The position numbers and the translations under genes are program-made. A stretch of DNA of 39,181 nt from Roseobacter sinensis (GTDB taxonomy: Bacteria > Pseudomonadota > Alphaproteobacteria > Rhodobacterales > Rhodobacteraceae), in the NCBI RefSeq assembly GCF_025755255.1, contig NZ_JALIEB010000002.1, positions 1 through 39,181 on the forward strand. The letters are read 5' to 3'. Within the stretch, counting starts at the first letter, position 1. Every line of letters begins with the position of its first letter. The notes beneath the pieces are model-generated. The model saw nothing but the letters and a program-made list of their open reading frames with translations. It did not search any database and was not told the origin of the DNA. Of the stretch, positions 1 to 39,181 are shown one piece after another.

Positions 1-153
1 CAAATCCACTGCTGAATTAATGCACTGTCATTGCCCCAAGCGCCAATACCGCGAGAGCGGTTTCGTCCTTGTCCCGCACTGCCGACTTTCGCTCCCCCTC
101 TCGACAGACCGCGCCGCCGCGTTATCCTGTGCGGCCAGGGGGAAATCCGCACC

Positions 154-900
154 ATGATCCGACGCCAATCGCTGACCCAGTTCGCGCAGAGCTGCAAATC
201 CGCCCAGCGCTTGCCCGACCTCTGGCAGCGCACCATCGAGCACTTCACCGCCTGCGGCATCCAGCGCGTCAGCTATCACAGTGACGATCAGCGGTACGGT
301 GCGGACGACACCCACGGCATCGCGACCTTCGGCTTTCCCGAGGATTGGGTCTGCCGCTACCTCGGCGACAACCTGATGCAGGTCGATCCCATTCCCGATC
401 TCGCCGCACGCTTTTCAAGGCCTTTCCTCTGGTCCCACACCGATCAGATCACCGAGCTGATGCCGGCCCAGGCCGATTATCTGCGCGATCTGGAGGACGC
501 CGATCTGGGCGACGGGCTCGCGGTGCAGGTCTTCGGACCCAACATGCGGCATGCCTATATGGGCATGGGCTTTGGCCACACGTCCTTCAACCCCTCGCCC
601 GAGCAGGTCTTCGAGCTGCAATGCGCCGCTCAGATTGCGCACATCCGCTATTGCGAGATCACCGCCGACAGCAGCATGGCGGCCGCCAATCTCTCACCCC
701 GCGAGCGTGAGATCCTGCGCTGGATCGCGCATGGCAAGAGCAATTCGGTGATTGCCGATATCCTCGGGATCTCGCCTCACACGGTCGATACGCTGACGCG
801 GCGTATCTTCGACAAGCTCGACGTGAGCGACCGGACCTCTGCCGCGATCCGCGGGCTGGGCTCGGGCGTGCTGAGATACAGCAAGGGCACTGTAACCTGA
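154..900 (+). CDS. LuxR-family regulator with autoinducer-binding-like domain (solo)
   Basis: 248 residues. An N-terminal autoinducer-binding-type domain covers about residues 15-165, and a LuxR helix-turn-helix covers about 180-240 (LSPREREILRWIAHGKSN, then SPHTVDTLTRRIFDKL). Residues that contact acyl-homoserine lactones in TraR/LuxR have counterparts: the W and Y of WVCRYLGDN, the DP of QVDPIPD, and the following W of FLWSH. Signal binding is therefore plausible but unproven. The ATG at 154 is chosen because GGGGGAAA lies about 10 bases upstream; the frame is open further 5' without such a site. No luxI-type synthase is visible in the window, so this looks like an orphan (solo) receptor. 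Its targets cannot be read from sequence. The family assignment is secure; the ligand is not. Confidence 0.9.
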   Translation: MIRRQSLTQFAQSCKSAQRLPDLWQRTIEHFTACGIQRVSYHSDDQRYGADDTHGIATFGFPEDWVCRYLGDNLMQVDPIPDLAARFSRPFLWSHTDQITELMPAQADYLRDLEDADLGDGLAVQVFGPNMRHAYMGMGFGHTSFNPSPEQVFELQCAAQIAHIRYCEITADSSMAAANLSPREREILRWIAHGKSNSVIADILGISPHTVDTLTRRIFDKLDVSDRTSAAIRGLGSGVLRYSKGTVT

Positions 901-995
901 CGCCGCGCTGTGGCGCAGCTGCGTGACATGCGCGCGCGCGCCCGAGCCGCTACCCCACGCCGCACAGATCAAAAAGAACGTGTGAGGGGATTGAT

Positions 996-1232
996 ATGAC
1001 GTGTGACGGGTCCGGCCGCAACAAAAGAAATGCGATCGAGAAGCGCGCGGGCCATCCGACCAACACGGTGCTTGAGACGGTCGCTCAGAGTTTGGAACGC
1101 TCTGCGACCCATGTGCAGGACCACGCATATGACGTCGCCACCCGAGGCGACATCGCGTTGGTCGCCCGGCTGATCACGCTGGCCGCGGATCTGGAGGGGC
1201 TGGCGCAGCGCGCGCGGCGCATGCAGCTCTAG
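996..1232 (+). CDS. Small hypothetical protein (78 aa)
   Basis: I do not recognise this protein. It has a basic, polar N-terminus, then a predicted helical stretch (about residues 24-76) rich in Ala, Leu and Arg, with no signal peptide or membrane segment. GAGGGGA sits six bases before the ATG, and an intrinsic terminator follows 20 bases after the stop. Both support a real, separately transcribed gene. It is in the same orientation as the LuxR gene, 95 bases downstream. The length suggests a small helical regulator or binding protein, but nothing in the sequence gives a function. Confidence 0.6.
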   Translation: MTCDGSGRNKRNAIEKRAGHPTNTVLETVAQSLERSATHVQDHAYDVATRGDIALVARLITLAADLEGLAQRARRMQL

Positions 1233-1251
1233 CGCGGGCGGCGTCGGCCGC

Positions 1252-1270
1252 GCACTCCGAGTGCTTTTTT
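1252..1270 (+). terminator. Intrinsic terminator after the 78-aa gene
   Basis: Five-base-pair stem GCACT/AGTGC (1252-1256 with 1260-1264) and a three-base loop, followed directly by six T (1265-1270). It lies 20 bases after the stop at 1232. The stem is short, but the U tract is good. Confidence 0.6.
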
Positions 1271-1399
1271 GCCGACCCAATGCAGCCGCCTCAGCGGGTC
1301 TTTGCCGGAACGCAGCCGTGATGGGTCGTGAGCTCCAGCGGGAGGAACAGAGGTGTCGTGGCCGGCGTTCACCTGCCAGTGACCACAAAGGAGAGACCC

Positions 1400-1981
1400 A
1401 TGTTCTCGACACGCATGACATCCGCTGCCCTCGCGGCAGCCATCGCATTCGCCCCGGCGGCCCGGGTGGCCGCCGACGGCAAGGACTTCATTGCCGGCGC
1501 GCTGATCGGCGGCGTGGTTGGCTCGCAGATCCAGAAAAACGTGGACCGCAACCGCGCCCAGCAGCAGACGATCTACCGCGCGCCGACGGTCCGTCAGAGC
1601 GGGACGACGCAGCGCAGCTATCGCTCGTCGATCCCGGCGACACAAGAAGGCCGCGAGATCCAGACGTCGCTGAACTACTTCGGCTTCAACGCCGGTACGG
1701 TCGATGGCCAGCTCGGCCGTCAGAGCCGTACCGCCATATCCGACTATCAGAGCTACATGGGCTATCAGCCCAGTGGCCAGCTGACCTCCTTTGAGAAAGA
1801 GCTGCTGTTGCGCTCGTACAATCGTGCACAGGCGGGCGGTGAACAGACCTTCCGCCAGATCGCCGCCAACCCCGAAGGGACGCGCGGCCTGCTCAAGACT
1901 TACCGCGCCGAGATCGCCAGTGGTGCGACCACGCAACCGGTCGATGGCTATAACCAGAAGGCCTTCAACGACGGGTTCTAG
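1400..1981 (+). CDS. Secreted protein with peptidoglycan-binding-like domain
   Basis: 193 residues. The N-terminus is a signal peptide (MFSTRMTSAALAAAIAFAP..., cleavage likely near ARVAAD, about residue 25), followed by a glycine-zipper-like segment (IAGALIGGVVGSQI). Residues about 83-130 resemble a peptidoglycan-binding (PG_binding_1) fold: an alternating pattern around REIQTSLNYFGFNAGTVDG and QLGRQSRTAISDYQ, the usual 'L...GY..G.vDG..G..T..A...YQ' layout. The product probably sits in the periplasm or outer envelope bound to the wall. The ATG at 1400 follows AAAGGAGAG at a good distance; an upstream in-frame start at 1328 would destroy the signal peptide. No catalytic domain is visible. Confidence 0.8.
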   Translation: MFSTRMTSAALAAAIAFAPAARVAADGKDFIAGALIGGVVGSQIQKNVDRNRAQQQTIYRAPTVRQSGTTQRSYRSSIPATQEGREIQTSLNYFGFNAGTVDGQLGRQSRTAISDYQSYMGYQPSGQLTSFEKELLLRSYNRAQAGGEQTFRQIAANPEGTRGLLKTYRAEIASGATTQPVDGYNQKAFNDGF

Positions 1982-1990
1982 CGCGGAAGA

Positions 1991-2028
1991 GGGCATCCGC
2001 GCGGCCATGTCCTCGCGCGCGGATGCCC
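1991..2028 (+). terminator. Perfect 13-bp hairpin after the 1400-1981 gene
   Basis: Arms 1991-2003 (GGGCATCCGCGCG) and 2016-2028 are exact inverted repeats with a 12-base loop. The hairpin starts nine bases after the stop codon. There is no clear U run, so it may be a weak terminator or an mRNA 3'-end stabiliser. Confidence 0.5.
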
Positions 2029-2048
2029 GACCCACAGAGTTCTTGGTT

Positions 2049-2158
2049 TCGTGATGCTCCGCCGCGCCGACCTGCCTTCGGCGCCGCCAAAGTCCCCTTC
2101 GGCATCACGACTGACTACCGCCGCGGCTGGCCTTTCGCGCCCCGCGGCGGGCTTTTTT
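2049..2158 (+). ncRNA. Candidate structured small RNA ending in an intrinsic terminator
   Basis: This lies in the only stretch longer than 300 bases without a gene (1982-2315). A 9-bp stem (TCGTGATGC, 2049-2057, with GCATCACGA, 2102-2110) encloses a 7-bp hairpin (2064-2070 with 2078-2084, loop CCTGCCT). After a short linker there is a 9-bp GC-rich hairpin (2118-2126 with 2142-2150), then GC and six T (2153-2158). The strong terminator stands 177 bases after the nearest upstream stop, beyond another hairpin, so it probably serves a separate transcript. The 5' end and promoter are not identifiable. The rest of the gap (2159-2315) shows nothing convincing apart from the leader of the next gene. 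Confidence 0.35.
2118..2158 (+). terminator. Strong intrinsic terminator
   Basis: Nine-bp stem CCGCCGCGG/CCGCGGCGG (2118-2126 with 2142-2150), 15-base loop, then GC and TTTTTT at 2153-2158. It reads on the plus strand and ends whatever is transcribed through 2050-2150. Confidence 0.7.
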
Positions 2159-2315
2159 GCCGGAAAGACAGTCTCCGCTGCGATGACCGGATCTGCCACG
2201 AAAAGAGGCACGGGCGCCCGCGGCTGCGCGCCGGACCCCTCGCCAAATCGGCGCGGACACCTTCGGTCCACCTGTCGCATTGCTTCGAAGAGGATCGCTG
2301 ACTAAGATTTCTGTC

Positions 2316-2798
2316 ATGCCATACCAGTGGACATCCGACCCGGGCACGAGCCCGCAGACGCTCAAGCTCTGGCCGCACAATTCACTGCCCGCGCGCGGTA
2401 TGGCCGCTTTCGTGCTCACCACCTTCACGCTGATCTGCATCCCGACGCTCCCGCTGCTGGGCTCGCCGATCCTCTGGGGGCTTCTGCCCTTCCTGCTCGC
2501 CGCTGTCTGGGGTATCTATTTTGCGCTGCAGCGCAACTACCGCGCCCGGCAGATCACCGAGACCCTGACGCTGGATGACGAGGAGGCCCACCTCATTCGC
2601 GAAGATCCGTCCGGCGCTGTTCGGACCTGGGACTGCAACCGCTATTGGACCACCATCACCAAATACGAGAAAGACGGCCCGGTGCCACATTACGTGACGC
2701 TCAAGGGCATGGGCCGCGAGGTCGAGATCGGCGCCTTCCTCAGCGAGGAAGAGCGCGTTTCGCTCTATGACGAGTTGCAACGCGCGTGGCGCCGCTAG
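2316..2798 (+). CDS. DUF2244 family membrane protein
   Basis: 160 residues with two closely spaced hydrophobic segments (about residues 29-49 and 50-70), a short cytoplasmic start and a C-terminal soluble domain. The layout (a conserved Trp/Pro-rich N-terminus 'LWPHNSL', a tight membrane hairpin, then a beta-rich tail with WDCNRYWTTI and HYVTLKGMGREVEIGAFLSEEER) fits the DUF2244 family, a small integral membrane family of unknown function common in alphaproteobacteria. The ATG at 2316 is preferred over an upstream TTG at 2280 because the family starts close to this point; the ribosome site is weak. The stop shares the tetranucleotide CTAG with the convergent regulator gene. Confidence 0.8.
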   Translation: MPYQWTSDPGTSPQTLKLWPHNSLPARGMAAFVLTTFTLICIPTLPLLGSPILWGLLPFLLAAVWGIYFALQRNYRARQITETLTLDDEEAHLIREDPSGAVRTWDCNRYWTTITKYEKDGPVPHYVTLKGMGREVEIGAFLSEEERVSLYDELQRAWRR

Positions 2799-3496
2799 AC
2801 ACCGGACAGCTCCACCGCCGGACGGTCCCAGCGGTTCTCCTCAAGCCACAGGGCCCGCAACGTCTCCATCTGATCTGCGAATGAGCTGTCGAGAACGGCG
2901 CAGTCTTCCATGCGATCCGTTCGGAAATGCCGGAAGGCGCCACGCAGCTCGCACCACACGGCCAGCATCACGCATTCCACATGGTAGACAAGCGCCAGCG
3001 GGCGCACCACTCGCAGAGTGTGCAGGCCCGCTCCGTCGCGATAGCCGAGCTGCAGCTTCACCGCCCGGCGGATCGCATCCCGCAACACAGCCACGGAAAC
3101 GCAGCCCGCACGCGGATCATCCGGGGCCGCCCCCCAAGGTGAGACCTGCAACCAATCCGCCGGCCCATGCAGGGCATCGACCTTATGATGGATGCGATGC
3201 GCCGCGGCCTGCAAGCCGCCGTCACCGGTGCGCGTGAGCATCGCAAGCCCGACGCGCAGCGCTTCGATCTCCTCAGCGTCGAAATTCAGCGGTGGCAGAT
3301 CGTATCCTGCACGCATGACATAGCCAATGCCCGCTTCGCCCACGATGGGCGTGCGCCGGGCCTGCAAGGTGGCGATATCGCGGTAGACCGTGCGCCTGGA
3401 GACCTCCAGCCGCTGCGCCAGCGCCTCTGCGGTCAGCGGCGTCCGAGCGGCGCGCAGGATCTGGATGATTTCAAACAGCCGATCGGATCGGGGCAC
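2795..3496 (-). CDS. YafY-type transcriptional regulator (HTH_11 + WYL domain)
   Basis: 233 residues. The N-terminal winged helix-turn-helix (residues 1-60: RLFEIIQILRAARTPLTAEALAQ, then EVSRRTVYRDIATLQ) is typical of DeoR/HTH_11 regulators. The C-terminal part (about 130-225) is a WYL-type ligand-sensing domain. The GTG at 3496 is chosen because GGGAGG lies about nine bases upstream; an open frame to 3532 has no such site. The gene faces away from a small plus-strand ORF, and an almost ideal palindromic operator lies between them, implying autoregulation and control of the divergent gene. The effector is unknown. Confidence 0.88.
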   Translation of the reverse strand: MPRSDRLFEIIQILRAARTPLTAEALAQRLEVSRRTVYRDIATLQARRTPIVGEAGIGYVMRAGYDLPPLNFDAEEIEALRVGLAMLTRTGDGGLQAAAHRIHHKVDALHGPADWLQVSPWGAAPDDPRAGCVSVAVLRDAIRRAVKLQLGYRDGAGLHTLRVVRPLALVYHVECVMLAVWCELRGAFRHFRTDRMEDCAVLDSSFADQMETLRALWLEENRWDRPAVELSGV

Positions 3497-3517
3497 CGGC
3501 GCCTCCCTCGTTGACTG

Positions 3518-3562
3518 CTGACATCCTAGCACGCGCTGCTGACAGCAGTCTGTCAGCAGCGC
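3518..3562. promoter_or_regulatory. Putative operator of the WYL regulator
   Basis: A perfect 12-bp inverted repeat, GCGCTGCTGACA (3533-3544) and TGTCAGCAGCGC (3551-3562), separated by six bases. A third half-site CTGACA at 3518-3523 repeats the arm 21 bases away, two helical turns. It sits 22 bases upstream of the regulator start and 34 bases upstream of the divergent ORF. Confidence 0.7.
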
Positions 3563-3595
3563 TGCGCGATCTTCGCGAAAAATGCGAGGACCGTC

Positions 3596-3784
3596 ATGTC
3601 ATCTTATGACCACTACACGATGCTGCGGCTCGGACTTGGACGCTGGTCCAATCACGACAGCCGTCCTGACCAAAGATCGAGACGCCTCATTGGGCGCGCG
3701 CTGGTGCCCAAGTGGCCCATGCACCGCGTCGTGGCCGTCTGGCTGCGTGACAGGCGCTCTTCGAAGCGGCCGGTCCGCGACTAG
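3596..3784 (+). CDS. Small hypothetical ORF under the WYL operator
   Basis: 62 residues, basic, not recognised. It has GCGAGGA five bases before the ATG and begins 34 bases after the operator palindrome, so it is positioned as the divergent target of the WYL regulator. Its TAG shares CTAG with the yqeY stop. Codon use is less GC-biased than in its neighbours and the sequence has no clear domain, so it may be the 5' remnant of a longer gene now cut off by yqeY. An alternative overlapping frame starting at 3582 is equally open, which weakens the call. Confidence 0.4.
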   Translation: MSSYDHYTMLRLGLGRWSNHDSRPDQRSRRLIGRALVPKWPMHRVVAVWLRDRRSSKRPVRD

Positions 3785-4239
3785 CTCAGCCGCTCCTTGA
3801 CCTTGGGACCGACCGCGCCGAAATCCATTTGCCCGGTGTATTTCGCCTTCAGAACGGCCATCACCTTGCCCATGTCGCGGATGCTGTCGGCGCCCACTTC
3901 CGCGACCGCGTCGGTCACGGCCTGCTCCGCCTCTTCCTCGCTGAGCTGCTGCGGCAGGAACTCCTCGATGATCTTGATCTCTTCGCGTTCTGCCTCGGCG
4001 AGGTCGAGCCGGCCACCTTCTTCGTAGGCGCGCGCGCTCTCCATGCGCTGCTTGGACATCTTGCCCAGGATCGCCAGGACTTCCGCTTCACCGACACCCT
4101 CGTCGTTGCCCTCGGCCCTGGCCGCGATGTCCTTGTCCTTGATTGCCGCATTGATCAGGCGCAGGGTCGACAGCCGATCGGCCGCCTTGTCCTTCATCGC
4201 CTGCTTCAGTGCGGTCGAAACCTTCGCACGCAATTCCAT
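3781..4239 (-). CDS. GatB/YqeY domain protein
   Basis: 152 residues, the usual YqeY length. Characteristic segments are the N-terminal 'ELRAKVSTALKQAMKDKAADRLSTLRLINAAIK' block, 'KMSKQRMESARAYEEGGR', 'EEIKIIEEFLPQQLSEEE' and the C-terminal 'GKVMAVLKAKYTGQMD'. The fold matches the tRNA-binding tail domain of GatB, and the family is thought to be linked to tRNA-dependent amidation, though the role of the free protein is not settled. The start at 4239 has AAAGGA ten bases upstream; an in-frame extension to 4272 is unlikely. It is divergent from carA. Confidence 0.93.
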   Translation of the reverse strand: MELRAKVSTALKQAMKDKAADRLSTLRLINAAIKDKDIAARAEGNDEGVGEAEVLAILGKMSKQRMESARAYEEGGRLDLAEAEREEIKIIEEFLPQQLSEEEAEQAVTDAVAEVGADSIRDMGKVMAVLKAKYTGQMDFGAVGPKVKERLS

Positions 4240-4460
4240 GCTGTTGAATCCTTTGACCTGGCAGCCCGGCACGTCCCCCCGGGCCCTGCTTGTTCAAGCC
4301 TTGGACCTTATCCAACATGGGCCGTCGCCGCAACATCATCCGCCGCGTCACTTTCCGAACAGCTCCGGGGACCGGCGCCGGAACAGGCCTTGACCCACCC
4401 CAACCCCGCGTCTAGGGTCCGCCCGATTTCACCGCGCCCGCCTGCCCGAAAGGATCGCCC

Positions 4461-5621
4461 ATGCAGCCGTCTGCATCCGACCGCCCAACCGCTTGTCTGG
4501 CGCTGGCCGATGGCACTCTGTTCTACGGCGCGGGCTTCGGTGCCACGGGACAGACGGTGGCGGAGCTCTGCTTCAACACCGCGATGACCGGCTATCAGGA
4601 GATCATGACCGACCCATCCTATGCGGGCCAGATCGTGACCTTCACTTTCCCGCATATCGGCAATGTCGGCGTGAATCCCGAAGACGACGAAACCGGCGAT
4701 CCGGTCGCCGAAGGCATGATCGTGAAATGGATGCCGACCGATCCCTCGAACTGGCGTGCAGCGCAGGACCTCGACGCCTGGCTTGCATCGCGCGGGCGCA
4801 TTGCGATGGGCGGGGTCGACACCCGCCGCCTGACCCGCGCAATCCGCAACGCCGGCGCACCGCATGTGGCGCTGGCCCATGATCCGGAAGGCAATTTCGA
4901 TGTGGAAGCGCTGCTGGCTGCGGCGCGCGCCTTCTCCGGGCTCGAAGGGCTCGACCTGGCAAAGAAGGTGACCTGCGCGCAATCCTACCGCTGGAACGAG
5001 ATGCGGTGGGCCTGGCCAGACGGATATGCGCCGCAGACGGACCCGAAGTACAAGGTCGTTGCCGTCGACTATGGCGCCAAGCGCAACATCCTGCGCTGCC
5101 TGGCCTCTGCGGGCTGCGACGTGACCGTCCTGCCCGCCACGGCCACCTATGAAGACGTGATGGCACACGAGCCTGACGGTGTATTTCTGTCCAACGGGCC
5201 CGGCGATCCGGCGGCGACCGGGGCGTACGCCGTCCCGATGATCCAACAGGTCCTGTCGGAGACATCGCTGCCTGTCTTCGGCATCTGCCTCGGCCACCAG
5301 ATGCTGGCGCTTGCCCTTGGGGCGCAGACGATCAAGATGAACCACGGCCATCACGGCGCCAACCATCCTGTCAAGGACCACGACACCGGCAAGGTTGAGA
5401 TCACCTCGATGAACCATGGCTTCGCCGTCGACGCACAGACCCTGCCCGCAGGTGTCATCGAGACGCACACATCGCTCTTTGACGGCTCGAACTGCGGCAT
5501 CCGTATGGCGGAGCGCCCGGTCTGGTCGGTGCAGCACCACCCCGAGGCAAGCCCCGGCCCGCAGGACAGCTATTACCTCTTTGAGCGGTTCGCAAAAGCG
5601 ATGGCCGACCGCGCCGCCTGA
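4461..5621 (+). CDS. carA: Carbamoyl-phosphate synthase small subunit
   Basis: 386 residues, the standard CarA length. The N-terminal CarA-specific domain (GTLFYGAGFGATG..., FNTAMTGYQEIMTDPSYAGQ) is followed by a class I glutamine amidotransferase domain (from about residue 195). That domain contains the nucleophile Cys in GICLGHQ and the His/Glu of VQHHPEASPGP. It hydrolyses glutamine and channels ammonia to CarB for arginine and pyrimidine synthesis. GAAAGG precedes the ATG. carB is not in the window, so the subunits are encoded apart here. Divergent from yqeY, with a 221-bp intergenic region between them in which I could not define a promoter with confidence. Confidence 0.98.
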   Translation: MQPSASDRPTACLALADGTLFYGAGFGATGQTVAELCFNTAMTGYQEIMTDPSYAGQIVTFTFPHIGNVGVNPEDDETGDPVAEGMIVKWMPTDPSNWRAAQDLDAWLASRGRIAMGGVDTRRLTRAIRNAGAPHVALAHDPEGNFDVEALLAAARAFSGLEGLDLAKKVTCAQSYRWNEMRWAWPDGYAPQTDPKYKVVAVDYGAKRNILRCLASAGCDVTVLPATATYEDVMAHEPDGVFLSNGPGDPAATGAYAVPMIQQVLSETSLPVFGICLGHQMLALALGAQTIKMNHGHHGANHPVKDHDTGKVEITSMNHGFAVDAQTLPAGVIETHTSLFDGSNCGIRMAERPVWSVQHHPEASPGPQDSYYLFERFAKAMADRAA

Positions 5622-5659
5622 TCTGCGGCTTTACGCGTCTAAGTTGAAAAAGTGTTAAT

Positions 5660-5675
5660 TTAACAGATCATTAAC
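5660..5675 (+). promoter_or_regulatory. CtrA-type binding site (TTAA-N7-TTAAC)
   Basis: TTAACAGATCATTAAC matches the full CtrA consensus TTAA-N7-TTAAC without mismatch. It lies in an AT-rich patch and ends 49 bases before the start of the glycosyltransferase gene. A partial palindrome GTTAA-T-TTAAC overlaps its left edge (5654-5664). No ctrA gene is in the window. Confidence 0.65.
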
Positions 5676-5724
5676 CCTGTTCTGACAGCTTGCCGCCGGT
5701 TGTGTTTAGGCAAGGCATTTGAAG

Positions 5725-7620
5725 ATGAACACCCTGCGGCTGGTCGTAACAGACCCGGTCCCGGAACCGGATCTGGCCTCACCGGCCATCTCATACGAGC
5801 CCATTGGTCGCATGTTGGTGGACGGGGGCAAGATTGCGCAGACAGATCTGCTGCATGCGCTGAAGATCCAGGGGCACGTCGATGCGCCGCTGGGCGAGAT
5901 CATGGTGTCCGAGGGTCTGCTCGAGAAGCGCGACGTGCTCGACGCGCTGGCCGCGCAATGCCGCGCGCAGGCCGCCGATCTTGATCTTGAGCCACCCACC
6001 GCCAAGATCGCAGCCACCCTGCCGGCCAAGGTCTGCCTGCGCCATGGGGTCGTGCCCTGGAAACGGGACGGCCTGCGGATCCTCGTCGCCACAAGCAGCC
6101 CGGCGGATTTCGCAGCGCTCTGTGTGACCATGAGGCGGCGTGGGCTGTCACTCTTCCCCGTGATTGCCGACGAGGTGCAGATCCAATCGCATCTGAGCCG
6201 TCTTTACGGGGCCGAGCTTGCGGAAAAGGCCGTCACACGTGTGTCGGAGGCAGAGAGCTGCCGCAGCTGGGCTGCCCGGGCACCGCATCGGACACGCTGG
6301 CTTCTCGGCAGCGTCGGCCTGCTTCTCGCAGCGCTGATCGCAGCCCCCGCCTGGACGATCACGCTGGGCGTTCTCTGGGCTGTGCTGACCCTCGCCATGA
6401 CGACCACGATGAAAGCAGCCGCCTTTGTCGCGCAACTCACGCAGCCGCCCGCGCGCCACGTGAGCCGGGACAGTCTGAACACCGGAAAATTCAGGCTGCC
6501 CCGGGTGTCCGTGCTCGTCCCGCTTCTGAACGAGAAGGAAATCGCGGGCCAGCTGATCGTCCGGCTCAGCCGCCTCACCTATCCGAAATCGCTGCTCAAC
6601 GTCGTGCTTGTGTTGGAGGAAGGCGACGAGACCACCCGCCAGACCATCGCCCGCACCGAGTTGCCAGACTGGATGAGCGTCATCGAGGTACCGGGCGCCG
6701 GCGCGCTCACCACCAAGCCGCGCGCGCTCAACTATGCGCTGGACTTCTGCCGCGGCAGCATTGTCGGCGTCTGGGATGCCGAGGACTGGCCCGAGGCCGA
6801 CCAGATCGAACGTGTGGTCACGCGCTTCCATCACGCACCTGAGAATGTCGTGTGTCTGCAAGGCGTTCTCGACTACTACAACTCCCGAACCAACTGGCTC
6901 TCGCGCTGCTTCACCATTGAATACGCGACCTGGTGGCGGGTGATCCTGCCAGGCATTGCCAAACTGGGGCTGGTGCTGCCGCTGGGCGGCACGACGCTCT
7001 TCTTCCGGCGCGAGGCCTTGGAGGACCTGGGCGGCTGGGACGCCCACAACGTGACGGAAGACGCGGACCTCGGCGTGCGGCTGGCGCGCCACGGCTATGT
7101 CACAGAGCTTCTGCCCACGGTCACACATGAAGAGGCGACCAGCCGCGCCTGGCCCTGGGTGCGGCAGCGCTCGCGCTGGCTCAAGGGGTTCATGATCACC
7201 TACTTCGTGCACATGCGAAACCCGCGGACCCTGCTGCGCGACCTGGGTCTCAAGCGCTTTCTGGGCGTGCAGACGATGTTTCTTGCCACCTTCTCGCAAT
7301 TTGCGGCCGCGCCGCTCTTGTGGTCGTTCTGGCTAACGTTCTTCGGGGTCACGCATCCGGTCGAATTGACGCTTGGCGCTCAGGCGGTCTGGGTGCTTGC
7401 AGGGCTCTTCGTCTTCTCCGAGTTGCTCAGCCTCGGCATGGGTCTCTATGCTGTCTCCGGGCCGGCCCACCGCCATCTGACCGCTTACGTGCCGACGATG
7501 ATGCTCTATTTCACGCTCGGAGCACTCGCCGCTTACAAGGCGCTGTGGGAGATGATCCGCGCACCGTTCTTCTGGGACAAGACCCAGCACGGCGTCTCCG
7601 ATCAGACGGACAAACCTTAG
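5725..7620 (+). CDS. Membrane glycosyltransferase (GT2) with N-terminal MshEN-like domain
   Basis: 631 residues. Residues about 25-165 resemble the MshEN/T2SSE N-terminal domain (IGRMLVDGGKIAQTDLLHAL, LGEIMVSEGLLEKRDVLDAL), a fold that binds cyclic di-GMP in some ATPases. A membrane hairpin follows (about 193-230), then a processive-type GT2 domain: VSVLVPLLNE, DAED near 351, VTEDADLG near 443, and QRSRW at about 481-485. Several more membrane helices make up the C-terminus. It most likely polymerises or exports a polysaccharide across the inner membrane, as in cellulose-synthase-like enzymes; the sugar is unknown. The ATG at 5725 follows AAGG by nine bases. It is a single-gene unit with a CtrA box in its promoter and a strong double hairpin after its stop. 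Confidence 0.88.
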   Translation: MNTLRLVVTDPVPEPDLASPAISYEPIGRMLVDGGKIAQTDLLHALKIQGHVDAPLGEIMVSEGLLEKRDVLDALAAQCRAQAADLDLEPPTAKIAATLPAKVCLRHGVVPWKRDGLRILVATSSPADFAALCVTMRRRGLSLFPVIADEVQIQSHLSRLYGAELAEKAVTRVSEAESCRSWAARAPHRTRWLLGSVGLLLAALIAAPAWTITLGVLWAVLTLAMTTTMKAAAFVAQLTQPPARHVSRDSLNTGKFRLPRVSVLVPLLNEKEIAGQLIVRLSRLTYPKSLLNVVLVLEEGDETTRQTIARTELPDWMSVIEVPGAGALTTKPRALNYALDFCRGSIVGVWDAEDWPEADQIERVVTRFHHAPENVVCLQGVLDYYNSRTNWLSRCFTIEYATWWRVILPGIAKLGLVLPLGGTTLFFRREALEDLGGWDAHNVTEDADLGVRLARHGYVTELLPTVTHEEATSRAWPWVRQRSRWLKGFMITYFVHMRNPRTLLRDLGLKRFLGVQTMFLATFSQFAAAPLLWSFWLTFFGVTHPVELTLGAQAVWVLAGLFVFSELLSLGMGLYAVSGPAHRHLTAYVPTMMLYFTLGALAAYKALWEMIRAPFFWDKTQHGVSDQTDKP

Positions 7621-7717
7621 GGCGGTTCCCGCCCTAGGATGCCGTCGTCCGGCGGGAACCGCCGGGCAGCGCCCGCGCCCAGGTGGGGCGTTTCACGCCC
7701 CACCTGGGCGCGGGCGC
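7621..7717. terminator. Double perfect hairpin between convergent genes
   Basis: First stem 7621-7633 with 7651-7663 (13 bp, loop 17). Second stem 7669-7690 with 7696-7717 (22 bp exact, loop of five bases). They fill the space between the glycosyltransferase stop and the convergent GntR gene. No U run follows on either strand. Most likely a bidirectional terminator or mRNA 3'-end protector. Confidence 0.6.
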
Positions 7718-7762
7718 CTCCCTTAGCTCTACGCGAACGCGAAGGAATGCTGATCTTTGCGC

Positions 7763-8416
7763 CTAGCCCTCTTCCTCACGGCGTGCCGCATCCTGCTTCA
7801 GCCGGGTCATGAACGCCACCGAGATATGCTCGCGCAGCGCTTCATCGGCCGCTTCCGCGTCCTTGGTCTCGATGGCGCGGACGATGGCGTCATGCTCCGC
7901 CTGCGCGATCTTGCCGCGCCCGTCAGCGGCCAGAGAGGTCGTCGCCATCAGCGCCATGGTGCGATGCACCAGATCGAGCTGCTGCACGAGATAGCGGTTA
8001 TGCGAGGCAAGATGGATCTGCTTGTGAAACCGCCGGTTCGCACGCGCCAGGGCCACCGGGTTCTCGGTGAGCGCGTTGTCCGCCTCGACCATCTCGCGGA
8101 GGATCCGCACCTCCTCTTCCGTGGCGTGCTGCGCGGCCAGACGCGCGGCCAGCCCTTCCAACTCGCGCCGCACCACGTAGAGCTCGGCCATCTGGTTATG
8201 ATCGAGCGACGCGACAATCAGGCTGCGCCCGTCCCGCGCCAGCAGCGATTGGGTCTCAAGCCGTTGCAAGGCCTCGCGAATCGGTGTCCGCGACACTCCG
8301 AACCGCTCGGCCAGCTCACTTTCCACCAGCCGGTCGCCCGGCCGGTAGACGCCGAGGTCAATCGCATCGAGAATCATGGAATACGCATCGGTCGGCTGCG
8401 GTTTCTGCAAGCCCAT
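7763..8416 (-). CDS. GntR-family regulator, FCD subgroup
   Basis: 217 residues. The N-terminal winged helix (about 8-70) has the GntR signature YRPGDRLVESELAERFGVSR followed by TPIREALQRLE. The C-terminal all-helical FCD domain (about 78-205) keeps likely metal/ligand residues (the His of NRRFHKQIH, the His of AEHDAI, the His of LREHI). FCD regulators usually sense small organic acids and repress catabolic or transport genes. The ATG at 8416 is preferred because AAGGG lies about nine bases upstream; an ATG two codons earlier (8422) is too close to it. No catabolic operon is adjacent, so its targets are probably elsewhere. Confidence 0.9.
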   Translation of the reverse strand: MGLQKPQPTDAYSMILDAIDLGVYRPGDRLVESELAERFGVSRTPIREALQRLETQSLLARDGRSLIVASLDHNQMAELYVVRRELEGLAARLAAQHATEEEVRILREMVEADNALTENPVALARANRRFHKQIHLASHNRYLVQQLDLVHRTMALMATTSLAADGRGKIAQAEHDAIVRAIETKDAEAADEALREHISVAFMTRLKQDAARREEEG

Positions 8417-8522
8417 GGCCATCGCCCTTATCTCACTGGTTCCGCCACCTTAGCGAGGCCGGCCGTACCGGCGCAACCCCGTGCCGCTTGCGCAGAGCGT
8501 CGCAGCGCTCTATCTCAGCGGC

Positions 8523-9167
8523 ATGCCAAAGCCCGCTTTTGCCGCCGTCGACGCCTGGGTCTTCGACCTCGACCACACGCTCTATCCGCCGTCCGCCCGG
8601 CTCTTCGACCTGATCGAAGTGCGCATGACCGCCTATGTGATGGACACGCTGAAGGTAGATCACGCCGAGGCGGACCGGCTGCGCAAGCATTACTGGGCGA
8701 CACATGGCACCACCCTTGCCGGCCTGATGCGCGAGCATGACGTGGACCCGGGCCCGTATCTCACGGATGTGCACGACATCCCCATGGACAGCCTCACGCC
8801 CGATCCCGAGTTGGCCGCGCAGATCAGCGCCCTGCCCGGCCGCCGCATCGTCTATACCAATGGCTGTGCGCCCTATGCCGAACGGGTGCTGGCCGCCCGC
8901 GGGCTCAGCGGCGTCTTCGACGCGATCTACGGGGTCGAGGATGCGGAGTTCCAGCCCAAGCCCGACCGCGCCGCCTTCGACGCAGTGTTCCGCAAGGACG
9001 GGCTCAGGCCCGAAACCGCCGCGATGTTCGAAGACGACGCGCGCAACCTCAAGGTGCCGCATGAGATCGGCATGCGCACGGTGCATGTGGCAGATGCCCG
9101 CGGAGACGGGCATCACATCGAGTTTCACACCGACGATCTCAGCGGCTTTCTGTCGCGCTTGATCTGA
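8523..9167 (+). CDS. Pyrimidine 5'-nucleotidase, HAD superfamily (IA)
   Basis: 214 residues. HAD motifs appear in order: motif I DLDHTLYPP (nucleophile Asp and acid Asp, about residues 16-18), motif II YTNG (about 114), the motif III Lys in QPKPDRAAF (about 150), and motif IV FEDDARNL (about 175). The DLDHTLYPP form and overall length match the SDT1/PHM8-like pyrimidine 5'-nucleotidase group, which dephosphorylates nucleoside monophosphates. An upstream in-frame GTG at 8481 exists but lacks a ribosome site; the family starts near this ATG. It is divergent from the GntR gene. Confidence 0.87.
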   Translation: MPKPAFAAVDAWVFDLDHTLYPPSARLFDLIEVRMTAYVMDTLKVDHAEADRLRKHYWATHGTTLAGLMREHDVDPGPYLTDVHDIPMDSLTPDPELAAQISALPGRRIVYTNGCAPYAERVLAARGLSGVFDAIYGVEDAEFQPKPDRAAFDAVFRKDGLRPETAAMFEDDARNLKVPHEIGMRTVHVADARGDGHHIEFHTDDLSGFLSRLI

Positions 9168-9246
9168 TCGCCTGCGACAATCCGGCCTCTGTGAAGCGGC
9201 GCGCCGGTTCCTATCTCACAGCAAATGCGAGTAAGGAGCCGTATCG

Positions 9247-9495
9247 ATGACCATCGCCGTGACTACCTCATCCCTGCCGCTCTGGCAGCGTCTATTCTTC
9301 AAGATCCCCGTGCTGGGCTGGGTCGCCAAGGACCTGCTCTTCGGCGACAAGAACAATGTCTGGTTTGCGCTGATTGGGTTTGTCAGCCTCTGGATGACCT
9401 CAGCGCTGACCTTCGGCCTGCCGGGCCTCTACCTGCCGGCGCTGGCCATGGTGCCGATCATCTTCGTGCTGCTCCTGCTGATCACCAAGGGCTGA
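9247..9495 (+). CDS. Small two-TM membrane protein
   Basis: 82 residues. A short amphipathic start (PLWQRLFFKIPVLGWVAKDL) precedes two hydrophobic segments at about residues 37-55 and 57-79. AAGGAG ends ten bases before the ATG. I do not recognise a named family. It may be co-transcribed with the following hydroxylase gene, whose GTG comes 61 bases after the stop. Confidence 0.75.
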   Translation: MTIAVTTSSLPLWQRLFFKIPVLGWVAKDLLFGDKNNVWFALIGFVSLWMTSALTFGLPGLYLPALAMVPIIFVLLLLITKG

Positions 9496-9556
9496 GCGAT
9501 GCTGGCCATTTCCCCGGCCGATCCCTAGTCTGGCTGGCAGAGGAAAGGACCTGCGC

Positions 9557-10771
9557 GTGACCGATCTAAGCTGCGATATCTTCATCTCCGGCGGCGGCAT
9601 TGCCGGTCTGACGGCCGCGGCCGCCTTTGGCACCGCGGGCTTCGATGTCGCTTGCGTCGATCCGGCACCGCCGGTGACCGAGCGCGAGGCGAAAGGCGCG
9701 GATATGCGCACCACCGCGATGCTGCAACCCGCACGCAAGGTGCTGGAGGCCGCGGGTCTGTGGCAGCGTCTGGCTGAGCATGCCACGCCGTTACAGATCA
9801 TGCGGATCGTGGATGCGGGCGGCCCCGAGCCCGAAGCGCGTCTGACCCGCGATTTCAACGCCTCCGATGTGTCCGACCTCCCCTTCGGCTGGAACTTTCC
9901 GAACTGGCTCTTGCGGCGGGAGGTGCTCGGCCGGCTGGAAGAATTGCCGAACGTCGACTTCCGCAGCGGTGTGGCCGCCAAGAGCCTTTTCACCCGCGAA
10001 CGCGAAGCGCGTGTCGGGCTGAGCGATGGCACCCGCGTCCGCACCCGGCTTGTGGTCGCCGCGGACGGGCGCAATTCGCCGATGCGGCAGGCCGCAGGAA
10101 TCGACGTCCGCACAACGCGCTACGGTCAGAAGGCGCTGGCCTTTGCGGTCACCCATCCTATCCCGCACGAAAACGTCTCGACCGAGATCCACCGCACGGG
10201 CGGGCCGTTCACACTGGTGCCGCTGCCGGATCATGAGGGGCTGCCCTGCTCGGCCGTGGTCTGGATGGATGATGGCGCGCTGGCGCAGGCGCGCTTCGAG
10301 ATGGAGGTACAGGCATTCGAGGCGGAGATGACCGCGCGCAGCTGTCATCTCTTCGGCCCGCTGACCCTGGCCTCTCAGCGCAGCATCTGGCCCATCATCA
10401 GCCAGCAGGCCGAGCGGCTGTCGGGTGAGCGTCTCGCCCTGATTGCCGAAGCCGCCCATGTGGTGCCGCCCATCGGCGCACAAGGCTTGAACATGAGCCT
10501 CGCCGATACGGCGACGCTGCTCTCCCTCGCACAGGCGCGTCCGGAGGACCTCGGCGATCGGACGATGCTCGATGCCTATCACCGGGCGCGCTATGCCGAC
10601 ATCACGCTGCGCGTTCAGGGGATCGACCTGCTCAACCGCGCCAGCCAGGTGCGCGCGCCGCTGTTGCGCGACGCCCGCGCCAGTGCGCTGAATGCGCTCT
10701 ATGCGATGGGTCCCGTGCGCCGGACACTCATGCAGATGGGTCTGGGCGTGCGCGGCGCTCAGAGCACCTGA
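9557..10771 (+). CDS. UbiH/UbiF/VisC/COQ6-family FAD-dependent hydroxylase
   Basis: 404 residues. The N-terminal dinucleotide-binding motif is ISGGGIAGLTAAAAFG with a downstream acidic VDP. A DMRTTAML block and the C-terminal motif AEAAHVVPPIGAQGLNMSL follow. In most family members the last motif begins GDAAH; here the G-D pair is A-E, a variant I believe occurs in alphaproteobacterial members, with the acidic residue for FAD ribityl contact kept. The likely role is a ring hydroxylation step in ubiquinone synthesis; which carbon is not determinable from sequence. The GTG start has AGGAAAGG about nine bases upstream. The 3' end overlaps the convergent aminotransferase gene by 13 bases. Confidence 0.88.
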   Translation: MTDLSCDIFISGGGIAGLTAAAAFGTAGFDVACVDPAPPVTEREAKGADMRTTAMLQPARKVLEAAGLWQRLAEHATPLQIMRIVDAGGPEPEARLTRDFNASDVSDLPFGWNFPNWLLRREVLGRLEELPNVDFRSGVAAKSLFTREREARVGLSDGTRVRTRLVVAADGRNSPMRQAAGIDVRTTRYGQKALAFAVTHPIPHENVSTEIHRTGGPFTLVPLPDHEGLPCSAVVWMDDGALAQARFEMEVQAFEAEMTARSCHLFGPLTLASQRSIWPIISQQAERLSGERLALIAEAAHVVPPIGAQGLNMSLADTATLLSLAQARPEDLGDRTMLDAYHRARYADITLRVQGIDLLNRASQVRAPLLRDARASALNALYAMGPVRRTLMQMGLGVRGAQST

Positions 10772-11886
10772 TCGATCACGCGCTGCAGCCGCCCGACCGT
10801 GCCATCCACATCGTAAAGCTTATCGAGCCCGAAGAGACCGAGCCGGAACGTGCGGAAATCGGCAGGCTCGTCACACTGCAGCGGCACGCCCGCGGCAATC
10901 TGCATCCCTTTCGCGGCGAATTTCCGGCCGTTCTGGATGTCCGGATCGGCTGTGTAGCTGACCACCACGCCCGGCGCGCCATAGCCATCCGCGGCCACCG
11001 AGATCACACCCTTGGCCGCAAGCATGCCCCGCACTGCGTCCCCCAGTCTCCACTGCGCCTCCTTGAGACGCTCGAACCCATACGCCTGCGTCTCCAGCAT
11101 GGTGTCGCGGAAAGCGCGCAGCGCATCCGTCGGCATCGTTGCGTGATAGGCGTGCCCACCGTCCTCATAGGCCTTCATGATGCTGTGCCATTTGCCCAGA
11201 TCGATCGCGAAGCTGTCCGATTGGGTTTCGGCCAAGCGCGCCACGGCCCGGTCCGACATCATCACCAGCCCCGCGCAGGGTGAGGCCGACCAGCCCTTCT
11301 GGGGTGCCGAGATCAGCACATCAACCCCAAGTGCGCGCATATCGACCCAGGCACAGCCGGAGGCAATGCAATCGAGTACCATCAGCGCGCCCACCTGATG
11401 CGCCGCCTCGGCCATCGCCTTGATGTAGTCATCCGGAAGGATCACGCCGGCGCTGGTTTCCACATGCGGCGCAAAGACCACGTCAGGCTTCTGCGCGGCA
11501 ATGGCAGCTTTCACCTCATCAATGGGCGCCGGTGCGAAGGGAGATGGGGTGCTGTTCCCTGTCTGCCGGGCCTTCATTACCGTTGTATTGGCGGTCAGAT
11601 CACCGGTCTCGAAAATCTGGCTCCAGCGGTAGGAGAACCAGCCGTTCCGCACTACCAGCACCTCGGCCTTGCGCGCGAACTGCCGCGCCACCGCCTCCAT
11701 CCCATAGGTGCCACCCCCCGGGATCACCGCCACCGCATCGGCGGCGTAGACCTCCTTCAACAGGGCGGAGATGTCTTTCATCACCTGCTGGAATGCGGCA
11801 CTCATGGAGTTCAGCGAACGGTCCGTGAAGACCACCGAGAATTCCTCCAACCCCGTCGGATCCACCGTATCGAGCAATGCAGCCAT
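10759..11886 (-). CDS. Class V PLP-dependent aminotransferase (alanine-glyoxylate type)
   Basis: 375 residues with a class V fold. PGGGTYGMEAVARQF forms the phosphate-binding turn, LDCIASGCAWVDMRALGVDV carries the PLP-contacting Asp, and the Schiff-base Lys lies in LISAPQKGWSASPCAG. The family transaminates alanine or serine with glyoxylate or related acids, but the exact substrate cannot be assigned. The ATG at 11886 is chosen because a very strong site, GGGAGGTGAG, lies just upstream; the frame extends to 11991 without one. It is downstream of the Lrp pair on the same strand, separated by 126 bases. Confidence 0.85.
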   Translation of the reverse strand: MAALLDTVDPTGLEEFSVVFTDRSLNSMSAAFQQVMKDISALLKEVYAADAVAVIPGGGTYGMEAVARQFARKAEVLVVRNGWFSYRWSQIFETGDLTANTTVMKARQTGNSTPSPFAPAPIDEVKAAIAAQKPDVVFAPHVETSAGVILPDDYIKAMAEAAHQVGALMVLDCIASGCAWVDMRALGVDVLISAPQKGWSASPCAGLVMMSDRAVARLAETQSDSFAIDLGKWHSIMKAYEDGGHAYHATMPTDALRAFRDTMLETQAYGFERLKEAQWRLGDAVRGMLAAKGVISVAADGYGAPGVVVSYTADPDIQNGRKFAAKGMQIAAGVPLQCDEPADFRTFRLGLFGLDKLYDVDGTVGRLQRVIDQVL

Positions 11887-12012
11887 GATCTCACCTCCCT
11901 GTTGCCGGGCCAGACCTAGCCTGCCGGGCGGGGCATGGCAAAGTCTACTTCGGTATACCTGGGCAGAAGATCGAGCCCGCGTGTGCAGCATCGGAAACCG
12001 GCGCCGCCGACC

Positions 12013-12471
12013 TTAGCCGATCGGCCCCAATCGCCGTTCCTCGCTGAGCAGCACATTGGCTTCGACCTCGCCGACCCCCGGCAGCGTCATGATGCGCCGC
12101 CGGAGCACCCGTTCGAAATCGGGCAGGTCCCGGGCCACCACCCTCAGCCGGTAATCGTATAGCCCCAGCACATGCTCGACCCGCTGCACCTCCGGGATGG
12201 CGCTGACCGCGCGCTCGAAATCTTCTAGGCTGACACGACCCTTCGTCGCCAGCTTGATGCCGAGAAACACCGTCACGCCGAAGCCCAGCTTCTCGGCATT
12301 CAGCCGCAGCCGGCGGCCGCGCAGCACGCCTGCGGCTTCGAGCTTGCGAATCCGGCGCCAGGCCGCGGGCTGAGACAGCCCCAGCGCACGCCCCAGCGCC
12401 CCGGCGCTTTGCGTCGCATCCTGCGCCAGCGCGCGCAGGAGCGCGCGGTCGAGATCGTCGAGGTCGGTCAC
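12013..12471 (-). CDS. Lrp/AsnC-family regulator (second of a pair)
   Basis: 152 residues. An N-terminal helix-turn-helix (about 1-60: LDDLDRALLRALAQDATQSA, SQPAAWRRIRKLEAAGV) is followed by a RAM ligand-binding/oligomerisation domain (about 65-145, with VEHVLGLYDYRLRVVARDL). The GTG start overlaps the TGA of the upstream Lrp gene as GTGA, indicating translational coupling. With its partner it is divergent from ilvC, so branched-chain amino acid control is a reasonable inference. The two proteins differ enough to suggest different ligands or a hetero-oligomer. Confidence 0.9.
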   Translation of the reverse strand: MTDLDDLDRALLRALAQDATQSAGALGRALGLSQPAAWRRIRKLEAAGVLRGRRLRLNAEKLGFGVTVFLGIKLATKGRVSLEDFERAVSAIPEVQRVEHVLGLYDYRLRVVARDLPDFERVLRRRIMTLPGVGEVEANVLLSEERRLGPIG

Positions 12472-12923
12472 AGGGGCAGCGCCTCCTCCGCCTTGATGCG
12501 CGCGATCTGCATCAGTGCTGCGATGTCGGAGATATGCGGCAAGGTCAGAACCCGGTCGCGATAGATCCTCTGATAATGTGCCATGTCCCGCGCAACGATG
12601 TTCAGCCGCACGTCGACCCGCCCCAGAAAGGTCTGGATCTCCGTCACCTCGGGCACCGCGCGGGCCGCCTCGATAAACTCGTCGAAGGCGCGCGCCTGTG
12701 TCTTATCCAGCGTCACCCGCAGTGACACTTCGACAGCGTAACCCAGCGCCGCCCAGTCGATCACCGCCGACACGCCCTCCAGCACGCCCACCTCCTGCAT
12801 CCGCGCCAAACGCCGCGCGGCTTTGCCCGCCGTGATCCCAATCGCGTCGGCAAGCTCGCCAGGGCTCAGGCTGGCATCGGACTGCCAGCGGCGCAGCAAT
12901 CGCCGATCAATATCGTCAAGCAT
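12468..12923 (-). CDS. Lrp/AsnC-family regulator (first of a pair)
   Basis: 151 residues. HTH at about 2-55 (LDDIDRRLLRRWQSDASLSP, ITAGKAARRLARMQEVGV); RAM domain at about 65-145 with VTEIQTFLGRVDVRLNIVARD. The ATG at 12923 begins the usual LDxxDRRLL motif; an upstream TTG at 12944 is less likely. Just upstream lies a tandem 10-base repeat (TTTTTCCGAT, TTTTTCCAAT at 12926-12945) that also supplies the purine-rich ribosome site on the minus strand. It is the first gene of the two-gene lrp unit divergent from ilvC (137 bases apart). Confidence 0.9.
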   Translation of the reverse strand: MLDDIDRRLLRRWQSDASLSPGELADAIGITAGKAARRLARMQEVGVLEGVSAVIDWAALGYAVEVSLRVTLDKTQARAFDEFIEAARAVPEVTEIQTFLGRVDVRLNIVARDMAHYQRIYRDRVLTLPHISDIAALMQIARIKAEEALPL

Positions 12924-13054
12924 GATTTTTCCGATTTTTTCCAATCTGGCACATGATCTACTTCACCCGTCCACAAATACTCATCTGAACGCCACTTCCA
13001 TCCCACTCGTGGCCCAGTACAGTGCGCTCCGGATCAAATCAATACGAAGGATAA

Positions 13055-14083
<1,029 letters not shown>

Positions 14084-14089
14084 CAGAAG

Positions 14090-14114
14090 GGGCCCGGCGT
14101 CGACTGCCGGGCCC
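14090..14114 (+). terminator. Terminator after ilvC
   Basis: Nine-bp stem GGGCCCGGC/GCCGGGCCC (14090-14098 with 14106-14114), seven-base loop, followed by TCATTT. It starts six bases after the ilvC stop. The T tract is weak. Confidence 0.65.
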
Positions 14115-14128
14115 TCATTTCGCACTGC

Positions 14129-14299
14129 TCAAGCGTCGACGGGCTCACTATCGGATCGCGCGTCGGCGGCCAGCGTCGACTTCGTACTGTCGGGGTCATC
14201 CTTCCGCTTTTCCACTTTTGCCTTGCTGATCATGGCAAAGACGATCACGGCCAATAGCGTCATCAGCGCGAGGATGACGATCAGATAGGTAAAATCCAT
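14129..14299 (-). CDS. Small single-TM membrane protein (56 aa)
   Basis: 56 residues: an N-terminal hydrophobic helix (about residues 3-24, FTYLIVILALMTLLAVIVFA), then a charged cytoplasmic tail rich in Lys, Asp and Ser. AAGGAGAG precedes the ATG at 14299 by about six bases. The long in-frame extension to 14737 lies antisense to the transporter gene and is not credible. Function unknown; the layout suits a small membrane-anchored accessory or regulatory peptide. Confidence 0.7.
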   Translation of the reverse strand: MDFTYLIVILALMTLLAVIVFAMISKAKVEKRKDDPDSTKSTLAADARSDSEPVDA

Positions 14300-14377
14300 G
14301 TCTCTCTCCTTTCGGTATGGTGAGAAAACGACCGGGGCGCGTCGGGGTTCCGCTTCGGGACCGGGGCAGAACGCCGC

Positions 14378-15298
14378 ATGACCACAGCGCCGGTCATCAC
14401 GCTGCGCAGCTGGCTCATGGTGGGCCTGCTGGGCTTCACCTGGGGTGGCACCTTTCTGGTGACGGAAATTGCGCTGGAAGGGCTCACGCCCTTCTGGCTT
14501 GCCGCCGGCCGGATCGGGTTTGCAGCGGCATTGATGACAGCGATCTGGGCGGTGATCGGGTTCCGCCTGTTCGAAGCGCCGCCGACACGGTCGGACTGGA
14601 AGGCCGCGGCCACAATCGGCGCGCTCAGTTCCGCCATCCCCTTCATGCTTCTGGCCTGGGGCCAGCAGTTCGTGACCTCCGGTTTTGCCGGTGTCTCGAT
14701 GGCCGCGGTCGCTCTGATCGTCCTGCCGCTGGCGCACCTTCTGGTGCCGGGAGAGCGCCTGACACTGCGCAAGAGCCTCGGGTTCGTCATCGGCTTCGTC
14801 GGTGTCTGCGTTCTGATCGGCGCGCAGGCCTTCGAGACGACGGGCGCGTCGATGGAACCGGCTGGCCGCGCCGCCTGCCTCGGCGCTGCGAGCTGCTATG
14901 CGGTCTCGTCAATCCTGATGCGCCGCCTGCCGCCGGTCGATCCCATTGGCCTGTCGACGGTGCTTCTTCTGATCGGCTCCGCTCTGGTTCTGCCCATGGC
15001 CGTGATCGTCGAGGGCCCGCCGCCGCTGCCCGATACCCGGACGATCCTCGTCGTGGTCGCTCTTGGCCTGATCCCCACGGCTGCGGCCAACCTCTTGCGG
15101 GTGCTCGTTGTGCGCTCGGCCGGCCCGGTCTTCATGTCGCTGACCAACTACCAGGTGCCGGTCTGGTCCGTCGTGCTCGGGGCCGCGATCTTGAACGAGC
15201 CGCTGCCGCCCTCGCTGCTCTGGGCGATGGGCCTGATCCTCGCCGGTGTCGGTCTGAGCCAGTACGGCGCACTCAGGCGCCTCTTCGCCCGCCGCTAA
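14378..15298 (+). CDS. EamA/DMT-family transporter
   Basis: 306 residues, about ten hydrophobic segments in two EamA repeats (roughly 12-145 and 165-300). The N-terminal repeat begins [33 protein letters not shown], and the second contains [27 protein letters not shown]. It is likely an inner-membrane exporter of small metabolites or amino acids; the substrate is not predictable. It is divergent from the 56-residue membrane peptide. The TAA shares the bases CTAA with the convergent glmM stop. Confidence 0.9.
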
Positions 15299-16647
15299 CC
15301 TCGGACCGACACAGCGTCGGCGACGGCCTCGACGACGTGCTCGACCGCCCGTTCCATCAATGCTGCGTCCTCGTGCTCGGCCATCACCCGCACCAGCGGT
15401 TCCGTGCCCGATTTGCGGATCAGCAATCGTCCACGGCCGGCCAGTTCCGCCTCGGCCTGGGCGATGGCAGCTTTCACATTCTCAACCTCAAGCGGCGTCT
15501 GGCCTGCGGAAAACCGCACATTCTTCAACAATTGCGGCACCGGCTCGAAATTTCGCAGCAACGTGCTGGCCGGTTGCCCGGATCGCATCATCTCCGCCAG
15601 GAACTGCAGACCGGCCATCAACCCGTCCCCTGTCGTCGCGTAGTCTGACATCACGATATGGCCCGATTGCTCGCCGCCGAGGTTGAAGCCGCCTTCGCGC
15701 ATCCGCTCCACCACATAGCGGTCGCCGACCGCAGTGCGCTCGAGCCTCAAGCCTCGGTCTTTCAGGAAGTGCTCCAGCCCCAGATTGGACATCACCGTCG
15801 CCACCAGCGCCTTGTTGGCCAGACGGCCCTCGGACGCCCAGCGCGCCGCCATCAGAGCCATGAACTGGTCGCCATCCCCGACCTGGCCGTTTTCATCGAG
15901 CAGGATCACCCGGTCCGCATCGCCATCAAGACAGATGCCGACATCCGCACCATGGGCCACGACCGTCTCCGCCGCCATCCTGGGGTGGGTGGAGCCACAG
16001 CCATCGTTGATATTGTGCCCGTTCGGAGCCACACCAACTGGTATGACGGTTGCACCCAGCTCCCACAGGGCCTCGGGCGCGACGCGATAGGCCGCCCCGT
16101 TTGCGCAATCCACCACCACCTTCAGCCCGTCGAGCGATTGCTGCCGCGGGAAGGAGGACTTCACCCGCTCGATGTACCGAAAGCGCCCATCGTCGATCCG
16201 TTTTGCCCGTCCGATGGACTTCGCCTCGATCGGGGGAACACCCGCCGCAATCAAGGCCTCGATCTCACCCTCCACCTGATCGGAGAGCTTGTAGCCATCG
16301 GGCCCGAAAAACTTGATGCCATTGTCGACTGCAGGATTGTGGCTGGCCGAAATCATCACACCGAGATCGGCCCGCATGGACCGCGTCAGCAGACCCACTG
16401 CCGGTGTCGGGACCGGGCCAAGCAGCAGCACGTTCATCCCTGTCGAGGTGAGCCCCGCGGTCAGCGCGTTTTCGAACATGTAGCCCGACAGCCGGGTGTC
16501 CTTGCCGATCACCACGCGATGCACGCTCGAGCCATCCCGACTGAAGTAGCGCCCCACTGCGGCGCCTATGCGCAGCGCCATCTCGGCCGTCATCGGGTGG
16601 CTGTTCGCGGTGCCGCGCACCCCGTCCGTTCCAAAGAGCTTATCCAT
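15295..16647 (-). CDS. glmM: Phosphoglucosamine mutase
   Basis: 450 residues, normal for GlmM. It has an N-terminal [13 protein letters not shown], the phosphoserine loop [19 protein letters not shown] (catalytic Ser near residue 102), the metal-binding DGDADRV, the sugar-binding GGEQSGHIV and the C-terminal phosphate-binding [12 protein letters not shown]. It interconverts glucosamine-6-phosphate and glucosamine-1-phosphate for UDP-GlcNAc, feeding peptidoglycan and LPS. The start at 16647 overlaps the end of folP by eight bases; in-frame sequence upstream lies within folP. Last gene of folB-folP-glmM. Confidence 0.98.
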
Positions 16648-17653
16648 CCGCGCAACCTGCCACGCTCGCCCGCCAAAGCGCAATGGCCTGAGCCGTTTCC
16701 GGAACGTCATGCACGCGCACGATTTGTGTCCCATGTTTCAATGCCGCCAGCGCGACGGCCAGGGATCCGGGCAAGCGCCGGTCGGCCTGCGGCTCCGCAC
16801 CAAGTGTCCCGATAAAGCCCTTTCGCGAGGCTCCCAGCAGGAGCGGTACGCCCAGGCCGTGAAACAGCGACAGGCGTGCAAGCAAGGCCAGATTGTGCGG
16901 AAGCGTCTTGCCGAACCCGATCCCCGGATCGGCAATGATGTGCGCGCGTGGAATGCCCTGCCGTTCCAACATCTCGATCTGCGTGGCCAGCACATCATAG
17001 ACGTCAAGCAGAACATCATCATATTGCGGGTTCCGCTGCATGGTCTCGGGATCCCCCTGCGTGTGCATCACGCAGACAGGGGCCGCATGCCGGGCGCAGA
17101 CCGAGGCCAGCGCAGGATCGAATGTGAAGCCCGAGACATCGTTGACGAGGGTCGCACCCGCTGCCAGGGCCTCTTCGGCGACACCAGCCTTGCGGGTATC
17201 GATGGACAGAAGCTGTTTCACGCCTGCAGCTTTCAGCGCAGCGATCACCGGTGCAGTTCGGCTGATTTCATCCTGGGCCGGAACGGTTGCGGCGCCGGGC
17301 CGCGTCGATTCGCCTCCGATGTCGATGATATCGGCCGCTTGCATCGTCATCGCGGCGGCGCGCGCTGCCTCGACCGAGGCGTGTTTGCCGCCATCCGAGA
17401 AACTGTCCGGCGTCACGTTCAGAATGCCCATGATCCGCGGGCGGTCGAACGTCAGCCCTGCAATGGGCGCCCGCGGTGTCGTCAGGGCATCCAGCCGGGC
17501 CGGGTCGACCGTGTCTGCCGCCACGATCCGAGGGGCCGCATCGCGCCGCAACACCTCAAGCTGCGTGAACCAGCCCCATCCCCCCGCGAGCGGCAATGCC
17601 TCGGTCGGACGCGCGACATCGGTCTGCACGATCGGGCGAAGGTAGTCGTCCAT
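16640..17653 (-). CDS. folP: Dihydropteroate synthase
   Basis: 337 residues. The catalytic core starts at about residue 74 with [18 protein letters not shown] and continues with [50 protein letters not shown] and [12 protein letters not shown]. It condenses dihydropterin pyrophosphate with p-aminobenzoate. There is an N-terminal extension of about 70 residues compared with the E. coli enzyme, with no recognised domain. The ATG at 17653 lies three bases after the folB stop, so the two genes are almost certainly coupled. Confidence 0.98.
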
Positions 17654-17656
17654 GGA

Positions 17657-18580
17657 TCAGAGCGTGGCTGCGTCTGCCGGGACCGACCGCAAGGGGATCG
17701 ACGCCTGTTGCGGCAGGTCCGACCCGATCACAATCATCTCTTCGGCTTCGAAGGTCGCGGCGAACCAGACGGCGAGAGCCAGCGCATCGCGGGGCTGCGC
17801 CGATGGCCCATCCACCGCGTCGAGGACGATCTTGGAGGGCGCCCAGACACAAGTCTGGCCGTTCTTCATCGCCCAATCGAGCTCTGTGCGCGTGTTCACC
17901 ACGACGCAGCGATCATCCTTCGACGCCAGCACCCAGGCGTTCTGCTCGATGGCCAGCAGATCGATGCGCCGCTGCGCCATTTTGTGGGCAATCTGAGGCG
18001 CAGGCGTGTCCGACGCGCCGACGCAGAAAATCAGCGGTTTGCCACCGGCTTCGAGTTGGTCGATCCATGCCGTGAGATGCGGCGAGGCAATCGCCCTGTT
18101 GCCGAGGTAGATCAGCTGCGGCTGCGGTGCAGGCCCGTCTTCCGCCAGCCGCGGCGCGTGATCCCGCCGGGCCCGGACAATCTCCACCCCCAGCGCGCCC
18201 GGTCCCCGATCGAGCTTCTCGATCCGAACGAAGGCGCGCATCGCCTGAGGCTCCAGCAGGATGCGCTCAGCCACCCGTTCGGCCAGCGTTTCCAGGAGGT
18301 TGAGCCGTTCGTCGGACAGCTCGACAGCAATCGCCTCGGTGACCTTGTCGTAGCTCAGGATCCGGTCGACATCGTCGTCGATCGGGCCGGTCAGCGGTCG
18401 CACTTCGACCACGATGTTGAAGCAGATCCGCTGCGTCACGCCGCGTTCGGCCTGAAACGCCCCGATCTCGACCTCGACGGTGTGATCGCGCACCGAGATC
18501 CGATCCAGCGGCGCGTCATCGGCGGTGGCCTCGGATCGTTCGCTCGGATGCGCGAAGGCAAGTCTGATCTCGGAGGTCAT
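17657..18580 (-). CDS. folB: Dihydroneopterin aldolase with long C-terminal extension
   Basis: 307 residues, more than twice the usual FolB (about 120). Residues about 25-145 are FolB-like: DRISVRDHTVEVEIGAFQAE, ILSYDKVTEAI, LLETLAERVAERIL (conserved Glu) and FVRIEKLDRGPGALGVEI with the probable catalytic Lys. Residues about 160-307 form a second domain (LIYLGNRAIAS, GGKPLIFCVGAS, ending with a DALALAVWFAATFEAEEMIVIG block) that resembles the end of amino-acid-kinase-type folds; this is a guess from pattern. FolB cleaves dihydroneopterin to hydroxymethyl-dihydropterin. The ATG at 18580 has GAAAGG about nine bases upstream. First gene of folB-folP-glmM. Confidence 0.9.
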   Translation of the reverse strand: MTSEIRLAFAHPSERSEATADDAPLDRISVRDHTVEVEIGAFQAERGVTQRICFNIVVEVRPLTGPIDDDVDRILSYDKVTEAIAVELSDERLNLLETLAERVAERILLEPQAMRAFVRIEKLDRGPGALGVEIVRARRDHAPRLAEDGPAPQPQLIYLGNRAIASPHLTAWIDQLEAGGKPLIFCVGASDTPAPQIAHKMAQRRIDLLAIEQNAWVLASKDDRCVVVNTRTELDWAMKNGQTCVWAPSKIVLDAVDGPSAQPRDALALAVWFAATFEAEEMIVIGSDLPQQASIPLRSVPADAATL

Positions 18581-18673
18581 GGGCAAGGCCTTTCGGTACC
18601 GCTGGCATTCGCCAACGTAAGCGTCACTCGGCCTTTAGCAGCCCCGGCAGCGGCGCGCCAACCCCCGAAAACG

Positions 18674-19312
18674 TCAGTTGCTCGCGGTGCGCCAGGTATG
18701 GCGATAGAAGATGTGTTCGCCGATGGCCGCCGTCTTGGTGTAAACACGGCTCCAGCGCGGGCTGACCGCGGTCGTATGGTAATGCGTCGCACCCTCGGTC
18801 AGCTCAGGCGCCATACCATCCAATGCCGCACGTGCGACCTTGGCGACCCGCTCGAAAGCGCGCGGCTCGGAGATGATCTCCTTATGGCCATCGCAGGTGT
18901 AGGTGAACTGGCATTGGTACTTCTTGCCTGTGCCCTGATTGATGACGCCACAAGCGGACCCTGGGAACCGGTCCGATTCCACCCGGTTGAGGATCACTTC
19001 GGCGACGGCGAACTGGCCTTTGACAGTCTCGCCGCGCGCCTCGAAATAGAGCGCTTCTGCGAGACATTCCAATTCCGGGCCGCCCGTGGCCGGCGGCTGC
19101 GCATCGAGCCAACGTTTGGAGAATTCGACGGGTGTCGTGGCCTTCGGCTCCAAGGCCGTGTCTTGCATCCGGCGCAGGGTCACCTCTTGCAGGTCAACGA
19201 CGGTGCCTTTCTCCGACAATTCATCCTGGTGGGCGAAGCCGGTATCGGCGATCAAAAAGCCCGAAATTAATCCTAATGATAACGAAAAAATCGTTTTGCA
19301 GATCCTACGCAC
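18674..19312 (-). CDS. SleB-like cell wall hydrolase
   Basis: 212 residues. A signal peptide (about 1-27, ends near GFAHQ) precedes a SleB/hydrolase_2 domain from about residue 80: LECLAEALYFEARGE (the Glu of ALYFEARGE is the expected catalytic acid), VAEVILNRVESDRFPGSACG, CQFTYTCDGH and ATHYHTTAVSPRW. Members cleave peptidoglycan glycan strands (lytic transglycosylase-like); here it would act in the periplasm. The GTG start at 19312 has GGGGGA about eight bases upstream. Its promoter region carries a nested palindrome (19364-19390). Confidence 0.92.
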   Translation of the reverse strand: MRRICKTIFSLSLGLISGFLIADTGFAHQDELSEKGTVVDLQEVTLRRMQDTALEPKATTPVEFSKRWLDAQPPATGGPELECLAEALYFEARGETVKGQFAVAEVILNRVESDRFPGSACGVINQGTGKKYQCQFTYTCDGHKEIISEPRAFERVAKVARAALDGMAPELTEGATHYHTTAVSPRWSRVYTKTAAIGEHIFYRHTWRTASN

Positions 19313-19363
19313 AGCGCGTCCCCCAACGGCAGTTCAACGTCGGGTGCTCTACCGATAACGAAA

Positions 19364-19390
19364 GTTGACGTAAAGTTTACGGCCGTCAAC
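19364..19390. promoter_or_regulatory. Nested palindrome upstream of the SleB-like gene
   Basis: Outer arms GTTGACG (19364-19370) and CGTCAAC (19384-19390) enclose an inner GTAAA-G-TTTAC (19370-19380). AACGTCGG occurs on both sides (about 19336 and 19397). The site is 52-78 bases upstream of the hydrolase start, a position typical for an activator or repressor. The binding protein is unknown. Confidence 0.4.
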
Positions 19391-19454
19391 ATGGTTAACG
19401 TCGGCACAGTCTCGCTCAACACGTTATCCGAGCAACTACCATATTTTGTAAGCC

Positions 19455-22004
19455 TTATTCGGACGCATACTGTATATAGCCGTCAATCGCCAGCTGTGCG
19501 GCAGCTAGTCGCGCCACCGGGACCCGGAAAGGAGAGCAGGAGACATAGTCGAATTCCGCATCCCGGCAGAAAGAAATTGATTCGGGGTTGCCGCCATGCT
19601 CACCACAAATCGAGAGCGTCACATCCGGCTGCGCCGCCCGCCCGCGTTCGGCCCCGAGCTTCAGAAGCTCGCCTACGCCGTCGGTATCGAGCACATGAAA
19701 CGGGTCTTCCGGAAAGACCCCCTGCTGCACGTAATCCGACATGAACCGCCCCGCGTCGTCTCGCGAAAGGCCATAGGTCATCTGGGTCAGATCGTTGGTC
19801 CCGAAACTCAGAAATGCGCAATGCGGCGCGATCTCAGCCGCGCGTAACGCAGCGCGCGGCGTCTCGACCATGACACCCAGACGGTAGTCAAACGGCTGAT
19901 CGAGCTCGGTGCGGACGGCGGCGGCGACTGCGTCAATGAAGGTTTTGACGAGCTCGACCTCGCGCCGAGCCGAGACCAGCGGGATCATGATCTCCGGCAC
20001 CACGACCAAGCCTTCTGCGCTGGCCGCGATTGTCGCCTCGAAGATCGCGCGGGCCTGCATCTCGTAGATTTCCGGAACCGTGACCCCCAGCCTAACACCG
20101 CGAAGCCCCAGCATCGGGTTGTATTCCGACATCGAGTCAATCCGGCGGGTGACGTCCGAGAGCGGCAGATCCAGGGCCTCGGCCAGCTCCCGCTGGCGTG
20201 CGCGGTCGGTCGGCAGGAACTCGTGCAAGGGCGGGTCAAAGAGCCGGATGCAGACCGGCCTGCCCTCCATGATGCGAAATAGCTGAGTGAAGTCCGCCCG
20301 CTGCATCGGCAGCAGACGTTCCAGGACCGCGCGCCGGTCTTCCGACGTCTCGGCGAAGATCATCTCGCGCATGACCGTCAAGCGCCCGGGTTCGAAAAAC
20401 ATATGCTCCGTCCGGCAGAGCCCGATCCCCTGCGCATCGAAGTTGCGCGCGGTCTGAGCGTCAGCCGGGGTATCGGCATTGGCCCGGATACCGATATCGC
20501 AGTGGTCGGAGGCCCACTCCATCAGCTTCTGGAAGCTCTCGTCGAGCGCCGCCTCGCGCATCTTGGGCGCACCGGCCAGAACCTGGCCGCTGGATCCATC
20601 GATGGTGATGATCTCCCCCGCCGCGAACACGCGCCCGTCGCGCGCGACCAACTGCTTCTTGCTTGGGCTGAACCGTATGTTCGACGCGCCCACGACGCAG
20701 GGCAAGCCGATCCCCCGTCCGATCACCGCGGCGTGGCTGGTGATGCCGCCCCGCTCGGTCAGCACCGCATGGGCTGCATGCATCCCGCGGATGTCTTCGG
20801 GCGAGGTCTCGCGCCGTACCAGGATGCAGGGATCACCGCGCGCCGCACTTGCCTGTGCCTCGGCAGCGGTAAAGACGATGTGACCCGTGGCCGCACCGGG
20901 ACTTGCCGCGATGCCCCGCCCGATCACATCGCGCTTGGCCAGCGGGCTGATCTGCCGGTGCAACAGCTCCGAGAGCGTGCGGGGCTGGACACGCATCAGC
21001 GCTTCGGCCCGGCTGATGATCTTGTCCTCGGCAAGCTGCACCGCGATTCGCACGGAAGCCTGGCTGGATCGCGCCACGCGCACCCCGTCGAGGATGAAGA
21101 GCTGCCCGTTCTCGATCACGAATTCAACCTGCATCTCTTCGCGCAGTTTGACCCGCATCAGCTCGGCATGTGACTTCAGCGCCCGAAAGGCGTCTGGCGC
21201 CAGCTCTTCCAGCGACGGCCCGCGCGGATCGCGGCCGAGGTAGAGCGCGGCGGCGTTTGCCGCGAGCGCGTCCCGGCCCTGGCTCTGGCTCAGATAGCGC
21301 CCGGTGATCTGCGGCAGACCGGTCTCACCGTCCACGAGTTGCAAGAGACCCGATCCGCACTCGCCATGCCCCAGGCCAAGCGCCATTTCCTGGACCACAA
21401 GCCCGAGCCCGGCGTCGACCGGCGCGCCCTTCGCCTGACGCAGCAGGCGGGCCGAAGTGCCATCCCAGGCCCGCGCCATCGACTTCAGGACCGCGGCGAG
21501 TTGTTCGGCTGGATCGCCGGGAAAGGGCTCTTCCAATTCCGCTTCATAGGCGCGCAGTGCCTCTGCCAACCCATCCGGCCCATCCCCCTCCACATCCTCG
21601 AAGACATCCGGGTCAAGCCGTGCGACATCGACCGCGTAGTTCTCGACAAAGCGTGTGTAGATCGCTCGGGCGGCGGCGTCACCCAGACGCTCGGCCAGTG
21701 CGGTGAAACGTGCCTCGTTCATGCCGATGTTCAGCACGGCACCCGGCCCGCCCCAGTCGGGGTCTTCCGAGGACGGCCGCACGCAGAGCAGGGCCCCGTT
21801 CGGGAACTGCGAGACGATGGCCGCGATATCAGGCATCTCGCCCCGGGCGATCCTCTGTACTGCATCGAAGGACAGCGCGACCGTACGCGGCACCGGCAGC
21901 TCGAGTCGCACCAGCCGTTGCAGGCATTTCGCCCGCCCGCCATGCGTGTCATTCGCAATCGGCGCTGTCGGGGTCACGAGCGTGGTGTGCGGATTATTCT
22001 GCAC
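19455..22004 (-). CDS. Pyruvate,phosphate dikinase-like protein (PEP-binding), altered ATP-site
   Basis: 849 residues with PPDK domain order. The phosphohistidine domain is canonical (ERGGITSHAAVIGRG, His near 422), and the PEP/pyruvate barrel is canonical (GLCRTEHMFF, NPMLGLRGVRL, FLSFGTNDLTQMT, Cys near 800 in SICGEHGG). The N-terminal ATP-grasp half is divergent. The usual VRSGARASMPGMMDT block reads VRPSSEDPDWGGPGAV, and the LQTR motif that binds nucleotide reads LDGV (about 301-304). ATP use is thus doubtful, though PEP/pyruvate chemistry may remain. The GTG at 22004 is chosen because AAAAGG lies at proper spacing; an ATG at 22034 lacks any site. It ends 143 bases before the SleB-like gene. 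Confidence 0.85.
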   Translation of the reverse strand: MQNNPHTTLVTPTAPIANDTHGGRAKCLQRLVRLELPVPRTVALSFDAVQRIARGEMPDIAAIVSQFPNGALLCVRPSSEDPDWGGPGAVLNIGMNEARFTALAERLGDAAARAIYTRFVENYAVDVARLDPDVFEDVEGDGPDGLAEALRAYEAELEEPFPGDPAEQLAAVLKSMARAWDGTSARLLRQAKGAPVDAGLGLVVQEMALGLGHGECGSGLLQLVDGETGLPQITGRYLSQSQGRDALAANAAALYLGRDPRGPSLEELAPDAFRALKSHAELMRVKLREEMQVEFVIENGQLFILDGVRVARSSQASVRIAVQLAEDKIISRAEALMRVQPRTLSELLHRQISPLAKRDVIGRGIAASPGAATGHIVFTAAEAQASAARGDPCILVRRETSPEDIRGMHAAHAVLTERGGITSHAAVIGRGIGLPCVVGASNIRFSPSKKQLVARDGRVFAAGEIITIDGSSGQVLAGAPKMREAALDESFQKLMEWASDHCDIGIRANADTPADAQTARNFDAQGIGLCRTEHMFFEPGRLTVMREMIFAETSEDRRAVLERLLPMQRADFTQLFRIMEGRPVCIRLFDPPLHEFLPTDRARQRELAEALDLPLSDVTRRIDSMSEYNPMLGLRGVRLGVTVPEIYEMQARAIFEATIAASAEGLVVVPEIMIPLVSARREVELVKTFIDAVAAAVRTELDQPFDYRLGVMVETPRAALRAAEIAPHCAFLSFGTNDLTQMTYGLSRDDAGRFMSDYVQQGVFPEDPFHVLDTDGVGELLKLGAERGRAAQPDVTLSICGEHGGNPESISFCRDAEFDYVSCSPFRVPVARLAAAQLAIDGYIQYASE

Positions 22005-22089
22005 TGCGGCATCCTTTTGGTTCGGACGCAGCATAAGACGTGGCGCGCGGCTGGCAAGGCTTAGTGCGCGCGAGTCTGTGTTTGCCGTT

Positions 22090-24342
22090 TCAGCCTTCGA
22101 TCCGGGTCAGATCGGCGACCGAGGTGCAGAGCGTGGTGATCCGGCTGAGCAGGTTGAGGCGATTGCGCCGCACGGTGGCGTTATCGGCATTGATCTTCAC
22201 CGCCTCGAAAAACGCATCAATCGGGGCGCGGAGCGCAGCGAGCGCCGCCATGGCTGTCGCAAAGTCCTGCTTTTCCATGGCAGGTGCAATCTGCGCCTCC
22301 GCCTGATCGAGCGCTTCAAACAGCGCGCGCTCTTCCTTCGTCTCCGCAAACTTCGGATCGGCGCCGTAGGAGTATTCGACCCCATCCGCCTCCTGCGCCT
22401 GGGTCAGAATATTGTTGGCCCGCTTGAACCCCTGGATCAGGTTCTCCCCATCCTCGGTTTTCAGCACATCCGACAACGCCCGCGCGCGCTTCACGAGAAG
22501 GGTCAGATCGTCATTCCCCTCCATCGCGATACAGGCGTCGATGATGTCATGGCGGATACCCTGATCGCGGAGATAGACTTTGAGGCGGTCGTGGAGGAAT
22601 GAGAGGAGATCTATCGTAGCACTAGCTACGACAGCTCTCCATTCAGGCATTAGCGTAGTACTCTTCATGGAGTCTACCAACGCGGAGATTTGCGGGTCTG
22701 ACACTTGGTGGCCAGCTTGCAAGTCAGCCAAAAAGCTCGAGACATTCTCTCGATTCTGTGCCGCGACCTGATCCAGATGATCAGAAACGTGTTTGACAAA
22801 AGCCGCAAAGAACGGTCGCAACTTACCTGACCTTTGATACTTGTTCTGTAGAGAGAGACGAATGTCGTTCTCCAAGACTAACCGAATAACCCCCAAAGCA
22901 GCCCGACGCAGTGCAAAGGGGTCCTTGCTCCCTGTCGGTTTCTCATCAATCGCCCAGAAGCCGGTTAACGTGTCAATCTTGTCCGCCAACGCCACAACGA
23001 CCGAAACTGGCGCGGTCGGCACTTCATCGGAGGGCCCAAGCGGCGAGTAGTGTTCTTCCGCAGCCGCAGCAATCGCTGCGCCCTCTCCTGAAGCTTCGAT
23101 GTAATACCGCCCCATAAGGCCTTGAAGTTCAGGGAACTCATAGACCATCTCGGAGCTCAGATCCGCCTTCGCCAGCCGTGCCGCACGTTCAGCCTGATCT
23201 GCGTCAGCACCGACGACCGGCGCCAGCTCACGGGCCAGCGCGGCGATGCGGTCAATGCGCTCGGCTTGCGTGCCGAGCTTGGCGTGGAAGGTCACGTGTT
23301 TCAACTGCTCCAGCCACGGTTCCATGCCGGCCCGCGCCACACGCAGGTCGTTTTCCCAGAAGAACTTGGCATCCGCCAGCCGGGCCGAGAGCACCTTCTC
23401 GTTGCCCGCGAGGATCGTCGCGCCGTTGTCCGCCGTCTCGCGATTGGCCACGGTGATGAAGCGTTCGATCCGGCCCGTCTTTGGGTTGCGCACGGAAAAG
23501 AACTTCTGATGCTCCTTCATCGAGGTCTGCAGCACCTCGGGCGGCAACTCGAGAAAGTCGTCCGCAATCCGGCCCATCAGCACCACGGGCCATTCCACCA
23601 ACCCCGCGACTTCGGCCAAGAGGCCCTTGTCCTCGACCACCTCCAGACCGCTGGCAAAGGCCATGTTTGTGGCATCATGCCAGATCGCCTCCGCCCGTTC
23701 CTCCGGGTCGAGCACCACGTAGGCGCGCTTGAGCTTTGCCGTGTAATCCTCGAAATTCACGACCGAAAAGCGATCCGGCGCCATGAAGCGGTGACCCGCA
23801 GTCGTGTCACCCGCCGTGATCCCATCCACCTCCAGCGGCACAACCTCCGTGCCCGCCTCATCGCTCAGGATGCAGAGAATGGAGTGCAAGGGCCGCACCC
23901 AGCGCAGGCTGCCCGCGCCCCAGCGCATGGATTTGGGCCAGGGAAAGCTGCGGATGGTTTTCTCGAGCACCTCGCCGATGATCTCCGCCGCCGGGCGACC
24001 GGCTTTCTCGATCCGGGCAAAGAGCACCGCGCCCTTCGGCGTCTCGCGTTCCTCCAGCTGGTCACGGGTGAGCCCGGCGCCCCGCAGGAAGCCTTCGATG
24101 GCCGTCTTGGGCGCATCTGCGCGCGGGCCCTTGCGCTCCTCAACGGTTGCGGGGCTCGCGGCCAGCACACCCTCGACGGTCAGCGTCAGGCGGCGCGGGG
24201 TCGAGAAGGCGCCCGCCCAGGCATAAGTCAGCCCCGCCTCAACCATCCCATCGGTGACGAACTTCTTCAGATCGTCGGCCGCACGGCGTTGCATACGGGC
24301 CGGGATTTCCTCGGAAAAGAGCTCAATCAGCAAATCAGGCAT
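22090..24342 (-). CDS. glyS: Glycine-tRNA ligase beta subunit
   Basis: 750 residues, longer than E. coli GlyS (about 690). The N-terminus [18 protein letters not shown] is diagnostic, with VEWPVVLMG, TSMKEHQKFF, DAKFFWENDL and KTLGTQ-like FHAKLGTQAERI blocks, and the C-terminal anticodon-binding-like region VYLRDQGIRHDIIDACIAM onward. With GlyQ it charges tRNA-Gly. The ATG at 24342 shares one base with the upstream stop (TGATG). From about 22600 to 23155 (residues about 396-580) codon use changes sharply towards AT-rich codons (AGT, ACT, CTA, AGA, GTA, ATA) while the frame stays intact, pointing to an imported block. Confidence 0.97.
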   Translation of the reverse strand: MPDLLIELFSEEIPARMQRRAADDLKKFVTDGMVEAGLTYAWAGAFSTPRRLTLTVEGVLAASPATVEERKGPRADAPKTAIEGFLRGAGLTRDQLEERETPKGAVLFARIEKAGRPAAEIIGEVLEKTIRSFPWPKSMRWGAGSLRWVRPLHSILCILSDEAGTEVVPLEVDGITAGDTTAGHRFMAPDRFSVVNFEDYTAKLKRAYVVLDPEERAEAIWHDATNMAFASGLEVVEDKGLLAEVAGLVEWPVVLMGRIADDFLELPPEVLQTSMKEHQKFFSVRNPKTGRIERFITVANRETADNGATILAGNEKVLSARLADAKFFWENDLRVARAGMEPWLEQLKHVTFHAKLGTQAERIDRIAALARELAPVVGADADQAERAARLAKADLSSEMVYEFPELQGLMGRYYIEASGEGAAIAAAAEEHYSPLGPSDEVPTAPVSVVVALADKIDTLTGFWAIDEKPTGSKDPFALRRAALGVIRLVLENDIRLSLQNKYQRSGKLRPFFAAFVKHVSDHLDQVAAQNRENVSSFLADLQAGHQVSDPQISALVDSMKSTTLMPEWRAVVASATIDLLSFLHDRLKVYLRDQGIRHDIIDACIAMEGNDDLTLLVKRARALSDVLKTEDGENLIQGFKRANNILTQAQEADGVEYSYGADPKFAETKEERALFEALDQAEAQIAPAMEKQDFATAMAALAALRAPIDAFFEAVKINADNATVRRNRLNLLSRITTLCTSVADLTRIEG

Positions 24343-24863
24343 CAGCTGTCATCCCGTTCCGGGCACTCCTCGCCCACAATCGTTCCGTCATAGGCTTTCT
24401 CGCCGCAATCGTTCAGCTCGTGCCAGATGTAGCCGCGCCCGTCGTCGGTGATCACCACGATGCGGTCGACCCCGAAAGCCACGTTCTTTTCGCCGAGGAA
24501 CGGGAGTGCGGTGCCCGCCCGCATCTTATCGGCGATAGCTTGGGCGTCGAAGCAGTCGAACCAATGCGGCGCGTTGCGCGGCGTCGCGACCTCAAGGCCA
24601 ACGTAGGTCTCGGTCAGCATCGGAAGGCTGGCCGAGGTCTCGAAACAGGCGCGGAAACGGATGGGGGAGCTGTCGGCGTCAATCGCCTCGATGGCCTCGG
24701 CGCGGATGGGTTCGGGCTGTTCGGTGGTCAGAGACACCAGCCGCACCTCGGTCACCTCCGCCGTCACCTCCTCGTAAAAGCCGTAGACCTGCAGATAATA
24801 GAGAGCGGCACCCGCAACCGCCCCCGAGATCAAGATGGCACTGCCCACGATCTTGCCGTTCAT
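24342..24863 (-). CDS. DUF6446-like membrane-anchored protein between glyQ and glyS
   Basis: 173 residues. One N-terminal membrane helix or uncleaved signal (about residues 5-24) is followed by a soluble domain with four Cys (RACFET, FDCFDA, NDCGEK, GEECPE) that probably lies in the periplasm. I associate it with the DUF6446 family by its place between glyQ and glyS in Rhodobacteraceae; that assignment is from memory. Start and stop overlap both neighbours (ATGA with glyQ, TGATG with glyS), so it is translated within the synthetase operon. Nothing in the sequence suggests a role in aminoacylation. Confidence 0.75.
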
Positions 24864-25831
24864 GCAGCGCTGTCCGGTTGCCAGCCGCCGGCTTCGGTCT
24901 GCACGAAAGCATCGGCGCAGAGCTTGGCCAGAGCGCGCACGCGCCCGATGTAGGCCTGCCGCTCGGTCACCGAGATCACGCCGCGCGCATCCAGTAGGTT
25001 GAACATATGGCTCGCCTTGATGCACTGGTCATAGGCGGGATGCACCATGATGATGCGCTTGCCGGTTTTGGGATCGTCCTGCGGCGCCTCCAGGATCTCG
25101 CGGCAATGGGCCTCGGCCTCGTTGAACTGACGCAGCAGCACGTCCGTGTCCGCGGTGTCGAAGTTCCACCGCGCGTATTCCTCTTCGGTCTGTTTGAAGA
25201 CGTCACCATAGGACAGCGCGATGGGCGACACCTCTTTGCCGTCAGCGCCCCTGCGGGGCGACGGATCGTTGAACGGCATGTCCATGACGTGATCGACGCC
25301 CAGCACATACATCGCCAGCCGCTCCAGCCCGTAAGTCAGCTCGCCCGAGACGGGGTGGCAGTCATGCCCGCCGACCTGCTGGAAATAGGTGAACTGGCTG
25401 ACTTCCATGCCGTCGCACCAGACCTCCCAGCCCAATCCCCAGGCGCCGAGCGTCGGGCTCTCCCAGTCGTCCTCGACAAAGCGGATGTCGTGCAGGCCCA
25501 TGTCGATCCCGATGGCCGCCAGCGAGCCGAGGTAGAGCTCCTGCAGATCGGGCGGGCTGGGTTTGATCAGCACCTGATACTGGTAATAGTGCTGCAGCCG
25601 GTTCGGGTTCTCGCCATAGCGCCCATCGGTGGGGCGGCGTGAGGGCTGCACATAGGCCGCGGCCCAGGCCTGCGTGCCAAGCGAGCGCAGCGTTGTGGCC
25701 GGATGGAAGGTGCCAGCACCCACCTCCATGTCGTAAGGCTGCAGAATGGCGCAGCCCTTCGCCGCCCAATAGGTCTGCAATCTCAGGATGATCTCCTGAA
25801 AGGATTTCGGAGCATCGCTTGTCTGGGACAT
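24860..25831 (-). CDS. glyQ: Glycine-tRNA ligase alpha subunit
   Basis: 323 residues. It shows the class II synthetase alpha-subunit signature from the start: [87 protein letters not shown] and [10 protein letters not shown]. It holds the active site for glycyl-adenylate formation in the alpha2beta2 enzyme. It is the first gene of glyQ-DUF6446-like-glyS, with an ATGA overlap to the next gene. The C-terminal tail is slightly longer than in E. coli. The region upstream (25832-25992) is shared with a divergent gene. Confidence 0.99.
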
Positions 25832-25992
25832 GAAACGGCGGCCTCGGGATGGTCTTGCGCGCCTTACCTACGTGTGTGGACTGGAGGCGTCAATTGGCGC
25901 TTTGCTGATATTTCCCGCCATTGTCTTGTGGCCAAGCCGGTGATTTCCTGATTATCTGTGCCGGATTTTTGAGGCCAGAGGTGAGCAGGCAG

Positions 25993-27789
25993 ATGATCCG
26001 GTTTTTGGGGGTGTGCGTGGCGGTTTTTGCCACCTGGAGCATGATGGCGTTCGCGCAGTCTGATCAGGAGGTGGTCTGGGTCCAGATCGAGGCGCAGCCG
26101 AACCTGCAAGACGGTCTGACCCGCGCCGAGGACTACGCGCGCGCGCTCGACGACGTGAACGGCTTCGCTCTCGGCGGCGGCTGGTACGGGATCCTTCTGG
26201 GCCCCTACGCGGCCGAGGATGCGCGGCAGGTCCTGAACGTGTATCGCGCCGATGGATTGATCCCGCGTGACAGCTACATCGCCTTCAGCAGCGCGCTCGG
26301 TGCGCAGTTCTTCCCAGCGGGCGCGGATCTTCTGCGGCGCGGAACGCTGACGGCTGAGGCGGCTCCCGCGCTACCCCAGAGTGAGGATCTGACACCGCAG
26401 ATCGCCCTCGATACCGGCAACACCGCCGATCCGGCAGAGCAGCAACCCGCCGCCTTGGTCACGACGCCCGACGAAACGCCTGCACAGGCGCGCCAGAGCG
26501 AACGTCTGCTGAGCGCCGAAGAGCGGCTCGACCTGCAGACCGCGCTGCAATGGGCCGGCTTCTACAACGCAGCCATTGACGGCGCTTTCGGACGCGGGAC
26601 GCGCAACTCCATGGCCGCCTGGCAATCCGCGAACGGCTTCGAGCCGACCGGCGTTCTGACCACGGCTCAGCGCGCAGGCCTTCTGGGGCAGTACAATGCG
26701 GTCCTGGAAGGGCTCGATCTTAGGCGCGTGACAGATGCGAAGACCGGCATCGAAGTGAAGCTGCCGATGGCACGCGTTGCGTTCGACCGCTACGAAGCAC
26801 CCTTTGCCAAGTTCAGCAGCGTCGAGGGCGATGTCGCCCAGGTTCTGCTGATCAGCCAGGACGGGAACAGCGACACGCTCGCCGGGCTCTATCAGGTCAT
26901 GCAGACACTGGAGATCGTGCCCCTGAACGGCGAGCGCTCTCTCGAAGGATCGAGCTTCGTCTTGATCGGGCGCAATAAGGACATCGTCAGTGAAACACGT
27001 GCCGGGCTTGAGGACGGCCAGATCAAGGGCTTCACGCTGATCTGGCCCGCGGGCGACGAGGACCGCCGGAGCCGCTTGATCATGGAGATGGAGTCGAGCT
27101 TCACGCGGCTGCCCGGCGTGCTGGACCCCGCAGCGGGCGATGCCGCCGATCAGAGCATCGATCTGGTAGCGGGCTTGCAAGTGCGCAAACCCCGCCTGTC
27201 GCGCTCGGGCTTCTTTGTCGATGAGCGCGGTGCGGTTGTCACGACCGCGGACGCGGTGCAGAGCTGCACGCGGATCACGCTGGACGACGATGTGGAAGCC
27301 CGGCTGAACATCGTGGACCCAGACTTGGGCGTCGCCGTGCTTACTCCGGCGCAAACGCTTGCCCCGGCGCAGGTCGCGCAGTTCAGCCCCGTGCCACCGC
27401 GGCTGCAGTCCGACGTGGCGGTCGCAGGCTATTCCTACGAAGGCATTCTCGATGCGCCGAGCGTGACCTTCGGCACGCTGGCCGATCTGCGCGGCCTGCA
27501 AGGGGAAAAGGATCTCAGCCGCCTGAACCTCGAGACGCTGCCCGGTGATGCGGGCGGTCCGGTCTTCGACACCAGTGGGAACGTGCTGGGTATGCTGTTG
27601 CCCCGTGGCGGCGGGCAGCGGCAGTTACCGCCCGAGGTGTCCTTTGCACTGGCTGGCGGCGCCATCGCCAAGGTGCTCGAAACAGCGGGCATCGCAGCGC
27701 CTCAGCCTGGCCTCACCGCCGCAGTGGCACCCGAGGACATCACCGCGCAAGCGGTCGATATGACCGTGCTGGTGAGTTGCTGGGAATAG
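25993..27789 (+). CDS. Secreted SPOR-like / peptidoglycan-binding / trypsin-fold protein, catalytic residues missing
   Basis: 598 residues. A signal peptide (cleavage after AFA, about residue 21) is followed by a SPOR-like region (about 27-100: VWVQIEAQ..., WYGILLGPYAAEDAR), a peptidoglycan-binding domain (about 174-233: LQTALQWAGFYNAAIDGAFG then GTRNSMAAWQ), a middle alpha/beta domain (about 250-370), and a trypsin-like fold (about 395-560). In the last, the His motif usually read as LTNAHVV is VTTADAV (417-422), and GDSGGP is GDAGGP with Ala520 for the nucleophile; the Asp of DPDLGVAVL (444) remains. It is therefore predicted to lack peptidase activity and to act by binding, at the cell wall. 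The ATG at 25993 is placed directly before the signal peptide. Confidence 0.85.
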   Translation: MIRFLGVCVAVFATWSMMAFAQSDQEVVWVQIEAQPNLQDGLTRAEDYARALDDVNGFALGGGWYGILLGPYAAEDARQVLNVYRADGLIPRDSYIAFSSALGAQFFPAGADLLRRGTLTAEAAPALPQSEDLTPQIALDTGNTADPAEQQPAALVTTPDETPAQARQSERLLSAEERLDLQTALQWAGFYNAAIDGAFGRGTRNSMAAWQSANGFEPTGVLTTAQRAGLLGQYNAVLEGLDLRRVTDAKTGIEVKLPMARVAFDRYEAPFAKFSSVEGDVAQVLLISQDGNSDTLAGLYQVMQTLEIVPLNGERSLEGSSFVLIGRNKDIVSETRAGLEDGQIKGFTLIWPAGDEDRRSRLIMEMESSFTRLPGVLDPAAGDAADQSIDLVAGLQVRKPRLSRSGFFVDERGAVVTTADAVQSCTRITLDDDVEARLNIVDPDLGVAVLTPAQTLAPAQVAQFSPVPPRLQSDVAVAGYSYEGILDAPSVTFGTLADLRGLQGEKDLSRLNLETLPGDAGGPVFDTSGNVLGMLLPRGGGQRQLPPEVSFALAGGAIAKVLETAGIAAPQPGLTAAVAPEDITAQAVDMTVLVSCWE

Positions 27790-27925
27790 GCGCAAAAACA
27801 TCTCAAATCCGCTCTAAAGAAAGAGCCGCTCCGGCGCATCCATTTGCGATGCGTTAAGACCCACCAGCCATGCTGCTCAGGCGTGGGGGCGTGTCGTACT
27901 TCGGTACGTCTATGGAGTGAGTGAA

Positions 27926-28207
27926 ATGCTGAAACACTTTGCGGCACTGGCGCTCGGTGCTGCCCTGGCGCTGCCTGCAGCTGCCGATCAAGCCGCATCC
28001 GGCTCGAAAAAAGCGACCTTGGTGACCTATTCGTCGCCGTCGCTGCCGCCTGCGAACTACCGCGGGCAGTGGTGGACAACACCGGACAATTGCCAATACT
28101 CGCGCGCTGGCCGTCCGGGCGAGACCGTGTGGTATCTGATCGTGAATACCGCGCATGAAGGCTGCGAACGCCGCCTGATCCAGCGCGCCTATTCGGATTA
28201 CCGCTGA
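27926..28207 (+). CDS. Small secreted protein (93 aa)
   Basis: 93 residues with a clear signal peptide (MLKHFAALALGAALALPAAA, cleavage near ADQA). The mature part of about 70 residues has two Cys (DNCQYS and EGCERR) that could form a disulfide, and a Trp/Tyr-rich centre. No family is recognised. GGAGTGAG precedes the ATG at 27926; a GTG three codons earlier is less likely. A short hairpin with a TTCG tetraloop (27895-27908) lies just before the ribosome site. The gene follows the trypsin-fold gene in the same direction after 136 bases. Confidence 0.7.
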   Translation: MLKHFAALALGAALALPAAADQAASGSKKATLVTYSSPSLPPANYRGQWWTTPDNCQYSRAGRPGETVWYLIVNTAHEGCERRLIQRAYSDYR

Positions 28208-28213
28208 CCGGCC

Positions 28214-29848
28214 TCAGCCGGTCAGGCCGGGCGAGATGCAGATCAGCGTCGGACCGTCGGCCGCGAAAGCCTCTGTGACAGCACTCTGAAGGGCCTCGAT
28301 GCTCTTCGGGGCCGCTGCACGGGCGCCAAAAGCCTCCGCCAGCCTGCAGAAATCGGGATTTCGCGCGATCACCGCGTTGGGCGCAATCTGCGCGCGCACC
28401 ATGCTTTCCTCGATCTCCTTGAGCTTGCCGTTGTCCCAAAGGATGATGGGAATGCGCAGGCCCAGTTCGACGGCAACGCCGAGCTCCTGCATCGTATAGT
28501 GAAACCCATAGTCGCCGATGATCGCCATCGTCGGCTGACCGGCGCGTGCGATGGCCCCGCCAATCGCGGCCGGTGTCGCATAGCCCAACGTGCCGAAGCC
28601 GTAAGGATGATGCCAGTGACAGGCACGGTCCATGTCCCAGACCTCCTTGGCCACATAAGCAAGCTGCGTCATATCCGAATAGATCATCGTGTCGGGCGGC
28701 ACGACCGCGCGCAAGGCGTCACAGATGGCCACGATGCCGGGGCGCTCCGCGTCAACCTCCGCCCGCCAACGCGCCCGGTAGTCGGCGACGATCTCGGAGG
28801 ACCAGCGGGAGGCCGGCACCCCTGCGAACGCCCCTTCGATCGCCGCGAGGGCATCCACGGCATCCGCCTGCAACCGCGTGTCGTCGGCGTCGGCCGCGGC
28901 CAGGACCGTGGGGTCGAGGTTGATGTGCACAGCGCCCGCGCGATGCCCAGGATCGCTGCGCCACAGGTCGACCTCGGCCAGGTCAGTCCCCAGATAGATC
29001 ACGCAGTCGCTGGACTTCAGCAGTGTCGCACTTTCCGGCCGCGCAAGGCTGGCCCCGAAGGCGCGCGGATTGTCGGGGGCCACCACACCGCGGCCGGCAT
29101 AGGTGGTGAACGAAGCCGCCTTGCTCTTGGCCAGGACACTGCTCACGAGCGATTCAACGCCGGGGGTCGCCGCACCTCCACCGAAAATGAGCAGCGGACG
29201 TTCGGCTTCCATGATGCGCCGGGCGAGGCTCTTGATCTGCTGAGCTCCGAGCGAGGGCCGCTGGACCCCTTCGAGCAGGTTGCGGGATGATCGCGGCGGC
29301 GTTCTCGGCGCCGTAGGCGCCGGCCGCGCGATGGCCGGTGCCGCCTGCGCCTGCAGCAGGGCAATCGGCACCTGGATGTGCTTGGGGCGTTTGCGGTCGG
29401 TCAGGAACTCCACCAACGCGCGGTCGATGAGCCGGTAGGCAGCGGATGCGGAGCGGGCCTCCTCCGACCAGTCGCAGACGGTTTCGGCCGCTGCGCGCTG
29501 ATCCTTCATTTGATGCAGCTGCCCCTTCGTCGCGGCCACATCGTCAAGGCAACTGGAGATCACCAGCATGGGCACGGAATCCGAATAGGCCTGCCCCATC
29601 GGCGTCATGATGTTGCAGAGCCCCGGCCCGGTGATCACATAGGCGACACCCGGCTTGCCGCTCGCGCGGGCATAGCCATCGGCCATGAAGCCCGCGCCCT
29701 GTTCGTGCCGGGCCAGGATATGGGTGATCCCGGCCTCTTCGATCCCGCGATACATCTCCTGATTGTGGACGCCGGGAATCCCGAAGATCACATCGACGCC
29801 GCGGTCCTTGAGCATATGGGAAATCTGTGCCCCGAGCGGTCGTTGCAT
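28214..29848 (-). CDS. Thiamine-diphosphate enzyme, acetolactate synthase-like (possibly 5-guanidino-2-oxopentanoate decarboxylase)
   Basis: 544 residues with the three ThDP-enzyme domains. The N-terminal PYR domain has FGIPGVHNQEMYRG and the activating Glu in ARHEQGAGFMADGYAR. The central domain has LLIFGGGAATPG. The C-terminal PP domain has the Mg/ThDP motif IIGDYGFHYTMQELGVAVEL ending in WDNG. It resembles acetolactate synthase-like decarboxylases; within these, AruI (arginine transaminase pathway) is the closest functional label I can offer, with low confidence. GGAGA precedes the ATG, which lies one base after the trkH stop, so the two genes are co-translated on one mRNA. Confidence 0.8.
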   Translation of the reverse strand: MQRPLGAQISHMLKDRGVDVIFGIPGVHNQEMYRGIEEAGITHILARHEQGAGFMADGYARASGKPGVAYVITGPGLCNIMTPMGQAYSDSVPMLVISSCLDDVAATKGQLHQMKDQRAAAETVCDWSEEARSASAAYRLIDRALVEFLTDRKRPKHIQVPIALLQAQAAPAIARPAPTAPRTPPRSSRNLLEGVQRPSLGAQQIKSLARRIMEAERPLLIFGGGAATPGVESLVSSVLAKSKAASFTTYAGRGVVAPDNPRAFGASLARPESATLLKSSDCVIYLGTDLAEVDLWRSDPGHRAGAVHINLDPTVLAAADADDTRLQADAVDALAAIEGAFAGVPASRWSSEIVADYRARWRAEVDAERPGIVAICDALRAVVPPDTMIYSDMTQLAYVAKEVWDMDRACHWHHPYGFGTLGYATPAAIGGAIARAGQPTMAIIGDYGFHYTMQELGVAVELGLRIPIILWDNGKLKEIEESMVRAQIAPNAVIARNPDFCRLAEAFGARAAAPKSIEALQSAVTEAFAADGPTLICISPGLTG

Positions 29849-29849
29849 C

Positions 29850-31298
29850 TCAGTCTCTCCAGAAATTGACGGTCAAAATGGCATAAACGGCCAACAATTC
29901 GAGTCGCCCCAACAGCATACCGACAGAGAGCAGCCATTTCGCGGTGTCATTCAGGCCCGCAAAATTCCCCGCGGGCCCGATCTCGTCGCCGAGCCCCGGA
30001 CCGACGTTGGACAAGGCCGTTGCCGCCCCCGAGAGCGAGGTGATGAAGTCGAGCCCGGTCAGGCTCAGCGCGACGGCGAGCAGGCCCAGCGTCAGAACGA
30101 AGAACATGAAAAAGGAAATCACCGAACTCAGCACATCGTCGCCCACCGGTCGGCGGTCGTAGCGCACCACGAAGACACCGTTGGGCGACCGGATGCGCCG
30201 CAGCTGCATCCTGATCGACGCAAAGAGCAGCTGATAGCGGAAGATCTTGATCGAACAGGTTGTGGACCCCGCGCAGCCGCCGATCAGACCGATGAAGAAG
30301 AACATGGAAATCAGCAGCGGGCCCCAGGTCATGTAATTGGCCGAGGCGTAGCCCGTGCCCGTCATGATCGACGTGGCATTGAAGAGCGCTTCGCGCATGG
30401 AAGTCCCCCACGCCTGTGGAAAGAGCTGAAACAAGGCGAAGGACATGATCGCGACGATCACGAGCAGGGTGGCGATGAAAACCTGGATCTGGCTGTCCCG
30501 CCAGAGCGGCTTGGGCTGGCCGTTGATCAGCTGCACGTAGCGCACGAAAGGCAGTGCCGCGAGCACCATGAAGAAGGCCGCGGCAATCTCCAGGTTGCCT
30601 TTGAAAACGCCGAAGGAGTCATCGTAATTCGCAAAGCCGCCGGTGGAGACTGTGGTCAGCGCATGCACCGTCGCGTCGAAGGCATTCATGCCCAGGACCA
30701 GGTAGCTGAGCGCGCAGATCATGGTCAGGCCGAGGTAGATGCTGGAAATCTGGCTCGCGATCTGACCCGCACGCGGCAGGATCTTCCCCATCGTGTCAAA
30801 GGACTCGGATTTGAAGATCTGCATCCCGCCGACGCGCAGCTCGGGCAGGAAGACCATGGCGACGACGATGATGCCGATGCCACCCAACCATTGCAGGATG
30901 CCGCGCCACAGAAGGATGCCCTTCGGCAGTTCCTCCAGACCCGAGAGCACCGTGGAGCCGGTGGTCGTGAGACCCGACATGGCCTCGAAAAATGCATCGA
31001 CAAAGCGGGATTCGGTGGCCCCGAAGACGAAAGGCAGTGCCCCGAAGAGCGGCAGCGCCACCCAGACGCCCGTGGTCAGCAGGAAGGTCTGTTGGATCGT
31101 CAGCCCTTCCTTGACGCCATTGGCGCAGGCGAGCGCGATCCCGCCTCCCGACAGCATGGTGATCAATGCGGACTGGATGAAGACCGGCCAGTGGCCGCGC
31201 CCCTCGGCAATGTCGACCAGCATCGGCAGCAGCATGGCCACGCCGAGAACGCTGACCAGCAGTCCGATCACATATCCTACGGGGCGGATGTCCAACAT
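29850..31298 (-). CDS. trkH: TrkH-type potassium uptake protein
   Basis: 482 residues, the usual TrkH length, with about ten membrane helices. Four pore loops are visible: SGLTTTGSTVLSG, ALTTVSTGGFANYDDSFG, ATSIMTGTGYASANY and the terminal ATALSNVGPGLGDEIG, each with the selectivity-filter Gly. GGCAGSTTCSIKIFRYQ is also typical. It moves K+ across the inner membrane together with TrkA, which is not in the window. The ATG at 31298 starts the standard N-terminus, but no good ribosome site is seen; the frame stays open to 31334. Followed after one base by the ThDP enzyme gene. Confidence 0.96.
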   Translation of the reverse strand: MLDIRPVGYVIGLLVSVLGVAMLLPMLVDIAEGRGHWPVFIQSALITMLSGGGIALACANGVKEGLTIQQTFLLTTGVWVALPLFGALPFVFGATESRFVDAFFEAMSGLTTTGSTVLSGLEELPKGILLWRGILQWLGGIGIIVVAMVFLPELRVGGMQIFKSESFDTMGKILPRAGQIASQISSIYLGLTMICALSYLVLGMNAFDATVHALTTVSTGGFANYDDSFGVFKGNLEIAAAFFMVLAALPFVRYVQLINGQPKPLWRDSQIQVFIATLLVIVAIMSFALFQLFPQAWGTSMREALFNATSIMTGTGYASANYMTWGPLLISMFFFIGLIGGCAGSTTCSIKIFRYQLLFASIRMQLRRIRSPNGVFVVRYDRRPVGDDVLSSVISFFMFFVLTLGLLAVALSLTGLDFITSLSGAATALSNVGPGLGDEIGPAGNFAGLNDTAKWLLSVGMLLGRLELLAVYAILTVNFWRD

Positions 31299-31355
31299 GC
31301 GCGCAGGGTTGGCTGCGCGCCATGTCGGTGTCAAGCAGCTGAATTCAGTGCGTGA

Positions 31356-31595
31356 TCAGACGTAGTAGAGATCGTGGAACACCACATGCACGATGTCGTC
31401 GCGCTTGATGTTCATCGCGGCCAGCTCTTCATCGGTCTTGGCTTGCAGCGCCTGAACCTTTCTCACGCGGCCCATGTAAGAGCTCGAGACGATCATCGTT
31501 TTCACGATGGACGAGAGCACGCCACGTAGGGCGCCGAAGAGGTTATGTGCAAAACGGCCCAAGCCGCTGTCGAATTCTGTGGAGTGATACGCCAT
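31356..31595 (-). CDS. DUF1127 family small protein
   Basis: 79 residues. The C-terminal segment (about 45-70, VQALQAKTDEELAAMNIKRDDIVHVV) matches DUF1127, a short Arg/Lys-containing motif; small DUF1127 proteins in alphaproteobacteria have been linked to RNA binding and to phosphate or stress responses. Residues about 18-40 form an amphipathic helix. AAGGATCTCCG immediately precedes the ATG. It lies 57 bases upstream of trkH on the same strand and could share its transcript. Confidence 0.88.
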   Translation of the reverse strand: MAYHSTEFDSGLGRFAHNLFGALRGVLSSIVKTMIVSSSYMGRVRKVQALQAKTDEELAAMNIKRDDIVHVVFHDLYYV

Positions 31596-31705
31596 CGGAG
31601 ATCCTTACGTTAAACGTTCATCTCCTCCCGATGCGATGGTCATAGCGCATGGACCCACGGATGAGAATTGCAAGTTCTGCATGGCCGCTATGGCCCCAGC
31701 GATGC

Positions 31706-31733
31706 AAAAAAGCGCTGCAAAATTCAGCGCTTT
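31706..31733 (-). terminator. Intrinsic terminator of folE2
   Basis: On the minus strand AAAGCGCTG pairs with CAGCGCTTT (31725-31733 with 31709-31717, seven-base loop) and runs into six T (31711-31706). It begins 23 bases after the folE2 stop. Textbook form. Confidence 0.88.
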
Positions 31734-31755
31734 CAATTGTTTATTAAGGTTTGTT

Positions 31756-32859
<1,104 letters not shown>

Positions 32860-32954
32860 CGCTATGTCCCTCATGACGGCGTCTGTTCGGTAGATAGGTC
32901 GCGGACCGACCGCGGCCAACTCGTCCTCACAGATACGTCACTGGCGCGGGGTAA

Positions 32955-32970
32955 GATCACTATTGTGATC
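32955..32970. promoter_or_regulatory. Palindrome upstream of folE2
   Basis: GATCAC-TATT-GTGATC (32955-32960 with 32965-32970) in a locally AT-rich patch about 96-111 bases upstream of the folE2 start and just past the metZ 3' end. It could be an operator; the consensus does not match Zur as I know it. Confidence 0.3.
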
Positions 32971-32998
32971 AATTATTTGCCGGATGCCGGCCGCGCGT

Positions 32999-34180
32999 TC
33001 AGGCCACGGCCAGCGCCTTCAGGATGTCATTGATCAGATCGTCCTCATCCTCGATGCCCGCGCTGATCCGCACAAGCCCATCGGTGATGCCAAGCGCATC
33101 CTTCTGGTCCTGCGGCAGGCGCTGATGGGTGGTGGTTGCGGGATGCGTCATGATCGTCTTGGCATCGCCGAGGTTGTTCGAGATCACACCGACCTCGATG
33201 GCATTCAGGAACCGGAACGCGGCCTCCTTCCCGCCCGCAAGGTCGATCGACAGAACCGTGCCGCCCTGCCCCATCTGGCGCTGTACGAGCCCGTGCTGCG
33301 GGTGGGTTTCGTGACCGGGATAGATCACACGCGAGAGTTTCTCGTGCTGATGTAGCGCCGCGGCAATGGCGGTGGCGTTGCCGGTCTGTGCCCGCACGCG
33401 CAGATCGAGCGTCTCCAGCCCCTTGAGCATCACCCAAGCCGTAAACGGGCTCATCGAGCCGCCGGTGTGCTTCATGTAGGGCTCGACGGTCTTGCGAATG
33501 AACGCCTGCGTGCCGAGGATCACGCCGCCAAGCGCGCGGCCCTGCCCGTCGATATGCTTGGTGGCGGAATAGATCACCACATCAGCGCCCTGTGCCAGTG
33601 CCTTCGACCAGACAGGCGTTGCAAAAACGTTGTCCACCAGCACCTTGGCACCCTTGGCATGGGCCAAAGCGGCGACACCGGCGATATCGACAACCTGCAA
33701 GGTCGGGTTCGACAGCGATTCGAAGAACACCGCCGTGGTATCGTCACGGATGGCTGCGGCCCAGGCGTCGAGATCGGTGCCGTCGACAAAGGTGACCTCC
33801 ACGCCGAAGCGGGTCAGCACCTCTTCGAGCACATAGAGGCAAGAGCCGAAGAGCGCGCGGGCCGAAACCACGTGATCGCCCGCTTTCAACATCGACATCA
33901 AGGCTCCGGACACCGCCGCCATGCCCGAGGCGGTGGCAAAGGCATCCTCGGCCCCTTCAAGCGCCGCGATCCGCTCTTCGAACATCGCGACCGTGGGGTT
34001 GCCATATCGTGCGTAGATGAATTCGTCGGGTCCGGCTTCGATGAAGCGGGCCTCGGCGGCCTCGGCAGTCTCATAGACGAACCCTTGCGTGAGGAAAATC
34101 GCCTCGGAGACCTCGCCGTATTGGCTGCGGCGGGTTCCGCTGTGGATCGCGCGTGTCCGCGGCTTCAGATCAGCTGTCAT
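32999..34180 (-). CDS. metZ: O-succinylhomoserine sulfhydrylase
   Basis: 393 residues, Cys/Met-metabolism PLP family. IYARYGNPTVAMFEERIAALEGA binds cofactor phosphate, KVLVDNVFATPVWSKAL carries the PLP Asp, and the Schiff-base Lys lies in YSATKHIDGQGR. The sequence fits MetZ (homocysteine from O-succinylhomoserine and sulfide) better than cystathionine synthase or lyase, which is also favoured by the SAM-II riboswitch in its leader. The ATG at 34180 overlaps the end of a 27-codon leader ORF by 11 bases. An in-frame extension to 34234 would lie inside the leader terminator and is rejected. Confidence 0.94.
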   Translation of the reverse strand: MTADLKPRTRAIHSGTRRSQYGEVSEAIFLTQGFVYETAEAAEARFIEAGPDEFIYARYGNPTVAMFEERIAALEGAEDAFATASGMAAVSGALMSMLKAGDHVVSARALFGSCLYVLEEVLTRFGVEVTFVDGTDLDAWAAAIRDDTTAVFFESLSNPTLQVVDIAGVAALAHAKGAKVLVDNVFATPVWSKALAQGADVVIYSATKHIDGQGRALGGVILGTQAFIRKTVEPYMKHTGGSMSPFTAWVMLKGLETLDLRVRAQTGNATAIAAALHQHEKLSRVIYPGHETHPQHGLVQRQMGQGGTVLSIDLAGGKEAAFRFLNAIEVGVISNNLGDAKTIMTHPATTTHQRLPQDQKDALGITDGLVRISAGIEDEDDLINDILKALAVA

Positions 34181-34253
34181 TCTTCTCTTCTTCTCCAGCC
34201 CCGACGGGCACAAAAAAACCCCAGACGCGGTCAACGCGACGGGGTGTCCTCAT
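34170..34253 (-). CDS. Leader peptide ORF between SAM-II aptamer and metZ
   Basis: 27 residues beginning MRTPRRVDRVWGFF and ending EEEKNDS. Its Shine-Dalgarno, AAAAGG (34265-34260), is the 3' end of the SAM-II aptamer, six bases before the ATG. Its codons run straight through the leader terminator; the T run encodes Phe-Phe. Its TGA lies inside metZ, overlapping the metZ start by 11 bases, which suggests coupled translation. There is no run of Met codons, so this is not classical attenuation by codon stalling. The ORF may be fortuitous, but its placement relative to three regulatory elements argues for use. Confidence 0.5.
   Translation of the reverse strand: MRTPRRVDRVWGFFVPVGAGEEEKNDS
34212..34245 (-). 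terminator. Intrinsic terminator in the metZ leader
   Basis: On the minus strand ACCCC (34245-34241) pairs with GGGGT (34222-34218), enclosing an inner CGCG/CGCG stem, and is followed by seven T (34218-34212). It lies between the riboswitch and metZ, so it must be bypassed for metZ expression. Confidence 0.75.
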
Positions 34254-34254
34254 C

Positions 34255-34313
34255 GGTGACCTTTTAGCGGTGAGTTTAACGTGGCCCGCAATCCGGTAAC
34301 AAATCGCCACGTC
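34255..34313 (-). promoter_or_regulatory. SAM-II riboswitch
   Basis: The minus strand reads CGTGGC-GATTTGTTACCGGATTGC-GG-GCCACG-TTAAA...GCTAAAAGG. The P1 stem CGTGGC/GCCACG (34311-34306 with 34285-34280), the conserved GATTT and CCGGATTGC of loop 1, GTTAAA after P1, and the 3' GCTAAAAGG match the SAM-II (metA) aptamer closely. The ACC of loop 1 and the 3' GGT give the pseudoknot that hides the AAAAGG ribosome site. SAM binding should repress the downstream Met biosynthesis gene. Confidence 0.9.
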
Positions 34314-34436
34314 CGCAGCGTTAAGACATGGCGTGTTGCGCGTCAACACCGTCACGGTGCTGTAACACTAAATTCATCCTGCTGTCGTATGTCTCTGGGA
34401 TAGCTCAGCCACAACATCTTGTAGAGAGGGCGGACG

Positions 34437-35438
34437 ATGCCGTTGCTCAGGGTCAATGCGACAGAGGATGGGCTGCACAAACACGGATGTCGCTCTGAGG
34501 CTTTGCCGGAGATTGCCGAGCTGTCCGGCCAGACGCCCGGGCCCGCCATCGTCATGATCCACGGGTACAAATACGACCCCGCCGACATCGCGCATTGTCC
34601 GCACCGGAAACTGTTTGGCGCGAACGGCGCGGATTGGCCGCGCGCACTGGGGTTCGGTGCCGCCGCGGCGGACGAGGGCCTTGGCATCGCCTTCGGCTGG
34701 CATGCCCGAGGCCCGCTGAAGCAGGTGCACCGGCGCGCCAGTGCGCTCGGCCCTGCGCTCGCGGATGTGTTGCACGCCCTGAAAGCGGCAGATCCGCGCC
34801 GCCCGGTCCATCTGATCGCGCATTCCCTCGGATCGGAGATTGCCCTGGCCGCGCTCGCGCATCTTCCCGCCCGCGCCGTAGATCGCATGCTGCTGCTCAC
34901 CGGAGCAAGCTTTGCAACTGTCGCAGAACAGATGCTGGCAACGCCTGCCGGGCGCACCACGGAGGTGTTCAACGTCACAAGCCGCGAAAACGATCTGTTC
35001 GATCTGGCCTTTGAAACGCTGGTCGGCTTCGGGCACGGGGCGAACCGCGCCATCGGTCAGGGGATCAATCGACCGAACGTGGCGAACATCCAGCTCGACT
35101 GCGACCGCGTTCTGACCAGCCTTGCGCGGATGGGCGTCCGCGTTGCCTCAGCGGAGCGGCGTGTCTCCCATTGGTCGAGCTACACACGGCCCGGGATCAT
35201 GGCGTTCTACACCAGTCTGCTGCGCCAGCCGCAGTCCTTGAGCTTTCATGATCTCCACCGGGCGCTTCCCAGCAGCATGGCGCCGCGGTGGTCCCGTTTT
35301 GCCCTGACACCACTCGCGGCGGCTGTGTGCCGCGTGGCCTCCGACACAGCGGTGGTGGCCAAGGGCAAGATCCAACGCCGGGCCTCCGCTGTCATGGGTG
35401 ACACAGCGGATCAAAAGCGCAACGAACCGGCCTACTAA
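34437..35438 (+). CDS. Alpha/beta-hydrolase fold protein
   Basis: 333 residues. PAIVMIHGYKYDP supplies the oxyanion-type HG motif (about 40), and LIAHSLGSEIAL (about 125-135) is the nucleophile elbow, with Ala in place of the first Gly of GxSxG. A His is plausible near HWSSYTRPG (about 243). The likely activity is esterase or lipase; no signal peptide or membrane anchor, so cytosolic. The C-terminal about 80 residues (HDLHRALPSSMAPRWSRFAL on) are basic and unassigned. GAGAGGG precedes the ATG. It is divergent from metZ; its promoter must lie in the 183 bases next to the riboswitch. Confidence 0.8.
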   Translation: MPLLRVNATEDGLHKHGCRSEALPEIAELSGQTPGPAIVMIHGYKYDPADIAHCPHRKLFGANGADWPRALGFGAAAADEGLGIAFGWHARGPLKQVHRRASALGPALADVLHALKAADPRRPVHLIAHSLGSEIALAALAHLPARAVDRMLLLTGASFATVAEQMLATPAGRTTEVFNVTSRENDLFDLAFETLVGFGHGANRAIGQGINRPNVANIQLDCDRVLTSLARMGVRVASAERRVSHWSSYTRPGIMAFYTSLLRQPQSLSFHDLHRALPSSMAPRWSRFALTPLAAAVCRVASDTAVVAKGKIQRRASAVMGDTADQKRNEPAY

Positions 35439-35494
35439 CGTGCAGCGCACCGGTAAAGATGGCACGACGAACACCCCCGTAGCGGCAGGACGAA

Positions 35495-35524
35495 TTGACA
35501 AAAAAGCCTCAAGACCGCTGATTT
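35495..35524 (+). promoter_or_regulatory. Possible sigma-70-type promoter
   Basis: A perfect -35 hexamer TTGACA at 35495-35500 is followed after 18 bases by TGATTT (35519-35524), a weak -10. It lies about 70 bases upstream of the Popeye-like gene and after the hydrolase stop. Tentative. Confidence 0.3.
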
Positions 35525-35591
35525 TCTTTGCATAAACCCATCTGTCTCGCGCAAACTCCGCAGGTGCCTAGGGGTATCGCTGAATTTGAGC

Positions 35592-36341
35592 ATGACAGAG
35601 TATATGTATTCGCCCGGCGCGCTGGTCTATTTTGCAGGAGCGCTTTATGTTCTGGGGCTGATCACGATCAATCAGATCGTGTTGCGGCTTCTGATCCTCG
35701 CGGGCACCTCTGTCTACATCATCTACTACGCGACCGTTGCCGCGAGCCCCCTGTGGGAGGCGATCTATGTCAGCATGCTGATCGGTACGGCGAACCTGAT
35801 CGGTCTGAGCAGCCTGCTCGCACGCAAGTCGCGCCTTGCGATCCCGCGTGCGCATGCGGACCTTTACGACAGTTTCCCACCGCTGCCGCCGGGCGATTTC
35901 CGCGGGCTCATGAAGCTCGCGCGCCGCTACCGGGTCGAGGATGAGCGGCAATTGACCGTTGAGGGCGAGGCAGGCTCCAAGCTCTATTACGTGATCTCAG
36001 GCGCCACCCGCGTGCAAAAGGGCAACAGCGAGTTCATTCTGCCGCCCAATTTCTTTCTCGGCGAAATCGCGTTTCTGATCAATGAGCCGAGTTCAGCCTC
36101 GACCTGGCTGGAGCCGGGGGCCGAGGTGCTGGAATGGCAGTTCGAGGATCTGCAACGCAAGTGCAAGCGGAGCACCCGGTTTCGGCTGGCCTTGGAAGCG
36201 GCGATCTCGGTGGATCTGGCACGCAAGGTTGCCCGCGCGATCGGGCCGAATGCGGTGCGCCCGCGCCCGCCCGGACCAGCTGACCCTGCGCCCTTGCGCG
36301 CGCGTCAACTCGCGTCGTCGGTGTCGTCGGTGATCAGGTAG
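35592..36341 (+). CDS. Three-TM protein with cyclic-nucleotide-binding-like domain (Popeye-like)
   Basis: 249 residues. Three close hydrophobic segments (about 7-27, 28-52, 54-77) are followed by a cyclic-nucleotide-binding-like beta roll (about 100-200): LTVEGEAGSKLYYVISGATRV, FILPPNFFLGEIAFLI, VLEWQFEDLQRKC. This is the layout of Popeye (POPDC) proteins, known mainly from animals but with bacterial members. The phosphate-binding Arg usual in Crp/PKA domains after GE(A/I)L is absent (EPSSAST), so ligand binding would be by other residues. There is no helix-turn-helix, so it is not a Crp-type regulator. The ATG at 35592 is chosen over a TTG two codons earlier. Its 3' end overlaps convergent yciB by 37 bases. 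Confidence 0.75.
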   Translation: MTEYMYSPGALVYFAGALYVLGLITINQIVLRLLILAGTSVYIIYYATVAASPLWEAIYVSMLIGTANLIGLSSLLARKSRLAIPRAHADLYDSFPPLPPGDFRGLMKLARRYRVEDERQLTVEGEAGSKLYYVISGATRVQKGNSEFILPPNFFLGEIAFLINEPSSASTWLEPGAEVLEWQFEDLQRKCKRSTRFRLALEAAISVDLARKVARAIGPNAVRPRPPGPADPAPLRARQLASSVSSVIR

Positions 36342-36919
36342 CCTTGCAGGCTCGTAAACTGCCACATCAGGAATGCCATGAGGGCGATGGGAAAGCCGAA
36401 GGTCTCGATCTTCACCCATGCATCCGTCGACATGGTGCGCCAGATGATCTCATTGGCGACGGCCAGGGCAGCAAAAGCGCCGCAGAGCCTGCGGGTCAGG
36501 ATCATCCACCCCTCCTGCCGCATCGGCATCATCTCGTTCATCACGTAGGCCAGATAAGACTGGCCACGCAGAAGCCCGATGCCGAGCAGCGCTGCGAAAA
36601 GCCCGTAGACGATGCTTGTTTTCATCTTGAAGAAGCGCTCGTCGTTGAACCAGGCGGTCAGCCCGCCGAAGAAGATCACCATGACGGCCGTGAAGATCTG
36701 CATCCGGCTAAGCTGGCCCGTCAGACGCCACAGGATGGCCATGGCCACCAGCAGGATCGGCACGAAGACGAGTGCGGCGATGATGAAGCCGGTGTACTCG
36801 ATACCGCCGATGACGAAGGTGTCGTCCTTGATCCACAGATAGATCAGGAAAAACAGGACCGTAGGCCCCAGTTCCAGCACCTGTTTCACGACGGGATTGA
36901 TCTGTTTTGCGTCTGACAT
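36305..36919 (-). CDS. yciB: Inner-membrane septation protein YciB/IspZ
   Basis: 204 residues with about five membrane helices. Family features are the early ELGPTVLFFLIYLW, VMVIFFGGLTAWFNDERFFKMKTSIVYGLFA and the late VANEIIWRTMSTDAWVKIETFG. YciB is linked to envelope integrity and septation in gammaproteobacteria. The ATG at 36919 has AGGAAGAG upstream, formed partly from the stop codon of the preceding EamA gene, so it is the last gene of ftsY-GNAT-EamA-yciB. Confidence 0.95.
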   Translation of the reverse strand: MSDAKQINPVVKQVLELGPTVLFFLIYLWIKDDTFVIGGIEYTGFIIAALVFVPILLVAMAILWRLTGQLSRMQIFTAVMVIFFGGLTAWFNDERFFKMKTSIVYGLFAALLGIGLLRGQSYLAYVMNEMMPMRQEGWMILTRRLCGAFAALAVANEIIWRTMSTDAWVKIETFGFPIALMAFLMWQFTSLQGYLITDDTDDAS

Positions 36920-36928
36920 CGTCTCTTC

Positions 36929-37831
36929 CTAACCACCCACCTCAACTATCACAGCGCCGAGCGCAATCAATGCCATAAGGGCAATCCGCCGCGGGCCGAC
37001 GGTCTCTTTCAGGAAGAGCCAGCCGATGATGGCGGCAAAGACCGTGGAGGTCTCGCGCAGCACCGCGGCCTCGCCCACCTTGTCGAGCCGTGTGGCCAGC
37101 ATGATCGCCCCGAAACTGAGCGGCGCGATCAGCCCGCCGACAAACCCGCGCGCCATGAGCGGCCCAAGCGCAGGCCGGTGCGCCATCCGCTGCCAGCGGA
37201 GCGCGGCGATGATCGGCATGACGAACCCGTCGATCATGAAGAACCAGGCGAGAAAGGTGAAAGGGTCGGCGGTCGCGCGGATGCCGTAGGCGTCGTAGGT
37301 GGTGTAAAGCGCAACGAAAAGCCCCGTCAGCACCGCCAGCCCCAGCGCCGCATTCAGGGTCTCGCGTTCCGGGACCAGGAAGATCATGTTGTAGATCGCC
37401 AGACCGAAGATGCCTGAAAGAAGCACGGCCACACCGACCCACTGCGCACCGGTGAAGGTCTCGCCGAAGATGAGGTAAGCGCCGATCACCGTGAAGAGCG
37501 GTCCAGTGCCGCGGACCACGGGATAGACAACCGTGAAGGCGCCCTTGCTGTAGGCCCAGGCCTGCAGCAGCTTGTAGATCACGTGGATCACCCAGACAGC
37601 CGCAAAGATCGGCCACATATGCGGCTCGGGCCAGGGCACGACGAAGAGCAAGAAGGGAATGGCCATCGTCATGTAGCTGATGTCGATGGCGCCCCGCGTG
37701 AGCCACGGATCGTGGCGCCCTTTCTGCAGCGCGCCGAAAACCGCGTGCAGAAAGGCCGCCATCAACGCGAGGCCAAGGGCAACGCTGTGCCCGGTCTCGG
37801 TGCCTTCGATGGAGAGCAGCCACTCGGTCAT
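36929..37831 (-). CDS. EamA/DMT-family transporter
   Basis: 300 residues with about nine or ten membrane helices in two EamA-like halves; VIYKLLQAWAYSKGAFTVVYPVVRGTGPLFTVIGAYLIFGE ends the first and REtSTVFAAIIGWLFLKETVGPRR the second. It is a likely exporter of unknown substrate, not closely similar to the EamA protein at 14.4 kb. The ATG overlaps the acetyltransferase stop as ATGA. Nine bases separate it from yciB. Confidence 0.92.
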   Translation of the reverse strand: MTEWLLSIEGTETGHSVALGLALMAAFLHAVFGALQKGRHDPWLTRGAIDISYMTMAIPFLLFVVPWPEPHMWPIFAAVWVIHVIYKLLQAWAYSKGAFTVVYPVVRGTGPLFTVIGAYLIFGETFTGAQWVGVAVLLSGIFGLAIYNMIFLVPERETLNAALGLAVLTGLFVALYTTYDAYGIRATADPFTFLAWFFMIDGFVMPIIAALRWQRMAHRPALGPLMARGFVGGLIAPLSFGAIMLATRLDKVGEAAVLRETSTVFAAIIGWLFLKETVGPRRIALMALIALGAVIVEVGG

Positions 37832-38223
37832 GGGACCCGGCGCGCCATACCGGTGCGCAGGGCAAACCCGTGTCGTTCATAGAGACGCTCTGCCCCGGAG
37901 TCGGCGATCAGGCTGATATAGCAGCCGCGGGGAAGCGTCTCATCGGCCCAGCGCATCAGCCGCGTCATGATCCGGTGCCCCCAACCCTGTCGTTGCAGGC
38001 GCGGATGCACAGCTACATCCGTGACCTGGGCAAAGGTGCCACCATCGCCGATCAGCCGCGCCATGCCGACCAGTTCGTCACCCTCCCAGAGCCAGACGCC
38101 GTGAAGCGTTTTCTGCAGCGCAATCCGTGTGGCGTCTTCCCCGACAACGCCGAGGCCGGCCGCGTGGCGCAACCCGCGAAAGGCCGCCACATCCGGCGCT
38201 CGTTCGGAGAAGTCAGGCGGCAT
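37828..38223 (-). CDS. GNAT-family N-acetyltransferase
   Basis: 131 residues. The acetyl-CoA-binding motif A is VTDVAVHPRLQRQGWGHRIM (the Q/R-x-x-G-x-G/A loop), with a preceding WLWEGDELVGMARLIGDG strand pair and a C-terminal ISLIADSGAERLYERHGF motif B. The substrate is unknown. The ATG at 38223 overlaps the ftsY 3' end by 11 bases, and its TGA overlaps the EamA start, so it sits in the middle of a coupled operon. Confidence 0.92.
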   Translation of the reverse strand: MPPDFSERAPDVAAFRGLRHAAGLGVVGEDATRIALQKTLHGVWLWEGDELVGMARLIGDGGTFAQVTDVAVHPRLQRQGWGHRIMTRLMRWADETLPRGCYISLIADSGAERLYERHGFALRTGMARRVP

Positions 38224-39181
38224 CAAGGCCCATGAGCGCTTTGGCAAAGTCATCAGGATCGAAGGCGTCAAGATCGTCGATCTGCTCGCCCACACCGATG
38301 GCGTGGATCGGCAAGCCGAACTTATCCGCCAGTGCGACGAGCACCCCGCCCTTTGCGGTGCCATCGAGCTTGGTCATCACCAGCCCCGACACATCCGAGA
38401 TATCGCTGAAGACCTTCACCTGATTGAGCGCGTTCTGACCCGTCGTGGCGTCCAGCACCAGCAGCGTGTTGTGCGGTGCGCTTTCGTCCTTCTTGCGGAT
38501 GACGCGCACGATCTTGGCCAATTCTTCCATCAGGTCGGTACGATTCTGAAGCCGCCCGGCCGTGTCGATGAGCAGAAGGTCGGCGCCGTCGGCCTGGGCT
38601 TGGGTCATGGCATCGAAGGCGAGGCTTGCCGGGTCCGAGCCTTCGGGTGCGGTCAGCACCGGCACGCCCGCGCGCGCGCCCCAGACCTGGAGCTGTTCCA
38701 CGGCAGCGGCGCGGAAGGTGTCGCCTGCCGCGATCACGACCTTCTTGCCGGCTGCACGGAACTGGCTGGCCAGCTTGCCGATCGTCGTGGTTTTGCCCGA
38801 GCCATTGACCCCCACGACCAGAACCACCTGCGGCGTCTGCGGATAGAGCGGGAGCGGCTTGGCGACCGGGTCCATGATCCGCGCGATCTCTGCAGACATC
38901 AGCTCCTTGATCTCCTGGACTGAGAGCTTCTTGCCCATGCGGCCCTCGGCCATGTTGGCAACGACCCGCAGAGCCGTATCGACACCCATGTCCGCGGTGA
39001 TCAGCAGCTCTTCAAGCTGTTCGAGCATCGCATCGTCAAGCGCACGGCGGACGACTGTCTGCGCGTCTGAGCGGCCGAGAAGGCGCCCCAGTAGCCCTGG
39101 CTTCTCCGCGCCTGGGCTCGGCTCCGGCGCTGTCAGATCTTCCGCAACCGGTGCCGGGACACGCGGCAGCACGACAGGTTC
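38213..39181 (-). CDS. ftsY: Signal recognition particle receptor FtsY (5' end outside window)
   Basis: The last 322 codons or so of ftsY; the frame stays open to the window edge. The N domain begins at about LLGRLLGRSDAQTVV. The G domain shows G1 GVNGSGKTTTIGKLA, DTFRAAAVEQLQVWG, G3 LLIDTAGRLQNR, G4 TKLDGTAKGG and the closing GVGEQIDDLDAFDP. It is the membrane receptor that docks SRP-ribosome complexes at SecYEG with reciprocal GTP hydrolysis. The visible start of the sequence is part of the acidic/proline-rich A region, so the true N-terminus lies upstream. First visible gene of the ftsY-GNAT-EamA-yciB operon. Confidence 0.97.
   Translation of the reverse strand, partial: EPVVLPRVPAPVAEDLTAPEPSPGAEKPGLLGRLLGRSDAQTVVRRALDDAMLEQLEELLITADMGVDTALRVVANMAEGRMGKKLSVQEIKELMSAEIARIMDPVAKPLPLYPQTPQVVLVVGVNGSGKTTTIGKLASQFRAAGKKVVIAAGDTFRAAAVEQLQVWGARAGVPVLTAPEGSDPASLAFDAMTQAQADGADLLLIDTAGRLQNRTDLMEELAKIVRVIRKKDESAPHNTLLVLDATTGQNALNQVKVFSDISDVSGLVMTKLDGTAKGGVLVALADKFGLPIHAIGVGEQIDDLDAFDPDDFAKALMGLDAA

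Follow-up and report, generated by a model that had tools for sequence, protein, structure and literature searches.

The metZ gene of Roseobacter sinensis is preceded by a SAM-II riboswitch, which very probably governs the gene by transcription attenuation carried out by RNA alone, with SAM as the OFF signal and with the exchange of a terminator for an antiterminator as the switching event. The DNA considered here, called the window, is the stretch of 39,181 nucleotides at positions 1 to 39,181 of contig NZ_JALIEB010000002.1 (assembly GCF_025755255.1), and all elements of the switch lie on its minus strand. Computation finds there a SAM-II aptamer, an intrinsic terminator, an antiterminator that is conserved and covaries among relatives, and a short leader ORF that is not conserved beyond the genus.

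To describe how the switch would operate, consider a nascent leader RNA at low SAM. The 3' strand of the P2 pseudoknot (AAAAGGUC) would then be free, and its GGUC would pair with the GACC of the would-be terminator loop. Together with an inner helix, the antiterminator formed in this way would enclose the sequence CCCC, the polymerase would continue into metZ, and metZ would be translated from its own SD. With SAM on the aptamer, P2 would lock GGU in place, the antiterminator would be blocked, the terminator would fold, and termination at the seven U would release a short leader RNA. The antiterminator would include the AUG past AAAAGG, and the leader ORF that starts with this AUG would be mostly incidental. 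A preliminary description of the same DNA, in whose account the antiterminator is overlooked, had proposed that without SAM the leader is translated and its ribosomes open the terminator and are handed on to metZ, and that SAM silences the leader and lets the terminator form.

The aptamer (34320-34244, minus strand) matches SAM_alpha, RF00521, over model positions 1-79 of 79 with 52.3 bits in cmscan (gathering threshold 36, E value 4.4e-9), and it is the sole RF00521 match reported for the assembly of the window, in a search whose filters can lose weak matches. Its P1 stem (34311-34306 with 34285-34280) is present in the folds. The P2 pseudoknot lies outside the scoring of the nested covariance model, and its loop strand (34297-34288) and 3' strand (34268-34259) were located visually with the RF00521 consensus as guide. 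On visual inspection, too, the loop ACCGGAUUGC can pair with the tail GCUAAAAGGU. Membership in the family suggests that the element binds SAM in this organism. It is placed upstream of a methionine-pathway gene, metZ (32999..34180, minus strand, start ATG at 34180), which is assigned as O-succinylhomoserine sulfhydrylase by TIGR01325 with 541 bits at a cut-off of 510, and whose protein has its nearest named relatives in Roseobacter (R. cerasinus and uncultured Roseobacter, at most 92% identity).

The intrinsic terminator (34212..34245, minus strand) consists of a stem at 34245-34218 with a folding energy of -14.4 kcal/mol and of seven U at 34218-34212, and it lies within the leader ORF. This hairpin is not among the elements listed by a simple terminator and consensus scan, and the isolated 48-nt stretch that holds it folds only slightly better than its shuffles (z -1.15). 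The leader ORF itself (34170..34253, minus strand) has 27 codons, with its ATG at 34253-34251. The sequence runs from AAAAGG through TCACCG to this ATG, a spacing of six bases, and the stop, which ends at 34170, falls 11 bases inside metZ, with which the leader AUG is out of frame. The preliminary description is borne out by the sequence as regards the aptamer, the ATG and its ORF, the terminator whose seven T fall within that ORF, and the position of the stop. The SD-like AAAAGG is conserved aptamer sequence.

The antiterminator hairpin (34229..34261, minus strand, -14.2 kcal/mol), identified by RNA folding and conservation, has two parts. In the outer pairing, GACC at 34232-34229, in the terminator loop, is the partner of the GGUC with which the P2 3' strand ends; in the inner helix of the window, CGAUG pairs with CGUCG, and the whole encloses the 5' arm of the terminator, CCCC. 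When the nascent RNA is left free, the antiterminator is present in the minimum free energy (MFE) structure at the tried 3' ends from 34228 to 34219, while at the last two 3' ends (34216 and 34213) the unconstrained MFE is a larger fold that breaks P1 and has neither antiterminator nor terminator. With P1 imposed and the P2 strands allowed no other partners, a constraint that only mimics the SAM state, the terminator is in the MFE structure at 3' ends 34219 to 34213. As far as sequence allows, the earlier claim that SAM leads to the terminator and turns metZ off is supported, and termination in this organism is probably SAM-dependent. In the predicted SAM-free fold the antiterminator pairs both the GG of the AAAAGG SD and the leader AUG, and with SAM the same GG is in P2. 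On this model, then, the SD would be sequestered with and without SAM.

The conservation of these elements was followed in 118 loci besides the window (30 from the genomes of 59 relatives, 39 of which have an RF00521 match; 80 named around metZ; 8 extra). After dropping L005 and L007 (no aptamer tail within 170 nt), L058 (5' end of metZ missing) and 10 duplicates, 106 distinct metZ leaders remain, in which the metZ starts and T tracts of the relatives were assigned by rule. Those with metZ more than 85% identical are taken as the Roseobacter leaders, 18 of which are distinct. A hairpin ending at the T tract is called in 102 of the 106 leaders, the window counted, and among these calls the T tract was wrongly picked by the script in at least five (L012, L017, L021, L049 and L055).

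The antiterminator is widespread among the same leaders. In a shuffle test in which the aptamer tail is kept fixed, the number of leaders whose fold is more stable than the shuffles (p ≤ 0.05) is 17 of 18 for Roseobacter, 61 of 74 for other leaders of Rhodobacteraceae type and 2 of 10 for distant ones. Pairing of GGUC is missing from the MFE structure in 4 of 102 leaders (in three of the four the T tract was wrongly set), and it is present in 31 of the 33 folded leaders that have no ATG. On average the fold is weaker in these leaders (mean z -1.79, n = 33) than in those with ATG (mean z -2.66, n = 69). The pairing of GGUC is unspecific when taken alone, as 76% of the shuffles pair at least three of its four bases. 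Since it is so common by chance, the evidence for the antiterminator comes from the stability of the fold and from two-sided changes in its helices.

The two-sided changes were counted in an alignment. Of the 106 leaders, 78 fitted the class motif, for which a metZ identity of 73% or more and a located T tract were required, and they gave 63 distinct stretches; 52 rows are left when 11 Roseobacter rows, which have the inner helix in another register, are left out. The commonest form outside Roseobacter is GGUCAGG-A-UGAAAG, followed by a short C-rich loop and then CUUUCGCUUGACC. In the 52 non-Roseobacter rows, 93.6% of the antiterminator cells are paired, and slid versions of the helices reach at most 60%. 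Six antiterminator pairs show two-sided changes, against a mean of 1.3 in shuffles, and none of 500 shuffles reaches six. Because a motif in the 3' strand of the outer helix was used to pick the rows, the conservation seen there comes partly from selection, while the inner helix played no part in the choice of rows. When RNAalifold is given the whole stretch with the terminator, it returns the outer antiterminator helix unprompted, and not the terminator, which as drawn has 85.5% of its cells paired in the alignment of relatives. Some leaders of Rhodobacteraceae type have other antiterminator sequences, e.g., with AAAGG pairing with CCUUU of the terminator loop in L088 and AGGUG with CACCU in L100.

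To see what is kept in this helix, consider the U of the leader AUG, which in the alignment forms a U-G pair (column 18-36). In 7 of the 52 rows, e.g., L025, a change from AUG to ACG turns this U-G into C-G. In L061 and L062 one base of the AUG is lost, and L054 has GAAAC:GUUUC in place of GAAAG:CUUUC. The U-G within the AUG occurs in 37 of 52 rows, against 44 of 52 for another wobble, the GU at column 13-38. These patterns are read as those of a conserved helix, of whose sequence the AUG would be a frequent by-product.

The leader ORF behaves differently from the helix when the relatives are compared. An ATG 3-13 bases 3' of the aptamer GG is present in 70 of the 106 leaders and absent in 36. 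Of the 70 frames set by such an ATG, 59 run open as far as the U tract, and the other two frames are open in 48 and 52, so that the leader ORF appears to exceed chance only weakly. The ends of the 70 ORFs are scattered: 11 stop within the terminator or ahead of it, 15 end before metZ, 11 end on the metZ start codon, three end 5-20 bases inside metZ and 19 end more than 20 bases inside it, while 11 are fused with metZ in frame. A stop 1-20 bases inside metZ occurs in 14 of 70, and in 11 of 70 the ORF is no longer than 1 to 7 codons. On a tree of metZ proteins that holds 105 of the 106 rows, the ATG shows a minimum of 15 changes of state and the complete leader ORF a minimum of 17; the tree is a quick one, with 34 of its 102 inner branches open and a long-branch warning among distant rows.

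Within Roseobacter the picture is another. Every one of its 18 distinct leaders retains the ATG and a frame that stays open past the U tract, although the ORFs end anywhere from 19 bases 5' of metZ to an in-frame fusion with it, and a metagenome locus that groups with the Roseobacter rows on the tree, L039, has no ATG. In the 17 of 18 leaders that were compared, there are four variable codons, three of them nonsynonymous, and the variable sites, which are few, are spread evenly over the codon positions. As a coding gene the leader ORF was therefore rejected, for want of any sign of selection on a peptide at these few sites. As a conserved regulator it was rejected on the counts of ATG and overlap, with 36 of 106 leaders without ATG and the ends scattered. 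The overlap with metZ is unconserved even inside Roseobacter. The leader ORF is judged incidental because neither its ATG nor the position of its stop is conserved beyond Roseobacter, and its translation probably has no role in the switch.

In the 11 leaders with in-frame fusion, the ATG next to the aptamer is in frame with metZ with no stop between them (L036, L038, L042, L044, L045, L049, L053, L064, L065, L072 and L097). This is the arrangement of AUG1 and AUG2 known from metA of Sinorhizobium meliloti, and automatic annotation could set the start of metZ too early in these leaders.

The translation of metZ in the proposed mechanism calls for an SD of its own. GGAG at 34193..34196 on the minus strand, 12 bases 5' of the metZ ATG, is by its sequence the likely one, and an SD-like motif is found 5' of metZ in 92 of the 106 distinct leaders, which argues against the earlier suggestion that the leader delivers ribosomes to metZ. 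Between the U tract and this SD lies a small hairpin (34198..34209, minus strand) with a folding energy of -8.0 kcal/mol and p 0.14 in the window. It folds with an energy of at most -5 kcal/mol in all 18 Roseobacter leaders and in 64 of 72 other leaders of Rhodobacteraceae type, and its stems are altered among relatives, e.g., to GUCCG..CGGAC in L118; it outdoes shuffles at p ≤ 0.05 in 28 of 96 leaders only. The hairpin may protect the mRNA or set the spacing of the SD.

No sigma-70-like promoter was returned by a consensus scan of the window, and a loose promoter pattern matches 34 of the 106 leaders, the window not among them, so that no promoter is claimed. By eye, a candidate that the scan does not contain is seen at 34346-34318 on the minus strand, just 5' of P1, with TTGACG, 17 bases and TAACGC; if it is a promoter, RNA would possibly begin at the aptamer. 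The divergent ORF at 34437-35438 on the plus strand (333 aa) has a weak NCBIfam match only, NF011457 (19 bits, where the cut-off is 307).

The chief objection to reading the AUG as a by-product of the helix is its constancy within Roseobacter, and ribosomes may be given a part in the switch in several ways. It is conceivable, though unlikely, that the AUG serves as a genuine start codon in those roseobacters which have retained it, that ribosomes initiating there would compete with SAM and with the antiterminator for GGUC, and that the switch would in this way read SAM and translation capacity together on a single short piece of RNA. Decidedly improbable is a mixed scheme, where RNA-only attenuation is the main gate, and where ribosomes at AAAAGG-AUG, in those leaders that keep the AUG, add to antitermination or use the place as a standby site for metZ, a role proposed for the metA leader of S. 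meliloti. Such a scheme would fit with the AUG being present in 69 of the 95 leaders with metZ at least 73% identical, and with the account of metA in Sinorhizobium meliloti, where translation 74 nt downstream is described as requiring the riboswitch SD (PMC9373788), but the U-G pair of the AUG is no better kept than the wobble outside it, metZ mostly has an SD-like motif of its own, and the antiterminator competes for the same SD. Very improbable, finally, is the original proposal that leader translation opens the terminator, for in spite of the good spacing of SD and ATG, an ORF that spans the terminator and overlaps metZ, the full retention of ATG and frame in Roseobacter and the excess of open ATG frames, the ATG is absent from 36 of the 106 leaders, the overlap of the ORF with metZ varies, the fold predicted without SAM has the GG of the SD and the AUG in pairs, and what is kept is an antiterminator that would work free of ribosomes.

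The proposal is nonetheless one of a known kind. In Mycobacterium tuberculosis, as described in abstracts (PMC11260477 / PMC12810186), the ppe2 uORF is translated and PPE2 depends on it, while that of pe20 shows high conservation and is connected with Rho-dependent termination. The leader ORF as first described would be of the same type, an aptamer-controlled uORF that affects or precedes a downstream gene. The existence of these riboswitch uORFs keeps the idea from being far-fetched in kind, but the present evidence does not favour it: judged against those abstracts, the uORF of the window differs in being unconserved beyond the genus and in having a terminator that is intrinsic.

The closest comparisons for the RNA-only switch are other SAM-II elements. 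In the text available from Corbino 2005 (PMC1273637), many of them are given putative intrinsic terminators and an OFF switch is suggested, and according to the corresponding part of Barrick and Breaker 2007 (PMC2258182), SAM-II with a regulatory terminator was already known. By these accounts the window is alike in aptamer family (RF00521), in the methionine gene, in the terminator between P2 and the gene and in the expected OFF logic. Nothing substantial differs; particular to the Roseobacter group of the window is the register-shifted inner helix with the AUG inside it.

Experimental work on the class is that of Scheuer 2022 (PMC9373788), whose authors state that effects of SAM-II on gene expression had been unstudied before. 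In the portion of that paper available, high SAM in S. meliloti raises the terminated metZ leader RNA and lowers metZ mRNA. The promoter activity and the RNA stability are reported to respond to SAM as well, and RNA levels are for this reason no proof of termination. The S. meliloti metZ leader, with its RZ sRNA, resembles the window in having SAM-II 5' of metZ and a predicted SAM-induced terminator; the species belongs to another bacterial order. The metA leader of S. meliloti, as the same text presents it, has the same layout as the window, i.e., an SD in the aptamer tail, an adjacent AUG, a terminator and the real start. Its AUG1 is idle in the native context, where the SD is needed, and becomes active once cut out, and the former observation speaks against use of the leader AUG in the window. 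The two leaders differ in that AUG1 of metA is in frame with AUG2 and its authors could predict no antiterminator driven by SAM-II, whereas the window has an AUG out of frame with metZ and a predicted antiterminator. Among the matches listed in a literature search that covered few subscription papers, none dealt with a roseobacter metZ leader in which an ORF behind a SAM-II aptamer is coupled to a terminator.

With the RNA-only switch preferred, a leader-peptide model that was tempting but weakly grounded gives way to one that is testable, in which the antiterminator helices are direct targets for mutation of a SAM-II transcriptional switch. The comparison of leaders suggests, further, that a start-like AUG beside a SAM-II aptamer can arise from antiterminator sequence, and this is relevant to the annotation of small ORFs.
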